A stretch of 64,000 bases of DNA from Bacteroidota bacterium (GTDB taxonomy: Bacteria; Bacteroidota; Bacteroidia; Chitinophagales; Chitinophagaceae). Where the stretch lies: assembly GCA_005884665.1 (NCBI GenBank), contig VBAT01000038.1, positions 29,253 to 93,252 on the forward strand, in the 5' to 3' direction. How positions within the stretch are numbered: the first letter of the stretch is position 1; the number at the start of each line of letters is the position of its first letter. The notes beneath the pieces were generated by a model. That model was not told the DNA's origin. It saw only the letters and a list, made by a program, of their open reading frames with translations, and searched no databases. Of the stretch, positions 1-64,000 are shown piece by piece. Made by a program: the position numbers and the translations under genes.

Positions 1-1
1 A

Positions 2-3000
2 GAATTCAATCCAATGCTTACATGTCCAAATGGCGGCATAACCACAGACTATAAAACTTCCTGGTTTAAGATCGATATATCAGGAACAGATACCCTGGAT
101 ATCACTACTTATCTTACCGAGAATACCAATGCAAATCCCGCCAATATCAAATACCGGCTAATGAATGGAGATTGCAGCGCTATGCAGGAAAGAAGTTGTG
201 TGCAGGATGCATTAACACAGGATACCTACAAATGCCTGGCGCCAGGAAGTTACTGGGTCCAGGTTTTTACCCCTTATAGATCTGTCTCATATCCTTATTT
301 AGAAATAACAGGAACGATTGACTTACATTTATCCGCAGTACATCATGCCGATACCTGTGCTCCTATTGTTAGTTGTTTTTCGAATTCAAACTTCATCCCA
401 CAGTTCAACTGCAACCTAAGCGACTTTGTAACCTTTGTCAACTATTCAACATTTGGTTCGTCCATAGTATATACATGGAACTTTGGTTATAACAGCCAAA
501 CTTCCTCGGCTGTTTCACCCCAATTCAGTTATCCTGCTCTTCCCACATCACAGACTTATAATGTATCACTGACTGTGCAAAATACAAGTTGCGGCGGACA
601 AAGTACGGCCAGCGGAACGATAACAATTCCTCCAAGACCTGCTGTCGATCTTGGCCCTGATATATTTCTGTGCAATGGCGGTACGGCGGCACTTGATGCA
701 ACATCCTATCCCGGGGCTACTTATCAATGGCAGGATGGATCAGTCAATCCAACATTTGTGGCCTCGCAGCCGGGCTTGCACAGTTATTATGTCGCTGTAA
801 CATTTAATGGCTGCACGAGAAGTGATACTATTAATGTAAACATAAATCCTATCATACCCCAGGTCCAAAACAAGTATATCTGCAATAATGATCCTATCAC
901 ATTAAATGCTTCAAGGGGTCTTGGCGAATCCCATCATTGGAACACCGGAGTGACTGCTTCTTCTATCAACATTACTTTAGCCGGCATCTATTGGGATGAT
1001 ATGACCCTGAACGGATGCATTACCCGTGATTCATTTATTGTTTCCAATACGGTTTATCCCCTGGGAAATGATATTGAAGCCTGTTTCCTGGCTCAGGCCG
1101 TGATGTTGAATGCAGCGACTACGGGGGCTGTTGGTTATACCTGGCAAAACGGATCAACAGGATCTACATTTAATGCAACTTCACCAGGCCTTTATTGGGT
1201 GGATATTTCATTTACCAACTGCAGTCTCCGCGATTCAGTCGTATTAACCAATCTCCAGCCGTTGCTGCTAAGTACCGGAGCAAGTATTTGCCAGGGACAA
1301 ACCTATACGTTGCTGTCTGGCACGATAGTTAGCATAGCAGGTACTTACCGCGATACCACGCGAAGTATCGGCGGTTGTGATAGCTTGATCAACACGATAA
1401 ACCTCGCAGTTCAATCTGTGACTACAACGAATGCAAATGCTGCCATTTGTCCCGGTCAAACTTATTCTTTACCGTGGGGAGTTGTCGTCAGTACTTCCGG
1501 TGTTTACAGGGACACACTTCATTACGCTACCGGATGTGATAGCATTAGAAGAATAGTAAACCTTACTGTTCAATCCGCGACATTGCAAACAATCAATCCT
1601 ACAGTCTGTTCAGGTCAAACATACATTTTACCATGGGGACCTGTTGTCAGTTCATCAGGAATATACAGAGACACATTGCATTATACCACCGCGTGCGACA
1701 GCATTTGGAGAACAGTAAACCTGACTGTTCAATCAGCAACATTGCAAACAACTAATCCAATTATCTGCGCAGGTCAGACATACAATTTGCCAGGCGGATC
1801 CGTTGTGAACACATCAGGCATATATAGAGATACATTGCATTACACGACCGGGTGCGATAGTATCTGGAGAGCCGTAAACCTGACCGTTCAACCTGCCACA
1901 TCCCAAACGCTCAATCCTATAATCTGTGCCGGACAAACATACACTTTGCCGTGGGGACCTGTTGTAGGGACAGCAGGAATATACCGGGATACATTGCATT
2001 ATATTACCGGATGCGATAGTATTCGAAGAACCGTAAACCTGAATGTCCAGTCAGCAACATCACAAACAATCAACCCAATCATCTGTACAGGTCAAACATA
2101 CACTCTCCCCTGGGGACCTGTGGTAAGTGCAACAGGAATATACCGGGATACGTTGCATTTTATTACGGGATGCGATAGCATTTGGAGAACTGTAAACCTG
2201 ACTGCTCAATCAGCAACATTTCAAACAACAAATGCAGCTATCTGCTCAGGCCAAACTTATACTTTACCATGGGGACTTGTTGTCAGCACCTCCGGCATTT
2301 ACAGAGATACTTTGCATTACAGTACCGGATGTGACAGCATTAGAAGAATAGTAAACCTGACTGTTCAATCACCAACATTGCAAACAACAAATGCAGCTAT
2401 CTGTTCAGGCCAGACTTACACTTTACCATGGGGGCCTGTTGTCAATACCTCCGGCGTTTACACGGATACGTTACATTATATTACTGGGTGTGACAGCATT
2501 TGGAGAACGGTAGATCTGACAGTTCAATCTGCGACTTTGCAAACGACCAATCCTATCATCTGCGCTGGCCAGACTTATACATTGCCCTGGGGACTTGTTG
2601 TCAGTACAACAGGCATATATAGAGATACATTACATTCCACTACCGGATGTGACAGCATTTGGAGAACTGTAAATCTGACTGTCCAGTCAGCGACATCACA
2701 AACGACCAATTCAATCATATGTGCAGGTCAGACATACGCTTTGCCATGGGGACTTGTTGTCAGCACGGCAGGAATGTATAGAGACACATTGCATTATACT
2801 ACCGGATGCGACAGCATTTGGAGAACTGTAAATCTGACTGTTCAATCGGCAACATTGCAAATAACGAATGTCGCGATTTGCTCAGGCCAATCTTATACTT
2901 TGCCATGGGGACCTGTAGTCAGTTCATCAGGAATATATAGAGACACATTGCATTATACTACCGGGTGCGACAGCCTTTGGAGAACAGTAAACCTGACTGT

Positions 3001-4159
3001 CCACTCGGCAACATTGCAAACAACTAATCCGATCATCTGCGCAGGTCAGACATACAATTTGCCCTGGGGATCTGTTGTCAGCACAACAGGTATATACCGG
3101 GATACGTTGCATTATCTTACCGGGTGCGACAGCATTTGGATAACTGTAAATCTGACCGTTCAATCTGCTACCTCACAAAATATCAATCGTGTAATCTGTG
3201 CCGGCCAAACGTTTACTTTACCGTGGGGACCTGTTGTCAGCGCAACAGGAATATACCGGGATACATTACATTATACCAGTGGGTGCGATAGTATCCGGCG
3301 AACTGTAAATCTAATCGTCCAATCGGCAATATCCGCAACGACTAATGCTATTATTTGCCAGGGCGCAAGCTATAGCCTTCCCTGGGGACCGATCGTCAAT
3401 ATAGCCGGGATCTATCACGACACCCTCTATTATACAACCGGATGCGATAGTGTCAGAAGGACCGTGAACCTTCAAGTGAAAGCCCCTGCCGTATCTGCCA
3501 CCAGTGTCACAATTTGTTCAGATGAAACGTATACCCTTCCCTGGGGGCTGATGACAAACACAGCCGGGATTTACAGGGACACTGTAAGGACTACACTTGG
3601 CTGCGATAGCCTAATACGGACAGTTAGCCTGAAGGTTGATCCCGCTCCGTCTGTATTTATCAGCAAGTCCAATGACATCAATTGCACATTAAGTATCACC
3701 AATCTGCGAGCCAGCGGCGGTGTCAACTATACGTGGACTCCGGCGGCAACTTTAAACAATGCAAATATCTACAATCCTGTTGCATCACCAATGGCTACTA
3801 CCTGGTACAAGGTATTGGTTACATCTGATAAAGGTTGTACTGCCGAGGACAGCATACAGGTAAAAGTTATAGCCGGTAATTTAGCCGATGGCTACCTGGT
3901 TCCAAATGCTTTTACGCCAAACGGCGACGGAAAGAATGATTGCTTTGGTGTGCAAAGCTGGGGTGCTGTCACCGATTTCGAATTATCCGTTTATAACCGA
4001 TGGGATGAACGTGTTTTTTACACAAGAGACCCACGGCAATGTTGGGATGGAAGATATAAAGGCAAAGAACAAAGCGCAAATGTGTTTGTTTATCAGATCA
4101 GAGCTAAAGGCCTTTGCGGGGAAATTTATCGGAAAGGGACTGTTGTGCTTATCCGGTAG
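2..4159 (+). CDS. Giant secreted repeat protein with T9SS type B (gliding motility-associated) C-terminal domain, 5' partial
   Basis: The reading frame is open to the window edge, four codons (E-F-N-P) before the first ATG at 14, so the true start and signal peptide lie outside. At least 1381 residues are visible. From ATG 14, a PKD-like domain covers about residues 110-205 and three Ig-like units of about 70 residues follow to about 425. Fifteen tandem 53-residue repeats occupy about 425-1219. The C-terminal domain, about 1290-1381, has the VPNAFTPNGDGKND motif and a W-D-G-R-Y core, the hallmarks of the CHU_C/type B sorting domain. Known role of the family: export by type IX secretion and attachment to or release from the surface. 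Adhesin-like function is inferred from architecture; no enzymatic domain is seen. Confidence 0.9.
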   Translation, partial: EFNPMLTCPNGGITTDYKTSWFKIDISGTDTLDITTYLTENTNANPANIKYRLMNGDCSAMQERSCVQDALTQDTYKCLAPGSYWVQVFTPYRSVSYPYLEITGTIDLHLSAVHHADTCAPIVSCFSNSNFIPQFNCNLSDFVTFVNYSTFGSSIVYTWNFGYNSQTSSAVSPQFSYPALPTSQTYNVSLTVQNTSCGGQSTASGTITIPPRPAVDLGPDIFLCNGGTAALDATSYPGATYQWQDGSVNPTFVASQPGLHSYYVAVTFNGCTRSDTINVNINPIIPQVQNKYICNNDPITLNASRGLGESHHWNTGVTASSINITLAGIYWDDMTLNGCITRDSFIVSNTVYPLGNDIEACFLAQAVMLNAATTGAVGYTWQNGSTGSTFNATSPGLYWVDISFTNCSLRDSVVLTNLQPLLLSTGASICQGQTYTLLSGTIVSIAGTYRDTTRSIGGCDSLINTINLAVQSVTTTNANAAICPGQTYSLPWGVVVSTSGVYRDTLHYATGCDSIRRIVNLTVQSATLQTINPTVCSGQTYILPWGPVVSSSGIYRDTLHYTTACDSIWRTVNLTVQSATLQTTNPIICAGQTYNLPGGSVVNTSGIYRDTLHYTTGCDSIWRAVNLTVQPATSQTLNPIICAGQTYTLPWGPVVGTAGIYRDTLHYITGCDSIRRTVNLNVQSATSQTINPIICTGQTYTLPWGPVVSATGIYRDTLHFITGCDSIWRTVNLTAQSATFQTTNAAICSGQTYTLPWGLVVSTSGIYRDTLHYSTGCDSIRRIVNLTVQSPTLQTTNAAICSGQTYTLPWGPVVNTSGVYTDTLHYITGCDSIWRTVDLTVQSATLQTTNPIICAGQTYTLPWGLVVSTTGIYRDTLHSTTGCDSIWRTVNLTVQSATSQTTNSIICAGQTYALPWGLVVSTAGMYRDTLHYTTGCDSIWRTVNLTVQSATLQITNVAICSGQSYTLPWGPVVSSSGIYRDTLHYTTGCDSLWRTVNLTVHSATLQTTNPIICAGQTYNLPWGSVVSTTGIYRDTLHYLTGCDSIWITVNLTVQSATSQNINRVICAGQTFTLPWGPVVSATGIYRDTLHYTSGCDSIRRTVNLIVQSAISATTNAIICQGASYSLPWGPIVNIAGIYHDTLYYTTGCDSVRRTVNLQVKAPAVSATSVTICSDETYTLPWGLMTNTAGIYRDTVRTTLGCDSLIRTVSLKVDPAPSVFISKSNDINCTLSITNLRASGGVNYTWTPAATLNNANIYNPVASPMATTWYKVLVTSDKGCTAEDSIQVKVIAGNLADGYLVPNAFTPNGDGKNDCFGVQSWGAVTDFELSVYNRWDERVFYTRDPRQCWDGRYKGKEQSANVFVYQIRAKGLCGEIYRKGTVVLIR
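1286..3670 (+). repeat. 15 tandem 159-bp (53-codon) repeats without indels
   Basis: The codon for the Ile/Val of the I-C-x-G-Q-T-Y motif recurs at 1286, 1445, 1604, 1763, 1922, 2081, 2240, 2399, 2558, 2717, 2876, 3035, 3194, 3353 and 3512, always exactly 159 bp apart. Each unit carries an L-P-W-G turn, G-I-Y-R-D-T, a second cysteine in G-C-D-S and a closing V-N-L-x-V-Q. Inner copies are very similar in DNA while the first and last copies have drifted, as expected if unequal crossing-over homogenises the centre. Two cysteines per unit could form a disulfide (inference). Confidence 0.95.
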
Positions 4160-4247
4160 TTTTTGTACTTGAAAGCGCGTCCGCCAAAGGTCGCTGAGCC
4201 GATGTTTGCATTGAAGTGCAGGATTTGAGCCTGACAGGTCGTTTCTT

Positions 4248-4391
4248 GACAGGGCAAAAGCAGTAATCAATTTTGAAAAAGGTTCTCCCAAAGTGCTGGA
4301 AGCCTGCATGAGTGCGGTAAGGCGCGGCGGCATCGTGTCGGTATCGGGTGTATACCCCACTACAACAGGGAAGAAAGCGGTTGGTATGGTA
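4248..4391 (+). pseudogene. Remnant of a zinc-dependent alcohol dehydrogenase-like gene
   Basis: A short frame reads KAVINFEKG, then VRRGGIVSVSGVYP. This resembles two parts of the cofactor-binding domain of zinc-type (formaldehyde dehydrogenase-like) alcohol dehydrogenases: the INFE segment after the Rossmann fold and the RxGGxVSVxGVY strand. In intact members dozens of residues lie between these parts, so an internal deletion is inferred. The frame has a stop at 4212, no start, and runs into the 3' end of the opposing glycosylase gene. The family assignment rests on about 45 residues. Confidence 0.5.
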
Positions 4392-4394
4392 TGC

Positions 4395-4835
4395 TTAGTT
4401 GCGAGAAGCAATTATTTCCCATTCCTCAATATCGCCATCAATGACATTGAATAACGGATGTGGGTCAAAAGTTAATAGGGTCTTTAATTCTTCATATTTT
4501 TTGGGATCTCTTCTTTTAATCTTACTAAGAAGATGAATGGTTTCATATTGTATTTGCCCTGTTGTAACCGGTAGAGAAGTTGGACGGAAGTTCCAATTTA
4601 CTTTTTGTCTATCAAAATTATATTTCCTGCTAAGCGCTTCCTGATGAATAACTGCTAAATAGTGATTAATAGAATCCAGGGGTTTTTTAGATTTTTTAAA
4701 CCTATTAAGTTGCGGATGATTTTTATATCCTTTTGTTTTCCCTTCCAAAACGTATTTAGCCAAAAGAGTTTCTCGCCACAAGGCGACAAGTCCTTTTGCG
4801 TCGAGGTATTTTGGATGAATAGACCATAATCTCAT
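4395..4835 (-). CDS. Pyrimidine dimer DNA glycosylase / endonuclease V family protein
   Basis: This 146-residue protein begins MRLWSIHPKYLD, which I recognise as the N-terminus of the bacterial Pyr_excise family related to T4 endonuclease V (DenV). The start at 4835 is chosen over the longer frame at 4898 because that motif is N-terminal in the family. In T4 DenV the catalytic pair is Arg22-Glu23; here Arg21-Glu22 sits in an L-W-R-E context at the same distance from the N-terminus. The likely role is base-excision repair of UV-induced cyclobutane dimers, nicking at the lesion. It lies alone on the minus strand, downstream of tRNA-Ser, and faces a dehydrogenase fragment. Confidence 0.75.
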   Translation of the reverse strand: MRLWSIHPKYLDAKGLVALWRETLLAKYVLEGKTKGYKNHPQLNRFKKSKKPLDSINHYLAVIHQEALSRKYNFDRQKVNWNFRPTSLPVTTGQIQYETIHLLSKIKRRDPKKYEELKTLLTFDPHPLFNVIDGDIEEWEIIASRN

Positions 4836-4916
4836 ATTAGATAAAGCTTGAGTGTAATTCAAGCCTTCCGAGTCTTTTGACAAGGTCGCCTTCGCCAAGG
4901 CTTCGGCGACCGAAGG

Positions 4917-5004
4917 CGGAGACTGAGGGATTCGAACCCTCGATACCCTTTTGAGGTATACACACTTTCCAGGCGTGCTCCTTCAACCACTCGGACAAGT
5001 CTCC
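4917..5004 (-). tRNA. tRNA-Ser (anticodon GGA)
   Basis: The reverse complement starts GGAGACTTGTCCGAGTGG and ends with the T-arm GGTTCGAATCC and AGTCTCC, giving a perfect 7-bp acceptor stem (4918-4924 with 4998-5004). The anticodon loop C-T-GGA-A-A decodes UCC/UCU. A long variable arm brings the length to 88 nt, typical of class II serine tRNAs. The discriminator base is G. The next bases are CC then T, so the terminal A of CCA is not encoded and must be added enzymatically. Confidence 0.95.
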
Positions 5005-5019
5005 AATTTTTAGGGGCTG

Positions 5020-5027
5020 CAAAAATA
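5020..5027 (-). promoter_or_regulatory. Bacteroidota -7 element (TATTTTTG) for tRNA-Ser
   Basis: TATTTTTG on the minus strand matches the Bacteroidota TAnnTTTG consensus and lies 15 nt before the first base of the tRNA, suggesting the tRNA has its own transcript. Confidence 0.6.
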
Positions 5028-5038
5028 CAGTTCTGCAT

Positions 5039-5806
5039 CTAAATACTGAATAATTTCTGAGCATTCGCGGTGGTAATTTCTGACACCTCCTCAACACTGG
5101 CCGTTGTCACTGAAGCTAGTTTATCGACCACATAATTTAAATAAGAAGGCTCATTCCTCTTTCCCCTATAGGGTACTGGAGCCAGGTAGGGAGCATCTGT
5201 CTCCAGGATCACATTTGACAGGCCTGCTTCTTTCATTACAAGGTCCAATCCTGAGTTCTTAAAGGTTATAACACCTCCAATGCCCATGTAGAATCCGAGT
5301 TCCATGATCTTTTTTGCCTGTTGTAAGGAGCCGGAGAAACAATGAAACACTCCTTTCAAACTGCCGTCCTGGTTCTTTTGTATCATTTCAATGCATTCAT
5401 CAATCGAATTGCGGGAATGAATCACTACAGGGATATTATATTGCAATGCCCAACTGATCTGTTGCTGAAAAACTTCATACTGCTGATCCTTAAAACTGAG
5501 GTCCCAATAGAAGTCAAGACCGGTTTCTCCAATGGCGACGAATTTTTTTTTTGACAAATGTTGTTCTATGATGCCTAATTCGACATCGTATTTTTCCATA
5601 ACCGAACAAGGATGGAGACCCATCATAGCCATACATTTTCCAGCAAAATGCTTTTCAATCTCCAGCATATTTTCATGGGTTGTCGAATCAATAGCAGGCA
5701 TAAGGATCCGTATAATACCCGCTTTATCAGCCCGTTCGACAATGGTTTCCCTGTCCTGATCAAACTCAGGCAAGTAAACATGGGAATGTGTATCTATAAT
5801 TGTCAT
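5039..5806 (-). CDS. TatD family metal-dependent DNase/hydrolase
   Basis: The 255-residue protein starts MTIIDTHSHVY, the metal-binding H-x-H signature of TatD hydrolases. Further family marks are the GLHP segment, the metal-ligand Glu in AIGETGLDFYWD, HSRN, FHCFSG and the ligand Asp in ILETDAPYLAP. The start at 5806 is preferred over 5836 because TatD proteins begin directly before the H-x-H strand. The expected product is a cytosolic 3'-5' exonuclease/hydrolase in DNA or RNA quality control. It is transcribed toward tRNA-Ser, which begins only 34 bp after its stop. Confidence 0.9.
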   Translation of the reverse strand: MTIIDTHSHVYLPEFDQDRETIVERADKAGIIRILMPAIDSTTHENMLEIEKHFAGKCMAMMGLHPCSVMEKYDVELGIIEQHLSKKKFVAIGETGLDFYWDLSFKDQQYEVFQQQISWALQYNIPVVIHSRNSIDECIEMIQKNQDGSLKGVFHCFSGSLQQAKKIMELGFYMGIGGVITFKNSGLDLVMKEAGLSNVILETDAPYLAPVPYRGKRNEPSYLNYVVDKLASVTTASVEEVSEITTANAQKLFSI

Positions 5807-5937
5807 GTGATAAATCCAAGCTGCGGATTCCGGCAAAAAGCCGCAAACTTCCGATAATCAGCTACTTGAAATTTGTTTGGATTAATTAAAAAATATTATA
5901 CCTTTAAGCCAGTTTTCATAGGGTACGGATTAAAAAC

Positions 5938-5961
5938 GGGCCAGGGTTTCTACCCAGGCCC
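5938..5961 (-). terminator. Rho-independent terminator-like hairpin
   Basis: GGGCCAGGGT-TTCT-ACCCAGGCCC forms a 10-bp stem with one internal mismatch. On the minus strand it is followed by GTTTTTAAT, so it suits the deacetylase gene upstream; T residues also follow on the plus strand. Confidence 0.75.
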
Positions 5962-6019
5962 TAACTTTTTATATGAGTACCAGTTCTTTATCATCCTCTC
6001 TGTCACAACGACATTATAT

Positions 6020-6676
6020 TTATATTATTTGTTTTTTTACTCCTGGATCAGGCAAACTTTTAAACTGAAATCCTTTTGTTGAAAATAGCTCCAGTACCCT
6101 GGGCAAACAATATTCAAGATGATTAAATGCTTTCTCACTGTCGTGAAAAACCACAATAGAACCACGCTTTGTATTTAATGCAACATTGTTCAAACAATCT
6201 TCGCGGGTAATCCCTTTATCAAAATCACCGCTCAATACATCCCACATAATGATCTTTGCATGTTCATCTTTCAATACAGCTTTAATATGCTTTGCCTGGA
6301 AAGAAGTTATTTTTCCATAGGGTGGCCGAAACAGGGATGAATCAATATATTTCGATGCCATCTTTACATCATCCAGGTATTCGGGATCTTTTGTTTTCCA
6401 TCCATTCAAATGATTATGGGTATGATTGCCTACCGTATGACCAGCTTCGAGAATCTGTTCATAAATTCCCGGCAGGGAAGCAACATTTTTTCCGATGCAA
6501 AAGAAAGTTGCCTTCGCACTATATTTTTTCAGCTGATCCAGCACGAACAGTGTGGCTTTTTCATGAGGTCCGTCATCAAAACTGAGATATACATACTTTT
6601 CATTTGTACGTACATCCCACGTATAGGAAGAGTATATTTTTTTGAGCCACCAGGGTGTCTTAACAAAATACCGCAT
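6020..6676 (-). CDS. Polysaccharide deacetylase (NodB homology domain)
   Basis: All five NodB motifs are visible: SFDDGP with the catalytic and metal-binding Asp pair, the metal-binding His motif GNHTHNH, RPPYG, the Trp-Asp strand before LSGDFD, and VFHDS. The product, about 218 residues, is expected to remove acetyl groups from N-acetylglucosamine-containing glycans. The start is uncertain. ATG 6676 (MRYFVKTPWW) gives a compact single-domain protein, while an upstream Met 17 codons earlier precedes a hydrophobic stretch that could be a signal peptide. The gene is divergent from gltX, whose promoter region it adjoins. Confidence 0.85.
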   Translation of the reverse strand: MRYFVKTPWWLKKIYSSYTWDVRTNEKYVYLSFDDGPHEKATLFVLDQLKKYSAKATFFCIGKNVASLPGIYEQILEAGHTVGNHTHNHLNGWKTKDPEYLDDVKMASKYIDSSLFRPPYGKITSFQAKHIKAVLKDEHAKIIMWDVLSGDFDKGITREDCLNNVALNTKRGSIVVFHDSEKAFNHLEYCLPRVLELFSTKGFQFKSLPDPGVKKQII

Positions 6677-6797
6677 AGAGAAGTCACAAGGTAAGAAAGA
6701 AGAGAGAACTGCAAGACAGCACAACATTGGGGGGGATACCAATTGCACTCGGCTGTGATTCGCGGCTTCTTAGCACAACCTTCTGCTTTCATCACTT

Positions 6798-6805
6798 TAT
6801 CTTTG
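6798..6805 (+). promoter_or_regulatory. Promoter -7 element TATCTTTG for gltX
   Basis: TATCTTTG matches TAnnTTTG and ends only 6 nt before the gltX ATG at 6812. With the usual start about 7 nt downstream of the element, the mRNA would be leaderless or nearly so. No clear -33 TTG is seen. Confidence 0.55.
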
Positions 6806-6811
6806 CGACTT

Positions 6812-8338
6812 ATGAGTAAAAAGATCAGGGTCCGCTTTGCCCCCAGTCCTACCGGTGGTTTGCATCTCGGGGGAGTAAGAACGGTTTTATATAACTACCT
6901 GTTTGCAAAAAAGCACCAGGGCCATTTTATTCTCCGCATCGAAGACACCGATCAGAGCCGTTATGTCGCCGGGGCTGAAGAATATATTTTCAGTTGCTTG
7001 CAATGGGCCGGTCTCGAGCCAGATGAAAGCCCCTTGCACGGTGGCAAGTACGGACCTTACCGGCAAAGCGAAAGAAAGGATAACTATCGGCACTACGCAG
7101 AAAAACTGGTCAATGATGGACATGCCTATTATGCGTTCGATACGCCTGAAGAACTGGACAGGATGCGACATGATTTCAAAACAGAACAGAATCCATCCCC
7201 TCAATACGATCATTCCATTCGCATGAAGATGCGAAACTCGCTGACCCTCCATGCTGAAGATTCAAAAAAAATGCTGGAAGCAGGAACAGCCCATGTGATT
7301 CGTATAAAAATGCCCGGTAGCGAAACCGTTTCTTTTACTGATATGATCCGGGGTGAGGTAAGTTTTGATACATCGGTCGTTGATGACAAAGTATTGCTGA
7401 AAGCCGATGGAATGCCTACTTATCACCTGGCCGTCGTTGTAGACGATTACCTGATGAAGATATCTCATGCATTCCGCGGTGAAGAATGGCTGCCTTCGGC
7501 GCCCGTACATATTCTTTTATGGAAATATTTATTTGGATTGGAGAACATGCCTCAATGGGCCCATCTACCACTGATATTGGGACCTAACGGCAAACTGAGC
7601 AAAAGGGACGGCGCCAAATATGGCTTCCCGGTCTTTGCAATGAACTGGATAGATCCTGTCTCCAAAGAATTAACCGAAGGCTTCAAAGAAAAAGGATTTT
7701 TGCCTGAAGCATTTATCAACCTGTTGGCATTGCTGGGCTGGAATGACGGCACCGAACAGGAAATTTTTTCAAAAGAAGAATTGATAGAGAAGTTCTCTAT
7801 TGAACGGGTACATAGCGGGGGCGCGAAATTTGACTATGAAAAAGCAAAATGGTTCAACCACGAATGGATAAAACGATCAACAAGCTCCAGCCTGCAGGGA
7901 CCTGTTAAAATCTTGCTGATCCAAGATGGAATTGACAATATCAATGAGGTTATTCTCAGTAAGGTCATAGGCCTGGTAAGGGACCGGTGCACACTTTTGA
8001 CGGATTTTGTGCAGCAGTCATCTTTCTTCTTCAGAGCCCCCGATAAATACGACCTGGATGCGGTGAAGTCAAAATGGAATGATGACAAGAAAAAGTTTTT
8101 TCAATCTTTTACCAAAGAATTGAATGCTATTGATAATTGGGAAAGCGCATTCATTGAGGACGGATTCAAAAAACTTGCGGCCATTCAGAACATAAAACCC
8201 GGAGAGTTGCAATTACCGTTTCGCATCATGCTGGTGGGAGGAAAATTCGGGCCCCCGGTGTTTGATATCGCAGCAGTTCTCGGCAAAACTGAAGCAATTG
8301 CCCGTATCAGCAAGGCGCTGGAAGTATTTGCCGGTTAG
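6812..8338 (+). CDS. gltX: Glutamyl-tRNA synthetase
   Basis: The 508-residue class I synthetase has RFAPSPTGGLHLGGVRT near the N-terminus, containing the HIGH-type motif as HLGG, and the KMSKS-type loop as KLSKRDG. Length is normal for bacterial GluRS. ATG 6812 is used because it places RVRFAPSPTG six residues from the start and follows the promoter element. It charges tRNA-Glu with glutamate in the cytosol. Whether it also charges tRNA-Gln cannot be judged here. Confidence 0.97.
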   Translation: MSKKIRVRFAPSPTGGLHLGGVRTVLYNYLFAKKHQGHFILRIEDTDQSRYVAGAEEYIFSCLQWAGLEPDESPLHGGKYGPYRQSERKDNYRHYAEKLVNDGHAYYAFDTPEELDRMRHDFKTEQNPSPQYDHSIRMKMRNSLTLHAEDSKKMLEAGTAHVIRIKMPGSETVSFTDMIRGEVSFDTSVVDDKVLLKADGMPTYHLAVVVDDYLMKISHAFRGEEWLPSAPVHILLWKYLFGLENMPQWAHLPLILGPNGKLSKRDGAKYGFPVFAMNWIDPVSKELTEGFKEKGFLPEAFINLLALLGWNDGTEQEIFSKEELIEKFSIERVHSGGAKFDYEKAKWFNHEWIKRSTSSSLQGPVKILLIQDGIDNINEVILSKVIGLVRDRCTLLTDFVQQSSFFFRAPDKYDLDAVKSKWNDDKKKFFQSFTKELNAIDNWESAFIEDGFKKLAAIQNIKPGELQLPFRIMLVGGKFGPPVFDIAAVLGKTEAIARISKALEVFAG

Positions 8339-8413
8339 ACGAGCACTATGAGAAATTACGACTTCGCGTTGTCAGTACCACCGGCTCGTTTATTTATGGA
8401 CACCCACGAATAA

Positions 8414-8626
8414 ATAGATTTTAGGAATTTGATCGTTGTTGGGCGAGAACTTCCCAATCACGAAATATTTCATCATTTCGAAACAATCTCTGTTCTCGAT
8501 TCGGTAACAAATAGCTATTCCCGCCAACTCGGAGAGAAAATTTTCTTTTATGAAAACATCGATGAGAAGGGATCAGATCTGAGGAAAAAGGAGTGGTTGA
8601 AAAGAACAAAGCGGTTCAGGAAATAG
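8414..8626 (+). pseudogene. C-terminal fragment of an unidentified gene
   Basis: After an in-frame TAA at 8411, an open frame reads to 8626. Its composition looks like real protein (VVGRELPNHEIFHHFE, then VLDSVTNSYSRQLGEKIFFY, then a Lys/Arg-rich end). The only start is TTG at 8429, in the middle of what looks like a beta strand. It resembles the C-terminal tail of a larger soluble or membrane-linked enzyme, but I cannot name the family. It is probably the remains of a deleted gene. Confidence 0.4.
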
Positions 8627-9008
8627 TCACTCTCCTGCTGGTTTTTTCTCTATTTATTTTGTTTTTTTCCCATGGTTCCGGTTTTACGAATAATGATATT
8701 TGTATTCAGATGTATGCATTTTAGTTGAGCGTTCTGATATTATCTGTATTCATGAGGATCGAAATTTGCCGAACGGCAGATTGTCTGTGTATTTGGGATG
8801 ATAAATCCTGAAGGGCAGTCGATGGTCTCTTATTACTGATAAAGTAGTAGGCGACGGCGGTGGAGGCGGGGGCGGGGCGGGCCCAGAGGGCTTAAGTTTT
8901 GGCCGATCAATAAAATGAAAAAGAGAATTGACCAGATAAATGATCTCAAGCCTAAGAAAACGAATCCTTCAAAATACCTTCAAACTAAAAGTTTTCACCA
9001 TACAACTT
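8627..9008. other. Gene-poor intergenic stretch
   Basis: No convincing gene. It holds T-rich tracts (8646-8680), a very GC-rich purine patch around 8850-8892 (GGCGGTGGAGGCGGGGGCGG) unlike its surroundings, and a 40-codon frame from 8915 rich in Lys that overlaps the end of the reductase gene and is not supported. Together with the fragment before it, this looks like decayed sequence. Confidence 0.5.
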
Positions 9009-9998
9009 CTATCCCTGCCTTTCAATCATCTCCATGATCTCAATCAAACTGGCCTTACCCAACTCTTCTATCATCAGCCTGTCCTCTGTTTTTAGTTTGA
9101 ATAACCCGCCTGTATCCTGGCTGGCCTGCGCGGCAGTACGTATGCCAGGAATGACCACTGTGACTTCCTGGTAACTCAACACATAGCTCAATGCGAGCTC
9201 CGTTTTTGTACAGTTATACTTTTCACATAACGCCCATACAGGTTCCAATGCCCGCCCCGACTCATGAATTATTTCTTCGGTCAAACGGTTCTTGCGGTGA
9301 TCGTTATTGGCAAACGAAGCCTTATTATCAAATTTACCCGTCAGTAACCCGAATTGCAATGGCATTCTTGCGATAATTCCGTATCCTTTTGCACTGGCTC
9401 TTTTCACCAGTTCCAGCGATCGTTGATTGAGTATGTTTAGCACCAGTTGAAACCCGTGGCCAATACCATTATCCATGAGGTAATCAGCCTCCGGAGAGGG
9501 GTTAAAAGTATTCAGCGATAACCCCCAATACCTGATCTTGCCTTGTTGTAGTAAAACCTGCATGGCTTCGATGCATTCCCCTTGTTGCAAATGTTGAAGT
9601 CTTGCCGAATGCAACTGGTAATAATCAATTGTATCCCTTTGCAACCTGTGGAGGCTCTTGTCGCAGGCTTCGATAATATGGTTTTTAGAATAATCGCTAG
9701 TGAATTTTTCATTCTTTGACACATTTCCCACCTTGGTAGCAATGATCATCTTTGAATTCTTGCCGATCGTCTTGCCCAGCAACTCTTCCGAATGACCTAA
9801 CCCGTAGATATCGGCTGTATCAAAAAAATTGATACCCGCATCGATCGATACCTGGATGGCTTTGGCTGAAATTGAATCATCCGCTTCACCCCAGCCGATC
9901 GGTGTAGAACCGATCATGGCGCCCCCGCCAATAGCCCATGCACCAAAACCTACTTCACTTACAACAAGGTCAGTATTGCCGAATTTCCTGCACTGCAT
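9009..9998 (-). CDS. Aldo/keto reductase family oxidoreductase
   Basis: About 329 residues. The catalytic tetrad is visible: Asp and Tyr in FFDTADIYG, Lys in ATKVG and His in YYQLHS. NADPH-binding C-terminal segments follow ([11 protein letters not shown]). Starting at 9998 ([10 protein letters not shown]) gives the usual AKR N-terminus; another ATG lies two codons upstream. The family reduces aldehydes and ketones or oxidises sugar alcohols in the cytosol; the substrate cannot be told from sequence. It is divergent from the B12-binding protein gene, with about 58 bp between the starts. Confidence 0.88.
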
Positions 9999-10056
9999 TG
10001 ACACAATTTACAACGCTGTCCTGAAACAATGTATTTTCGTGACACAAGTTTTGCCA

Positions 10057-10464
10057 ATGAACAGACCTATCAGAGTTTTAGTTGCCAAAGTAGGACTGGA
10101 TGGACATGATCGTGGCGCGAAAGTGATTGCTACGGCCCTGAGAGACGCAGGCATGGAAGTTATTTATACGGGATTGCGACAAACTCCCGAGATGGTAGTG
10201 AATGCAGCCCTGCAGGAAGATGTGGATGCTATTGGCATCAGTATTCTCAGTGGTGCGCATATGACTGTTTTTCCAAGGATCATTCAACTGATGAAAGAAA
10301 AACAGCTAGATGATGTGTTGCTGACAGGTGGTGGCATTATCCCCGATGATGATATGCAGGCGTTAAATGCCCAGGGTGTTGGCCGTTTGTTTCCACCCGG
10401 CACCCCTACCACGGAAATAGCAGGATATATAACGACCTGGGTCGGAGAACACCGGTCCTTCTAA
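10057..10464 (+). CDS. Stand-alone cobalamin (B12)-binding protein, methylmalonyl-CoA mutase small-subunit type
   Basis: The 135-residue protein is a single B12-binding Rossmann-like domain. The base-off cobalamin motif D-x-H-x-x-G is present as DGHDRG, followed by SILSGAHM and [11 protein letters not shown]. This matches the C-terminal domain of methylmalonyl-CoA mutase and the small subunit of split acyl-CoA mutases. ATG 10057 is chosen because [12 protein letters not shown] follows five residues later; the frame runs 76 codons further upstream only as antisense to the reductase. A large catalytic partner is not in the window. The epimerase gene at 25343 belongs to the same pathway. Confidence 0.88.
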
Positions 10465-10670
10465 TCTCTTCGCCCTCGTCTTCTCTTGTGAAATCTTCGA
10501 ACATCACGAAACCCTTAAACCTTTAAACCTTAAACCCCTGGTTCATCCTCCTTTTTCATTCTATCCAATCAATTCTTCTATTCATTGTATGAATTTTGCA
10601 TTCTGCGAATCCTTGCCGGGACATTCGCTGATCCTATTTTCTGCCACGGGATCCACATAGCAGTATTGCC

Positions 10671-10678
10671 TATTTTTG
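10671..10678 (+). promoter_or_regulatory. Promoter -7 element TATTTTTG for the enoyl-CoA hydratase gene
   Basis: A TAnnTTTG match ends 12 nt before ATG 10691. It overlaps the TTG codon of a longer frame, arguing for the ATG as the start. Confidence 0.55.
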
Positions 10679-10690
10679 GAAAAAATTGGT

Positions 10691-11464
10691 ATGTACAACA
10701 CGTTGCTTGTTTCCACGGAAAATGGCATATGCACGGTGGTTATTAACCGGCCAGACAAATTGAACGCATTGAATAAAGAGGTGTTCAATGACCTGGATAA
10801 ATTGTTCGATGATATCTACCACGACGACAAAGTTCAGTCGGTGATTATCACCGGGGCGGGCAGTAAAGCCTTCGTAGCTGGCGCCGACATTAGCGAATTT
10901 CTTGAACTGACTCCTGCACAGGCACCCGGTCTTGCACGACGTGGGCAAACTGTATTTGATAAAATAGAGAATTGTCCCAAACCTGTTGTTGCAGCGGTCA
11001 ATGGGTTTGCACTCGGCGGTGGTTGTGAGTTGGCACTGGCCTGTCATTTTATATATGCCAGCGAGACAGCTAAATTTGGTCAACCCGAGGTAAATCTTGG
11101 CCTTATCCCAGGCTATGGAGGCACGCAGCGGTTGACACAATCCTGCGGCAAAGGCAGGGCCATGGAATTGATCATGAGCGGCAAAATGATAGACGCAAAA
11201 AAGGCTTTTGAATACGGTATAATAAACGAAGTTACCGGGGCCGAAGAATTACTGGCTAAAGTAAAAGAAACATTGACACTTATTCAATCCAAGGCACCGG
11301 TAGCGGTCGCAAACGTGATTGAGTGCATTAACAATTTTGATCATACGCAGCAGGGGTATGATCTCGAAATAAAAAAATTCGGCGAGTGCTTTAATACAGA
11401 AGATATGAAAGAAGGCGCCTCTGCTTTTTTGGAAAAAAGAAAGCCAGATTTCAAAGGTAAATAG
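10691..11464 (+). CDS. Enoyl-CoA hydratase/isomerase family protein
   Basis: This 257-residue crotonase has both catalytic glutamates of true hydratases, in GGGCELA and GQPEVNLG. It also has the oxyanion-hole segments AGADI and ALGGG, and the PGYGGTQRL helix. It should hydrate 2-enoyl-CoA to 3-hydroxyacyl-CoA in fatty-acid or amino-acid breakdown. ATG 10691 fits the family N-terminus (the segment T-V-V-I-N-R-P-D-K-L-N-A-L follows). It lies between the B12-binding protein gene and fumC, all on the plus strand, but the 226-bp gap upstream and the gene's own promoter suggest separate transcripts. Confidence 0.92.
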   Translation: MYNTLLVSTENGICTVVINRPDKLNALNKEVFNDLDKLFDDIYHDDKVQSVIITGAGSKAFVAGADISEFLELTPAQAPGLARRGQTVFDKIENCPKPVVAAVNGFALGGGCELALACHFIYASETAKFGQPEVNLGLIPGYGGTQRLTQSCGKGRAMELIMSGKMIDAKKAFEYGIINEVTGAEELLAKVKETLTLIQSKAPVAVANVIECINNFDHTQQGYDLEIKKFGECFNTEDMKEGASAFLEKRKPDFKGK

Positions 11465-11509
11465 CGCTTCCCGGAAACCGCTCAGCAGGTAATAAAGCCT
11501 GAATTCCTC

Positions 11510-11517
11510 TACCTTTG
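11510..11517 (+). promoter_or_regulatory. Promoter -7 element TACCTTTG for fumC
   Basis: A TAnnTTTG match ends 17 nt before the ATG of fumC. Confidence 0.55.
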
Positions 11518-11534
11518 CTGCTCAATTTTTTAAG

Positions 11535-12932
11535 ATGGAATACCGGATCGAGAAAGATACTATGGGCGAAGTAAAAGTGCCTGCAGAAGCATATTATGGC
11601 GCCCAGACTCAAAGAAGTATAGAGAACTTTAAAATCGCGCAGGACATCAACAGGATGCCTAAAGAGATCATACGGGCATTTGCCTATCTCAAAAAAGCGG
11701 CAGCCATCACCAATCTTGAAGCTGGTGTTTTACCAAAAAATAAATCTGTGCTCATTGGCAAGGTCTGCGACGAGATCCTGAAAGGAAAGCTGGACGACTA
11801 TTTTCCTTTGGTTGTTTGGCAAACAGGCAGTGGTACTCAGAGCAACATGAACGTGAACGAAGTGATTGCCTATCGCGGCCATGTTTTAAAAGGCGGCAAA
11901 TTGACCGATAAAGAAAAATTTTTACACCCGAACGATGATGTAAACAAATCCCAGTCCTCCAATGATACTTTCCCGACAGCCATGCATATTGCTGCCTATA
12001 AAATCCTTGTAGAAACGACTATCCCCGGGATTAAGCTCCTAAGGGATACTTTGGCCAGGAAGAGCAAGCAATTCATGAAGGTTGTCAAGATCGGGCGAAC
12101 TCATTTTATGGATGCGACACCATTGACACTGGGACAGGAATTGAGCGGCTATGTTTCCCAACTGGATCACGGATTGAAGGCGATCAAAAACACTTTACCG
12201 CACCTGAGCGAGTTGGCCTTGGGAGGCACAGCTGTAGGAACAGGTATCAACACTCCGGATGGTTATGCTGGAAATGTAGCAAACCATATTGCTGCGCTAA
12301 CCGGCCTTCCATTTATAACTGCAGACAATAAATTTGAGTCCCTGGCGGCACACGATGCAATTGTAGAAGCGCATGGCGCTTTAAAAACAATTGCGGTGAG
12401 CCTGATGAAAATAGCCAACGATATTCGCATGCTCTCTTCGGGACCGAGGGCCGGCATCGGGGAAATCCATATCCCGGACAATGAACCGGGCTCTTCTATT
12501 ATGCCCGGAAAAGTAAATCCCACCCAGTGTGAAGCCCTGACTATGATTGCTGCCCAGGTGCTGGGAAATGACGTAGCTATTAATGTGGGAGGCGCTATGG
12601 GTCATTTTGAACTAAATGTTTTCAAACCTGTAATGATCTTTAATTTTCTACATAGTGCCCGGTTGATTGGTGATGGCTGTGTATCATTTAACGACAAATG
12701 CGCGGCAGGAATCGAACCTATCGAAGCGAATATCAAAAAGCATGTAGACAACTCATTGATGCTGGTCACCGCGTTGAATACAAAAATCGGGTACTACAAA
12801 GCAGCTGAAATTGCGCAAAAAGCCCACCGGCAGGGAACGACCCTGAAAGAAATGGCTGTAAAGCTTGGCTATCTTACGCCTGATGAGTTTGATAAATGGG
12901 TAGTTCCAGAGAAAATGGTAGGCAAAATGTAA
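11535..12932 (+). CDS. fumC: Class II fumarate hydratase
   Basis: The 465-residue length and the signature [11 protein letters not shown] are diagnostic for the fumarase/aspartase superfamily. The N-terminal [18 protein letters not shown], the substrate segments [10 protein letters not shown] and [11 protein letters not shown], and [10 protein letters not shown] identify fumarase C rather than aspartase. It interconverts fumarate and malate in the TCA cycle, without an Fe-S cluster, as a cytosolic tetramer. No clear terminator follows; a small hypothetical gene starts 152 bp downstream. Confidence 0.96.
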
Positions 12933-13084
12933 CATATATCGGAAAACCCCTTCGTAAAAAAACGGCAAAGACAGTATTTCCCATATTTTTCTATCCGTGT
13001 ACTTGAATGCTATCGACCTGGAGGCTATTTTAGTGCTGTAATCCCAATCCTTAAAAAAACAAAAACAAATAATCCCAACACGCT

Positions 13085-13348
13085 ATGAAAAATACTGTCA
13101 GGTCTCCTTTTTATTTTTCTGCCTATCCCTTAAAAGCGATTTCCGGGACGGCGACGGTCACAAAAGATCAGGGTTCGCCTTATTTAAGAGCGATCCTTTC
13201 CGGAAAGGCAAAGACAGCCAAACGTGCCAGGATATTTCCAATGATCAATCCTTATACCAAGCAATCTGGTCCAATTCCTTTCGAGGAAGGTAAGCTGCCT
13301 AAGGATATCGAACTCGTAGAAAAGGAATGGTTTAACAACTACGAGTAA
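13085..13348 (+). CDS. Small hypothetical protein (87 aa)
   Basis: I do not recognise a family. The predicted protein is basic in its middle (GKAKTAKRAR) and acidic at the end (ELVEKEWFNNYE), with no signal peptide or membrane segment. It has its own ATG, balanced codon use and no competing frame, so it is probably real. It stands alone between fumC and the T9SS cargo gene. Confidence 0.5.
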   Translation: MKNTVRSPFYFSAYPLKAISGTATVTKDQGSPYLRAILSGKAKTAKRARIFPMINPYTKQSGPIPFEEGKLPKDIELVEKEWFNNYE

Positions 13349-13612
13349 ATCACCAAACATACAGCGGATTCCCAGGCGGCCATCGCCATTTTAAGCAGCG
13401 AATGATAAATTCGGGTATCAATACAATACACCGGTTATAATTCCGTTTAGAATGCTGGCGCAAAATTCAGGTACCCTAGTTCTCCACCCTTGCCTGAAAT
13501 GAACAAGTTATGTTCCTGGTGCAGGTAGTATTACTGGCAAATAGCTGGTAAATCTGCTATTGATTGAGGATTTGAATTGGCCTACTTTTAGGACAACTAA
13601 AATCCATACCAT

Positions 13613-15964
13613 TTGAAACCCTTTGTACCCTTCACGAACATAGTGAGAATTGGCGTTACACTAGTAAGGTGTTTCTTTTCATGCGTCCTGTTCTCATTAT
13701 TTATTCCCCAGCAGTTGCATTCGCAGACTGTAACTACCGGTAAAAGTTATATTAACATCTCGCGTCCCAATGGCGGAACATTCCTGCCGGGTGATACGAT
13801 TGAAGTTAGAGCAACCATTGCCGTGACTGGGGGTAGCAACACAGCTACAACACGAATAAACTCTATCCGGTATAATGATACTATCAATATTGCCAAGCTT
13901 ACGTACCTGACGGGCTCGTTGAAAATGCTTAATAACGAGGGTAGACCTCAGCGAAGCTTTTCCGATGCCGCGGATACAGACTCGGCAAATATTGACATTC
14001 CGACCGGTCGATTACGGTTTAATATCGGCGCCACTTCTGGTGCCTGCAACGTACTCACTCAGGGAACCTCTATAACCAACGCCGGATTTTTATGGGGAGC
14101 CCTGATGCCTACTTTCTACGGTAGCTCATGTATACGTGTATTTGTATACCGCGCACAGATTAAAAATGCCGCCGCAATTGTTGACATCGACACCACGGTG
14201 TTATTGAGCTCCGGGAATTTCCGGTACCGGTTTGGAAGTAGCTCTGTCGATTCTCTTTCTAATTTTTCAGTCTATAAAATAAAAATCGCACCTGACTATG
14301 GCTTGTGCACAAATGCTATTGGGACGAACGCACTGATCTCCGAATCGGGAGGGACATTTGGTAGCGGTCACAATAAGAACCGTATAACAAACTCGCCCTT
14401 GGTGCCATTACCGTACACCCGAAAGATGTTTACCAACGGTGCGCCTAACGATAACTTCTATGGTCTTGCCAATAATACCAGCGGTACCTGGTCAACCAAT
14501 CCCAACTTGTCGCAGCCAAATGCTGCCCGTGTATTTAATATATGGGATATCATGGGAGACCATACCGGCGCCGCAATCCCGGCAAACGGGAATCTTCCTA
14601 CAGATACCACGGTTGCAGGACGTATCGGAGGATACGCGTTGATCATTAATGCCAGCTATGAAACCAACAGGGCATTTGATCAAACCATCACCAACTTGTG
14701 CGAGAATACTTACTATGAATTTGCGGCCTGGTTTAAAAACATATGCAGGAGATGTGGTTGCGACTCGACCGGTAAAGGCGCCGGAAGCGCAGGTTATGTT
14801 CCCGGGCCCGGAAATGACTCTTCTGGAGTACGCCCCAATCTTTCGTTTACGATAAACGGGGAGGAATATTATACTAGTGGTAATTTAAAATACGATGGCT
14901 ACTGGGTAAAAAAAGGTTTCGTGTACAGGACAAAAGCCGGGCAAACTTCTATGAATGTAACCATTCGTAATAATGCTCCGGGTGGTGGTGGTAATGACTG
15001 GGCGATCGATGATATTGCGATTGCTACCTGTTTGCCCAACATGAAGTATTCACCTTCGATTACACCTACAATTTGTTCGGGAAATGCCGCTACCATAAAC
15101 GATACGGTAAGATCATTTTTCAATAACTATACTTATTACAAATGGCAGCGGAGCACGGACGGTGGTGTGACCTGGGTCGATGTTACAGCTCCAATAGGTC
15201 CTGTTGTTCCCGTATGGAATGGAACGGCCTGGGAGTATGTTTCTTCCTACACCATACCGCCTGCCTTCACAACAGTTGCAAATTCCGGCAATAAATACAG
15301 GGTGGTCGTAGCTACTTCATTAACCAATTTATCTGACGTCAACTGCCGGTCGACCGATCCGACTACAATCGTTACGATTAACGTCATTAACTGTGGACCG
15401 CCGTTGAGTACTACGCTGATAGCGTTTACCGGTAAATTAACAAACGGTAAGGCAACACTTAAATGGTCAACCAATACCGAAACTGAACCTTTCTATTTCG
15501 ATATTGAAAGAAGTTATAACGGTACTGATTTTTCGATCATCGGAACCATCAATAGCGCCAATAATCCGGGCGCCGTTCAGAACAACTATAGTTTCCTGGA
15601 TCCGGACAACATAAACGGGAAAGCATTTTATCGCATCGTCATGAGAACAAATGACGGTCAGAAGGACTATTCCAGGACGCTCCAATTGACATCGGCCACC
15701 GAAACATTTTCGTTTTCATCGGTGATCAATCCTTTTGTCAATGCTCTTTTATTTGACGTGGTATCTGCGAAAGATGGAGTGGCTAAGGCAGAGCTGATAG
15801 ATCAGTTCGGCAAACCCGTTAAGAACAAATCGTTTGATATCAACAGCGGGGTAAACCAGCTGACGTTTGATAATACATCTGCACTGGCACCTGGCATTTA
15901 TATATTGCGGGTTGAAATGGCTGGGACATCTATTTATAAGAGAGTAATGAAACAAAACCATTAA
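13613..15964 (+). CDS. Secreted protein with T9SS type A sorting domain
   Basis: 783 residues starting at a TTG codon (MKPFVPF); no in-frame ATG occurs before the signal peptide, whose hydrophobic core ends at LHSQ. The middle (about 340-480) has a cysteine cluster (ICRRCGCDS) and an ENTYYEFAAWFKN / NDWAIDDIAI pattern like carbohydrate-binding-type beta sandwiches. Residues about 600-697 form the fibronectin-like module common in such cargo (LKWSTNTETEPFYFDIERS). The last about 80 residues (FGKPV, LAPGIYILRVE, Y-K-R-V-M-K) are a type A sorting domain. It is expected to be exported by the T9SS and displayed or released; its activity is unknown. A strong terminator follows. Confidence 0.85.
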   Translation: MKPFVPFTNIVRIGVTLVRCFFSCVLFSLFIPQQLHSQTVTTGKSYINISRPNGGTFLPGDTIEVRATIAVTGGSNTATTRINSIRYNDTINIAKLTYLTGSLKMLNNEGRPQRSFSDAADTDSANIDIPTGRLRFNIGATSGACNVLTQGTSITNAGFLWGALMPTFYGSSCIRVFVYRAQIKNAAAIVDIDTTVLLSSGNFRYRFGSSSVDSLSNFSVYKIKIAPDYGLCTNAIGTNALISESGGTFGSGHNKNRITNSPLVPLPYTRKMFTNGAPNDNFYGLANNTSGTWSTNPNLSQPNAARVFNIWDIMGDHTGAAIPANGNLPTDTTVAGRIGGYALIINASYETNRAFDQTITNLCENTYYEFAAWFKNICRRCGCDSTGKGAGSAGYVPGPGNDSSGVRPNLSFTINGEEYYTSGNLKYDGYWVKKGFVYRTKAGQTSMNVTIRNNAPGGGGNDWAIDDIAIATCLPNMKYSPSITPTICSGNAATINDTVRSFFNNYTYYKWQRSTDGGVTWVDVTAPIGPVVPVWNGTAWEYVSSYTIPPAFTTVANSGNKYRVVVATSLTNLSDVNCRSTDPTTIVTINVINCGPPLSTTLIAFTGKLTNGKATLKWSTNTETEPFYFDIERSYNGTDFSIIGTINSANNPGAVQNNYSFLDPDNINGKAFYRIVMRTNDGQKDYSRTLQLTSATETFSFSSVINPFVNALLFDVVSAKDGVAKAELIDQFGKPVKNKSFDINSGVNQLTFDNTSALAPGIYILRVEMAGTSIYKRVMKQNH

Positions 15965-15994
15965 TAAACTCGGTAGTCTTTTCCCAATAGTTTT

Positions 15995-16047
15995 GCCCGG
16001 GACGCACAAATGGATAACTCCTCCGTGCTTCCCGGGCTTTATTTTTT
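15995..16047 (+). terminator. Rho-independent terminator between convergent genes
   Basis: GCCCGGG (15995-16001) pairs with CCCGGGC (16031-16037), with GCAC/GTGC pairing inside. On the plus strand it is followed by TTTATTTTTT, so it ends the T9SS cargo transcript. Confidence 0.8.
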
Positions 16048-16080
16048 GTCGCTATTGCCTTGAATAACTGGCCCGGCAAA

Positions 16081-16824
16081 TCAAAGCACCTGTACTTTAT
16101 CGCTGATCTCGGCGCTTGTTTCAATGGTAGAATGCGTGTCGGGCGTCTGTTTTTTAAAAAATCTCTTCTGGAAAATCAACAAAGTGATAACACCGACAGA
16201 AATGGATGCATCGGCTATATTGAAGATTGGACTGAAAAAGTCAAAATGGTCACCTCCTATGAACGGGAACCAACTGGGAAATTGTGCGTCGCGGATAACA
16301 GGGAAATAGAGCATATCCACAACCCGTCCATGCAAAAAACCTGCATATCCGTGCGCAGGGAAAATAGTAGCCACATAATGATACCCATCACCTGTCGGGC
16401 TTTCATCAAAGATCATCCCATAAAACATGCTGTCAAGAAGATTACCCAATGCACCGGCATAGATAAGAGCGGCACAAACAATGAATCCCCTGCTGTAATT
16501 TTTCTTAATTATTTTACCAAGATACCAGGTTCCGAATATCACGGCTACCAGGCGGAACAAAGTAAGGATCATTTTTCCCCAGTCCCCACCGAATTCCCAG
16601 CCCCAGGCCATTCCTTTATTCTCAATAAAAAAAAGTTTGAACCAATTTAACCCGGTTATCTCCGTATCGCCATAGGGATAATGCGTCTTGATCCATATTT
16701 TCAAAGTCTGGTCCGCGACTATGATCAGGCCAATAATGAGGACGATTTTTTTAAGCTTCACCGGGGGCTGTTTAGTCGGCAAATATAACCCAAAAGCAGA
16801 AAGTGAAAGGATAAAAGAAGTCAT
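16081..16824 (-). CDS. lspA: Lipoprotein signal peptidase (signal peptidase II)
   Basis: About 247 residues with four membrane segments. The two catalytic aspartates are in GALGNLLDSM and FNIADASIS, and ENKGMAWGW fits the conserved substrate-loop block. The long periplasmic insertion between the membrane segments is usual in Bacteroidota LspA. It cleaves diacylglyceryl-prolipoproteins before the lipobox cysteine and would serve the several lipoproteins seen here. The start is ambiguous: ATG 16824, or GTG 16761 just before KLKKIVLIIGLII. It is separated from murF-alr by a short-repeat tract. Confidence 0.93.
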   Translation of the reverse strand: MTSFILSLSAFGLYLPTKQPPVKLKKIVLIIGLIIVADQTLKIWIKTHYPYGDTEITGLNWFKLFFIENKGMAWGWEFGGDWGKMILTLFRLVAVIFGTWYLGKIIKKNYSRGFIVCAALIYAGALGNLLDSMFYGMIFDESPTGDGYHYVATIFPAHGYAGFLHGRVVDMLYFPVIRDAQFPSWFPFIGGDHFDFFSPIFNIADASISVGVITLLIFQKRFFKKQTPDTHSTIETSAEISDKVQVL

Positions 16825-16827
16825 AAA

Positions 16828-16914
16828 AGTGAACGGGTCATACGAGTCATACAGGTCATATCAGTCAGGGTGCAGCCATTGACTTATTTGACTCCTTTGA
16901 CTTATCTGACTCTC
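16828..16914. repeat. Degenerate short-word repeat tract (GTCATA / TGACT)
   Basis: Four GTCA(TA) words spaced about 9-10 bp apart are followed by four TGACT words with similar spacing, making a mirrored, imperfect inverted array that fills the whole gap between murF-alr and lspA. No gene is present. Confidence 0.7.
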
Positions 16915-19449
16915 TTATTCTTCGAAATAAACTCTCTTCACCCGTTGAGAAATGCCTGTCATTATTTCATAAGGAATTGTACCCGCCCATTCAGCCAACT
17001 GTTGGATAGGTAATTCATTTCCAAAAATGATCACTTCATCTCCCTCGCGCACATCCGGTACGTCAGTAACGTCGATCATCGTCATGTCCATACACACCGT
17101 TCCGATCACAGGTGCCAGGTTGCCTTTTATCCAGATCTGTCCTGCACCATTTCCCAGGCGTCGCGAAAAGCCATCTGCATATCCTATTCGCACAGTCGCG
17201 ATCCGGGAGTCCCTTTTGACAATACCCCTGCGATTATAGCTCACCGATTCACCGAATTTTACATCTTTGACCTGGGCGATAGTTGATTTCAATGTGGCTA
17301 CAGTCTGCAATTCTGCCTGGTGAGTTGCGCCGCTATCTACACCATACAAGCCGATCCCCAATCGCACCATATCCAATTGCAATTGAGGTAGCCGGAATAT
17401 TGCTCCGGAGTTGGCAATATGCTGTAAAAAGGGATAATGCAGTTTTTCCTGCAACATGGAAACAGCCTGTCGAAACTTTTCGAATTGCCCGGCCGTGAAA
17501 TTATCTTCCGCTGGATCTTCGCTGGCGGCCAGGTGGGAAAATACAGACTGTACTTTCATTGCAGTATTGTTCTGTAATTGTGAAGCCAGTTTTCCGACTT
17601 CAGTCAATGCAAAGCCAAGACGGTTCATGCCCGTTTCTATTTCTAAATGGACAGGATATTGCTGCAGTCCTTCATTTTGTAAAAAACTTTCGAATGAATT
17701 AAATAACTCAAATGAGTAAATATCGGGCTCCAGGTTATTTTCAACCAGCAAATCAAAAGCTGATTCCTCCGGGTTCATTACCATAATGGGTGTTATTATG
17801 CCGGCCTTTCTCAACTCTACCCCTTCGTCTGCATAAGCCACCCCCAGGTAGTCAATCTTATGATATTGCAAAATGCCGGCTATCTCTGCTCCCCCACTTC
17901 CATAGGCAAAAGCTTTGACCATCGCCATCACCCTGGTAGATGGTTTTAAATAACGCTGATAAACTTTCAGGTTATGTGCAATGGCGTTCAGGTTTATCTC
18001 CAGCACCGTCTGGTGAACTTTTTGTTCCAGCAATTGAACGATCTTCTCGAACCCAAAGACCCTGGCTCCTTTTATTAATATCGTCTCTTCTTTGAACCGG
18101 GAGGATCGGAATTGTTTGATGAAACTTTCCGACGAAGGATATAGCTCCGTTTCTAACTTATAGCCTGTATGAATAGCGAGAGGCTTAAATACACGGGTGA
18201 TTTTCTCCCCGATCCCTATAAACCTGTCGATCTTATGTCGTTCGAGGCTTTCGAGAATTGAAGTATACAGTTCATCATCGTTCAAACCGCTTTGGAGAAA
18301 ATCGGAAAGGATAACCGTCTTCCCGGATCCCGTGCTTTGCTGATTTAAAAAGTTCAGGGCTATTTCCAGGGAACTAAGATCGGCGCTATAACTGTCATTG
18401 ATAATATTGCAATGATTGATCCCTTTTTTAAGCTCCAGTCGCATATTGACGGGCTGGAGATTCTTCATTCGATCTTTTATTATTCGTTGATCAATGCCAA
18501 GAGCCAGCATTACGCACCAGCAATGAATTGCATTTTCAATCGAGGCGTCATCGGTAAAGAAAATTTTTATGTCCACATTAGCAGTAGTTTTAGCTAATGC
18601 CTGGGGTCTTATGGAAGCCGCGATCAGGGTATGATCGTCGTATTTTTTAATACCCGTTATTTGGAGGATATTAAACTCTGTACTTCCCCAGGAAAACATA
18701 AAAAATGGCTCTTTATGTGTTGCATGGGTTTCCGCGTTCGACCACAAACCGATAGCCTTATTGACCTCTAAGTGGTCTCCGCTAAAGACAACTTTTTCTG
18801 CACCGCGCAGCAGTTGAATCTTCTCTTCACCTTTCTGCTGCATGTTTTCAAACCCTTCGCTATGGGCTTTGCCCAGGTTGGTAAATACACCAATAGTGGG
18901 TCTTATGATCTCCCAGAGTTTTTTCATTTCGCCCGGCATGGAAATACCGGCTTCAAAAATAGCCAGCGTATGCTGCTCATTCATCAGCCATACACTTAAT
19001 GGCACGCCTATCTGCGAATTATAACTTTTTGGACTGCGAACTATGTTATAATGATCATGCAGAAGTTGGTATAACCATTCCTTTACGATCGTCTTCCCGT
19101 TGCTTCCCGTAATTCCAATCACGGGAATGTTGAATTGCTGTCGATGAAAAGCTGCGAGACTTTGCAGGGCTGCCAGCGTATCATCTACCAAGACAAAATT
19201 GGTACCCGGATAAATTCCCTGTCCTGGTAATTCACTTACGACAAAATTCCTGACGCCTTTTTTATATAACTCTGGGATGAACTGGTGGCCATCGCGGCGG
19301 TTTCCTTTCAATGCAAAGAACAATGAAGTCGCGGGAGAGTAAATTTTCCGGCTATCGAGTACCAGGTACTCAATTACGGCGTCACTGACAGTGGAAACTG
19401 ACCTAACAATAGCGGCTATATGCTGCAGGGAATATTTCAAGCAATACAA
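16915..19449 (-). CDS. Bifunctional UDP-MurNAc-tripeptide:D-Ala-D-Ala ligase / alanine racemase
   Basis: The 844-residue protein joins two cell-wall enzymes, a fusion known in Bacteroidota. The MurF half (about 1-455) has the Mur ligase P-loop GITGSNGKT and FTNLGKAHSEGF. The alanine racemase half (about 460-844) has the PLP lysine in MVKAFAYGSG (Lys512), then GIGLYGVDSG, SYNRRGIV and RIGYADGFSRRLGN. It would make D-alanine and add D-Ala-D-Ala to the precursor in the cytosol. The start is TTG at 19449; another TTG follows at 19440 and no ATG fits. The stop of the terC-like gene lies 18 bp upstream, so the two may be co-transcribed. Confidence 0.93.
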   Translation of the reverse strand: MYCLKYSLQHIAAIVRSVSTVSDAVIEYLVLDSRKIYSPATSLFFALKGNRRDGHQFIPELYKKGVRNFVVSELPGQGIYPGTNFVLVDDTLAALQSLAAFHRQQFNIPVIGITGSNGKTIVKEWLYQLLHDHYNIVRSPKSYNSQIGVPLSVWLMNEQHTLAIFEAGISMPGEMKKLWEIIRPTIGVFTNLGKAHSEGFENMQQKGEEKIQLLRGAEKVVFSGDHLEVNKAIGLWSNAETHATHKEPFFMFSWGSTEFNILQITGIKKYDDHTLIAASIRPQALAKTTANVDIKIFFTDDASIENAIHCWCVMLALGIDQRIIKDRMKNLQPVNMRLELKKGINHCNIINDSYSADLSSLEIALNFLNQQSTGSGKTVILSDFLQSGLNDDELYTSILESLERHKIDRFIGIGEKITRVFKPLAIHTGYKLETELYPSSESFIKQFRSSRFKEETILIKGARVFGFEKIVQLLEQKVHQTVLEINLNAIAHNLKVYQRYLKPSTRVMAMVKAFAYGSGGAEIAGILQYHKIDYLGVAYADEGVELRKAGIITPIMVMNPEESAFDLLVENNLEPDIYSFELFNSFESFLQNEGLQQYPVHLEIETGMNRLGFALTEVGKLASQLQNNTAMKVQSVFSHLAASEDPAEDNFTAGQFEKFRQAVSMLQEKLHYPFLQHIANSGAIFRLPQLQLDMVRLGIGLYGVDSGATHQAELQTVATLKSTIAQVKDVKFGESVSYNRRGIVKRDSRIATVRIGYADGFSRRLGNGAGQIWIKGNLAPVIGTVCMDMTMIDVTDVPDVREGDEVIIFGNELPIQQLAEWAGTIPYEIMTGISQRVKRVYFEE

Positions 19450-19467
19450 AATATAAATGGAACACTA

Positions 19468-20436
19468 TTAGTAAATCTCATCCTCTTTTACATCGGGCGG
19501 CAATCCTCTTTTCTTCATAAAAATAGAATAGAAAATAGAGCCGGATATGCAAAGAACGATCACTCCCAGCGAAATAAAAACCTGGGTTGTCTGGTCCACC
19601 AACTTGTTGATCCAATGCTCACCCAGCATTTTCAGGCCGATAAACACAAGCACGATCGCTATTCCCTGTTGCAGGTAATCGAACTTGCTGACCGCCCCGC
19701 GAAGCAGGAAGAAAAGTGAACGAAGTCCCAGCACCGCAAAAATGTTGGAGGTATAAACAACCAGTTTGTCCCGGGAGATGCCAAGTACTGCCGGGATGGA
19801 ATCAAGGGCAAAAACCACGTCGATAGCCGCCAGCATGATCACCACCACGAACAAAACCGTATATCGACGTTTCCCATTTTCAATGATCGAAAATTTTCCA
19901 TCCCCGTCCCCGGGTGTCAGTGGTAATACTCTTTTGAGAAATTTGTAAACCATTGTATCGTGCGGCTCAAACTCTTCATTGTTACTTGCAGTAAACATTT
20001 TATAGCCTGTATAAACCAGGAAACCACCAAACACGAGCAGTATCCATTCAAATTTTTCAACCAACACTACTCCTACCGTGATAAAAATGATACGTAAGAC
20101 TATTGCCATTAGTATCCCGATAAGCAACACCCGGCCATAGTCCTTTTCCCTGACACCAAACGAAGAAAAAATAATAATGAAAACAAAAATATTATCGATA
20201 CTCAGGCTCCATTCCATAAGGTATGCGCTGAGATATTCTAAAGAGAGCGTCTTTCCCTCCTGGATCCACAAGAAAACAAAAAAAGCAAACGCCAGACCAG
20301 TCCAGAAAAACGTTTGATAGAGCGCCTGTTTAAGACTTACTTTATGGTTCTTCCTGCTCAATAGCCCTAAGTCAAAAATCAAAGCCAGTAATAAAATAAT
20401 GCCGAATACTAGGTAAGCGATCTGGTCAGACGTCAT
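19468..20436 (-). CDS. TerC/Alx family integral membrane protein
   Basis: 322 residues with about nine membrane segments. The family-defining acidic motifs are visible: MEWSLSIDNIFVFIIIF and AAIDVVFALDSIPAVLG, where the Asp residues sit within the membrane and are thought to bind metal. Members are linked to manganese export (Alx/MeeF type) or tellurite resistance, so metal-ion export is the best guess. ATG 20436 follows a TAnnTTTG element. The murF-alr gene begins 18 bp downstream. Confidence 0.88.
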   Translation of the reverse strand: MTSDQIAYLVFGIILLLALIFDLGLLSRKNHKVSLKQALYQTFFWTGLAFAFFVFLWIQEGKTLSLEYLSAYLMEWSLSIDNIFVFIIIFSSFGVREKDYGRVLLIGILMAIVLRIIFITVGVVLVEKFEWILLVFGGFLVYTGYKMFTASNNEEFEPHDTMVYKFLKRVLPLTPGDGDGKFSIIENGKRRYTVLFVVVIMLAAIDVVFALDSIPAVLGISRDKLVVYTSNIFAVLGLRSLFFLLRGAVSKFDYLQQGIAIVLVFIGLKMLGEHWINKLVDQTTQVFISLGVIVLCISGSIFYSIFMKKRGLPPDVKEDEIY

Positions 20437-20461
20437 CGCTGTTTTTTAATTAGTTGAGGAA

Positions 20462-20469
20462 CAAAGATA
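20462..20469 (-). promoter_or_regulatory. Promoter -7 element TATCTTTG for the terC-like gene
   Basis: The minus-strand TATCTTTG ends 25 nt before ATG 20436 and may also serve murF-alr. Confidence 0.55.
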
Positions 20470-20485
20470 GTGCTGGAGTCTGTAA

Positions 20486-20514
20486 GTGGATGCTTGATGC
20501 CGGATACTGGACTC
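20486..20514. repeat. Short-word repeat (GGATGCTTGATGCCGGATAC)
   Basis: The intergenic words GGATGC, TGATGC and GGATACTGGACTC are the reverse complement of words also found inside the ABC ATPase gene at 43931-43965 (CATCC, CCAGTATCC). Confidence 0.5.
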
Positions 20515-20543
20515 TGCCTGAGAGGTAGGGTCATTGTGAGTGC

Positions 20544-22289
20544 CTAAGCAAACCGGCGTTTTCGCAGTTGCTGGTAAATAAATCCACAGAGAATAATAAG
20601 CAGCACTGGCAAGGCGATATTGATAAATTGCCAGGTCGTCTTTTGTTCTTTAACCCTGGTCGGATCAAGCAAGCGAAGGATAATGTCTTTATTACGGGTT
20701 TCGCTGATGGCGGGGTTGCTGACAAGATATTCAAGGGAATTCAGTAAAAAATCCCTGTTAGCAAACTGATACTCGTACTGCGAACCGACTGTAAACAAAT
20801 TAAGCCCCATCGGAATGGGTCCATTTTCCGTCACATCATTCAAAACGATATCGCCATCTCCAACGACAATCATTTTACCATTGTCTACAGAAGACTCTCT
20901 GAAAGGAACACCAAGCATGCCGAGGCTATCTGCTTTGCCTCTGGGAATTCGATTTCTAAAAAGAGAAGTGAATTTCCCTTCCAACAAATAGGCTACCGGG
21001 ATATCATGCCGTTTAAATTTCTCATCTTCTGGCTCATTTCGGTTCTCATTTACACTTATTAAAACGGGTGTATTTAAAATCCGGGAATTTGCTGAAGAGG
21101 ATAATAAAATTGTTTTATTAACCCCTGGGCTTGAAATTGTATCGATAGGGTTGACGAATCGCCCAGCAACTAAACCAAGATTTTTGTTAATGGTGTGATT
21201 TCCCTTTGATTCAAATAAGGGATAATAATTCCAGTGCAAATACTCATACTGTGGATGTTCCTGGGTACCACCTGCAGCAAAAGGCAGGAAATCACATTGC
21301 AGATCCATTATCAATGAGGAGTTAATGCGAACACCGTACCGGAAAAGCATGTCAGTAAGGTTTAGATTCCTATCGAACGCAACAGTGCTGTTCTTGTAAT
21401 GAAGGCTATCCTGTTCGGCAATAAGCGCATCAATAAATAGCAGCAATTTCCCTCCTCTCATAACATACTGATCTATCTTTAGTTTTTCATCTTCACTGAA
21501 CTGTAAAGTGGGTTTCACAATCACCAGGGCCTTAAATGTGTCCGGAATAATTGGCTGATTATGCAGGTTAAGCGTAAATAACTGGTACTTGCTGCGAAGG
21601 GTTTGTTCCAAATCGGCCGTCCTTGCATCTCGATAAACCGGTTGCCCGTTAACCATATCTACGCCTAACTCAGGTTCCCCATTTCCAATAGAATACCCTA
21701 TTAAAGGTTTATCGGTATGTACCAATTCATCAAGTGATTTGGCAAATTGATACTCCATCATCGCCTCTGCACTGTTCATTTCGACTGCAGTTATCATTCT
21801 TTTACCACCCGAGTAAAGATTTACCAAGGATTGTCTTCCATTATACTTTATTACCGCAACCGGGTATACACGCTTGTTTTCCTGGCCAGCCTTCACTTGC
21901 ACGGTAAGATTAATGGCAGCTGCCCCCAGTTTAACCAAACTGGTTTCATAGGTTGAGTCTGAACCCGGAAGTGTCTCCTGGGGTGAAATGAAATTATAAT
22001 GAATCCGTGAACTTTTTTGATCCTTCAACAGCTGCAAAAACTCTTCCGTACTATTTGCCAGCTTCCGAAACCCGGAAGGAAAATCCCCTTTTAAAAAAAC
22101 ATCTATCTGTACATCACCATCCAGGCTGTTTAAAAGATCTTTGGTCGCCCGGCTAAGTGTATATCTTTTCTCCCTCGTCAGATCGAGACGTGAATGAAAG
22201 GAGGAAGCCAGCCAGTTAACAGCGACTAACAGGATCAACAACAGCAACCAACCGTACTTTGACTCGATTATTTTTTGAATGCCTTTCAT
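20544..22289 (-). CDS. gldG: Gliding motility-associated ABC transporter substrate-binding protein GldG
   Basis: 581 residues with an N-terminal membrane anchor (WLLLLILLVAVNWLASSF), a large extracytoplasmic region of the ABC-type uncharacterised transport family, and a C-terminal membrane segment (PVLLIILCGFIYQQLRKRRF). The conserved early block LTREKRYTLS and YSIGNGEPELG fit GldG. Its ATG immediately follows the stop of gldF, which fixes the start and shows an operon. GldA/GldF/GldG form an ABC complex needed for gliding in Flavobacterium; the ATPase GldA is not next to it here. Confidence 0.92.
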   Translation of the reverse strand: MKGIQKIIESKYGWLLLLILLVAVNWLASSFHSRLDLTREKRYTLSRATKDLLNSLDGDVQIDVFLKGDFPSGFRKLANSTEEFLQLLKDQKSSRIHYNFISPQETLPGSDSTYETSLVKLGAAAINLTVQVKAGQENKRVYPVAVIKYNGRQSLVNLYSGGKRMITAVEMNSAEAMMEYQFAKSLDELVHTDKPLIGYSIGNGEPELGVDMVNGQPVYRDARTADLEQTLRSKYQLFTLNLHNQPIIPDTFKALVIVKPTLQFSEDEKLKIDQYVMRGGKLLLFIDALIAEQDSLHYKNSTVAFDRNLNLTDMLFRYGVRINSSLIMDLQCDFLPFAAGGTQEHPQYEYLHWNYYPLFESKGNHTINKNLGLVAGRFVNPIDTISSPGVNKTILLSSSANSRILNTPVLISVNENRNEPEDEKFKRHDIPVAYLLEGKFTSLFRNRIPRGKADSLGMLGVPFRESSVDNGKMIVVGDGDIVLNDVTENGPIPMGLNLFTVGSQYEYQFANRDFLLNSLEYLVSNPAISETRNKDIILRLLDPTRVKEQKTTWQFINIALPVLLIILCGFIYQQLRKRRFA

Positions 22290-23009
22290 TTATCGTTTTA
22301 ATAAATTCCGGTGAGTGATGACGAGCAACAGGAAGATCACGCTTAAAAAATAAAGTACATCTCTTGAATCGACAACGCCGCGGCTGATACTGTGATAATG
22401 AAAATCGATTCCCAGCATCTCTACATAATAATCCGCATTCCCTTCAAGTCCCGGCAGGTGACTAATTGCGTTAAAACCATAATACAGCAATGCGCAGGCT
22501 ATCAGACTGACGATGAAAGCCACGACCGAATTGTTGGTAAAGCTACTGGTGCAAATACCAATGGCCGTAAATACAGCGGCCAAAAAGACCAAACCTATAT
22601 ACGAGCCGATCGCGGCACCGGTGTCGATACCTTCATTGGCAGAAAGCCTTTGTATCGAAAAGAAATAAACAATTGTCGGTAGCAGCGCAATGATCACCAC
22701 GATAAGACTTCCCATGTATTTACCGGCAATGATCTGCCAGCGGCTTAATGGTCTTGTTTGCAGTATCTCGTAAGTGCCTGCCTTGAATTCATCGGCCAGA
22801 CTTCGCATGGTGATCGCAGGGATAAGAAGCAGCAATATCCAGGGAGCTAACTGGAAAAACCGGTCAAGTGTGGCATAACCGAAATCCAGGATGTTATTTT
22901 CAAACACAAAAAGCACCAGGCCGTTTGCAAGCAGGAAGACGATGATAGCGATATAACCGGTAAGACTGCTGAAAAATTGGCGGAGTTCCTTTTTACAAAT
23001 GGCCCACAT
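22290..23009 (-). CDS. gldF: Gliding motility-associated ABC transporter permease GldF
   Basis: 239 residues with six membrane helices in the ABC-2 permease pattern. The start MWAICKKELRQFFSSLTGYIAI and the block AITMRSLADEFKAGTYEILQTRPL are typical of GldF. It forms the membrane channel of the Gld ABC transporter. It is the first gene of the gldFG operon, and gldG begins one base after its stop. A MITE-like repeat lies upstream. Confidence 0.93.
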   Translation of the reverse strand: MWAICKKELRQFFSSLTGYIAIIVFLLANGLVLFVFENNILDFGYATLDRFFQLAPWILLLLIPAITMRSLADEFKAGTYEILQTRPLSRWQIIAGKYMGSLIVVIIALLPTIVYFFSIQRLSANEGIDTGAAIGSYIGLVFLAAVFTAIGICTSSFTNNSVVAFIVSLIACALLYYGFNAISHLPGLEGNADYYVEMLGIDFHYHSISRGVVDSRDVLYFLSVIFLLLVITHRNLLKR

Positions 23010-23102
23010 AGATTTGGATAAAGAAGCTGCAAAATAAATGAAACTCCTGATATTTAATAGGTAATGAAGGGTTTAACAAAAATATTGATGGTGTTCCAGG
23101 AA

Positions 23103-23219
23103 TTGCCACGGATACATGGGTAGAGCGAGAACCAGAGCCTGCCTACCGGCAGGCGGGCAGGAGTGAAGGGAAAAATAGACGCCTGAATGAATTCATTTTT
23201 TTCTGCCAATCCGTGGCAA
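23103..23219. mobile_element. MITE-like element A (117 bp, 11-bp terminal inverted repeats)
   Basis: TTGCCACGGAT (23103-23113) is matched by ATCCGTGGCAA (23209-23219). Inside lies a perfect hairpin, GCCTGCC-TACC-GGCAGGC, at 23138-23155. It has no coding capacity. It lies in the 307-bp gap between gldF and the polyproline gene, which otherwise shows nothing clear. Mobility is inferred from structure and from the related element at 56108; no target duplication was confirmed. Confidence 0.6.
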
Positions 23220-23316
23220 ATAGCAAGGTAACAGGGATGAATTCAAAAAGAGACATCGCCAATATCTATCGGGTATGGAAAAAGATCGGTGTTGAATCTA
23301 AAGTAAAATCTCCTGC

Positions 23317-23667
23317 ATGAAAAAACTTTTGTTACTGACCGGTTGCCTGGTGGTCATCAGCAGCCTGAAGGCCCAGAATGACCAACCTCCACCACCACCC
23401 CCACCGCCGCCGCCCAGGATTGAAATGACAAAGTATGTTCCGCCGGCTAAAGAACTCAACGATTTCTATAAAAGAAACCCGGATGTTGCCAACTTGCATT
23501 GGAAATCCGATAAGGATATTGTCGTTGTTCATAAAGACAAGACAAAGTTTGTGTACAATATGAACAATAAGGTTGAAAGAAATGCTTTTGAAAAGAAGTA
23601 TGGTAAAATGATTATTAAAGCTCAAGCACCACCCCCACCTCCTCCTCCGCCCAAAAAAATCGATTGA
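23317..23667 (+). CDS. Small secreted protein with two polyproline tracts
   Basis: 116 residues: a signal peptide (MKKLLLLTGCLVVISSLKAQ), a first run of ten prolines, a compact core of about 70 residues (residues 34-105) rich in Lys/Asp with the block NLHWKSDKDIVVVHKDKTKFVY, then a second run of eight prolines before KKID. I do not recognise the core; it may be a small beta domain. The signal peptide indicates export to the periplasm or surface. A strong terminator follows, so it is a single-gene unit. Confidence 0.75.
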   Translation: MKKLLLLTGCLVVISSLKAQNDQPPPPPPPPPPRIEMTKYVPPAKELNDFYKRNPDVANLHWKSDKDIVVVHKDKTKFVYNMNNKVERNAFEKKYGKMIIKAQAPPPPPPPPKKID

Positions 23668-23689
23668 TCATTAACATAACAGCCATGAA

Positions 23690-23716
23690 AAAGTCCCGCC
23701 TGTCCGGCGGGACTTT
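23690..23716. terminator. Bidirectional rho-independent terminator
   Basis: AAAGTCCCGCC-TGTCC-GGCGGGACTTT is a perfect 11-bp stem between convergent genes. T-rich sequence follows on the plus strand (AAGAATATTTTTTT) and A-rich sequence precedes it. Confidence 0.85.
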
Positions 23717-23735
23717 AAGAATATTTTTTTCCTGC

Positions 23736-24089
23736 CTATACCGCGAAACTTTCACCACATCCGCAGGTGCGAGTAGCATTAGGGTTATTAAAATAAAAAC
23801 CTTTCCCATTCAGGCCGTCTGAAAATTCAAGCGTCGTATTGACAAGATATAACAGGCTTTTCATATCGGTCACTATCTTCATACCGTTGTCCTCAAATAC
23901 CTGATCGGTGGGTTTTGACTCATTGTCGAAATCCATCTTATAACTAAGACCTGAACATCCACCCCCTACCACGCTTACACGAAGAAAATAGGATGGGTCA
24001 TTGCTTACACCTGCCTCTTTCAACAGCTCCAATACCTTGATCTTCGCCTTATCGCTTACATGAATCGCATTTTCTAGTGTCTGATGCAT
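23736..24089 (-). CDS. A-type iron-sulfur cluster carrier (IscA/SufA/ErpA family)
   Basis: 117 residues ending in the family signature TCGCGESF; with the cysteine in VVGGGCSGLSYKM this gives the three conserved cluster-binding cysteines. It carries Fe-S clusters to apoproteins in the cytosol. Its ATG lies 5 bp after the stop of the iscS-like gene, so the two are one transcription unit. Confidence 0.93.
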   Translation of the reverse strand: MHQTLENAIHVSDKAKIKVLELLKEAGVSNDPSYFLRVSVVGGGCSGLSYKMDFDNESKPTDQVFEDNGMKIVTDMKSLLYLVNTTLEFSDGLNGKGFYFNNPNATRTCGCGESFAV

Positions 24090-24094
24090 AACTT

Positions 24095-25242
24095 TTATGA
24101 ATTAGATTCCTGGATTAATGATTTTGTTTTTTTTAATTCCTGGCCTTTGGCGGTGACTTCTTCAATCACATAGTCGATTTCCTCCGCGGTTGTAAACCTT
24201 CCCAGGCTAAAACGAATGGAACTGCTGGCCAGTTCATCATCTATTCCCATGGCTTTTAGAACATGTGATGGTTCTGGCGTAGCCGAAGAACAGGCCGCAC
24301 CGGACGAAACAGCAACATTCTTATTGATCGCCATGATCAGGCTGTCACCTTCAGCGAATTTGAACGCTATATTAGTAACGTTTGCCAGCCTCCTATTCTT
24401 ATCCCCATTCAAAAAACTGTTTTCAATTTGCAATAAGGCTGTTTCCAGCTTATCTCGTAAGCTTTTGATCCGGTTAAACTCAGTTTCCATTTCCGCACCG
24501 CAGATTTCGCAGGCTTTGCCGAGACCCACAATACCGGGCACATTCAATGTTCCGCTTCTTACTCCCCGTTCATGTCCTCCCCCATCCAGTTGCGCAGTTA
24601 ATTTTATCCTTGGGTTTTTCCTTCGAATATATAAAACGCCAACGCCTTTAGGTCCATACATCTTATGCCCGGACAGCGACAACAGGTCAATGCCGTCATC
24701 GATCACATTCACCGGGATCTTTCCGACTGCCTGCGTAGCGTCACTAAAAAAAATAACGCCTCTTCTTTTTGCGATAGCGCCGATTTCCTTTACCGGCATG
24801 ATAGTGCCCGTTTCATTGTTGGCATACATGATCGCAATGAGAATTGTTGAAGGTTTGATAGCTGCTTCCATCGCTGCAAGATCTATCGAACCGTTCTTAT
24901 CAACTGCCAGGTAGGTCACTTCTGCCCCGTTTTTTTCGAGGTGGCTGCATGTATCCAATACCGCTTTGTGTTCTGTAGAGCAGGTAATAATATGATTGCC
25001 TTTTACCGCATAAGTCTCAAACACTCCTTTGATAGCCAGGTTATCGGCTTCTGTGGCGCCTGATGTAAAGATTATCTCCTTTGGATCGGCGCCTACCAGT
25101 TTGGCCACCTGCTCCCGTGCCTGCTCAACAGCCTCTTCGGCCTCCCAGCCAAAAGAATGGTTGTGACTGGCCGGGCCTCTACAACACGGGGGTCGCAGGG
25201 CGTGGTCGCATTGTAATCAAAATATACCGGTAATTGCAACAT
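24095..25242 (-). pseudogene. iscS: Cysteine desulfurase (IscS type) with an N-terminal deletion and frameshift
   Basis: From ATG 25242 the frame reads MLQLPVYFDYNATTPCDPRVVEA, the normal start of IscS. It then jumps: the homologous continuation, ASHNHSFGWEAEEAVEQARE, is in another frame beginning near 25171. About 12-13 residues normally between these blocks are missing and the frame is broken, consistent with loss of a (3n+1)-bp segment. The rest to 24095 is intact: the PLP lysine in SLSGHKMYGPKG and the catalytic cysteine in SSGAACSSATPEPS. Translation from GTG 25108 would give 337 residues lacking the N-terminal arm. It may be a real mutation or a sequencing/assembly error. Confidence 0.85.
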
Positions 25243-25342
25243 AAATTGGTCAATACTAAACACAAAATTAGCCCAAAAGGTTCTGCTTTAAAAGCCAATC
25301 TTCGGCATAAATCTTAATTTTAGCTATTCAGAAACCCTTGTT

Positions 25343-25741
25343 ATGCAAAAAGTTGAACATATAGGCATTGCGGTAAAAAGCCTGGGTACCTCTATTCCTT
25401 TATTCGAGAAATTATTGAACAGCCCGTGCTACAAAACGGAGGCTGTAGAAAGCGAAAAAGTCAATACGGCCTTTTTCAAATCCGGCGAAGCCAAGATCGA
25501 ATTGCTGGAAAGTAGCGACCCAGAGGGGATTATCGCCAGGTATATTGAAAAAAAAGGCGAAGGACTGCACCATATTGCCTTCGAAGTACAGAATATTATC
25601 GTAGAAATGAAGCGGCTGAAAGAAGAAGGATTTGTATTATTAAATGAAGATCCAAAGCCGGGCGCCGACAACAAACTAGTGTGTTTTTTGCATCCTAAAC
25701 ATACAAATGGAGTATTGATCGAATTGTGCCAGGAAAAATGA
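25343..25741 (+). CDS. mce: Methylmalonyl-CoA epimerase
   Basis: 132 residues of the vicinal-oxygen-chelate fold. Metal ligands are visible as His in VEHIGIAV, His in GLHHIAFEV and Glu in GVLIELCQ. It interconverts the R and S forms of methylmalonyl-CoA, linking propionyl-CoA carboxylation or succinate-to-propionate flow with the B12-dependent mutase. Length is typical. The mutase-type B12-binding protein gene lies 15 kb away on the same strand. Confidence 0.92.
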   Translation: MQKVEHIGIAVKSLGTSIPLFEKLLNSPCYKTEAVESEKVNTAFFKSGEAKIELLESSDPEGIIARYIEKKGEGLHHIAFEVQNIIVEMKRLKEEGFVLLNEDPKPGADNKLVCFLHPKHTNGVLIELCQEK

Positions 25742-25749
25742 AGACACTT

Positions 25750-26493
25750 TTATTCGGGACTTTCTTCAACGGTTGTATCAGTTGTAATAATACCCAGTTT
25801 TTCAACTGCTAATTGCGCTGCGATCTGCGAAGCGTCTTTTTTATTGAAGGCCCTTCCTTCGGCAATGTTTTTTCCATCGATTACCGCGGCTATGGTAAAC
25901 AGGCGCCGGCCATTCTCTAACCGTTCATTGATCGTTTCAAATTCCAACACCTTTCCGTTTTTATTAGCCCAGCCATATAATTTGTTTTTATGATTGATCT
26001 CCAGGTTTTCGAGATCGTCCATAAACATATGAGGGAGAATGATACACTCATCTACCCACTTACTGGTTTTCTTATATCCATAATCCAGGTAAATAGCGCC
26101 AACCAGCGCTTCCAGCGTATTACCAAAGATCTGGCTCACTTTTAAAGAGCCGTCCATCTTATTGTAAAGTGTGATCTTTTTCAAACCCATGCGGACGGCA
26201 ATATCGTTCAACTGTTGACGGTTAACCATTTTGCTTCGCATTTCCGTCAAAAAACCTTCTTCCTTATATGGATAACGTTTAAAAAGGTAATCGGCGATCA
26301 ATGCACTAAGTATTGCATCTCCGAGGTATTCCAATCGTTCGTTGTTTTCATCTGCACTATCGCGGACCGAGCGGTGTGTTAATGCAGTTTTGTATAGTGA
26401 GAGATTCCCAGGCTTAAACCCCAAGATGTTTTTAAGCTCTTTTTTAAAAGTAGAGCCGGAATGCTTCTTGAACAGGTTAGTAATGAAATCCAC
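25750..26493 (-). CDS. rnc: Ribonuclease III
   Basis: 247 residues with the RNase III signature NERLEYLGDAILSALIADYLF (active-site Glu and Asp) in the N-terminal half and a double-stranded RNA-binding domain at the C-terminus (YGWANKNGKVLEFETI, then DASQIAAQLAVEKLG). It cuts double-stranded RNA in rRNA maturation. It is the last gene of the common acpP-fabF-rnc cluster, 35 bp after fabF, and converges with mce. Confidence 0.95.
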   Translation of the reverse strand: MDFITNLFKKHSGSTFKKELKNILGFKPGNLSLYKTALTHRSVRDSADENNERLEYLGDAILSALIADYLFKRYPYKEEGFLTEMRSKMVNRQQLNDIAVRMGLKKITLYNKMDGSLKVSQIFGNTLEALVGAIYLDYGYKKTSKWVDECIILPHMFMDDLENLEINHKNKLYGWANKNGKVLEFETINERLENGRRLFTIAAVIDGKNIAEGRAFNKKDASQIAAQLAVEKLGIITTDTTVEESPE

Positions 26494-26528
26494 AACAGTT
26501 AAACTACGAAAAAAAGTTCAAAGTTGAT

Positions 26529-27782
26529 TTAGCCTTTATACTTTTTGAAAATTACGCACGCATTATGTCCCCCGAAACCAAACGTATTACTCAATGCTGC
26601 ATTCACTGTCCGTTTTTGTGATTTATTAAATGTAAAATTCAGCTTTGAATCTAATTCAGGGTCATCTGTAAAGTGGTTGATAGTCGGTGGAACGATATCA
26701 TGCACTACAGACTGTATACAGGCAATAGCCTCGATAACGCCGGCGGCACCCAGGCAATGCCCGGTCATACTTTTAGTGGCGCTGATATTTAGTTTATACG
26801 CATGTTCGCCAAATACATTTACGATCGCCTTGGTTTCGGCGATATCTCCCAGCGGAGTTGATGTGCCATGTGTATTGATGTAATCGATTTGATCGGGTTT
26901 CATGCCGGCGTCATCCAGTGCCACAAGCATTACATTCATAGCGCCCAACCCTTCAGGATGCGGGGCGGTAATATGGTGTGCATCTGCCGTTGCGCCGCCA
27001 CCCACTAATTCACAAATTATTTTGGCTCCTCTTGCTTTTGCATGTTCCAGTTCTTCCAGGACCACCACGCCTGCAGCTTCGCCCATAACAAATCCATCAC
27101 GGTCTTTATCATAGGGACGGCTGGCGGTTTTTGGATCATCATTTCTTTCACTCATTGCCTTCATGGCATTAAAGCCACCAACGCCGGCTTCGCTGATCAC
27201 CGCTTCACCCCCGCCTGCGAGGATGATATCCGCCTTGCCTAAGCGCAACAGGTTATGCGCTTCAATGAGGGCATTAGTGCTGCTGGCACAGGCGCTGACC
27301 ACTGCAAAATTGGGTCCTCTGAGGTTATGCCGCATGCTTATCTGGCCGGCAGCAATATCAAGGATCATTTTAGGAATAAAAAAAGGATTGAAGCGGGGCG
27401 TGCCATCGCCTTTTGCAAATTCGGTGACCTCATTTTGAAAAGTGATCAGTCCACCAATACCGCTGGCAAAAACAACACCGATCCTGTCCGGATTGATATT
27501 ATCCTTATTCAAACCGGCCTCGCGCATGGCCTGGTCACTCGCCACTAAGGCAAACTGTGTAAACCGGTCAATTTTTCGTGCTTCTTTTCTGTCGAGGAAT
27601 TGAACAGGGTCGAAATTCTTTACCTCACAGGCAAATTTTGTACGGAATTTAGAGGCATTAAAATGAGTGATCATATCGGCGCCCGAAACTCCATTAACCA
27701 AGCCATTCCAATATTGATCTATTGAATTGCCCAGGGGTGTGAGAGCTCCCATTCCGGTAACAACTACCCTTTTTAGTTCCAT
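26529..27782 (-). CDS. fabF: 3-oxoacyl-[acyl-carrier-protein] synthase II
   Basis: 417 residues. The Cys-His-His triad of KAS II is clear: Cys in VVSACASSTNAL, His in NTHGTSTPLGD and His in SMTGHCLGAAG. It elongates acyl-ACP with malonyl-ACP in type II fatty acid synthesis. It follows acpP with 123 bp between them, which include a hairpin, and precedes rnc. Confidence 0.97.
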   Translation of the reverse strand: MELKRVVVTGMGALTPLGNSIDQYWNGLVNGVSGADMITHFNASKFRTKFACEVKNFDPVQFLDRKEARKIDRFTQFALVASDQAMREAGLNKDNINPDRIGVVFASGIGGLITFQNEVTEFAKGDGTPRFNPFFIPKMILDIAAGQISMRHNLRGPNFAVVSACASSTNALIEAHNLLRLGKADIILAGGGEAVISEAGVGGFNAMKAMSERNDDPKTASRPYDKDRDGFVMGEAAGVVVLEELEHAKARGAKIICELVGGGATADAHHITAPHPEGLGAMNVMLVALDDAGMKPDQIDYINTHGTSTPLGDIAETKAIVNVFGEHAYKLNISATKSMTGHCLGAAGVIEAIACIQSVVHDIVPPTINHFTDDPELDSKLNFTFNKSQKRTVNAALSNTFGFGGHNACVIFKKYKG

Positions 27783-27812
27783 ATATGCCGTACTGTTCGT
27801 TTTAAGATAAAA

Positions 27813-27845
27813 CCGCCTTCACTGTGAAATAACAGCCGAAGGCGG
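27813..27845 (-). terminator. Hairpin between acpP and fabF (terminator or attenuator)
   Basis: CCGCCTTC pairs with GAAGGCGG, with CTGT/ACAG pairing inside. On the minus strand it is followed by GGTTTTATC, a weak T-run. It may partly end acpP transcripts, which would allow more acpP than fabF mRNA (inference). Confidence 0.5.
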
Positions 27846-27905
27846 AGTTAGTTTATTCCCTGTTATGTAATGGCAGGCATTTCATTCCCGCACAAGGGGG
27901 ATGAA

Positions 27906-28142
27906 TCATTTAGCGTGTTCTTCAAGATAAGCAACAGCCTGACCTACGGTCGTAATGGTTTCAGCTTGCTCATCCGGAATAGAAATATTGAATTCCTTTT
28001 CAAATTCCATGATCAGTTCTACAGTATCCAGTGAATCGGCTCCAAGATCATTGGTGAATGAAGCTTCATTAGTTACTTCTGCTTCGTCAACTCCTAATTT
28101 GTCAACGATGATCTTCTTTACTCTTGATGAAATGTCTGACAT
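27906..28142 (-). CDS. acpP: Acyl carrier protein
   Basis: 78 residues, acidic, with the phosphopantetheine-attachment serine in [16 protein letters not shown]. It carries growing acyl chains for FabF and for LpxA-type acyltransferases such as the one at 42922. A TAnnTTTG element lies 25 nt upstream of its ATG, making it the first gene of acpP-fabF-rnc. Confidence 0.97.
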
Positions 28143-28167
28143 GTCGTTAAGTTTTGTTTATAGGGTG

Positions 28168-28175
28168 CAAAAATA
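28168..28175 (-). promoter_or_regulatory. Promoter -7 element TATTTTTG for acpP
   Basis: A minus-strand TAnnTTTG match, with a TTG trinucleotide 16 nt further upstream that could serve as the -33 element. Confidence 0.55.
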
Positions 28176-28375
28176 TACTTTTTGAGTAAATCAACAGCGT
28201 AAACTCCATTTTTTCCAGTTTCGGTTCAATACGCTGAAAACGAACTGTTAGCACATCCTACACTCGAATAGGTGATCTGAAATTATAAATGAAAACGGTT
28301 GGCTGTATCGCAGGTTCTTTGTAATTTGTCCAAAGGGACTCTTCCAGACAAAACATTCAATCAATTCTTAGTAAA

Positions 28376-28804
28376 ATGGCGCTGAAAATCATCGATCACG
28401 GCACTCCTGAGTATTACCAGATGGTTAAGATGCGGGATGATATTCTGCGCAAGCCCCTCGGATTGGGCTTTACACCCGAAGAATTAGAAGGAGAAAAGGA
28501 GAATATGCTCATTGCTGCGTTTGAAGACGAGCGTATGCTGGGATGTTGTATGCTGGTAGAGGAGCAGCCAGGCACGGTGCGGCTAAGACAAATGGCTGTC
28601 CTAAACGATCTCCAGGGTAAAGGCATCGGCAGGGCATTAATGAATTTTGCGGAAAATATTGCGCGTGATCGCGGCTATAAGATCGTGCGAATGCATGCCC
28701 GTGCTCACGCAGTGGGTTTTTATGAAAAGGTAGGTTATAAGGTAAAAGGTGACCAGTTCGTCGAAGTCACCATCCCACACTACGTAATGGAAAAACTTTT
28801 ATAA
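28376..28804 (+). CDS. GNAT family N-acetyltransferase
   Basis: 142 residues with the acetyl-CoA pyrophosphate loop QGKGIGRALMNFAE and the C-terminal AVGFYEKVGYKVKGD pattern of GNAT enzymes. The N-terminal MRDDILRKPLGLGF resembles the ElaA-like/YjcF subgroup. The substrate is unknown; small amines or peptides are possible. It converges with the YcxB-like gene, their stops 10 bp apart. Confidence 0.88.
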   Translation: MALKIIDHGTPEYYQMVKMRDDILRKPLGLGFTPEELEGEKENMLIAAFEDERMLGCCMLVEEQPGTVRLRQMAVLNDLQGKGIGRALMNFAENIARDRGYKIVRMHARAHAVGFYEKVGYKVKGDQFVEVTIPHYVMEKLL

Positions 28805-28814
28805 GTACTTTTAT

Positions 28815-29294
28815 TTACTTCTTCTTTACTTTTTCCTTTAACATCTGGCGCAATTCGAATATTTCATCCCTGTCCCTGAACCCATTTTTGGGCACGAGGA
28901 AAAAAGACCGGCTGTCAAAGTACAGGTGGAAAAAATGAGGACTCTCAATAAAATTGCTGAGCGATTCCCATGACCATGTACGCGAACCCCTTTCGTGCGA
29001 AAGAATGAACACATCAGGTTCAAAACGCATGGTAAAACTATGTTGAAAGGTTTCTGCTCGTTTATATACCATTAATGGCATAATAAACCAGAAACTGATC
29101 ATAAGCACTATCCACAATCCCGAGCCAACCAGGAAAGCAGTAGCGGTGATCTTGTGAAAACCATAAAGTGTTATGGATATCAGTGCAAAGACATTCACGA
29201 CTATCAGCATAGTTTTGATCTCGGGCCGGCTGATAAAATGATAGCGCAAAGCCTGTAATACCTGTGGTTTTTCATATCCAAAATGAATAGTCAT
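28815..29294 (-). CDS. YcxB-like membrane protein
   Basis: 159 residues. Two adjacent membrane helices (MLIVVNVFALISITLYGF and AFLVGSGLWIVLMISFWFIM) are followed by a soluble beta-rich domain ending in FHLYFDSRSFFLVPKNGF and an EIFELRQMLKEKVK helix. That C-terminal pattern is typical of YcxB-like domains. Function is not established for the family. It is a stand-alone gene. Confidence 0.7.
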   Translation of the reverse strand: MTIHFGYEKPQVLQALRYHFISRPEIKTMLIVVNVFALISITLYGFHKITATAFLVGSGLWIVLMISFWFIMPLMVYKRAETFQHSFTMRFEPDVFILSHERGSRTWSWESLSNFIESPHFFHLYFDSRSFFLVPKNGFRDRDEIFELRQMLKEKVKKK

Positions 29295-29417
29295 GTACTT
29301 AACTCGTATATTTTCTAATAATTGAGAAACGCTACAAACGTACGACCAAATTTAATCTTGTGTTTCCCACGTTTCAATTAAAGTGATACTAATAATGAGC
29401 GTAGTTGATGCAAAAAA

Positions 29418-29439
29418 AAGCCGGTCGTTAGACCGGCTT
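29418..29439 (-). terminator. Rho-independent terminator of the collagen-like lipoprotein pair
   Basis: AAGCCGGTC-GTTA-GACCGGCTT is a perfect 9-bp stem, followed on the minus strand by eight T residues. Confidence 0.85.
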
Positions 29440-29462
29440 GACAATTTTATAATAGTTTATTA

Positions 29463-30155
29463 TTAATCAACATTTGATCCGTTCCGGGGTATATCGAACT
29501 TCTTGATCAATTCTTCATAGGGCATAGCCTGGAGCTGTTCAAGAGTATAACCTGAAGCGGGTCCATTCATCATACGGCCACCTGCAATAGTACCGGGGAC
29601 AATAACGTACCTGAAATAGTGACCGGTGAGTAGACCGAATGAAGTTGTACTTGTCAGGTTTTTGATGAAAACAATTATCCTTCCCACGGCGGGGCGGTAA
29701 TTAACCTGCAGGTATTGAAGAGGCGGTAAGTTGACAGTTGTCGCATACGGCAGTGTCTGCGCATTGGCACCGCCAGTAGGAGCGGCAGGAGCCGCGGCGA
29801 AAGTATGATATACAATTGTCGCACCCTGGTCAAGTATTGACTGGGTCAAAGAAGGAGCTGAAAAATTGGCGCGGGATACCAACCCGATCGTACTAAGGGT
29901 AGTATCAAACCAGCCAGCAGCGCTAAATGTTCCCGGGGATGCTATCCAACTTGAATAAATAACATTAGCTGTTCCGGGAGGACCTTGCGGACCGGTAGCT
30001 CCCGTGGGACCTGTGGCACCTGGGCCGCCGCCGGAACCCGGAACTCCCTGGCGTCCCTGGGCACCCATCGGGCCTTCGGGACCCTCTTTGGTACAGCTTA
30101 CCATTATACCAACAAGCAATATTAACGGTATAGATAAAGATCTCAATTTTCTCAT
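29463..30155 (-). CDS. Collagen-like lipoprotein, copy 2 of a tandem pair
   Basis: 230 residues with a lipoprotein signal peptide (lipobox ending VSC at residue 21). About thirteen G-x-y triplets follow, rich in GPx and GPPG (residues about 25-62), then a C-terminal domain of about 165 residues ending in MPYEELIKKFDIP. The C-terminal domain aligns along its length with the neighbouring gene (NVIYS-W, GWFDTT, VSRANF-APS, YRPAVGRIIVFIKNL). It is likely a surface or periplasmic membrane-anchored trimer (inference from the collagen repeat). It starts 5 bp after the stop of the first copy; the terminator at 29418 ends the pair. Confidence 0.8.
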   Translation of the reverse strand: MRKLRSLSIPLILLVGIMVSCTKEGPEGPMGAQGRQGVPGSGGGPGATGPTGATGPQGPPGTANVIYSSWIASPGTFSAAGWFDTTLSTIGLVSRANFSAPSLTQSILDQGATIVYHTFAAAPAAPTGGANAQTLPYATTVNLPPLQYLQVNYRPAVGRIIVFIKNLTSTTSFGLLTGHYFRYVIVPGTIAGGRMMNGPASGYTLEQLQAMPYEELIKKFDIPRNGSNVD

Positions 30156-30160
30156 AACAG

Positions 30161-30835
30161 TTATTGATTTGTTCCGTTGGCCGGGATGTTAAACTTTTTG
30201 ATCAGTTCTTCGTAAGGCATGGCCTTTAATTGTTCCATCGTATATCCGGCTGCCTGTCCGCTGGTCATGCGTCCACCGGCAACTCCACCGGGTATGATCA
30301 CATAACGGAAGTAGTTACCCGTGCTCATAGAGAGAGAACCCGCACCACTAAGATTTTTGAGAAATACAATCACCCGGCTTACTGCAGGGCGATAGTTTAC
30401 TTCCTGTATAACGCCGGCTACATTTATAGTAAAAGGTAAAGCCTGGACGTTAGCTGTTCCTGTGGCAGGAGCAGTTGCGGAAGTGGTATGGTAAACCAGT
30501 GTCATTCCCTGGTCAAGAACAGTCTGAGACATTGAAGGAGCCGCGAAGTTGGCGCGGGATACTGCCCCGATAGTCGTGATCGTTGTGTCAAACCATCCAG
30601 CAGCGCCAGTAGTGCTGGGGGCTGCCAGCCATGTTGAGTAAATCACGTTAGCAATACCGGTCGGGCCTGTTTGACCAGGGGCACCAGGAGCACCAGGAGT
30701 ACCGGCAGAACCGGGAGTACCCGGAGGGCCTTGCGGACCAGTAGCACCAACAGGACCTTCAGGTCCTTCCTTTGTACAGCGTACCGCGATAAGTGCAATG
30801 AAAAGTAAGAGGGAAAGAATTCTCAACTTTCTCAT
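30161..30835 (-). CDS. Collagen-like lipoprotein, copy 1 of a tandem pair
   Basis: 224 residues beginning MRKLRILSLLLFIALIAVRC, a lipoprotein signal with Cys20, then CTKEGPEGP identical to its neighbour. About thirteen G-x-y triplets (GPQGPPGTPGSAGTPGAPGA and similar) precede the same C-terminal domain. The pair clearly arose by tandem duplication; the collagen part differs in the order of triplets while its length is conserved. The C-terminal domain is not one I can name. Confidence 0.8.
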   Translation of the reverse strand: MRKLRILSLLLFIALIAVRCTKEGPEGPVGATGPQGPPGTPGSAGTPGAPGAPGQTGPTGIANVIYSTWLAAPSTTGAAGWFDTTITTIGAVSRANFAAPSMSQTVLDQGMTLVYHTTSATAPATGTANVQALPFTINVAGVIQEVNYRPAVSRVIVFLKNLSGAGSLSMSTGNYFRYVIIPGGVAGGRMTSGQAAGYTMEQLKAMPYEELIKKFNIPANGTNQ

Positions 30836-30989
30836 AAGTGTTGTTTTGGCAGTTCTAAGTAGTTTCTTTTTTAAAAGTAAACGGAAATGTCCGTTTTTCC
30901 AACGACGATTAAAGGTAGGGGAAAATATCTCAATACGTTGACGCTCCTTTAAAAAAAAATTTCAATATTGCCGGTTTTAACTGAACTGT

Positions 30990-30997
30990 TATATTTG
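30990..30997 (+). promoter_or_regulatory. Complete Bacteroidota promoter (TTG-N19-TATATTTG)
   Basis: TATATTTG at 30990-30997 has a TTG (-33) at 30968-30970, exactly 19 bp upstream, the textbook spacing. The ATG of the outer-membrane protein gene is 42 nt downstream. Confidence 0.7.
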
Positions 30998-31039
30998 TTG
31001 CTTTACCTTCCGATAAACCCGGATAAAATCAATACATCT

Positions 31040-31783
31040 ATGTTGAGAAAATTGGCGCCGATTGTTCTCTTTTTGCTTATGAATATTGCTGTAAGTGCGC
31101 AGTTCAAAAAAGGAGATAAAATGGTCGGAGCATCTGTGGGATCAATGTTTTTCAATCACGGAAATACGAACATATCCACCAATGTGACGATCTCCAATAC
31201 AAGCAATAATAATTTTGGAATAAGCTTTAACCCTTCCATCGGCTGGTTTATTAATGATAAGTCAGTAGTAGGGATAACACCCATGATAAGTTATTCCAAA
31301 CAAAAATTGCTGGGTAAATCAGCCGCAGGAAATACATTTCTTAAAGATGAAAGCAGCCGGTATACCCTGGGCATCGGTGGGTTTGCACGCTATTATTTAC
31401 CCGGAAATACTGAACGGATGCGTTTCTTTGGTCAGTTTGATTTGTTGGCAGGAATAGGAGGAAGCAGTGCAGATGGTTTCCAATATGAGACAACAGGAGT
31501 ATATGTCGATCGCTATGACCAGAAATCCTCCGGAGATCTAACTGTAAATACAGGTTTGTCTTTAGGTGTTTCAAAATTCCTTTCGGCAAGGACCGCGCTG
31601 GATTTCTCTATCGGTTACAAGCTCTCCTACACAAAAAGTCATGTTACAGGAAATTTTCTACGGGATTATATTGACCCGAATGCTGGTGATGAAACAAAGA
31701 AACCGGATTATGACCAGTCATTTACTAACCACGGATTTATTCTCGGAATAGGTTTCCAAATCTTTCTCGACAGGAAAAAATAG
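31040..31783 (+). CDS. Outer membrane beta-barrel protein
   Basis: 247 residues starting MLRKLAPIVLFLLMNIAVSAQ, a cleaved signal peptide. The rest alternates strand-like segments (FGISFNPSIGWFINDKSVVG, YTLGIGGFARYYL, NTGLSLGVSKFLSARTALDF) and ends with a strand closing in GIGFQIFL, as in small OmpW/PorT-like barrels. ATG 31040 is chosen because it precedes the signal peptide and lies downstream of the promoter; the frame also extends to a TTG at 30968. The ligand is unknown. Confidence 0.8.
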   Translation: MLRKLAPIVLFLLMNIAVSAQFKKGDKMVGASVGSMFFNHGNTNISTNVTISNTSNNNFGISFNPSIGWFINDKSVVGITPMISYSKQKLLGKSAAGNTFLKDESSRYTLGIGGFARYYLPGNTERMRFFGQFDLLAGIGGSSADGFQYETTGVYVDRYDQKSSGDLTVNTGLSLGVSKFLSARTALDFSIGYKLSYTKSHVTGNFLRDYIDPNAGDETKKPDYDQSFTNHGFILGIGFQIFLDRKK

Positions 31784-31810
31784 AAATGTTTTCTTCGACG
31801 GTATAAATGC

Positions 31811-31839
31811 ATAATAGCCTCCACCAGGAAGGCTATTAT
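31811..31839. terminator. Bidirectional terminator
   Basis: ATAATAGCCT and AGGCTATTAT form a perfect 10-bp stem with a 9-nt loop, between the stops of two convergent genes. Confidence 0.7.
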
Positions 31840-31864
31840 CGAAATAAATAATTGTAATACTTTA

Positions 31865-32701
31865 TTACTTGCTCATCATTTGCTTGGCCTCGATGCTTAA
31901 GGTAGCATGAGGAACTGCACGCAAACGAGCTTTATCAATTAGCTTGCCGGTGACACGGCAGATGCCATAGGTTTTATTTTCTATGCGCATCATTGCTTTT
32001 TCAAGGTGATCTATAAATGTGATCTGGCGGCTTGCCATCTGGCTCAGCTGTTCTCTTTCCATACTCACGCTTCCATCTTCCATGGTCATGTAACGTGCTT
32101 CATCCATATCGCCACCTTCATCTTTACGGGTAATTAATCCCTGCAGGTAAGCGAGTTCTTTTTTAGCCGCGTCTAATTTCTTTGTAATGATCTCTCTGAA
32201 TTCGGCGAGGTCAGCATCTGCATATCTCATAGTTGGGCCATTGTTTTCGTACATAGGGGTATCTAAAACAGATTTAGTGAATTCGGGTTCATATTTTACC
32301 GCACTCTTGGTAGTTGTTTTTGGAATAACAACCTTAGAAGGTTTGGGAGGCTCTTTCTTCACCACCGGTTTTGCGGTAGGCTTTATAGATACCAATGATT
32401 TGGGATCTAAAGCTCCGTTCTTTTTAGTTGCAGGTTTGGCGGCAACCGGGGCCGGGGCTGCTGGTTTTACTTCTGGTTTATGAGGTGCCGCCTTGGCGGC
32501 AGGTGGTGCCGGCTTTTTAGCAGGCGGCAGAGTTTTCTTGGGAGCTGGCTTAGCAGCTATTTTTTTTGCCACGGGTTTATCCTTTTTTTTGGGTGCAGCA
32601 CCTGAACGGGCAGGTTTCTTTGCTGCGGGTTTAACGGCAGGCTTCTTTACCGCCTTTTTAGCGGTAACCTTTTTGGGAGCCGGTTTCTTTTTGTTAGCCA
32701 T
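31865..32701 (-). CDS. DksA/TraR-like protein with a long histone H1-like Lys/Pro/Ala tail
   Basis: 278 residues. The first about 110 are almost only Lys, Pro and Ala (AAKKPARSGAAPKKK and similar), like histone H1 or the Bacteroidota Hc1-type tails. The C-terminal about 115 residues form a coiled-coil plus finger of the DksA/TraR family: REIITKKLDAAKKELAYLQG, then YGICRVTGKLIDKARLRAVPHAT. Only one of the four zinc cysteines of classical DksA remains. ATG 32701 starts 4 bp after the ileS stop, so the two are co-transcribed. The finger suggests binding to RNA polymerase; the tail may bind DNA (inference). Confidence 0.82.
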   Translation of the reverse strand: MANKKKPAPKKVTAKKAVKKPAVKPAAKKPARSGAAPKKKDKPVAKKIAAKPAPKKTLPPAKKPAPPAAKAAPHKPEVKPAAPAPVAAKPATKKNGALDPKSLVSIKPTAKPVVKKEPPKPSKVVIPKTTTKSAVKYEPEFTKSVLDTPMYENNGPTMRYADADLAEFREIITKKLDAAKKELAYLQGLITRKDEGGDMDEARYMTMEDGSVSMEREQLSQMASRQITFIDHLEKAMMRIENKTYGICRVTGKLIDKARLRAVPHATLSIEAKQMMSK

Positions 32702-32705
32702 ATAA

Positions 32706-35700
32706 TTAGGCTTTTTTTGAAACAATCACTTTTAGCGAAACATCGTTAATATCGATCCCGAATTCGCCCGGGACCGCTGTTCCATTGGGTAGTTCCGAAA
32801 CTATTTCAAGCTTATCAGCGAGAATTTCGGCGCAAATATAGTCTTTAAACTGAGCCAAAGAATTTTTCATTCCATTGGCAGCAACTACTTTTACTTCTAT
32901 TCTGTCTGTGAGATCAAATCCCTGATCCTTACGTATTTTCTGTATCCGGTTGACGAATTCCCGGGCATTGCCTTCAGCCTCAAGATCTGGTGTCACAGTG
33001 ATGTCCAGTGCCACGGTCAGATTGCCTTTGCTGGCTACAGTCCAGCCTGGAATATCCTCACTGCTTATCTCTACTTCGCTAACCTGTAATATTACGGGTT
33101 CGCCATCAATTGACAAATTATATTGACCTTCTTTTTCCAGCCTTGCGATATCGTCCTGCGTAAATTGTGCTAAAACAGCTGAGACCGCTTTCATTTTAGC
33201 GCCCAGTTTTTTTCCCAATGCGACGAAATTCGGCTTTATCTTTTTGCTGATAAAGGTATTGTCCGGGTTGAGATACTCAATTTCCTTAACATTCACTTCA
33301 GCCTTAACCAGATCCTCCACTTTTTTCAACTGTTCCTTCATTGAAGGGTTCAAAACGGGTATCAACACCTTTTGCAGCGGTTGCCTTACTTTAATATTCA
33401 TTTTCTTGCGAAGAGATAATATCAAAGAAGAAGCATCCTGGGCCAGCTGCATTCTTTCTTCCAGCGAACTGTCAATTGCCGATTCATCTGCTACAGGAAA
33501 ATCTACATGATGTATTGACTCTGCTTTGAAGCGACCGGTTATCGCTTCAAGGTTTTGGAAAACGGCATCACTGAAAAATGGCGAGATGGGAGCTATCAAC
33601 CGTACAACCGTTTCCAGGCATTCATACAATGTCTGGTAAGCGCAGATCTTGTCCTGCTCATACTCACCTTTCCAGAATCTCCGCCTGCATAATCTAACAT
33701 ACCAGTTGCTTAAATGTTCATCCACGAAGTCCTCAACCAGGCGACCGGCTTGTGTGGGTTCATAATCATCCATATATTCAGAAACCTCCTTCACCAACGT
33801 GTTAAGTGAAGAAAGTATCCACCTGTCAATCTCAGGTCTTTCCTGAAGAGGGATATATTTTTCTTTGAAAGCAAACCCATCGACGTTGGCGTATAGGGCA
33901 AAAAACTGGTAAGTATTATATAATGTACCAAAGAACTTTCTTTGTACCTCTTTGATGCCGTCAAGATCAAATTTCATATTGTCCCAGGGCGATGCATTGG
34001 TGACCAGGTACCATCTTGTGGCATCCGCACCAAAGCTCTCGATCGTTTTGAAAGGATCTACGACATTCCCGAGACGCTTACTCATCTTATTACCATTCTT
34101 ATCCAATACCAGGCCGTTTGACACGCAGGTCTTATAGGCCACCCCGGCCCCCAATGGGCGGGTTTTGGATACCCATTCCGGAATATCCTTCATTACTTCA
34201 TTAAGACTTTCCTGTATCATGCAACTAATAGCATGAAGAGTATAGAACCAGCCTCTTGTTTGGTCTACTCCTTCGGCAATAAAATCAGCTGGATAATTTT
34301 CAGCAAATACTTTTTTGTTTTCGAAAGGGAAATGCCATTGGGCATACGGCATAGCACCGGAATCAAACCATACATCGATCAGGTCGGGAACACGGCGCAT
34401 CAATTTTCCTGATTTGCTAAGTAATACGATATCATCAACAAAAGGCTTGTGAAGATCAATATCCTCTCTTTGTAGATAGTTATAAGAGTCATATATCTCC
34501 CCCTGTTCTTCAGATGTTAACCATCCGCCTACGGTATTTTTCAACTGTAGCATTTCAGCAGAATATAAAGAAGCCGTCTTTAACTCCTCAATAGACCCAA
34601 TACACAGCTCTTCCTGGCCATCCTCTGTTTTCCAGATAGGTAAAGGAGTTCCCCAGAAACGACTACGGCTCAGGTTCCAGTCTACCATATTCTCGAGCCA
34701 GTTGCCGAATCTTCCTTCACCGGTTGATTTCGGTTTCCAGTTGATGGTTTTATTCAATTCAACCATCCTGTCCTTCATCGCAGTTGTCTTAATAAACCAG
34801 GCATCCAGTGGGTAATACAAGATCGGTTTATCGGTGCGCCAGCAATGCGGATAGCTATGCTCATATTTTTCTACTTTGAAAGCCCGGTTCTCTTTTTTCA
34901 ATTTAACAGCTATATCCACATTGACGTCGGCATATTTCGGATCGTCTTTGTAATTCTTGACGTAACGGTTGCTGAATTCGCCCAGTCCATCTACAAACTT
35001 TCCCTGCTTGTCAACCATTGTTAATATTCCGATATCATATTTCTTACCGACCCGGTAGTCGTCTGCACCGAAAGCCGGAGCCGTATGGACAATACCGGTA
35101 CCGTCTTCAGTTGTGACGAAATCACCCAGGAGAATTTTAAAAGCATTGGGGTTATCCGTTCGGTTGGCTTCAAAAGGAAGCAATTGCTCGTATGAAATTC
35201 CTTCCAGTTCCTTTCCCTTGAACTCTGCCAGAATTTTCCATGGAAGAATTTTTGCTTTTTCGTTGTACCCATCAAAATCTCCATTCTCTCCTTCCGGTTT
35301 GAAATACTTAGATAGTAATGCTTTTGCGAGAATGACATTTGTCGGGTTATGCAAGTAAGGGTTAAATGTTTTCACCAGAACATAGTCAATGTTCGGCCCG
35401 ACAGTTAGCCCCAGGTTAGAAGGCAAAGTCCATGGAGTAGTCGTCCATGCCAGGAAGAAAAATCCGGCCTCCCTGCCCTCCAAAGGAGGGTTCTGGCTAT
35501 CCTCTATCAGGGCGAATATCCTATTTAGAGTTGGGTTTTCATACTCCCCTCCCTCGGAGAGGCTGGGGGAGGCCTTGAACATTGCTACAGCAGATGTATC
35601 CTTCACATCTTTGTACGTGCCTGGCTGGTTCAATTCATGCGAGCTTAATCCAGTTCCTGCCGCCGGCGAATAAGGCTGGATGCTCACGCTTTCATAAAGC

Positions 35701-36218
35701 AACCCTTTTTTATACAGTTCACTGAGGAGCCACCAAAGCGTTTCGATGTATTCGTTCTTGAAAGTGATATAAGGATTATTCAGGTCGACCCAATATCCCA
35801 TCTTGCGGGTAATATCATCCCATTTGTCCTTGTACCGAAGTACAGCCTCACGGCATTTGGCATTATACTCTTCTACTGATATTTTTTTTCCAATGTCTTC
35901 CTTTGTGATCCCCAATTCCTTTTCTACACCAAGTTCAATAGGCAGTCCATGGGTGTCCCAACCGCCTTTTCTTTTAACCTGGAAGCCTTTCATTGTCTTG
36001 TAGCGACAAACAAGGTCCTTTAATGTGCGGGAAATGACATGATGAATGCCAGGCATACCATTGGCGCTGGGCGGTCCTTCGTAGAACACAAAGGGAGTTG
36101 CGCCTTCACGCAAGGACACACTTTTTTCAAAAGCTTGGCTATCAGCCCATTTGGCCAATATTTCCTGCTCGATCGCCGGTAAATTCAAACCTGAAAATTC
36201 CTTGTACCTGGATGCCAT
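32706..36218 (-). CDS. ileS: Isoleucyl-tRNA synthetase
   Basis: 1170 residues from ATG 36218 (MASRYKEFSGLNL). The class I HIGH-type motif is GMPGIHHV, the Bacteroidota variant. KMSKR is present as NKMSKRLGN, and LAWTTTPWTLPSN marks the start of the CP1 editing domain. Just before that motif, residues about 215-251, lies an odd stretch (SPSLSEGGE ... NPPLEGREA) that corresponds to an inverted-repeat DNA element at 35466-35574. The upstream frame extension (36219-36305) overlaps a palindromic repeat and is rejected. The gene is followed directly by the DksA-like gene. Confidence 0.95.
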   Translation of the reverse strand: MASRYKEFSGLNLPAIEQEILAKWADSQAFEKSVSLREGATPFVFYEGPPSANGMPGIHHVISRTLKDLVCRYKTMKGFQVKRKGGWDTHGLPIELGVEKELGITKEDIGKKISVEEYNAKCREAVLRYKDKWDDITRKMGYWVDLNNPYITFKNEYIETLWWLLSELYKKGLLYESVSIQPYSPAAGTGLSSHELNQPGTYKDVKDTSAVAMFKASPSLSEGGEYENPTLNRIFALIEDSQNPPLEGREAGFFFLAWTTTPWTLPSNLGLTVGPNIDYVLVKTFNPYLHNPTNVILAKALLSKYFKPEGENGDFDGYNEKAKILPWKILAEFKGKELEGISYEQLLPFEANRTDNPNAFKILLGDFVTTEDGTGIVHTAPAFGADDYRVGKKYDIGILTMVDKQGKFVDGLGEFSNRYVKNYKDDPKYADVNVDIAVKLKKENRAFKVEKYEHSYPHCWRTDKPILYYPLDAWFIKTTAMKDRMVELNKTINWKPKSTGEGRFGNWLENMVDWNLSRSRFWGTPLPIWKTEDGQEELCIGSIEELKTASLYSAEMLQLKNTVGGWLTSEEQGEIYDSYNYLQREDIDLHKPFVDDIVLLSKSGKLMRRVPDLIDVWFDSGAMPYAQWHFPFENKKVFAENYPADFIAEGVDQTRGWFYTLHAISCMIQESLNEVMKDIPEWVSKTRPLGAGVAYKTCVSNGLVLDKNGNKMSKRLGNVVDPFKTIESFGADATRWYLVTNASPWDNMKFDLDGIKEVQRKFFGTLYNTYQFFALYANVDGFAFKEKYIPLQERPEIDRWILSSLNTLVKEVSEYMDDYEPTQAGRLVEDFVDEHLSNWYVRLCRRRFWKGEYEQDKICAYQTLYECLETVVRLIAPISPFFSDAVFQNLEAITGRFKAESIHHVDFPVADESAIDSSLEERMQLAQDASSLILSLRKKMNIKVRQPLQKVLIPVLNPSMKEQLKKVEDLVKAEVNVKEIEYLNPDNTFISKKIKPNFVALGKKLGAKMKAVSAVLAQFTQDDIARLEKEGQYNLSIDGEPVILQVSEVEISSEDIPGWTVASKGNLTVALDITVTPDLEAEGNAREFVNRIQKIRKDQGFDLTDRIEVKVVAANGMKNSLAQFKDYICAEILADKLEIVSELPNGTAVPGEFGIDINDVSLKVIVSKKA
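35466..35574. repeat. Inverted-repeat element inserted in frame within ileS
   Basis: The ends GGCCTCCC (35466-35473) and GGGAGGCC (35567-35574) are perfect inverted repeats 109 bp apart. A second palindrome, CCCTCC-AAA-GGAGGG, lies at 35476-35490, and a related imperfect one (CCTCCCTCGGAGAGG) near the other end. Both palindromes read through in the ileS frame. The encoded stretch is Pro/Ser/Glu/Gly-rich and unlike a synthetase. Confidence 0.65.
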
Positions 36219-36232
36219 AGTGCTTGTCCTGC

Positions 36233-36286
36233 CCTGCCTACCGGTCTTCGCATATCTGCTTTTATGAAGCGGGACCGCCAGGCAGG
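36233..36286. repeat. 54-bp palindromic repeat in the ileS leader
   Basis: CCTGCCT (36233-36239) pairs with AGGCAGG (36280-36286), with GG/CC and CTTC-CATA / TATG-AAG pairing inside, making a long imperfect hairpin between the ileS promoter and start codon. The CTGCCTACCGG core is shared with the elements at 23138 and 56206. Confidence 0.65.
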
Positions 36287-36302
36287 CTGTTTTTGAAGGG
36301 TG

Positions 36303-36310
36303 CAAAGGTA
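36303..36310 (-). promoter_or_regulatory. Promoter -7 element TACCTTTG for ileS
   Basis: A minus-strand TAnnTTTG match. It implies a 5' leader of about 80 nt that contains the 54-bp hairpin. Confidence 0.55.
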
Positions 36311-36415
36311 CGGTAAAACAGCTTTATATCGGCAGTCTGCGGGCAGGTTGTTGGCCTATAATTGCGAAGAATTGACCGTATTATGAAGTCGAGATACAAA
36401 TGGTCAACCGGTTTA

Positions 36416-37036
36416 TTAGACTTTCTTGCTGCGAATACGGCTCAGTGTCTCGATGGTCATCCCCAGGTAGGACGCAATATATTTTAGAGGTATCCTGTTT
36501 GCCAGGTTGCTTTTTGTGTCAAGGAAATGGCGATATCGTTTAGAAGCATTCGGTATTCTGGAAATAAAAGCTCTTTCCTCGGCATCGCGATAATATTGTT
36601 CCAGGAGCTTGCGGCCGACAATATTCATTTCAATAAAGTTCTCATATAAATACTGAAGCGATTCATAAGTGGCAGCAATTAGGTCGCAATGTTCGATAGC
36701 CTGGATGTTTTCAAGCGAGGGTTCCTGGAGTGTAAAACCACGGATGGAACTAACCATTTCATTTTCTGCTGTGATCCAGGTGGTGACTTCCCTGGTGCCG
36801 TCTTTAATATAGCCCCTGATAACTCCTTTGCGAATAAAATAAATATGTCCGCAGCGCTCACCCGCTTTGAGCAGGTATTCCCCACGGCTGACTCGCTTGG
36901 GAGCTGAATGAAGACTGATATACTTCAGGGCAGCATCGCTGACAGGATGAACATAATTGACGAAGGCGGCGAGTGGTGACATGGCCGTTTCTTTCTCCGG
37001 GTGGAGCTGAAAGGTGGTGTTGTTCTTTGTAAGCAT
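36416..37036 (-). CDS. Crp/Fnr family transcriptional regulator
   Basis: About 206 residues. An N-terminal cyclic-nucleotide-binding-like beta barrel (RGEYLLKAGERCGHIYFIRKG, then VTTWITAENEMV) is followed by a C-terminal helix-turn-helix (IPLKYIASYLGMTIETLSRIR). The usual cAMP-contact residues are not evident, as in most Bacteroidota members, so the effector is unknown. The start may be ATG 37036 or the internal Met of MSPLAAFVNYV. The gene is monocistronic and lies between ileS and the heme-uptake genes. Confidence 0.85.
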   Translation of the reverse strand: MLTKNNTTFQLHPEKETAMSPLAAFVNYVHPVSDAALKYISLHSAPKRVSRGEYLLKAGERCGHIYFIRKGVIRGYIKDGTREVTTWITAENEMVSSIRGFTLQEPSLENIQAIEHCDLIAATYESLQYLYENFIEMNIVGRKLLEQYYRDAEERAFISRIPNASKRYRHFLDTKSNLANRIPLKYIASYLGMTIETLSRIRSKKV

Positions 37037-37199
37037 CGATGGTGGTTCGTGTAGTAAATCTATCACCAAAAAGTCAAAAACCCTTACGGATGCGTGTTTT
37101 TAATACACAATACTAGATGTTTATTGATCGAGCGCAACCGTTTGAGGATACTTTTGAGCCAGAACAGGTGGTTGTCGTTCCTAGCCCCGTTTAAAAAAA

Positions 37200-37224
37200 A
37201 AGCTATTCCGCATGGGAATAGCTT
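37200..37224 (-). terminator. Rho-independent terminator after the hmuY-like gene
   Basis: AAGCTATTCC and GGAATAGCTT form a 10-bp stem, followed on the minus strand by eight T residues. Confidence 0.85.
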
Positions 37225-37245
37225 ACAGGAAAATCTATTTGCGTA

Positions 37246-38655
37246 TTATCCGCCTCTTTTAACAAGGGTTACTTCAAAAGCAGGATAACCTCTTTCTCCA
37301 TTCTGGGTAAGCGCAGTAAATCTCAGTTTATAGTAGTTGTTATCGCCGTCCTTAACGATATAGTAGCGATCAGTCCTTACAGACGGCGCCGTACCAGGAC
37401 CGCCGCCAGAACGCCAGTCAGAACCGATAGCCGTTTGTATGGATGAAAATGTCAGCGTAGAAAGATCAGCTTCGCCAAAATCTGCATAAGCCTTGGTAGT
37501 AACCATGACTTTGGCTACCGATACATTGCGATTTTGGAGGATGATATCCTGGAAAAGATAGGGCACTTCGCCGGTGCCAAAATTGGTCACATTGGAAAAA
37601 TATGTCCAGGCAATATCCCATTTCTTTTTTTCCGGTTCTACCGATACTGCACCGGTAGAAAGAGAAACATATTTGAAGAAATATGCGTCCTCTTTCGAAA
37701 TATCAACTGAACTAAAAGTAGCAGCTGCGATGTCGGCGTATTGGAGCGTATATCCGCCTGCGGCATTGCGGAGAATCCTTACTTTTTTCCAGCCTCTTTC
37801 AACAGCAGGTGTTCCGGGTCCAGAGCCACGATTGATGATATATACTTTATTGTCTGTTGCCGTAGCCGATACAGCAGCGATCGCAGTTTTTGTAAGATCT
37901 CCGTCCGGATAGTCTATATAGGCAAGCGAGGTTGTAGTCGGTGCGAACTGGCTGAATACAACATCCGCGGAAAATCCGATCGTGTCTGCAGCGGTCACCT
38001 GGCTAAGATCATTTTTAGCAATCTGTTTGGCCATCATACCAGTTGATGAATTTAAAATAACCCTATAATCCGGTCCGGTATAGAAACCCAGATCCCAATT
38101 GGTCCGTAATACCGGTACCTGGCGGTTGGCGCTCAGATCAATGAATACTTTATTGGGGAAAGCAGCACCGCCACCATCAATCGTCGCGGAGGCAGAAGTA
38201 GCGACCAGCTCAGCAAAGGTTAACGAAAATTCTTTCGAGGACCCGATCAAAATGGGAGAAGCAGAACTATACAGGCCGAACACTATTTTTTCATTGCCAT
38301 CGTACAGTACTCCAGGCACCTTGGATACTGTAAAGCTGGCCTCATTATTACCTGAAGGAATCGTAACAACTATTTGTCCCGATGCATTGGTTGCCGGGGT
38401 AGTTGTAAAATCTGTTCCGTAGACAGCGTTCTGCGGAGTAACACTGATCGTCACCGGTATATCTTTATCCGTTCCTCTCGACAATTTTATTTTTACCGAA
38501 ATAGAGTTCTCTGTTGACGCAAGACCCTGTGCTGAAGATTCAAAAGTAACCAGGTTATCCGGCAGTGATACGTCCGGTCTCTTACGGCAGGCAGACAACG
38601 CGATTATTGCGCCCAGCAAAACAAATCCTGTTCTTGTAATATTCGTCTTAAACAT
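37246..38655 (-). CDS. HmuY-like heme-binding lipoprotein with N-terminal Calx-beta-like domain
   Basis: 469 residues with a lipoprotein signal (lipobox LSAC). Residues about 30-150 resemble a Calx-beta/immunoglobulin-type sandwich (VSVTPQNAVYGTDFTTTP). The C-terminal about 300 residues show the HmuY pattern: FPNKVFIDLSANRQVPV, TNWDLGFYTGPDYRVILN, then KKWDIAWTYFSN and YYKLRF with RGYPAFEV near the end. HmuY proteins are surface lipoproteins that capture heme and pass it to a TonB receptor. The receptor gene lies immediately upstream, 27 bp away, in the same operon. The actual ligand here is not proven. Confidence 0.8.
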   Translation of the reverse strand: MFKTNITRTGFVLLGAIIALSACRKRPDVSLPDNLVTFESSAQGLASTENSISVKIKLSRGTDKDIPVTISVTPQNAVYGTDFTTTPATNASGQIVVTIPSGNNEASFTVSKVPGVLYDGNEKIVFGLYSSASPILIGSSKEFSLTFAELVATSASATIDGGGAAFPNKVFIDLSANRQVPVLRTNWDLGFYTGPDYRVILNSSTGMMAKQIAKNDLSQVTAADTIGFSADVVFSQFAPTTTSLAYIDYPDGDLTKTAIAAVSATATDNKVYIINRGSGPGTPAVERGWKKVRILRNAAGGYTLQYADIAAATFSSVDISKEDAYFFKYVSLSTGAVSVEPEKKKWDIAWTYFSNVTNFGTGEVPYLFQDIILQNRNVSVAKVMVTTKAYADFGEADLSTLTFSSIQTAIGSDWRSGGGPGTAPSVRTDRYYIVKDGDNNYYKLRFTALTQNGERGYPAFEVTLVKRGG

Positions 38656-38682
38656 GTGGTTAAACATTTATGAAATGATTGA

Positions 38683-40719
38683 TTATTTTTTATCCCAGTT
38701 AAAAACAATACCCGCGAAATAAGAACGCCCATAACCGATACTGGCTATCCCATTTGAGCCATGCACACTACTTCCGGCGATTGTACTCGTCACGCCTTTT
38801 ACATCAAACAGGTTGCGGATACCTGCGTTGATGATAAAATACCTGAACAGTTTTTTATTGATCGTAAAATCGGACCAGCTATAGGATTCCCGTTTGGACA
38901 ATACGGGCTGCTGGCTACCGTTGAGTACATAGAATGGCCGTTGACCAGTGAACTTATAAAAGAGATTTACATCCAGCCCGATCTTTGAAAAACTATAACC
39001 AAGATTCGAATTTACCTCGGGTGACCATTGTAATTGCGCCAGTGATTTGTCTGTCTCAGCATAATCATTATAGAAGCCGGTATAAGAAAATCCCAAAGAC
39101 GCATTCCAGTTTTTATAACTGGCGGTCCCTGCTAATGAGCCGCCGGCGGTTTTGCTATTTGACACATTTGTCACCACAAAAAGGTTTGGATCGGAAGATG
39201 AGACCGCGTAATCTATCAGGTTTTTTACATCGTTATAAAACCCCGTGGCTACCGCAGTAAAAATAATTTGCCTGTTGTTAACTTTCCTCCATGACAGGGA
39301 GCCGGTAAAGCTATTGGAAGTCTCAGCTTTCAGATCAGGATTACCGACAATCTGGTGGTTGGCATCAAAGAAATTGAAATATAATTCACGGATTGAAGGT
39401 GAACGGAACCCGTTTGCATAAGCAAGACGTAGATCAAGATTTTTCGATAAATCAAATTTTGCATTAATGGAAGGAATAGCGGGCGGTGCATCGTAAACCG
39501 AGTTTTTGATGATGCGTACACCTGGCCGGATATTAGCCCATGCAAAAGGCTTGAGCTCGGCGGTCAGGAAAAAAGCATAATCATTTACCTCGTTATCCCC
39601 TTCCTTTAATCGTTCGCCTGTGCCACTTTCGAGATTGATATCTACTCCAGGTTGTAAAAAGATGGCAGGAGAAATCTTATACTGTGCCGTTGTGCGGAAT
39701 GTAAATCCTTTAAATTCATCGCTGGCTTGTGAGCCTGCAGCGGGATCCAAACTAACCCTGCCCGTTTTCTGGCTTACAATAGTAGATGAGACCGAGCGGT
39801 CATAGTCGGTATAAGAAGACTGGGCCTGGAATGATAAGTTCTTATTTACAAAATACGATGCCTGTACCTGTTGCATCAATCGGCGTGAAAGATATTCCTG
39901 GTCAGGAGCAAACCAGTCGTCTGCATCCTGCTGGTAACGGATGAAATTCCCGGGATTTGTAATAATCTCATCAAGACCGTCAAAGCGATAGCGGATATTT
40001 AATTTGGTGCCGTTATAGCCGATAAATCCGTTCCCCGTGATCTGGTCCTTCCAGTGCCAGGTCAGTTCACGACCTGTACTATCTCCTTTCCATCCGCCGA
40101 AATAATTGTAGCCAACCCCTCCGCCTATCTCCCATTTTTTATTTCTCAGCGTAAGACCGACATACTGGTTGTGTATTCCCTGTTGAATGCCGTATTCTTT
40201 TCCTACCGTTTCCTCGTGCAGCCTGGCTATCACGGATATTTTTGAAGCGTTGGCCTTTTTTGTAATGATATTAATTACACCAGCTAATGCATCGGCTCCG
40301 TAAATAACTGACATGGGTCCTTCCACGATCTCGATCCTTTCAATCGAATTGATGTCAATCTGGTTGATATCGATTTCGTTCGTTGTTCCCTGTCGTCCTA
40401 TTATTGGCATACCATCAATAAGGATCTTGACGTTTTGCCCTTTCAGTCCCATCATAGTAATTCCCGAACCACCGGTAGCATTGTCCTGTGTAAAACGGAT
40501 ATTCAGTTCGCTGTTCAATACATCCTGCAATTTTGAAGCTCCTATTTTCTGTATTTTTTCTTTGGAGATAACCCTGACCTGGTAAACAGAATTTTTTACC
40601 GACTGAGGCCTGTACTGGCCGGTAACTACTACTTCACCGATAGTCTTGACAGAATCTAGCTGGGCAAGAACTGGAAGCCCTGTTATGATTAAAGCAATTA
40701 GCGTGTAAATTTTTCTCAT
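38683..40719 (-). CDS. TonB-dependent outer membrane receptor (HmuR-like)
   Basis: 678 residues with signal peptide MRKIYTLIALIITGLPVLAQ, a TonB-box-like GEVVVTG, and a plug domain with ILIDGMPIIGRQG and IERIEIVEGPMSVIYGADALAGVINI. A 22-strand-type barrel follows, with FRSPSIRELYFNFF and NPDLKAETSNSF, ending in an aromatic strand. ATG 40719 precedes the signal peptide. Coupling to the hmuY-like lipoprotein gene suggests heme or iron-complex import. A 440-bp upstream gap probably holds its control region. Confidence 0.92.
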   Translation of the reverse strand: MRKIYTLIALIITGLPVLAQLDSVKTIGEVVVTGQYRPQSVKNSVYQVRVISKEKIQKIGASKLQDVLNSELNIRFTQDNATGGSGITMMGLKGQNVKILIDGMPIIGRQGTTNEIDINQIDINSIERIEIVEGPMSVIYGADALAGVINIITKKANASKISVIARLHEETVGKEYGIQQGIHNQYVGLTLRNKKWEIGGGVGYNYFGGWKGDSTGRELTWHWKDQITGNGFIGYNGTKLNIRYRFDGLDEIITNPGNFIRYQQDADDWFAPDQEYLSRRLMQQVQASYFVNKNLSFQAQSSYTDYDRSVSSTIVSQKTGRVSLDPAAGSQASDEFKGFTFRTTAQYKISPAIFLQPGVDINLESGTGERLKEGDNEVNDYAFFLTAELKPFAWANIRPGVRIIKNSVYDAPPAIPSINAKFDLSKNLDLRLAYANGFRSPSIRELYFNFFDANHQIVGNPDLKAETSNSFTGSLSWRKVNNRQIIFTAVATGFYNDVKNLIDYAVSSSDPNLFVVTNVSNSKTAGGSLAGTASYKNWNASLGFSYTGFYNDYAETDKSLAQLQWSPEVNSNLGYSFSKIGLDVNLFYKFTGQRPFYVLNGSQQPVLSKRESYSWSDFTINKKLFRYFIINAGIRNLFDVKGVTSTIAGSSVHGSNGIASIGYGRSYFAGIVFNWDKK

Positions 40720-40755
40720 ATATTTCTCTTTCCGGCTGCAAATGTTGTTTAACAA

Positions 40756-41158
40756 TCATTCAGTTTTATCATACAATTGTCAAGAACAACGATGAAATAA
40801 TTGTTTTACAAAAGAGTGACAACAGTACTGATGTAAGTCACCGCTATCGGTGACGAAAATCCTTTTATGTGAGACAACTATTCTTTCACAAAATTCGATG
40901 CACGTCGCAACTTTTATGTAATGATAGAGTAAGAGTGAAGCGATTGCCAGTGAAGAATGATTTAATTGAGAAATTAATTGGATGAACCGGGCGACAAAGA
41001 GAATCTACCGCGTAGATGCAGGTTTCACGCATCTTTAAACTGCGTCAGCAACGGTCATCTGTTCAATTCAGCTTTCGTTGCCTCTAAACTAAAGGTGCAA
41101 AATCCGGGAAGAAGTTTTTTCCAGCACCTCTCGCCATGTCTAACGAAGCTGATAACGA
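40756..41158. other. Regulatory-size intergenic region upstream of the TonB receptor gene
   Basis: No gene is seen. It contains a perfect palindrome, ATCTAC-CGC-GTAGAT (41003-41017), next to a second short hairpin-capable stretch, and TCACCGCTATCGGTGA at 40839-40854. I looked for a cobalamin-riboswitch box and found none. The palindromes could be regulator sites for the heme operon (inference). Confidence 0.5.
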
Positions 41159-41740
41159 TTAATTTATCCAGGACATTCGCTCGTCCAAAGGAATGCGTAT
41201 AGCTTTTGCCGGCGGGATGCCAATATGCCCAATATAGAAGAATCCAAGAAGCCTGTCTTCGTCATCAAGACCAAAAAATGATTTTGCTTTTTCCTGGTAG
41301 GTAATACCGCCAGTGGTCAGGTAGCCGCCCAGGCCATAAGCTGTTACTGACAAATAAATATTCTGTATCGCGCAACCGACGGCTATAATATCCTCTATTT
41401 CGGGTATGTTTTTGATCGTCGTGCGCTTCATTCCGATGGAAATGATATGCGAGGCCTTTAGCGGGTTTTGCTGGAGCTTAATATAAGTGGCTTCTTTAAA
41501 GCTATCACCGGCTTCCATTTTATAGAGTTCACTTTGGAAATAGGCAAATTTTTTCAGCCCTTCATCAGCAAAGACTGTGAATCGCCACGGATCCGATTTA
41601 CCATGATCAGGTGCCCAGGTAGCATTGGTAAGTATCTCTTTAATGATATTATCATCGACTTTTTTGCCGGGTATGAACTGGTCAGGGAAAACAGAGCGAC
41701 GGTTACGCGCAAGCTGGTTGAAGAAGTCAGAGTTTTTCAT
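41159..41740 (-). CDS. Nitroreductase family protein (YdjA-like)
   Basis: 193 residues. The FMN-binding N-terminal block NRRSVFPDQFIPGKKVDD, WAPDHGKSDPWRFTVF and the C-terminal GLGGYLTTGG and FFYIGHIG match small flavin nitroreductases of the YdjA type. It reduces nitro compounds or quinones with NAD(P)H. It lies 48 bp after the AraC regulator gene on the same strand, so it may be co-transcribed or controlled by it. Confidence 0.88.
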   Translation of the reverse strand: MKNSDFFNQLARNRRSVFPDQFIPGKKVDDNIIKEILTNATWAPDHGKSDPWRFTVFADEGLKKFAYFQSELYKMEAGDSFKEATYIKLQQNPLKASHIISIGMKRTTIKNIPEIEDIIAVGCAIQNIYLSVTAYGLGGYLTTGGITYQEKAKSFFGLDDEDRLLGFFYIGHIGIPPAKAIRIPLDERMSWIN

Positions 41741-41788
41741 GGTTATGATAGAGTTGGTGATGATGACTCAACTAATATAGAGGTTACG

Positions 41789-42736
41789 TTATCGCAACAA
41801 CAATTCGCAAGGTTTTAGACCCGTATGTTTTTTGAACGCGGTGGAAAAATGTGAGATCGATGAGTAACCGAGCATCAGCGATACTTCTGTAACGCTTAAT
41901 CCCTTTTCGTAAAGCAAATAGCGGGCATGCTCCATGCGTTGGCTCTGGTAAAAATCAAAGATGGTAGTACCGAACATTTCTTTAAATCCTTTTTTCAGGT
42001 AGCACTCGTTCATGGCAACTTTGCGGCTAAGCTCTTTGATGGTTATCGGTTCACCGATATGCTGGATCAACACCTCCCTGGCCTGGTTGATCTTTTCCCG
42101 GTCTGTTTCATTGGCCAGGAACTTGCAATTGATCACGTCCACATCTTTTTCGCCGATCATGCAATCCATGCTATGGAGAAGCAACATCTGTATCTGCGCA
42201 TTGATATAAATGTTTTCCAGGCTGCCGCTATAGTTATGATTCAGCAATGCTTCGAGTACAATCCTTGTTTTACCACAAAGCGGTAACACTTTAGTGAAAG
42301 AAGCCTCGTGCCGGAAGTTGAGGATATTCTCACCCATCGTGTCGGTTGCATTCCTGGGTTTTACAAACTGGGAAAGGTGAGCCGGGAAAAACTTAAAGCT
42401 CATCACATCCACGCTGTCACTTTTATCCACGCAGTTCCTGGATAACCCTGCTTTGCACATATTACATTCCGTTTCCTTATGACCGCAGTAGATATTCCCC
42501 GAAATACAAAATTTCAGTTCAAGACAATTTCCTCTTGGATCTTCTTTTTCATAATGGTAGACGATGATACCCGTGTCTTCAATGGGTGATTGCCTGTTAC
42601 GGGTGTACCTTCTTATCACATATTGCACCGAACCGGGCATTTGGTGTTCCTTTTCATACAACAATGTCATTTGGTCGAGCAGGGGATCCTGCTTGTAAGC
42701 CAGTGCCACTATATCAGAGGTTATAAGATTATTCAT
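41789..42736 (-). CDS. AraC family regulator with cysteine-rich N-terminal domain
   Basis: 315 residues from ATG 42736. The C-terminal about 100 residues are the double helix-turn-helix AraC domain (ITIKELSRKVAMNECYLKKG, then LSVTEVSLMLGYSSISHFST). The N-terminal sensor contains six closely spaced cysteines in the pattern C-x5-C-x6-C-x6-C-x2-C-x7-C (within NCLELKFC ... ECNMCKAG ... NCV). This could bind metal, an Fe-S cluster or sense redox state (inference). A TAAATTTG element ends 8 nt before the ATG. Confidence 0.85.
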   Translation of the reverse strand: MNNLITSDIVALAYKQDPLLDQMTLLYEKEHQMPGSVQYVIRRYTRNRQSPIEDTGIIVYHYEKEDPRGNCLELKFCISGNIYCGHKETECNMCKAGLSRNCVDKSDSVDVMSFKFFPAHLSQFVKPRNATDTMGENILNFRHEASFTKVLPLCGKTRIVLEALLNHNYSGSLENIYINAQIQMLLLHSMDCMIGEKDVDVINCKFLANETDREKINQAREVLIQHIGEPITIKELSRKVAMNECYLKKGFKEMFGTTIFDFYQSQRMEHARYLLYEKGLSVTEVSLMLGYSSISHFSTAFKKHTGLKPCELLLR

Positions 42737-42744
42737 TGGAGCCA

Positions 42745-42752
42745 CAAATTTA
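42745..42752 (-). promoter_or_regulatory. Promoter -7 element TAAATTTG for the AraC gene
   Basis: A minus-strand TAnnTTTG match so close to ATG 42736 that the transcript would start at or just before the codon. Confidence 0.5.
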
Positions 42753-42876
42753 CAAGCGTGGTATTGATTTTCAGCGGTGATTTCAACAGAAAACGATGGT
42801 GAAAACCCCAGAAATCTTTAAGGTCTGAATTTTAACTGCCTATGACAAAAAAAATTCCGTTTTTGGCGGTAACGAT

Positions 42877-42884
42877 TACCTTTG
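42877..42884 (+). promoter_or_regulatory. Promoter -7 element TACCTTTG for lpxA
   Basis: A TAnnTTTG match ending 37 nt before the lpxA ATG. Confidence 0.55.
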
Positions 42885-42921
42885 CACAGCTCCGCTAAGG
42901 CGGATGTTTTTTTAATAATAC

Positions 42922-43728
42922 ATGATTCATCCACATACATATATCCATCCGAATGCAAGACTTGCCACTAATGTAAAGGTTGATCCTTTTACAGTTATAC
43001 ACCAGGATGTCGAGATCGGCGATGGAACCTGGGTTGGGTCAAATGTAACTATCATGGAAGGCGCCCGTATCGGGAGAAATTGCAGGATATTTCCAGGGGC
43101 GGTGATAGCCGCGATCCCGCAGGATCTTAAATTCCAGGGGGAATATTCCAATGTATTTATAGGAGATGGTACGACCATACGTGAGTTTGTAACTGTGAAC
43201 CGTGGCACCAAGGCAAGAGATAAGACGATCATTGGCAAAAACTGCCTGATCATGGCCTATTGCCATTTTGCCCATGACTGTATTGTTGGTGACAACTGTA
43301 TCATGAGCAACAATACGCAGGTGGCTGGCCATGTGACCATTGGTGACTGGGCGATCATTGGGGGTATGACTGCCGTTCACCAGTTCATTAATATCGGCCA
43401 ACATGCATTCTTAAGTGGTGGCTCACTGGTAGGTAAGGATGTACCTCCTTATATTAAAGCTGCCCGAACACCCCTGAGCTATGCCGGGGTAAATTCGATT
43501 GGTTTGAAAAGAAGAGGCTTCAGCATCGAGCGGATCAATCATATTCTCGATATCTACCGGATCATATATAATAAAGGAATGAACACCAGCCAGGCGGTGG
43601 AATACATCGAAGAAGAAATGCCGGCTACCGATGAAAGGGATGAGATCTTAACGTTTATCAGGGAAAGCGGTAGAGGTATCATCAAACGATTCACCAAAGG
43701 CAATGGCGATGACGATCTCCCTATCTGA
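42922..43728 (+). CDS. lpxA: Acyl-[ACP]-UDP-N-acetylglucosamine O-acyltransferase
   Basis: 268 residues. Hexapeptide repeats of a left-handed beta helix run from residue 3 to about 190. The catalytic His is in LIMAYCHFAHDC, and the C-terminal helical part contains GLKRRGFS. It is the first enzyme of lipid A synthesis, adding an acyl chain from ACP to UDP-GlcNAc in the cytosol. Its 3' end overlaps the start of the ABC ATPase gene by 26 bp, so the pair is co-transcribed. Confidence 0.96.
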   Translation: MIHPHTYIHPNARLATNVKVDPFTVIHQDVEIGDGTWVGSNVTIMEGARIGRNCRIFPGAVIAAIPQDLKFQGEYSNVFIGDGTTIREFVTVNRGTKARDKTIIGKNCLIMAYCHFAHDCIVGDNCIMSNNTQVAGHVTIGDWAIIGGMTAVHQFINIGQHAFLSGGSLVGKDVPPYIKAARTPLSYAGVNSIGLKRRGFSIERINHILDIYRIIYNKGMNTSQAVEYIEEEMPATDERDEILTFIRESGRGIIKRFTKGNGDDDLPI

Positions 43729-44401
43729 TGCCGGCAAGCGTTTCAACCGCGAATGGATTTTTCGCCATTTTACCTACACATTCGAAGAAGGAAAATCGTA
43801 TGCCATTATCGGTCCCAACGGGTCGGGCAAGAGTACATTGCTGCAAGTGCTGAGTGGAGCGATGCATGCTAATGAAGGAAAAGTTCAGTATGAAGTCGAT
43901 AGTCAAAAATCGATAGTCGATAGTCAGTCGAGCATCCAGCATCCAGTATCCAGGATACAGCATCCGGCAACCCACACCTTTGTAATCGAAGAAAAATTCT
44001 ATAACCAAATTTCCATTTGCGCACCCTACCTCGAAGTAGTGGAAGAAATGAGCCTGAAAGAATTTCTCGATTTTCACAGCGGGTTCAAACCTTTATTGCC
44101 GGGACTCACACTTGATAATATCATTTCAATAATCGGATTGGAAAAAGCAACCAACAAACAGATCCGTTATTATTCTTCCGGCATGAAACAAAGGGTCAAG
44201 CTGGCACAATGTATTTTCTCCGATGTCCCTGTGGTCCTCTTGGATGAACCGTGTACGAACCTGGATGCTGCGGGTTTTCAATTGTATTACCAACTTATCA
44301 ACGATTATTGCAAAAACCGGCTGGTAGTGGTGAGCAGTAATGATGAGATGGAGCACAGGTTTTGTAATGAAAGGATAAATATCAGTGATTACAAAAAGTG
44401 A
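43703..44401 (+). CDS. ABC transporter ATP-binding protein with an inserted repeat tract
   Basis: 232 residues with Walker A GPNGSGKST, signature YYSSGMKQR (SSGM in place of SGGQ) and Walker B VVLLDEPCTNLD. It overlaps the lpxA end. Residues about 64-89 (between YEV and HTFVIEEKFYNQIS) are encoded by a short-word repeat tract and have no counterpart in usual ATPases of this size. No permease gene is adjacent. The link to lpxA suggests an envelope-related transporter, but the substrate is unknown. A second ATG two codons later is also possible. Confidence 0.88.
   Translation: MAMTISLSDAGKRFNREWIFRHFTYTFEEGKSYAIIGPNGSGKSTLLQVLSGAMHANEGKVQYEVDSQKSIVDSQSSIQHPVSRIQHPATHTFVIEEKFYNQISICAPYLEVVEEMSLKEFLDFHSGFKPLLPGLTLDNIISIIGLEKATNKQIRYYSSGMKQRVKLAQCIFSDVPVVLLDEPCTNLDAAGFQLYYQLINDYCKNRLVVVSSNDEMEHRFCNERINISDYKK
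43896..43965. repeat. Short-word repeat tract inside the ABC ATPase gene
   Basis: TCGATAGTC occurs at 43896, 43910 and 43917. AGCATCC occurs at 43931, 43938 and 43959, and GTATC-CAG-GATAC forms a palindrome at 43946-43958. The tract stays in frame. Its second half shares words with the intergenic tract at 20486. Confidence 0.7.
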
Positions 44402-44538
44402 TTACAAGAAACACCATTTGTGTTGAAGCACGAAAAAAGAAAATACCGAAATCCGAAAAACAGGGTTTCTATCAGCAAATAATTTACCCTGTGTAGGAGT
44501 TTCGAGTTTCGGGCTTCATAATTCGAATTTGACTTAAC

Positions 44539-45639
44539 CTATTGTTTAATCAACTTTATATTCTTTACATCCTTTGCAGTTCTGATAGTCAAAATATATG
44601 TGCCACCGGGTAATCCATTGAGGTTAGTAAGAACAAGACCCGTTTGCGTATCACTAATATTGTCTGTCCGGTGAAAAACAAGACGACCCGCCATATCAGT
44701 TAAATTGATTTCAGCGACGCCGTTCATGCCAGCCGGTAGATCAACTGCTATCACATCTCTGAATGGTATGGGATATGTATGTATTTGCCCACTACGGGGA
44801 ACACCCAATGATCTTATCGGGCTGTAAGAGGCACGGTCATCATTATCTACCTGGCGAAGACGGTAATACAACAGGGTAGTTCCATAATGCCCGATGTTAT
44901 GATCAGTATAGCTATAATTGATCTCACCAGTGCTATTGCCTGCTGCAGCCACTTCTGCGATTTTAGAGAAAGCAACACCATTTAAGCTTTGTTCAATTTC
45001 AAACCGGTTGCTGTTTTGTTCGGAACTCGTGCGCCAGCTTAATATAGCATCTTTGTCCTGTGGAGCCACATCAAATTGTACCAGCGTGACCGGTAACGCA
45101 AAAAGTAATTTTGCGACGTTGGAATAGCCAAAGAATACATCTAGCGATTGTGCCACACCTACTACCGATGCCAGGTCAATTTGCACCTGGTCAAAAGGAA
45201 TGGTTGACTGAATTTGGATAAAACCCCGGTCAGTGGCTAACAATTGAATAATGGCTGAACCGCCAGCCTGCTGGGATTGTGATGTACCCGTGTTGAATAT
45301 TCTTAGGGTAATGTTGGATAGAACGGTTGCAAGACCTACTGCCCGCACTTCAAACCCGGTCCAATTAGTGGCTGGTTGTATACTGGCGAAATTTGCAGCG
45401 AGAGTGACAGTGCAACCCACGCCGATAGTCGTATTCATTGTACCGAAACTACCTGGATCACCGTCACTTACATTGGCTGCGTTGACGCAACCACTTCCTA
45501 TACAAATACCGCTAGTGTTGCAGCCAACCGATCCTGCAGTAAATACAATTTGGGTATTCGCAACAAGACTGGTGCAGAATAAAACAACACTCAGGAATAA
45601 ACATTTCGATTTAATAGTCCACAGGTTAGGCGTTTTCAT
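44539..45639 (-). CDS. Secreted protein with T9SS type A sorting domain
   Basis: 366 residues from ATG 45639, with a hydrophobic signal (FLSVVLFCTSLVANTQ). Residues about 30-180 form a Cys-containing beta domain (GSVGCNTSGICIGSGCVNA). About 190-285 form the fibronectin-like module also seen in the cargo protein at 13613 (ILSWRTSSEQNSNRFEIEQS). The C-terminal about 80 residues (YPIPFRDVIAVDL, LPGGTYILTIRT) are a type A sorting domain. It should be exported by the T9SS. The ligand or activity of the N-terminal domain is unknown. Confidence 0.85.
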   Translation of the reverse strand: MKTPNLWTIKSKCLFLSVVLFCTSLVANTQIVFTAGSVGCNTSGICIGSGCVNAANVSDGDPGSFGTMNTTIGVGCTVTLAANFASIQPATNWTGFEVRAVGLATVLSNITLRIFNTGTSQSQQAGGSAIIQLLATDRGFIQIQSTIPFDQVQIDLASVVGVAQSLDVFFGYSNVAKLLFALPVTLVQFDVAPQDKDAILSWRTSSEQNSNRFEIEQSLNGVAFSKIAEVAAAGNSTGEINYSYTDHNIGHYGTTLLYYRLRQVDNDDRASYSPIRSLGVPRSGQIHTYPIPFRDVIAVDLPAGMNGVAEINLTDMAGRLVFHRTDNISDTQTGLVLTNLNGLPGGTYILTIRTAKDVKNIKLIKQ

Positions 45640-45873
45640 ATCAAAGGTTTTATAACTAGACACCCTGGCGCAATAGCAGACGCCAAAAACTCCCTGGCAC
45701 CGTTCGCTTATCCCCCTTTAAACTCATTTTGTTGCGCGAAAAAACTATTTCGTGGAACCACAAACCTGTAAAAATCCGACAGTCCATGCCCTTTAGACCT
45801 CCGCTTGTCTAAAATTCCGTGGAAGCAGATTTTTACCGCCCAATTATTTGTTGCTTTGGTAAAAATTACCGCT

Positions 45874-46659
45874 ATGGTAAAACAATTCTCTTTGCTGCTA
45901 TGCTGCCTGTTTACAATTATCGCTCATAGCCAGACCAACTACACTGAGATCAGCCTTCCCGAACTGATGAAGAAAAAAAAGCAGGGTGAGTCCAATATGG
46001 TAATCGTGGATGTAAGGTCGAAAGGTGAATATCACGATACTGTATCAAGAGGCAAACAATCCAATATAGGACGTATCAAGGGCGCCATCAACGTGACTCT
46101 ACAGGACCTGCAACAAAATCCCGAAGCCGTTAAGCAACTTGAAGCATATAAAGACAAAGACATTTACCTGATCTGCTCCCATAGCTATCGCAGCCGCTCG
46201 GCTTCCCGCATCCTGTTAAACAATGGCTTTACCCATGTCAATAATGTGCAGGGTGGTATGACCGAATGGTATCGCCGCTATGATGAACTGGCTCCCTACC
46301 GCGACCAGTTGGAAAGAGATGATATCGTCTACAATAATATTTCACCTGAAGAAGTGCTGGACCAGTTGTCAGCTGGAAAGAAAGTGATGATACTCGGGAT
46401 CAGGAATACGCCGAAGTTCTGGTATGACAGCTTTAACCTGAAACTGTATCGTTATTACCCAATTCCAAAAAATACTGTTTATTATTATTATGCAGATTCA
46501 TTGAAAATACTCGACGATGTAAGGAAGGAAAAACCTCAATCTGTTGTGCTATTCAATCTTGTTAATAACAGCGCCGCGGAACTGGCCGAATGGCTTACCC
46601 AGAAAGGGATATCCAATGTGTCTTACCTGGTCGGTGGCGATAATCTGTATTATGAATAG
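45874..46659 (+). CDS. Secreted rhodanese-domain protein, 5' part of a probably split gene
   Basis: 261 residues starting MVKQFSLLLCCLFTIIAHSQ, a signal peptide. The first rhodanese domain (about 25-150) has the active-site loop LICSHSYRSRSASR with the catalytic Cys. A second, degenerate rhodanese domain (about 155-260) lacks the Cys (VVLFNLVNNSAAEL). The frame ends at TAG 46659. The next frame continues with more rhodanese-like sequence, so one longer protein may have been split. Periplasmic sulfur transfer or redox is possible. Confidence 0.8.
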   Translation: MVKQFSLLLCCLFTIIAHSQTNYTEISLPELMKKKKQGESNMVIVDVRSKGEYHDTVSRGKQSNIGRIKGAINVTLQDLQQNPEAVKQLEAYKDKDIYLICSHSYRSRSASRILLNNGFTHVNNVQGGMTEWYRRYDELAPYRDQLERDDIVYNNISPEEVLDQLSAGKKVMILGIRNTPKFWYDSFNLKLYRYYPIPKNTVYYYYADSLKILDDVRKEKPQSVVLFNLVNNSAAELAEWLTQKGISNVSYLVGGDNLYYE

Positions 46660-47068
46660 GCATGGTGCCAATGCCGATAAACTATTTACCCCACAAAGCA
46701 GAGTCCGGTTTATCACTCCGCCCACCTATTGCAGGGAAACAGGAAAAAATGCAAACAGGCTAATGATCGATCTACGCCACGATACGCTATTCAACAAGAT
46801 CAATAGCGGTGTAAAGCACGACTACAAGCACCTGAAAGATGCTGTTAATTTCTTTGCCGGCAAAGGGACTGCACAATTTGAACAGGAATTCCCGGATAAG
46901 AAAAAAGAGTATGTATTCATAGCCGATAGCTATGACGGGCTTCAGATGGCTGATGAACTCAGCAGGAAAGGCTATAAGATCTCCTGGATGATCGGAGGAT
47001 TGGATCGCTGGGAATGGTACATGAATAACACAGAAGATTTTAAATGCAATGATATGTTGGTAGAATGA
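46652..47068 (+). CDS. Rhodanese-like protein, 3' part of a probably split gene
   Basis: 138 residues. ATG 46652 overlaps the previous stop in the sequence ATGAATAG, which allows coupled translation. After an unremarkable start (MNRHGANADKLF) the sequence becomes rhodanese-like: LMIDLRHDTLFNKI, EYVFIADSYDGLQMADELSRKGY and MIGGLDRWEWY. Ala replaces the catalytic Cys, so this third domain is inactive. It lacks its own signal peptide, which argues that it was once continuous with the upstream gene. Confidence 0.65.
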   Translation: MNRHGANADKLFTPQSRVRFITPPTYCRETGKNANRLMIDLRHDTLFNKINSGVKHDYKHLKDAVNFFAGKGTAQFEQEFPDKKKEYVFIADSYDGLQMADELSRKGYKISWMIGGLDRWEWYMNNTEDFKCNDMLVE

Positions 47069-47173
47069 AACTCGAATAATAAATCCCGAAATTCGAAAGT
47101 TCCGTAGCAGAATTCGTTGTTTGATAAAAACTCTGTTTTTCGAATTTCGATATTTGATATTCGTACTTCAGGT

Positions 47174-48760
47174 TTAGTGAGCGTTGCTTAAATCCAGCTT
47201 CTCTCCTTTCTTCTTTTTGTTTCCCCTTACCAATAAAATAATCGGAATACAGGCCAGGAACATCAGTCCGACATAAAGGAACACATCCATATAACTTAGT
47301 ACAGCCGCCTGCCTGCTTACAGAATGTCCTATCGCTTCCAGCGAGGCCTGCTTTGCATCGAAATAATTCATGCCCCGGCTTGCAAATCCCTGCGTTGTTG
47401 CGGCTACTTTATATTGAACGGCCGGGTTCGTAGCATCAAGATGGATGTTCAGGTCAGCCTGGTGATGAACATTTGACCTTGCCATGAATGTAATAATGAT
47501 GGCTACGCCAAAGGAACCACCTAGTTGCCGCATCATACCTGTAAAGGAAGCTCCGAGGCCAATTTCTCTCCCTTTGAGAGTACTTAGTGATAAAGTGGTG
47601 ATCGGGATAAACAACATGCCCATCGCTATACCACGGAGAATAAGTGGCCAGAAGAAATTGTCGGCGCTGGTATCTGTCGTCAGCAGCTTATAATTCCAGA
47701 AACAAAAGAAGAAAAACAAAACCAATCCGCCGGCTACCAGGTATTGTTGTTTAAAGCCTTTTTGGATCAACTGCCCAATGATCGGCATCATGAATGCTGT
47801 CGTCAATGCCGCCGGCACGAATAGCATACCCGCCTGTGTCGCCGTCCAGCCAAGGATAGATTGGACATATAACGGGATGATAAACGTTGAACCATATAAT
47901 CCGAACCCAAGTATAAACGAAAACAGAGTTCCCACTCGCAGGTTCCCATTCTTCAGTACTCTCAAATGAACAATAGGATTACGGAATGTCAGTTGCCGCC
48001 ATATAAAAAAGAATCCGCCCAGGATACTGGTTACCGTCAGCATTACGATGGTACTGTTATTAAACCAATCATCTTCCTGTCCTTTCTCAAGAATATATTG
48101 AAGTGAACCAACGAACACCGCCAGTAGACCAATTCCGACCCAGTCAATATCACCTATCTTGCTCTTCTCACCGTATTTCGGGCTTTTTACATATTCCAGT
48201 GTGAGAAGGGTGGCAATAATTCCAAGGGGAATATTGATATAAAATATATATGGCCAGCCCATATTCGTAGTAATATATCCGCCTAACGGGGGACCAAGGG
48301 TGGGCCCAATAATAACTCCCAATCCATAGATAGCCTGCGCCATTCCACGTTTTTCAGGAGGATAACTTTCGGTAATGATCGTTTGCGAAGTGACCAGCAG
48401 AGCCCCACCTCCCACTCCCTGCAGGAAACGGAAGATGATCAGTTCGTTGATCGTAGTCGCATTACCACAGAGAAATGAGCAAATAGTGAATAATATAATA
48501 GATGCCGCGAAATAATTCTTTCGACCAAATTGTTGCGAGAGCCAGCTTGTCATCGGGATAATGATCACATTACCGATGGCATATGCAGTTACTACCCAGC
48601 CGATCTCGCCGGTTGTCGCTCCCAGGTTTCCTCTCATCTCGTTCAACGACACGTTGACGATCGTTGTATCCACGATCTCCAGCAAGGCGCATATGATCGC
48701 CGTGATGGTGATGATCACTCTTCTGGATCCATATTCTACTAATGAATTTGCCTGTACCAT
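47174..48760 (-). CDS. DHA2 family multidrug efflux MFS permease (EmrB type)
   Basis: 528 residues with 14 membrane helices. Motifs: EIVDTTIVNVSLNEM near helix 1, QQFGRKN (motif A), RFLQGVGGGALLV and GLGVIIGPTLGPPLGGYI (motif C). ATG 48760 is used because the 18 codons before it are intergenic in character. It exports lipophilic drugs by proton antiport together with the adaptor encoded upstream. It is the last gene of tetR-tolC-emrA-emrB. Confidence 0.93.
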   Translation of the reverse strand: MVQANSLVEYGSRRVIITITAIICALLEIVDTTIVNVSLNEMRGNLGATTGEIGWVVTAYAIGNVIIIPMTSWLSQQFGRKNYFAASIILFTICSFLCGNATTINELIIFRFLQGVGGGALLVTSQTIITESYPPEKRGMAQAIYGLGVIIGPTLGPPLGGYITTNMGWPYIFYINIPLGIIATLLTLEYVKSPKYGEKSKIGDIDWVGIGLLAVFVGSLQYILEKGQEDDWFNNSTIVMLTVTSILGGFFFIWRQLTFRNPIVHLRVLKNGNLRVGTLFSFILGFGLYGSTFIIPLYVQSILGWTATQAGMLFVPAALTTAFMMPIIGQLIQKGFKQQYLVAGGLVLFFFFCFWNYKLLTTDTSADNFFWPLILRGIAMGMLFIPITTLSLSTLKGREIGLGASFTGMMRQLGGSFGVAIIITFMARSNVHHQADLNIHLDATNPAVQYKVAATTQGFASRGMNYFDAKQASLEAIGHSVSRQAAVLSYMDVFLYVGLMFLACIPIILLVRGNKKKKGEKLDLSNAH

Positions 48761-48822
48761 TTTATTCAGTTGTCCGTTGTCAGATATCGTTATCAAGTGT
48801 CGGGTGTGCACCATTCACCATC

Positions 48823-49911
48823 TTAGTCAAGATGCACATCCACAAAAACATTCATCCCCGGTCTTAATTTTTTTACCAACACATCCGAAGGATCGGTAAA
48901 CTCAATCTTGACCGGTAAGCGTTGTACCACTTTCACGAAATTGCCGCTCGCATTATCAGGAGGAAGGAGTGCAAAGGTTGATCCTGTAGCTGGTGAAAAC
49001 GACGTAAGCTTTGCTTCAAACTTATGTCCGGGATAGGCATCTACCTTTACAATTACTTTTTGTCCTTCTTTCATCTTATCCAATTGCGTTTCTTTGAAAT
49101 TGGCTATTACCCAAACATTCTCACTATGCACCACGGCGAACAACGGCTGCCCGGCCTGCACAAACTGTCCAGGTTGTACGTTCACTTTTGACACCATGCC
49201 GTCCAGCGGAGCAGTGATCACTGTATAGGAAAGATTCAGTTTCGCTGCGTTAATATCCACCTGGCGTTGATGAATGGTGGCATCGGCTATACTAACCTGC
49301 GAAGCGGTTGCATTACTTTGTACAGAGACCGCATTGGTCTGTTGCTGCGCCTGTTTCTTTTGTTCTTCCAGGATCGCCAGTTGTTTCTCGGTTGTTTGCT
49401 TGGTTGCAAGCGCCTGCTCATATTGCTGCTGCGTGATCGAATGATCCTTTATCAGGTTTGCATAACGCTCATAGTCCTGATCAGCACGCCATACATTCAC
49501 TTTTGCCGCGTCAATTTGGGCATCGATCGTTCCGATCGAAGCCTGTGAAGTCGCGATGTTGGCCCGGGCTGCAGTTGTGGTTGCTTTAGCACTGTTCAGG
49601 GAACTTTGCGCGATCTGTAATGCAGCTTCTGCCTGTTCTACCTTCATCACATAATCACGGTTATCCAGGATCAATAAGGTGTCTCCTTTTTTAACCTGCT
49701 GGTTGTCCTTAACTTTTACATCGGTCACATAACCAGCCACACGCGGTATTACCGGGCTGATATCACCGCTTACCTGCGCATCATCTGTATCTTCATGATG
49801 AAGGCCATGCTGGTATTTCGAGAAACCGAACCATCCGCCACCGACCACCAGTAAGGCCAGTACAATAAGGAATACAGGGTTTTTCTTCTTTTTTGTTTCT
49901 TGTGTTTCCAT
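48823..49911 (-). CDS. HlyD/EmrA family membrane fusion protein
   Basis: 362 residues. One N-terminal membrane anchor (FLIVLALLVVGGGWFGF) is followed by a biotinyl-lipoyl-like half-motif (VIPRVAGYVTDVKVKDNQQV), a long coiled coil (about 100-210, rich in Gln/Ala) and the second lipoyl half (ITAPLDGMVSKVNVQPGQFV). It bridges the EmrB-type permease and the TolC-type channel across the periplasm. It lies 32 bp after the tolC-like gene. Confidence 0.93.
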   Translation of the reverse strand: METQETKKKKNPVFLIVLALLVVGGGWFGFSKYQHGLHHEDTDDAQVSGDISPVIPRVAGYVTDVKVKDNQQVKKGDTLLILDNRDYVMKVEQAEAALQIAQSSLNSAKATTTAARANIATSQASIGTIDAQIDAAKVNVWRADQDYERYANLIKDHSITQQQYEQALATKQTTEKQLAILEEQKKQAQQQTNAVSVQSNATASQVSIADATIHQRQVDINAAKLNLSYTVITAPLDGMVSKVNVQPGQFVQAGQPLFAVVHSENVWVIANFKETQLDKMKEGQKVIVKVDAYPGHKFEAKLTSFSPATGSTFALLPPDNASGNFVKVVQRLPVKIEFTDPSDVLVKKLRPGMNVFVDVHLD

Positions 49912-49943
49912 TGCTCTATGTTAATTCAATTTATAAGTTTGGT

Positions 49944-51281
49944 TTATTTTTTCATTTCAACGCTTAATATGCCTGCGGTCTGGAGTAATTTATGATAGGC
50001 CACAAATGCATCCGCTCTTGCCAGCGTATAACTCAGCCTCGCCTGTAATTGAGCTATGTCTGCATCTATCAGGTCGCCTGTCGTGGCAAGACTGTTGTCG
50101 AATTTATTTTTAACGATACGGTAATTCTCTTCTGCCTGTTCCACTGCCTTCAAATAGACATCGATCTTTTTCCGGCTGCTCATCAGGGAGAGGTAGGTTT
50201 TATTCACTTCCAGCCTGACATTATCATCCAAAATAGACTCGGTAAGGGATAACTGTTTCACTCTCGCTTCGGCCTGTTTTACTTTGGCTTTGGTCTTCCA
50301 GAGTGAGCCAATATTGTAGGAAAAGCCTACACCTACATCGATCGCGTTGGAGACGACGAGCACTTGTGGCACATCGGCTGCGATATATCCGCCAGTCAGC
50401 GCCAGGCTGGGAAACATTTCACCTTTCACCGATTTGACACCTGATTCAGCCGCTTTTTTTCGCAGGTCTATCGCAGCCATGTCCTTCCGGCTGTTCAGGG
50501 CAGCCTGCAAATAATCATCCAATACACGATTATCGTTTTTCCTGGCGATACCGGTAGTATCCAATACCAGTTCCGTAGCAGTTGGAAGGCCAAGCATCAG
50601 GTCCATATTGACATTGGCAAGCTGCAGGTTATTTTCTGCATCCAATAAATTGAGTTCCACATTAGATGTCTGCAACTGCGCTTTTAAAAAATCATTTCGT
50701 GCCAGCAAACCGTTTTTTTCCATGTTGCCCAAATCATTTTCTCGGTGCTGTGATTGCGACAGGTTTTCTTTGAAAAGCCTGACTGCTGTCTTTGCCTTGA
50801 ATAGGTTGGCAAATGCCTCGATGGTATTCTGGATCACTTCATCTTTATTATCCTCTGCATCCAGCTTCGCGGCCTGTTCCAAAAACCGGGATGATTCAAT
50901 GCCATACCGGATGCGGCCACCGGTATAGATCGGCAACGAAAGATTTACCAACCCATAGGCTGCCTGGTTCATCTTCGGCACTTCGGTACTGGAACTGCCA
51001 CCTCCGCTCCCACTTGCGGGTTTCATCTTGAGGTCTACGTTGGGACTGTTAAACCTCAGGTATGAAGCAGACGCCTTTGCATCGGGTAGCCTTCTTTCGA
51101 CTGCCTCCTTTAAAGTAGCAGTAGCCTCGTCGATCTTCGCCTGGCTGTTCTTCAGTTGTTTGCTGTTTTGAATGCTCAGGTCGATTGCTTCGTTCAGACC
51201 CAGTGTCTTCTTCTCCTGCGCATGGATTTGTGCCGACAGCAGGGAAAATACTATCAATGTTAGTTTCATTCTATTCTTCAT
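49944..51281 (-). CDS. TolC family outer membrane efflux protein
   Basis: 445 residues with signal peptide (LTLIVFSLLSAQIHAQ) and two outer-membrane-efflux repeats. The helical hairpins begin LGLNEAIDLSIQNSKQLKNSQ and IDLRKKAAESGVKSVKGE. It is expected to trimerise into an outer-membrane channel. The ATG at 51281 overlaps the tetR stop by 11 bp; a second ATG lies at 51269. The overlap shows translational coupling with the regulator. Confidence 0.92.
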   Translation of the reverse strand: MKNRMKLTLIVFSLLSAQIHAQEKKTLGLNEAIDLSIQNSKQLKNSQAKIDEATATLKEAVERRLPDAKASASYLRFNSPNVDLKMKPASGSGGGSSSTEVPKMNQAAYGLVNLSLPIYTGGRIRYGIESSRFLEQAAKLDAEDNKDEVIQNTIEAFANLFKAKTAVRLFKENLSQSQHRENDLGNMEKNGLLARNDFLKAQLQTSNVELNLLDAENNLQLANVNMDLMLGLPTATELVLDTTGIARKNDNRVLDDYLQAALNSRKDMAAIDLRKKAAESGVKSVKGEMFPSLALTGGYIAADVPQVLVVSNAIDVGVGFSYNIGSLWKTKAKVKQAEARVKQLSLTESILDDNVRLEVNKTYLSLMSSRKKIDVYLKAVEQAEENYRIVKNKFDNSLATTGDLIDADIAQLQARLSYTLARADAFVAYHKLLQTAGILSVEMKK

Positions 51282-51906
51282 GTGTCAGTATTGCTTTGAA
51301 TAATTTCTTTAAATGCTGGCTCAGTTTCTTTTTCATATGCTTTTGAAAATCCTCGTCACTGAGGGTTTGAAGATTGTTGATCTCCCTGTAATAATGCTGG
51401 GTGGCAACAATGGTATTGGCGGTACCGATCAGCGTTGCCATCATCAGGGGGATATCAATATTCTTCCTGAACTCTCCTTTCCGCTGGCCGTCATGAATCA
51501 ACCGGGAGATCAGCTCCTGGTTCCTTTTTTTCATTTCAAAAATGAGCTTGGCGGTAAAACCAGTGTGATTCAGTACCTGTTCGCGCATCATGATCCTTGA
51601 AAAACATTGTTGCTTCATCACTTTGTCGATATAATGATCGATGACCGTGTTCATCTTATCCATTGAACTCATCGTACCATCTCCCATCATATTTTCAAGG
51701 GTGATCTTCAGGTATTCGCCCCGGTAGCTGAATAAGGCTTCGAGCAACTTATCCTTTGAACCGAAATAATAAGAGATCATCGCAAGGTTCACGTTGGCTT
51801 TCTCCGCTATGTCTCTGACGGATGTACCATTGAAGCCTTTTTCAGCGAAAAGCGTCTCCGCCGATTCAATGATCTGGATCTGTTTATCGTTATATGTTGT
51901 TGTCAT
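51271..51906 (-). CDS. TetR family transcriptional repressor of the efflux operon
   Basis: 211 residues from ATG 51906 (MTTTYNDKQIQIIESAETLF). The N-terminal helix-turn-helix reads GFNGTSVRDIAEKANVNLAMISYYFGSKDKLLEALF, which is canonical. The C-terminal ligand domain is not assignable. It is the first gene of the efflux operon. Two palindromes overlap its promoter, so it very likely represses its own operon until a drug binds (inference). Confidence 0.92.
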   Translation of the reverse strand: MTTTYNDKQIQIIESAETLFAEKGFNGTSVRDIAEKANVNLAMISYYFGSKDKLLEALFSYRGEYLKITLENMMGDGTMSSMDKMNTVIDHYIDKVMKQQCFSRIMMREQVLNHTGFTAKLIFEMKKRNQELISRLIHDGQRKGEFRKNIDIPLMMATLIGTANTIVATQHYYREINNLQTLSDEDFQKHMKKKLSQHLKKLFKAILTHEE

Positions 51907-51924
51907 TATTTTTAAAAGAGGGCA

Positions 51925-51960
51925 CAAAGTTAAACAAATGTTTGATTTAAACAAATGTTT
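51925..51960 (-). promoter_or_regulatory. tetR promoter with two overlapping operator palindromes
   Basis: Two AAACA-AA-TGTTT palindromes (51932-51943 and 51949-51960) lie 17 bp apart. On the minus strand the -7 element TAACTTTG is at 51925-51932, and a TTTG (-33) sits 19 bp upstream within the distal palindrome. The operators therefore cover both promoter elements. Confidence 0.75.
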
Positions 51961-52024
51961 GATTAAGTTTTTCAGGAAAAATCTCCTGCAGATAAAAACG
52001 ATTGTTTGTACAGTAGGAATTTTC

Positions 52025-53239
52025 TTATCGCTGGCTTGCAATAAGCAGGTTGAGATCAGTGTACTTCAGGTCAAATCTTTCACTGAGATAAAAATTGGTC
52101 AACGCCCCTTTGAAAAGATAGATCCCGCTGCGCAGGTGTACCCTGTGCCAGACAAGGTTTTCAAATCCCCCATCCTCTCCTGCTTCCATCAACAAAGGCA
52201 TTAACACGTTGCTGATAGCCTGGGAGGCTGTCCTCGCAAAGCCTGACGGTATATTGGGCACGCAATAATGGATCACCCCGTATTTCATAAAGATGGGGTG
52301 TTCATGCGAAGTGATCTCTGAGGTTTCAAAACACCCGCCGCGGTCGATGCTAACATCGATCACTACCGCACCCGGTCGCATATTGCTTACCATTTCTTCG
52401 GTAACGACCATCGGTGTTCTTCCCGTCTCGGATCCAAGAGCACCAACGGCAACCTCGCAGGTCTTCAGTTGCTTGGCAAGCATGCGCGGTTCAATTACCG
52501 ACGTCCATAAACGATGACCGATATTATTCTGTAACCGCTTGAGGCGATAAACGCTATTGTCAAAAACTTTTACCGATGCACCGAGAGCCAGCGCTGCTCT
52601 TGCCGCATATTCTCCTACAATTCCAGCGCCGATGATGATAACCTTCGTAGGTGCAATACCGGAAATACCACCCAGCAAAACTCCTTTACCATGGTTGGCC
52701 GAGCTTAGGTACTGCGCAGCAATCAACATTACCGCGCTTCCAGCGATCTCGCTCATGCTTCGAACGATGGGATAGGAATCGCTATCGTCCTTTAAATTTT
52801 CAAATGAAATAGCCGTGATCTTTTTCTCCATCATCTTTTCGAGAAGCTCCGCTTTCAATACCGAAAGATGAATAGGTGAAATGATAACCTGGCCGTATTG
52901 GATCAGGGGGATATCTTCTTCAATTACCGGTGCGCTTTTTACAAGGACTGGCGACTTAAAAACTTCAGCCCGGTCATAAACAATTTTTGCTCCAGCTTCG
53001 CTATAATCCTTATCGCGGAAATGAGATGCTTCACCGGCATTGTGCTCGATTATTACACTATGTCCATTGCTGACAAGAACACTGACAGCGTCAGGGGTCA
53101 ATGCTATACGATTTTCCTGGAAAGCGATCTCTTTGGGAATGCCAATCATCATTCCCTGAGCCTTGGGCTTGATGTCCAGCGTTTCTTCTAAGGTTTCGTA
53201 GCTGAAAGAAGTACTTATTTTGGGTCTTTGCTGGCTCAT
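52025..53239 (-). CDS. ald: Alanine dehydrogenase
   Basis: 404 residues. The N-terminal block MMIGIPKEIAFQENRIALTP and the NAD-binding loop IIGAGIVGEYAARAALALGA define the alanine dehydrogenase/transhydrogenase family; IDVSIDRGGCFETS and YCVPNIPSGFARTAS are typical of the dehydrogenase. It interconverts L-alanine and pyruvate plus ammonia with NAD. About 28 extra N-terminal residues are usual for Bacteroidota members. It is a single gene, divergently placed with no obvious partner. Confidence 0.9.
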   Translation of the reverse strand: MSQQRPKISTSFSYETLEETLDIKPKAQGMMIGIPKEIAFQENRIALTPDAVSVLVSNGHSVIIEHNAGEASHFRDKDYSEAGAKIVYDRAEVFKSPVLVKSAPVIEEDIPLIQYGQVIISPIHLSVLKAELLEKMMEKKITAISFENLKDDSDSYPIVRSMSEIAGSAVMLIAAQYLSSANHGKGVLLGGISGIAPTKVIIIGAGIVGEYAARAALALGASVKVFDNSVYRLKRLQNNIGHRLWTSVIEPRMLAKQLKTCEVAVGALGSETGRTPMVVTEEMVSNMRPGAVVIDVSIDRGGCFETSEITSHEHPIFMKYGVIHYCVPNIPSGFARTASQAISNVLMPLLMEAGEDGGFENLVWHRVHLRSGIYLFKGALTNFYLSERFDLKYTDLNLLIASQR

Positions 53240-53358
53240 GCAAGGTTTCTTTTTATCCCAGCTTTAGGTAACTCGAATCATGCTATTCTCCACAACGGAC
53301 GCGGGTTCATTTCTTGCTGAACAAATTGGGAATAGCGACTAACTGCTGGTTGCCAAAA

Positions 53359-53790
53359 TTAGCTTATTTTATCATCTGTCCGCAACTTCCGGCTCGCAGA
53401 ATCCGCTATTTCAATGTAAATATGTCGCGTACCCGGAGGAAAAATACCCGGAGCCCTGTCGGGCCATTCCACCAGGCAGATATTATCGCCATACAAACAA
53501 TCCTCCATGCCAGCCCGGATAGCTTCTTCCTCATTTTTCAAACGGTATAGATCCAGGTGAAATATTTTCCTGTCAATTCCATTTTCCGTATAACTGTATT
53601 CATTGATAATTGAAAAAGTAGGACTGGTCACCGCATCCTTTACTGCCTTCACATCACAAAGAGCATGAATGAAAGTTGTTTTTCCCACACCCATCTCACC
53701 ATGGAAAGCAAACACCTTTGTGTCACCAGCCACTTTCCAAAACCGTGTTGCAATTTCTTTGATATCATCCAGGGAAAATTTCAACTCCAT
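53359..53790 (-). CDS. tsaE: tRNA threonylcarbamoyladenosine biosynthesis ATPase TsaE
   Basis: 143 residues with P-loop GEMGVGKTTFI, SPTFSIINEY and FHLDLYRLKNEEEA, then LVEWPDRAPG, a standard TsaE set. It supports the TsaBD complex in making t6A37 on ANN-decoding tRNAs. A TAnnTTTG element ends 4 nt before the ATG. Confidence 0.95.
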   Translation of the reverse strand: MELKFSLDDIKEIATRFWKVAGDTKVFAFHGEMGVGKTTFIHALCDVKAVKDAVTSPTFSIINEYSYTENGIDRKIFHLDLYRLKNEEEAIRAGMEDCLYGDNICLVEWPDRAPGIFPPGTRHIYIEIADSASRKLRTDDKIS

Positions 53791-53794
53791 TGCA

Positions 53795-53802
53795 CAAATT
53801 TA
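53795..53802 (-). promoter_or_regulatory. Promoter -7 element TAAATTTG for tsaE
   Basis: A minus-strand TAnnTTTG match directly before the start codon; it predicts a leaderless transcript. Confidence 0.5.
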
Positions 53803-53894
53803 GCGGGAATAGCAACCATGTTGCTAAGATATTGTTGTTAGTCATATGCTATCGGAATAGTGTTTGATAATTTTGTAATACGATTCTCACGCCA

Positions 53895-53964
53895 TCCCGC
53901 CGTTGGGCGGGACGAAGGCGCAACGTATGTGTCACGAGTCGTTGCGTCGTCGCGTCGCTGCGAG
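53895..53964. repeat. Palindromes and short-word repeats upstream of copA
   Basis: TCCCGCC-GTTG-GGCGGGA forms a 7-bp hairpin (53895-53912). CGCAACG (53919) and CGTTGCG (53940) are inverted, followed by GTCG/CGTCG words to 53964. The copA ATG is at 53982. Confidence 0.6.
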
Positions 53965-53981
53965 AAAAGTAAAAAAGCATT

Positions 53982-56102
53982 ATGGAAAAAGTACAATGGC
54001 AGGTCGAAGGAATGGATTGTTCCAATTGTGCGCTCACGATCCGTCGTTACCTCGAAAAAGAGGGCATGAAGGACGTGAAAGTGAATTTTGCAACCGGCGA
54101 TGTAAGTTTTGATATGAACGGCAACGCTGTTGTTCCCGGTAACCTTTCGAAAGGCATAGAGTCACTGGGTTATAAAGTGGTCAACGAGGAACAGGCTGAG
54201 AAGGAAAGAAAGCCGTTTCTTTCCAATCACCTCCAACGATTTTTGTTTTGTCTTCCTTTTACGCTGTTATTGATGCTTAACATGATACCAGGTGTACATA
54301 TTCACTGGCTGATGGACCCATGGGTTCAGTTGGCCTTGACTATCCCTGTATATATTGTAGGCATGAGTTTTTTTGGAAGGAGCGCCTGGAAGAGCTTACG
54401 CAATGGCATGCCAAATATGAATGTGCTTATCGCAGTAGGTGCGACCGCGGCCTTTGTATATTCTCTCTACGGAACTTTGACAGGGCAAGCTGCCAATTAC
54501 ATGTTCTATGAAACGACCGCTGCCATCCTTACCCTGGTTTTCCTTGGCAATCTTATGGAAGATAGTTCTGTTCACTCCACGCAACGGGCATTGAACAAGC
54601 TGGCAAAATCCCAGAAAGTAATGGCGAACATGATCGCCTATGATGACAAATACCAGGAACAAATATTCCAGGTTGAGAATACTGAGCTCAAGGTTGGCGA
54701 CCTTGTGTTGATAAAAAGCGGTGAACAGGTACCGGCAGATTGTAAAATACTGTGGGGAGAGGCCGACGTGAACGAATCTGTTTTAACGGGTGAAAGTTTG
54801 CCAGTTCATAAAAGTAAAAAGGATACATTGATCGGTGGAAGCCTGCTACAGGATGGGACAGTCAGAGCACAGGTAACAGCTGCGGGCAATGATACAGTTC
54901 TTTCCGGCATCATTAACCTGGTAAAACAGGCACAGGGCGAAAAGCCACCGGTCCAACAACTGGCCGACAGGATCAGCGCGGTGTTCGTACCTGTTGTATT
55001 GGGTATCGCGGCCTTAACGCTGGTAGTGAACTGGATCATCATGGAAGATTTTACACCGGCATTGATGAGAAGTATCGCGGTGCTGGTGATAGCATGTCCC
55101 TGCGCCATGGGTTTAGCCACTCCCGCAGCGATCGCTGTTGGATTGGGACGTGGCGCGAAATCCGGGATACTTTTCCGCAATGCAACAAGCCTTGAACTTT
55201 TCAAAGACATCAAACAGGTAGTGTTTGATAAAACAGGAACCCTGACCACGGGCAATTTCCAGATCGCGAATTCAGTCCAGAGTCCGGAGCCGGGAGTTCC
55301 GAGCCAGGAGTTCCAACGAATCGTTTATTCAATCGAAAATTTTTCCAATCATCCTATTGCAAAAAGTATAACGCGTGAATGGAAAATAGATGAAATACCG
55401 TGGACAAAGATCGAAGAGATAAAAGGCCTCGGCATGAAGGCTGAAGACAGGGAAGGTAATACCTACCAGGCAGGCTCATTCAGGATGGCTGAGCATCTTA
55501 CCAAAGACGACCAGCATAATATTTATGTTATAAAAAATGACCGGCTATTGGGTTGGATCGACGTAAAAGATGAAGTAAGACCTGAAGCAAAAGCGGTAGT
55601 TGATTATTTTCATTCGAAGGATATTAAAACTATTCTTTTAAGCGGTGACCGGTATGCCAAGACCAAACAACTGGGCGATCTTTTGGGTATCGATGAAGTG
55701 ATCGCCGAACAAACACCGGAACAAAAGCTGAATAAGGTCGCTGAACTGAATGCCCAGGCTCCTACCGTGATGATTGGAGATGGGATCAATGATGCGCCCG
55801 CACTGGCCAAGGCCACTGTTGGTGTGTCAATGAGCGATGCTTCTCATATCGCCATGCAAACGGCCCAGGTAGTGCTGATGAACAATGGCCTCAAGAACCT
55901 GCCGACTGCGCTGGGATTGGGAAAACACACCTACCTGACCATCAAACAAAATCTTATCTGGGCTTTTGCCTATAATATTGTTGCTATTCCTGTTGCCGCG
56001 CTGGGTTTTTTGACGCCCACATTCGGTGCTCTTGTAATGGGATTAAGCGATGTAGTGCTTGCCATTAATTCGGGAAGATTATTTGTTAAAAAAGTCACCT
56101 GA
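53982..56102 (+). CDS. copA: Copper-translocating P-type ATPase
   Basis: 706 residues. One N-terminal heavy-metal domain carries M-D-C-S-N-C. The membrane ion site is ACPCAMG (CPC), the phosphorylation site FDKTGTLTTG, the P1B-specific His-Pro is in FSNHPIAKS, and the hinge is GDGINDAPAL. CPC with a CxxC domain points to Cu(I) export from the cytosol. After DKTGTLTTGNFQIAN, residues about 431-443 (QSPEPGVPSQ) come from a short-word DNA repeat and look inserted. No copper regulator or chaperone gene is adjacent. Confidence 0.93.
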   Translation: MEKVQWQVEGMDCSNCALTIRRYLEKEGMKDVKVNFATGDVSFDMNGNAVVPGNLSKGIESLGYKVVNEEQAEKERKPFLSNHLQRFLFCLPFTLLLMLNMIPGVHIHWLMDPWVQLALTIPVYIVGMSFFGRSAWKSLRNGMPNMNVLIAVGATAAFVYSLYGTLTGQAANYMFYETTAAILTLVFLGNLMEDSSVHSTQRALNKLAKSQKVMANMIAYDDKYQEQIFQVENTELKVGDLVLIKSGEQVPADCKILWGEADVNESVLTGESLPVHKSKKDTLIGGSLLQDGTVRAQVTAAGNDTVLSGIINLVKQAQGEKPPVQQLADRISAVFVPVVLGIAALTLVVNWIIMEDFTPALMRSIAVLVIACPCAMGLATPAAIAVGLGRGAKSGILFRNATSLELFKDIKQVVFDKTGTLTTGNFQIANSVQSPEPGVPSQEFQRIVYSIENFSNHPIAKSITREWKIDEIPWTKIEEIKGLGMKAEDREGNTYQAGSFRMAEHLTKDDQHNIYVIKNDRLLGWIDVKDEVRPEAKAVVDYFHSKDIKTILLSGDRYAKTKQLGDLLGIDEVIAEQTPEQKLNKVAELNAQAPTVMIGDGINDAPALAKATVGVSMSDASHIAMQTAQVVLMNNGLKNLPTALGLGKHTYLTIKQNLIWAFAYNIVAIPVAALGFLTPTFGALVMGLSDVVLAINSGRLFVKKVT
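55273..55312. repeat. Short-word repeat inside copA
   Basis: The words AGTCC/GAGTCC/GGAG, GAGCC and GGAGTTCC are repeated in a 40-bp tract that reads Q-S-P-E-P-G-V-P-S-Q in the copA frame. It resembles the shuffled-word tracts between genes elsewhere in the window. Confidence 0.5.
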
Positions 56103-56107
56103 ACGTT

Positions 56108-56236
56108 TTTGGCCACAGAGAAAGAAGGCTCTGGGCTCTCCGCTGCTAGCTTGGTAGCCACATCGAAGCAAAGCAGGGCAGGCTTTGTTTTTCCTCTGCG
56201 GCTCCCTGGCTACCGGCAGGCAGGTCTGTGGCCAAA
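56108..56236. mobile_element. MITE-like element B (129 bp, 12-bp terminal inverted repeats)
   Basis: TTTGGCCACAGA (56108-56119) is perfectly matched by TCTGTGGCCAAA (56225-56236). Inside, CCTGGCTACCGGCAGGCAGG (56206-56224 region) repeats the core found in the element at 23103. It is non-coding, although an open frame passes through it into the OmpA gene. It fills most of the gap between copA and that gene. Confidence 0.6.
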
Positions 56237-56270
56237 TTCCTGTTTTTTATTTTGTGCCGTTATTTTTGCA

Positions 56271-56278
56271 GCGCAACA
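56271..56278 (+). promoter_or_regulatory. Promoter -7 element TATTTTTG for the OmpA-like gene
   Basis: A TAnnTTTG match 34 nt before ATG 56313, just outside the MITE-like element. Confidence 0.55.
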
Positions 56279-56312
56279 TATATTTCTTCGCCGCGTTAAT
56301 TCCCTGCATGGT

Positions 56313-57512
56313 ATGTCAACGATTTTTTCCAGAATATTTTTTACTGTGCTGTTTATCTACGGCACTTGTTTTTTAACAGCTCCTCTCGCAGCGCAAACGA
56401 GTTTATTGCTTAATGGCAATTTTGAAGATATTAATACCTGTACAGAATACAATTCAGAATGCGGGGTGGAGGGCTGGTTTTATTTAAACAATGTAAAAGT
56501 GCAGATGCTGGAAAATGAAGAACCGGAGCTTTATCAATATATCGGCAATAATTCCTTCGGTCTCTTCTTTACCTGGAACGGCTATCAAAATTTCTCACCC
56601 ATTGTCGGAACGCTACTTCCCTGCCGGCTGCAAAAAGATTCCCGATATATATTTCGTGGCCTGTTCAAAAAACCGAAGCTGGATAAAAAACTGGTCTTTT
56701 GGCCGGGCGTAGTTTTGGGAGAAAATTTTTATGTCCCCCGAAGACCTTTTGCGGCAACAATGCACCCGGACAGTATCACGCAAATAAAGTATTTACCCAA
56801 AACAGGATTTTACCAATTTGAATACAGCTTCACAGCAACAGGTAAGGAGAAATACCTGACATTCGGAACATATATAACCGAAGACACGGCACGTTCAAAA
56901 AATGTATTTATTGGTTCCCAAAGCGTCTCTGTTGTGCTGGATAATTTTGAACTGTTGTCCACCGAAGGTCCGGATGGAACCGACTGCAGTCATTTTGTAG
57001 AGATGAAAGAAGCAGTTTATAATTATAATTACCGTCATAAAGAAATGGACTACTCGCTTTATAGTAAAGGGGATCTGAACATTGATTTTAGCAAACACGA
57101 CAGCCTCAATAAGACCGTCTTTGATGTGCCCCTTAAAGAGAGACCTGTAAAGATTGATACTTTAAAACTTGGCGATGTCTTCTTTGATTTCAACAAATCG
57201 AAGCTGAAACAGGAAGGATTAACGATGTTGGCAAAATATTTCGATGAACCGGAAAGAAAAACTACGATCGACAGTATTTACATCGAAGGGCATACCGATT
57301 CAGTCGGCACTGATCGTCGAAACCTTCAACTGAGCCGGGAACGTTGCGAATCTGTTCGAGCCTGGATGCTCAGGAACGAAGTATTGCCTGACGAAAATAT
57401 TCAGATACATCCTTTCGGCGAGTCGAGACCTATGGTTTCCAATAGCACTTCGCAAGGCCGGGCACGAAACCGCAGAGTGGAAATAATCGTTTTTCGCCGG
57501 CAGAAAAACTAA
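56313..57512 (+). CDS. OmpA family protein
   Basis: 399 residues with a signal peptide (FFTVLFIYGTCFLTAPLAAQ). Residues about 30-230 are a beta-rich domain (LLLNGNFEDINTC ... VEGWFYLNN) like carbohydrate-binding modules found in Bacteroidota surface proteins. The C-terminal domain, about 285-395, is OmpA-like: FFDFNKSKLKQEG, IEGHTDSVGTDRRNLQLSRER, then the peptidoglycan-contact Arg block GRARNRRVEI. It probably anchors the outer membrane to peptidoglycan. ATG 56313 is used since the longer frame crosses the MITE-like repeat. Confidence 0.88.
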   Translation: MSTIFSRIFFTVLFIYGTCFLTAPLAAQTSLLLNGNFEDINTCTEYNSECGVEGWFYLNNVKVQMLENEEPELYQYIGNNSFGLFFTWNGYQNFSPIVGTLLPCRLQKDSRYIFRGLFKKPKLDKKLVFWPGVVLGENFYVPRRPFAATMHPDSITQIKYLPKTGFYQFEYSFTATGKEKYLTFGTYITEDTARSKNVFIGSQSVSVVLDNFELLSTEGPDGTDCSHFVEMKEAVYNYNYRHKEMDYSLYSKGDLNIDFSKHDSLNKTVFDVPLKERPVKIDTLKLGDVFFDFNKSKLKQEGLTMLAKYFDEPERKTTIDSIYIEGHTDSVGTDRRNLQLSRERCESVRAWMLRNEVLPDENIQIHPFGESRPMVSNSTSQGRARNRRVEIIVFRRQKN

Positions 57513-57581
57513 TAGGGCCGTTGAAACATGAGCATTCATTAATCGATTTTTCACTAGTTTAGGCAAAACTTGTTCTTCCTG

Positions 57582-59558
57582 ATGGCATCCGGGTCCACAT
57601 CTGACAACCAAAGACGGGCGATTCATACCATTCTCAAACAGTATTGGGGCTTTGAGTCCTTTCGCCCTTTACAGGAAGATATCATTCTTTCGGTTTTATC
57701 CGGCCGCGATACACTTGCGCTGATGCCTACCGGGGGCGGCAAATCCTTATGTTACCAGGTGCCGGCATTAACCCGGGAAGGGATGTGCCTGGTTATTTCT
57801 CCCCTGATCGCGTTGATGAAAGACCAGGTGGAAAATCTTCGCAAAAGAAATATTACCGCTTACGCCATCTACTCGGGAATGACGCGGCAGGAAGTGATAC
57901 ATACTTTAAAAACGGTGATCAACAGCAATTGCAGGTTCCTATATGTATCCCCGGAAAGATTGGAAACGGCTCTATTCAAAGAATATCTTCCCGGCATGCA
58001 TGTCAACCTTGTAGCTGTGGACGAAGCTCATTGCATTTCACAATGGGGTTATGATTTCCGCCCGCCTTATTTGCGGATCGCGGCGTTGCGTGAAGAATTA
58101 CCAGGAATACCCGTGCTGGCCCTGACGGCATCGGCGACAAAAGAAGTGCAGGACGACATCTGTAACAAGCTAACCTATCTACCTTCCAATCCCAACAAGA
58201 ATTCATTACACGATTGGAAAGTTTTCCGGCAATCATTTGAAAGAGCTAATCTTTCGTATAGTGTCTTTAAAGTCGATTCCCGGATTAATAAAATAATAGA
58301 AATACTGTCGAAGGTGCCGGGTTCGGGCATTGTCTATTGTAAAAGCCGGAGACGAACCAAAGAGATCAGCGAATTATTACAATTGCAAAATATTTCAGCT
58401 GATTTCTACCATGCAGGCCTGGGCCAGCAAGAAAGAAGCAGGAAACAGGAAGAATGGATTGCCAATACAACCCGGGTAATAGTTTGCACTAATGCTTTTG
58501 GAATGGGTATTGACAAGCCGGATGTGCGTACCGTCATTCATGCCGATGTTCCGGACTGCCTGGAAAATTATTACCAGGAAGCAGGCCGTGCGGGAAGAGA
58601 CGGGAAAAGATCCTATGCGGTGTTGTTATATGATGAGCACGAGTTGCGCGAACTGGAACAACTGCCATCCCTACGGTTTCCATCGCTGGATGACATTAAA
58701 CAAGTCTACCAGTCAATTGCGAATTATCTCCGGGTGCCTGCAGGAGATGGCGAAGGTCAATACTTTGATTTTGACATTAGCGATTTCCTGAAAAAATTCA
58801 AATTGAACAGTTACACCGTGCTCTATGCGTTGAAAGCACTGGAACAGGAGGGCTGGTTATCATTTAATGAACAGGTTTTCCTGCCGGCCAGGGTAAATTT
58901 TACGACAGGTAAAAATCAGCTTTACGAGTTCGAAAAAAACTATCCCCTGCTGGAACCCGTTATCAAAACATTGCTCAGGGCTTATGAAGGCATCTTTGAT
59001 TATCCTTCGCCAATTTCCGAAATGATGATAGCACGGTTGCTCAGGGAAGATGTTGAAAAGGTAAAAGAACAACTGCGTCAACTAAATCAGTACGGAATTA
59101 TTGAATATCAACAGCAAAAAGACACTCCACAATTGTTTTTTCTAAAAAGTCGAAGTCGGGTGGAAGATCTATCCATCAATAAACCGGGTTATGCTGCCCG
59201 GAAAGAAAAGCTTGCCAGTCGTATACGGGAAATGATCCAATTCATCGGAACGACAAACCAATGCCGCAGTAAAATGATTGGAGTATACTTTGGAGATGAA
59301 TCGATGAACGATTGCGGGATCTGTGATAATTGCCTGCGCAAAAAAAATATCTCACTCACCCAGGAAGAATTTGACGACATTCATAATAGTATTGTCGCCA
59401 CGCTTCAAAACCGGTCATTGCGGGCAAAAGAACTCCTTTCGGCACTGGGGAGCATAAAAAAAGAAAAAGCCTGGAAAGTGATTGAGTTTCTGCAGGCTGA
59501 AAATAAAATTGAAATGGATGAAAGTGGAAAGATCAATTTGAGTTCTGCCAGGCCATAA
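57582..59558 (+). CDS. recQ: ATP-dependent DNA helicase RecQ
   Basis: 658 residues from ATG 57582. Helicase motifs: Q-motif FESFRPLQ, Walker A PTGGGKSLCYQ, DEAHCISQWGYDFRP, and motif VI YYQEAGRAGRDGK. The zinc site ends the RecQ-Ct region (CGICDNCLRKK). No HRDC domain is evident, and a winged-helix tail closes the protein. It unwinds DNA 3'-5' in recombinational repair. It starts 69 bp after the OmpA-like gene on the same strand. Confidence 0.93.
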   Translation: MASGSTSDNQRRAIHTILKQYWGFESFRPLQEDIILSVLSGRDTLALMPTGGGKSLCYQVPALTREGMCLVISPLIALMKDQVENLRKRNITAYAIYSGMTRQEVIHTLKTVINSNCRFLYVSPERLETALFKEYLPGMHVNLVAVDEAHCISQWGYDFRPPYLRIAALREELPGIPVLALTASATKEVQDDICNKLTYLPSNPNKNSLHDWKVFRQSFERANLSYSVFKVDSRINKIIEILSKVPGSGIVYCKSRRRTKEISELLQLQNISADFYHAGLGQQERSRKQEEWIANTTRVIVCTNAFGMGIDKPDVRTVIHADVPDCLENYYQEAGRAGRDGKRSYAVLLYDEHELRELEQLPSLRFPSLDDIKQVYQSIANYLRVPAGDGEGQYFDFDISDFLKKFKLNSYTVLYALKALEQEGWLSFNEQVFLPARVNFTTGKNQLYEFEKNYPLLEPVIKTLLRAYEGIFDYPSPISEMMIARLLREDVEKVKEQLRQLNQYGIIEYQQQKDTPQLFFLKSRSRVEDLSINKPGYAARKEKLASRIREMIQFIGTTNQCRSKMIGVYFGDESMNDCGICDNCLRKKNISLTQEEFDDIHNSIVATLQNRSLRAKELLSALGSIKKEKAWKVIEFLQAENKIEMDESGKINLSSARP

Positions 59559-59563
59559 AACCA

Positions 59564-59599
59564 GGAATTATGAATTATGAGTTACGAATTATGAATTCA
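59564..59599. repeat. Short-word repeat (GAATTATGA)n
   Basis: GAATTATGAATTATGAGTTACGAATTATGAATTC consists of four degenerate copies of one 9-bp word just after recQ, followed by GTAGGCAGG, a fragment of the CTGCCTAC repeat. Confidence 0.6.
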
Positions 59600-59654
59600 G
59601 GTAGGCAGGTTAAGAGTTAACGCAAAAGAGTTGAGGTTATTCCACACTCAGCAT

Positions 59655-60494
59655 TCACCAACCCTGGACCAGGAGATTTTGTGCGGCTTTTATACTGCAA
59701 TGCTGGTACCGGGAATATGCTTTGGCCGCCGCCAGCCTAATTGTTGGACCAGGTTTCTCATTAACCCATTCATGAATTGCGTCATGAAGTGTATACGCCT
59801 CGGGGCACATCAGGCCAGAGGTCCAAAGAAGTGGTGAAGACCCCGTGGATCTTAAATGGGAAGAGAAATAATTTTTGCTGTAGCAGGCCAGGATGATCGT
59901 CTCTCTTCGCTTATCCCCGGCATTTTCAAATTTTTCTTGCAAAGAAAAATCCATTAACCCATCGTGACCCATATAGGCCAGGAGATCAGAAGCGCCACCA
60001 AAATAAATCTTCTTTTGACCTGCTTTTATTTCAATCTCATTTTTTCCAGATGATGCGTTAAGAAAATCAACTGTTGTTTGCCTGATGACTTGTCCATCGT
60101 AAGCATCGGCAAGAAGATAAATATTTTTTGAGGTATGTTTAAAAAGCAATCTCTCCAGGATGTTCGGGGAAGGGTTGAGCTGCGAAGAAATAATCTTCCA
60201 CTCCCCACTTCTCTTAAAATAAGATTTTATCCCGTTACCACATCCCCAATAAAGATTTGTTTTCGGATCCTGGCCATTACCGATAGAAGCCGGTACAGGA
60301 ACGATTCCCTGGTACTTATTATCACAGAGGGCGACAAAAACATGAATTGTTTTTATAGTACTATCGTTGGAACCCGAGGCTATTGATGCAACAGTTGATG
60401 TATCTTTTCCCGGGGTTGGTGGTTGGCTACCTGTACATAGACAAAGGGATCCTAGTGGTAAAAGAATGAAGAAGGTCCGATATAGCCATGTCAT
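59655..60494 (-). CDS. Secreted protein with a possible caspase-like (clan CD) His/Cys dyad
   Basis: 279 residues with an N-terminal hydrophobic signal (FFILLPLGSLCLC), perhaps a lipoprotein signal, and a low-complexity linker to about residue 48. The core begins IHVFVALCDNKYQG, then YLLADAYDGQ. It contains YMGHDGLMDF (His177) and ETIILACYSKNYF (Cys204), each after a hydrophobic strand, the arrangement expected of the catalytic His-Gly and Cys in caspase/gingipain-like folds. SPLLWTSGLMCPEAYTL follows. I recall similar sequences only as hypothetical proteins. The protease activity is an inference. Confidence 0.6.
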   Translation of the reverse strand: MTWLYRTFFILLPLGSLCLCTGSQPPTPGKDTSTVASIASGSNDSTIKTIHVFVALCDNKYQGIVPVPASIGNGQDPKTNLYWGCGNGIKSYFKRSGEWKIISSQLNPSPNILERLLFKHTSKNIYLLADAYDGQVIRQTTVDFLNASSGKNEIEIKAGQKKIYFGGASDLLAYMGHDGLMDFSLQEKFENAGDKRRETIILACYSKNYFSSHLRSTGSSPLLWTSGLMCPEAYTLHDAIHEWVNEKPGPTIRLAAAKAYSRYQHCSIKAAQNLLVQGW

Positions 60495-60663
60495 TACTAT
60501 TAGAGAGAAAATGCTGGATATTCCATAAAAGAGAAAGCAAATGCCGGTACTAAAGATAGGATGTGGAGCTAATTAATAAACAAATTGAATATCCGCTCTG
60601 TCTTTAAATGATTGTATGATCGCCAGGATATATCCCGGCACCCATGTTGGCGGAAGCTTTTTC

Positions 60664-61908
60664 TCAGTATATGCCTGGTTGTTGCTGCGTTAAGCAATGC
60701 ATACCACCGCCGCCAAAATTAAATTCAATCACATCTATCTGAATTACTTTTTTGTTAGGAAAAGCTTGTTGAATTATTTTAAATGCAATGTCATCTTTTG
60801 CTTTTTGCAAAACCGCGCAATTAGGTCTGCAATATTTAGGTATAAGCACTACATTATTTGCAATAATAAAATTCATGTAGCTGGCTGAGGCAAGAAAGCG
60901 GATAGTATCACCCGGAATTGTTCCTGGAAATGAAAAAGCATCTGCTTTGTCTGATACTATATGTTTATCTATAACAAAGTCGGGAACCGGCATTTCAATA
61001 ATTCTGAAATGGTTTCCATCCTGGTCGGTAGCTGCTTTTAAAATTTCGTAGTTTGCTTCTAAGTGTTTATAATTTAGCCGGGATAAGGAATTCGCGTTTT
61101 TTTCTTTTTCGGTCATGCGTTCAACGAGTAGCGTATGGTCTTCAACAAAACGACAAATCTCATCAACATGTCCGCCTGTGCCACCGGCAGAATAAACTCC
61201 TGTTGGCAAAATGCCTGTTATACGGGATTGGCTGTCATCTACCGAAGGATATTTTAGCCAAATTATCTTTTTTACATGCAATACTCTCTTAAACTCAGTT
61301 TCTAATTGTTGTTTTGTTTTGCCCGGATTACGCTGCAGTTCTACTGCCTCATTGATAATCATCACGCCTTTGCCATTAAACTCGCGGTCACCTCCTTCGC
61401 TTACTATATTTGCTTTAATCACCGACAATCCCAAAGATGCTGCAATCGTACTGTCACCTTCATCTGTTGTTTTAGCAAAACCTGTATGGCAATCACCGTA
61501 ACAATTAAATCCAAAGTCAACGCCCATTAAATGCCCTTTATTACCTTTTAAGAAAACAGGACCATAATCGCGAAGCCAAAAATGCCAGTTAGGTGAATAG
61601 AAAAAGATGATTTTTGATGTGTCGATATTTGAAATCAAAAATTTCTCAGCCAGCAAATTTCGTTGAACGGTATCGTTGACAATTAAATGCACTTGCACAT
61701 AAGGCGTGAGTGCCCGTAACATTTGCAGTCGAATATTTTCAACATCTTCTTTGGATGCTGTATCTGTGTAAGTGGTAATTCCCCATCCCATCCAAATGGC
61801 GTCTATCTTTTCAAATTCAGCGGGGAAAATAAATTGTTCTTTTCCGTCCTGTGCAAATGCAGTGATATTGGCTGAAAGCAGTAAAAATAAAAATAAATGT
61901 TTTTTCAT
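60664..61908 (-). CDS. Secreted agmatine deiminase / peptidylarginine deiminase family protein
   Basis: 414 residues from ATG 61908 with signal peptide MKKHLFLFLLLSANITAFAQ. The guanidino-group-modifying residues are all present: Asp114 in WLRDYGP, Asp174 in SEGGDREFNG, His247 in GTGGHVDEICRF and the nucleophile Cys405 in GGGGMHC. It hydrolyses agmatine or protein arginine to citrulline-type products. Ordinary agmatine deiminases are cytosolic; the signal peptide makes a periplasmic or extracellular role likely. There is no T9SS C-terminal domain, unlike the Porphyromonas enzyme. Confidence 0.87.
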   Translation of the reverse strand: MKKHLFLFLLLSANITAFAQDGKEQFIFPAEFEKIDAIWMGWGITTYTDTASKEDVENIRLQMLRALTPYVQVHLIVNDTVQRNLLAEKFLISNIDTSKIIFFYSPNWHFWLRDYGPVFLKGNKGHLMGVDFGFNCYGDCHTGFAKTTDEGDSTIAASLGLSVIKANIVSEGGDREFNGKGVMIINEAVELQRNPGKTKQQLETEFKRVLHVKKIIWLKYPSVDDSQSRITGILPTGVYSAGGTGGHVDEICRFVEDHTLLVERMTEKEKNANSLSRLNYKHLEANYEILKAATDQDGNHFRIIEMPVPDFVIDKHIVSDKADAFSFPGTIPGDTIRFLASASYMNFIIANNVVLIPKYCRPNCAVLQKAKDDIAFKIIQQAFPNKKVIQIDVIEFNFGGGGMHCLTQQQPGIY

Positions 61909-61956
61909 TGTGAAGAATGATCGTAAAAAGTTTCTGCAAACTCCAGGGCTTTCTGC

Positions 61957-61985
61957 TCCTGAATTGGCGAGACTGGGTAAAGATA
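61957..61985 (-). promoter_or_regulatory. Shared upstream element (TATCTTTACCCAGTCTC), copy 1
   Basis: On the minus strand TATCTTTACCC lies about 70 nt before the deiminase ATG, with TCCTGAATT (plus strand) at its far side. An almost identical block precedes the glycosidase gene at 63109. TATCTTTA is one base from the TAnnTTTG consensus. Confidence 0.45.
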
Positions 61986-62076
61986 GAAAGAAGAAGGTAT
62001 ACCTGTCCTGCCTCATGTGGGATTCAGAAGCCAGCCGATATCCAGGAGGGGCAAAAAATCCCTTGTTAGTGGCAGT

Positions 62077-63039
62077 TTAGCCTCCGCCAAGCTCTTGTAT
62101 CAACTCACGAAACTTATGAAATGCAGGTTTAGGTGTGTAGTCGTCCTTTAGTATTCCAAACTGATAAAACAAATCGTCATTTTTGCTATCGGCGTCACGA
62201 AGGCTAAATAGTTCGTAACTCCTAATATTCAATTCATGTTTTACTTCATTAAGGGCTCTAATAATAGTTTCAATAATAAGCGCCTGCCTTTCATAAGATC
62301 TACTCCCTCCTGTAGACCATCCATTTTCTGTTATGCAAACAGGCACTGATAGCGGTATTTTCCCAGAATTTAAAACGACATTACGAAAATGGTGTAAAAC
62401 ATATTTAACTGTACTAGTTAGATTTCCCGGAAACCCCTCCTCAGGTAATGGTCTAAATACATCTGGGAAAAAATCAAGACCAATATAGTCAATAGCTTCT
62501 CTGAACAGTTTGAAATTATCGCTGCCTATAATATTCCAAAAAGTATCATTTGGGTTAAATGACAGGGCTGTATTAAACCCGATTTGAATGCGGTTTTTAC
62601 TTTTGGTGATTTCTTTTTTTGCTACCAAAATACCGTCAAATAAAGCTTCCTCTATGTTGTCAAAACTACCATCCCCGGAATAAACATCTTTTAAATTTGG
62701 TTCTTCGCCGATTTGAATTGAGTGAAGATGGTCGCCATACTTCTCTATCACCTTTCTAATAGTGGTTGTCCAATCGCGGTGATCATACTTTACTGAACGG
62801 TAGCAAATCACCAAATCAATTTTTCTGGTTATCGTTGCGTATTGAATAATATTCTCAGGAGCCTCATTGCCTATTTCACCTTCGCCTAAATAATGTATAT
62901 ATCCCCTTATAATAAGTGAGTGCCTTCCCTGTTCAAGATTTTCCAGGGCATTATGAATTTTGTGAGGATTGTCAGGTTCTCCTATAACAAGTTCCTTGTC
63001 TGTTCCGGCAACACTGCCTATGTAAAGTCCAAAATTCAT
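62077..63039 (-). CDS. Glycosidase-like TIM-barrel protein (clan GH-A pattern)
   Basis: 320 residues, no signal peptide. It begins MNFGLYIGSVAGTD and has strand-loop patterns of a (beta/alpha)8 barrel. Glu113 in IQIGEEPNLK fits the clan GH-A acid/base position after strand 4, and Glu238 in VCITENGWST fits the nucleophile after strand 7, 125 residues apart. YTPKPAFHKFREL near the C-terminus is like that of GH39/GH53-type enzymes. The exact family and substrate are not clear. It shares an upstream DNA element with the deiminase gene. Confidence 0.7.
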   Translation of the reverse strand: MNFGLYIGSVAGTDKELVIGEPDNPHKIHNALENLEQGRHSLIIRGYIHYLGEGEIGNEAPENIIQYATITRKIDLVICYRSVKYDHRDWTTTIRKVIEKYGDHLHSIQIGEEPNLKDVYSGDGSFDNIEEALFDGILVAKKEITKSKNRIQIGFNTALSFNPNDTFWNIIGSDNFKLFREAIDYIGLDFFPDVFRPLPEEGFPGNLTSTVKYVLHHFRNVVLNSGKIPLSVPVCITENGWSTGGSRSYERQALIIETIIRALNEVKHELNIRSYELFSLRDADSKNDDLFYQFGILKDDYTPKPAFHKFRELIQELGGG

Positions 63040-63457
63040 TGCTTTAAATGTTTTTAAATTGCGACCAACGCCACCGCTTGCTGATATAGCGACTCCATGA
63101 TCGTTATTCCTGAATTTCGCCTATCGGGAGAACCGGGTAAAGATAATAAAGCTGAAAATATTTTCTAAAGCTTGCTGTATTCGCCAGCTGGATATATCGC
63201 TGACTAGCGACATAAAGTGAGAATTTATTTGTTAAGCCGCCATATCAAAAACCCCTGTCGTACGATATTCTATTCTTTTCGGTTATGTTATACATTTTCC
63301 CGACAGTTGTTTTCGAATGATCTCATTTTTTCAGTCCTATAGTGTTCTTCACCGACAAATTGTTGTATAAAAAAGTTTTATACTAAGTAAGGCACCAGCA
63401 TATATGGAAAAACAACAATGGCATGGTTTTTATCCCTACAAAATAAAACATAATTGT
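63040..63457. other. Intergenic region with the second shared upstream element
   Basis: No gene is seen. At 63109-63145 lies TCCTGAATT ... GAGAACCGGGTAAAGATA, matching the block at 61957; on the minus strand it reads TATCTTTACCCGGTTCTC, about 90 nt upstream of the glycosidase ATG. The rest is AT-rich, with an in-frame ATG at 63404 for the small lipoprotein gene that follows. Confidence 0.5.
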
Positions 63458-63583
63458 ATGAAAAAGTATTCAATAATTGTTGCCATGCTTATGATAATTG
63501 GTATCTCCGTTAGTTCCTGTCACGCATCTGGAAAAATAGGTACCAAACATCATGAGGTAGGCGCTGGTGCACACATTAAATAG
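63458..63583 (+). CDS. Tiny lipoprotein (41 aa)
   Basis: MKKYSIIVAMLMIIGISVSSC is a clean lipoprotein signal with lipobox V-S-S-C. The mature part is only 21 residues, CHASGKIGTKHHEVGAGAHI plus a terminal Lys, rich in His and Gly. An in-frame ATG lies 18 codons upstream, but the signal peptide fixes the start at 63458. The His-rich tail might bind metal (inference). Short Cys/His lipoproteins of this kind occur in Chitinophagaceae, without known function. Confidence 0.6.
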   Translation: MKKYSIIVAMLMIIGISVSSCHASGKIGTKHHEVGAGAHIK

Positions 63584-64000
63584 TAATTGTCAACAGAAAC
63601 GTGCATAATTTCCCGACATGTTTCTAACAGAATAATTGCTGTTCAGACGAGTGTGGTGATTTAATTACGCACAACGGGAAGCACTTTCTGCTCACGTATT
63701 TGACAGGACAAGTGTGCTGATAGTCGGTGTTATTCGGCCCGGATTTCCCTTATCGGCCGGATTGAATAAAGTTAATGTAACTGATGTTATACCCGCTGCA
63801 GGCAGGCTCTGTTGTCTGAGTTACCCACTTATTGACCTTACCTACGAGAGGGCGCAGCAGCAGATTCTTTAGCCAACTTCGCCCCAAGGCGGGGCAGAAT
63901 CTCTTCATGTTATGCGCTGCCTTTGTTGTCGGAGCTGTCTAAATTGATTATAGTTATTCAGTCAAATTTTTATAAAGGATTTCTATTTTTACCGAGTTGT
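63584..64000. other. Intergenic sequence to the window end
   Basis: No gene is supported. A hairpin, GCCCC-AAGGC-GGGGC (63881-63895), is flanked by AGATTCT (63862) and AGAATCT (63896) in inverted orientation. A CTGCAGGCAGG word at about 63797 recalls the palindromic repeats. It may hold the leader of a gene beyond the edge. Confidence 0.45.

Follow-up and report, generated by a model that had tools for sequence, protein, structure and literature searches.

Palindromic units read in frame in a Chitinophagaceae ileS gene resemble the ends of candidate selfish DUF559 endonuclease elements

Two palindromic units read in frame within the isoleucyl-tRNA synthetase gene (ileS) of the analysed DNA (the window, a stretch of 64,000 nucleotides) are probably end units of selfish in-frame DUF559 elements of Bacteroidota. 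The first-pass annotation of this DNA had missed a larger in-frame element with a DUF559 endonuclease, the ends of which these repeats match. The features of the gene are the following:

32706–36218, minus strand: ileS, isoleucine--tRNA ligase, the host gene, with the ATG of MASRYKEF as start
35538–35574, minus strand: upstream unit GGCCTCCCCCAGCCTCTCCGAGGGAGGGGAGTATGAA, read as ..ASPSLSEGGEYE; 43.0 bits with the covariance model, a score by construction since both ileS units belong to the training set
35466–35499, plus strand: downstream unit, inverted, with minus-strand reading DSQNPPLEGREA; 39.6 bits with the same model, likewise by construction
35500–35537, minus strand: inter-unit segment, contained in ENPTLNRIFALIEDSQ, in all likelihood the helix of the native loop

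The ileS ORF (1199 codons) matched Pfam tRNA-synt_1 (5.6e-116), Anticodon_1 and DUF5915, and its product matched PDB structures of IleRS; the palindromes are read in frame in this essential gene. The two units lie in inverted orientation, both in frame, at 35466–35574. The perfect 8-bp inverted ends already reported there were found as described, GGCCTCCC at 35466–35473 and GGGAGGCC at 35567–35574 (109 bp end to end), each adjoined by a second palindrome (35477–35490 and approximately 35547–35560). Taken alone, the 8-bp ends are weak evidence, and it is the palindrome that lifts the observation above chance; GGCCTCCC occurs three times in the window vs 1.29 expected, and at least three times in 12 of 100 shuffles. 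BLAST of the 131-bp ileS stretch against its own genome retrieved itself as the sole strong match, the remaining nine being 14–28 bp long (E 0.05–7.9). The downstream unit has 30 bp identical in the ileS of G001, a genome of the same genus, and its peptide NPPLEGREA recurs in genome G018, where it terminates a DUF559 element located at a CinA-type site.

Alignment of 50 IleRS loci showed the units only in the window and in G001, in accordance with the lineage-specific insert previously proposed. From LSSHELNQ to the editing motif there are 66 (window) and 70 (G001) residues, vs 47 in the uninserted same-genus loci shown, with one exception at 54; the distance from FKA to VFFLAW is 36 residues in the window, 40 in G001 and 17 in uninserted genes of the type of G003 (same genus). 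Measured against the most common related length, the window's IleRS has a net 19 residues more. In a second set of 80 loci from named genomes, mostly Chitinophagaceae, with best segments at most 78% identical, one IleRS carried both units as in the window (L202), one the upstream unit alone (L182) and one a different palindrome on the downstream side (L225); the two sets overlap in genomes, and 3 of the 130 loci were unreadable at the site. The ileS loop is a landing place that has been used repeatedly. Since the segment between the units resembles the native loop, as read in L182 (ENPGISKIFSAAKGEDVFFL) and in the uninserted G003 (INNERSKFLFDAAKSGEVFFL), we read two units around host sequence, and the occurrence of one unit alone in L182 further disfavours a single 109-bp insert. 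The earlier proposal that a dispersed repeat has colonised ileS was therefore borne out as to the dispersal (at least 48 units in 38 places) and not as to a single 109-bp element, the latter being probably two units flanking the native loop. Elsewhere in the IleRS of G006 (L060), inserts of about 28 and 47 residues without obvious palindrome were also observed.

In a structure model of the IleRS (32 sequences; pLDDT 74, pTM 0.64), the segment between the units corresponds to a predicted helix at residues 229–240, and the added residues of the units are modelled, with moderate to low confidence, as linkers between the strands 205–216 and 254–259, in agreement with the surface-loop placement suggested before. 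One could suppose that a native variable loop of IleRS simply drifted to GC-rich palindromes with no mobile DNA involved, and indeed loop length differs in many genomes, where unrelated inserts occur; but the same unit is found in tens of unrelated places, and alone or paired in the same ileS loop of other genomes. The dispersed copies refute such drift, to which we assign practically no probability. No DUF559 domain was found at the ileS site among the 127 readable IleRS loci of the two overlapping sets, so that it is the ends alone that point to a DUF559 parent at this place.

The unit follows approximately the consensus GGCCTCCCC-AA-CCCCTCC-AAA-GGAGGGG-CTTTRGAA, with a variant GGCCCCCCC-A-CCCCCC. 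The palindrome CCTCYNNRGGAGGG gave 18 matches in 16 places of the 5.7-Mb assembly and its reversed control none. A covariance model built from 20 units, both ileS units among them, returned at least 49 matches at E<=1 in the same genome, a lower bound because 150 of 1497 candidates were scored; C68:22223-22257 (-), overlapping another match, was set aside, and the remaining set of at least 48 units falls into 38 places. This count too is a lower bound, since the model missed a further copy at an ORF start, namely the repeat-like SENPPSGGGGT opening an aminotransferase-like ORF (L128, approximately 1–860; C104:148401-149258). Distant IleRS with homologous residues of the same length and sequence were not encountered and the genome does hold other copies of the palindromes, so neither of the contrary outcomes named in the first-pass annotation occurred. 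At 22 of the 38 places, units are read in frame within ORFs of 150 aa or more, assigned by Pfam or NCBIfam to IleRS, LeuRS, MetRS (three places), two UvrA-like proteins, MiaB, RlmD, RsmF, RibD, an MgsA-type ATPase, an IcmF-like mutase, DUF6298, GH43, three histidine kinases and, N-terminally, a NuoB-like protein, besides three ORFs without family. Three of the other 16 places have an in-frame unit near the start of IlvB, prephenate dehydratase and PaaB, the rest being between ORFs or at ORF ends, with one weak match within a 142-aa ORF. By inspection of the ORF maps, no out-of-frame disruption of a gene by a unit was seen. A search of a phage collection gave no match.

An unusual freedom from stops was not supported for the units, which have on average 4.65 of six frames open vs 4.53 in shuffles (all six in 5 of 20 units). 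Yet the number of frames in use is small: of 31 units in long ORFs, 13 are read in one sense frame, 16 in two antisense registers and 2 otherwise. Three adjacent histidine kinase genes (L113, C8:33000-40000) carry one unit each at the same place of the HATPase domain, as if copied along with the gene. It might be argued that the units act as DNA or RNA, for instance as terminators or protein-binding sites, and that the genic copies are accidental, as the 16 places outside ORFs of 150 aa, mostly between ORFs or at their ends, could suggest. Against this, more than half of the places are inside ORFs, many of them for conserved enzymes, and presence at one site differs between sister species; we regard a DNA- or RNA-level role as extremely unlikely.

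The larger form of the element was found in the MetRS of the window's own genome. There, a unit, a DUF559 domain (PF04480, 1.2e-31) and an inverted unit follow each other in a single frame with the host, adding 155 residues beyond the empty form between TRDLDWG and VLYVWFDAP. This is the one full element bounded by model units in the genome, which has four DUF559 matches in all; a second MetRS was not found in the assembly (94% complete). The same site, readable in 10 of 15 MetRS loci, is empty in seven (G001, G002, G005 and G006 of the same genus, G009, G037 and G040), carries a lone unit in G003 and a short remnant in G004, and is full in the window's genome. Comparable states were observed at the second LeuRS site, which is empty in L359, L362, L377 and L379, has a lone unit in the window's genome and in G003 and a full element in L177, L178, L349 and L273, and at the IcmF site, with a lone unit in the window's genome and the full element in six loci. 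In two LeuRS genes (L177 and L349, of G019 and G147), both LeuRS sites are occupied by DUF559 elements. The LeuRS editing-domain site of G001 (L357), where other genomes have full DUF559 elements, is 28 residues over the commonest empty form, possibly an old remnant.

DUF559 matches were present in 18 of 34 relatives, 91 of 195 genomes of the family and 222 of 392 genomes of the phylum. Among the matches listed, the domain was in ORFs of at least 250 aa in 65 of 150 for the family, and in long ORFs in 52 of 150 for the phylum; for Y1_Tnp (RAYT transposase) in the 34 relatives, 3 of 88 were in ORFs of at least 250 aa. The loci fetched gave 107 distinct DUF559 domains, of which 75 were in ORFs of 250 aa or more and the other 32 in shorter ORFs, which is no natural proportion because loci were chosen partly for an embedded domain. 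Named on the basis of flanking motifs, the sites are LeuRS editing domain (21), LeuRS second site (8), AroC (7), IcmF (6), CinA (5), MetH (5), MetRS (3), the ArgB N-terminus (3), adenine-deaminase-like (2) and others (15). Family scans on some of these loci agreed with the motif names for LeuRS, AroC, CinA, MetH, IcmF and MetRS, while ArgB and adenine deaminase are presumed hosts named from their motifs. Outside the family, again by motif, the LeuRS editing site recurs and MetH is used at another site. Some DUF559 copies stand alone, part of them without ends.

In the embedded DUF559 ORFs the frame is open through the insert. No intein (Hint/splicing) family was listed in Pfam for 11 of them, and none was found for six more in NCBIfam at 1e-20, a threshold that could miss one. 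The MetRS DUF559 domain matched the structures 3hrl (endonuclease-like, 2.8e-21) and, weakly, 3r3p ('Mobile intron protein', 0.0067), which we take to be I-Bth0305I. The putative catalytic columns E, D, E, D and H are kept in 73–74 of 74 embedded domains, L180 being omitted. Synonymous change is saturated in most nuclease pairs, so that only dN (0.09–0.26) and not dN/dS is usable.

The ends and the nuclease were also linked statistically. At the laxest of three thresholds, a hairpin was present on both flanks of 39 of 73 embedded family domains vs 2 of 68 blocks 500 bp away, of 10 of 31 family domains in shorter ORFs vs 0 of 31 far blocks, and of 12 of 18 embedded phylum domains vs 1 of 17 far blocks; counted against the link, a hairpin is missing from at least one flank in 34 of the 73, about half thus being without a clear pair. 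Matching inverted ends were found in 38 of 72 embedded domains, vs 0 of 67 for far blocks and 4 of 72 when ends were matched with another locus. Matching direct ends were found in 15 of 72, as expected since the unit cores are palindromic. Inverted orientation as a rule for the whole phylum was unsupported, 29 phylum loci giving 14 direct and 10 inverted matches. Nuclease and end sequences co-vary across 60 loci (r 0.61; 0.54 for pairs at different sites), with none of 2000 permutations as high. In the nuclease tree (104 of 107 domains; 40 of 101 forks unresolved) the sites cluster but switch, with 29 changes against a minimum of 10 and a shuffled mean of 66.8. Common descent could account for both the co-variation and the clustering of sites. 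Searched in 30 DUF559 loci, the repeat model R1 gave 23 matches at E<=1 and seven at E<0.01, six of these flanking the domain; the units beside DUF559 at E<0.01 belong to G001, G004, G018 and the window's genome. Five R1 matches were found in 23 LeuRS loci, four of them in G003, where LeuRS has lone units.

These data bear on a rival in which the palindromes were moved by an unknown agent, as with the Rickettsia palindromic elements (RPEs), and DUF559 landed among them by chance. In its favour are the 48 units of the window's genome vs a single full model-bounded element and four DUF559 matches, together with the share of DUF559 in long ORFs, which among the matches listed is about one third for the phylum and less than half for the family. 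Nevertheless, many genomes have the nuclease flanked by matching ends, and at shared host sites; nuclease and end sequences co-vary, and unit and DUF559 counts in seven genomes of the genus run from 40/4, 37/5, 32/4, 16/5 and 12/5 down to 6/0 and 0/0. On balance, a chance landing appears unlikely.

The units could instead be REP/REPIN repeats of the ordinary kind, mobilised by a RAYT (Y1) transposase, given that inverted hairpin pairs resemble REPINs and that the genome has one strong Y1_Tnp gene. However, R1 had no match in 23 Y1_Tnp loci, 22 of the 38 places are within ORFs, and the genome's own RAYT gene is surrounded by different palindromes, copies of TTGCCCC..GGGGCAA and GTCCCAGAGGGAC (L079, C55:54976-58320; approximately 660–1290 and 2100–2630). 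With two inverted and five direct end matches at 19 RAYT loci (250-bp flanks), a RAYT mover is unsupported, and we hold this origin to be very unlikely.

We prefer the reading of selfish DUF559 elements. In a complete element, two palindromic ends, usually inverted in this bacterial family, enclose a DUF559 (Vsr/EDxHD-like) endonuclease domain with a spacer on either side, all of it in a single open frame that continues that of the host gene. The nuclease would cut either a new site or the host gene's allele that lacks the element, and repair would copy the element in, by homing or transposition. Only arrivals in frame and in tolerant loops would survive, so that host and nuclease would persist as one polypeptide with no intron or intein. 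If the nuclease were then lost, or if the ends alone moved, what remained would be palindromes, one or two, translated as short linkers rich in Pro and Gly. The ileS pair may represent the last stage of this process, the decay to lone ends; such decay would run from full element to lone repeat, and the insert would be tolerated in vivo.

As commonly understood, homing nucleases inside genes spare the host by means of an intron or intein. DUF559 appears here simply as an additional domain encoded within genes for LeuRS, MetRS and other enzymes. A repeat family is linked in this way to DUF559, whose function is unknown; a new element class, if true, would supply a mover of in-frame palindromes that can be put to the test, and Pro/Gly-rich inserts in housekeeping proteins would be explained. 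Among open-access titles and starts of abstracts retrieved by text search, none links DUF559 with palindromes or in-frame insertion. We are inclined to see here, with some reserve, a new class of selfish element: a homing-type endonuclease that is not spliced, has palindromic ends, resides in frame as a domain of essential enzymes throughout Bacteroidota, and gives off lone palindromes by which host proteins become longer.

Among known systems, the nearest in behaviour are the RPEs, which according to a review (PMC10969869) are of about 150 bp and integrated 44 times in genes of R. conorii. The units described here are likened to them by behaviour, being in-frame palindromic repeats inside unrelated genes, but unlike them occur either singly, at about 35 bp per unit, or in pairs, and have a larger DUF559 form. 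With the RAYT-associated REP/REPIN sequences, which according to the title of PMC3733652 bear a GTAG or CGTC tag at one end, they share short GC-rich hairpins, often in inverted pairs, whereas they are mostly intragenic and away from RAYT genes. Homing endonucleases of introns and inteins, such as I-Bth0305I, have in common with the DUF559 elements a related nuclease fold, conserved host genes and recurring sites; in contrast, the elements have no intein domain listed, a frame open through the insert and palindromic ends. Finally, the lone units match the ends of DUF559 elements, the autonomy of which is putative. They resemble MITEs as copies of a bigger element's ends that lack the nuclease, but here every end is a hairpin in its own right and is found singly.
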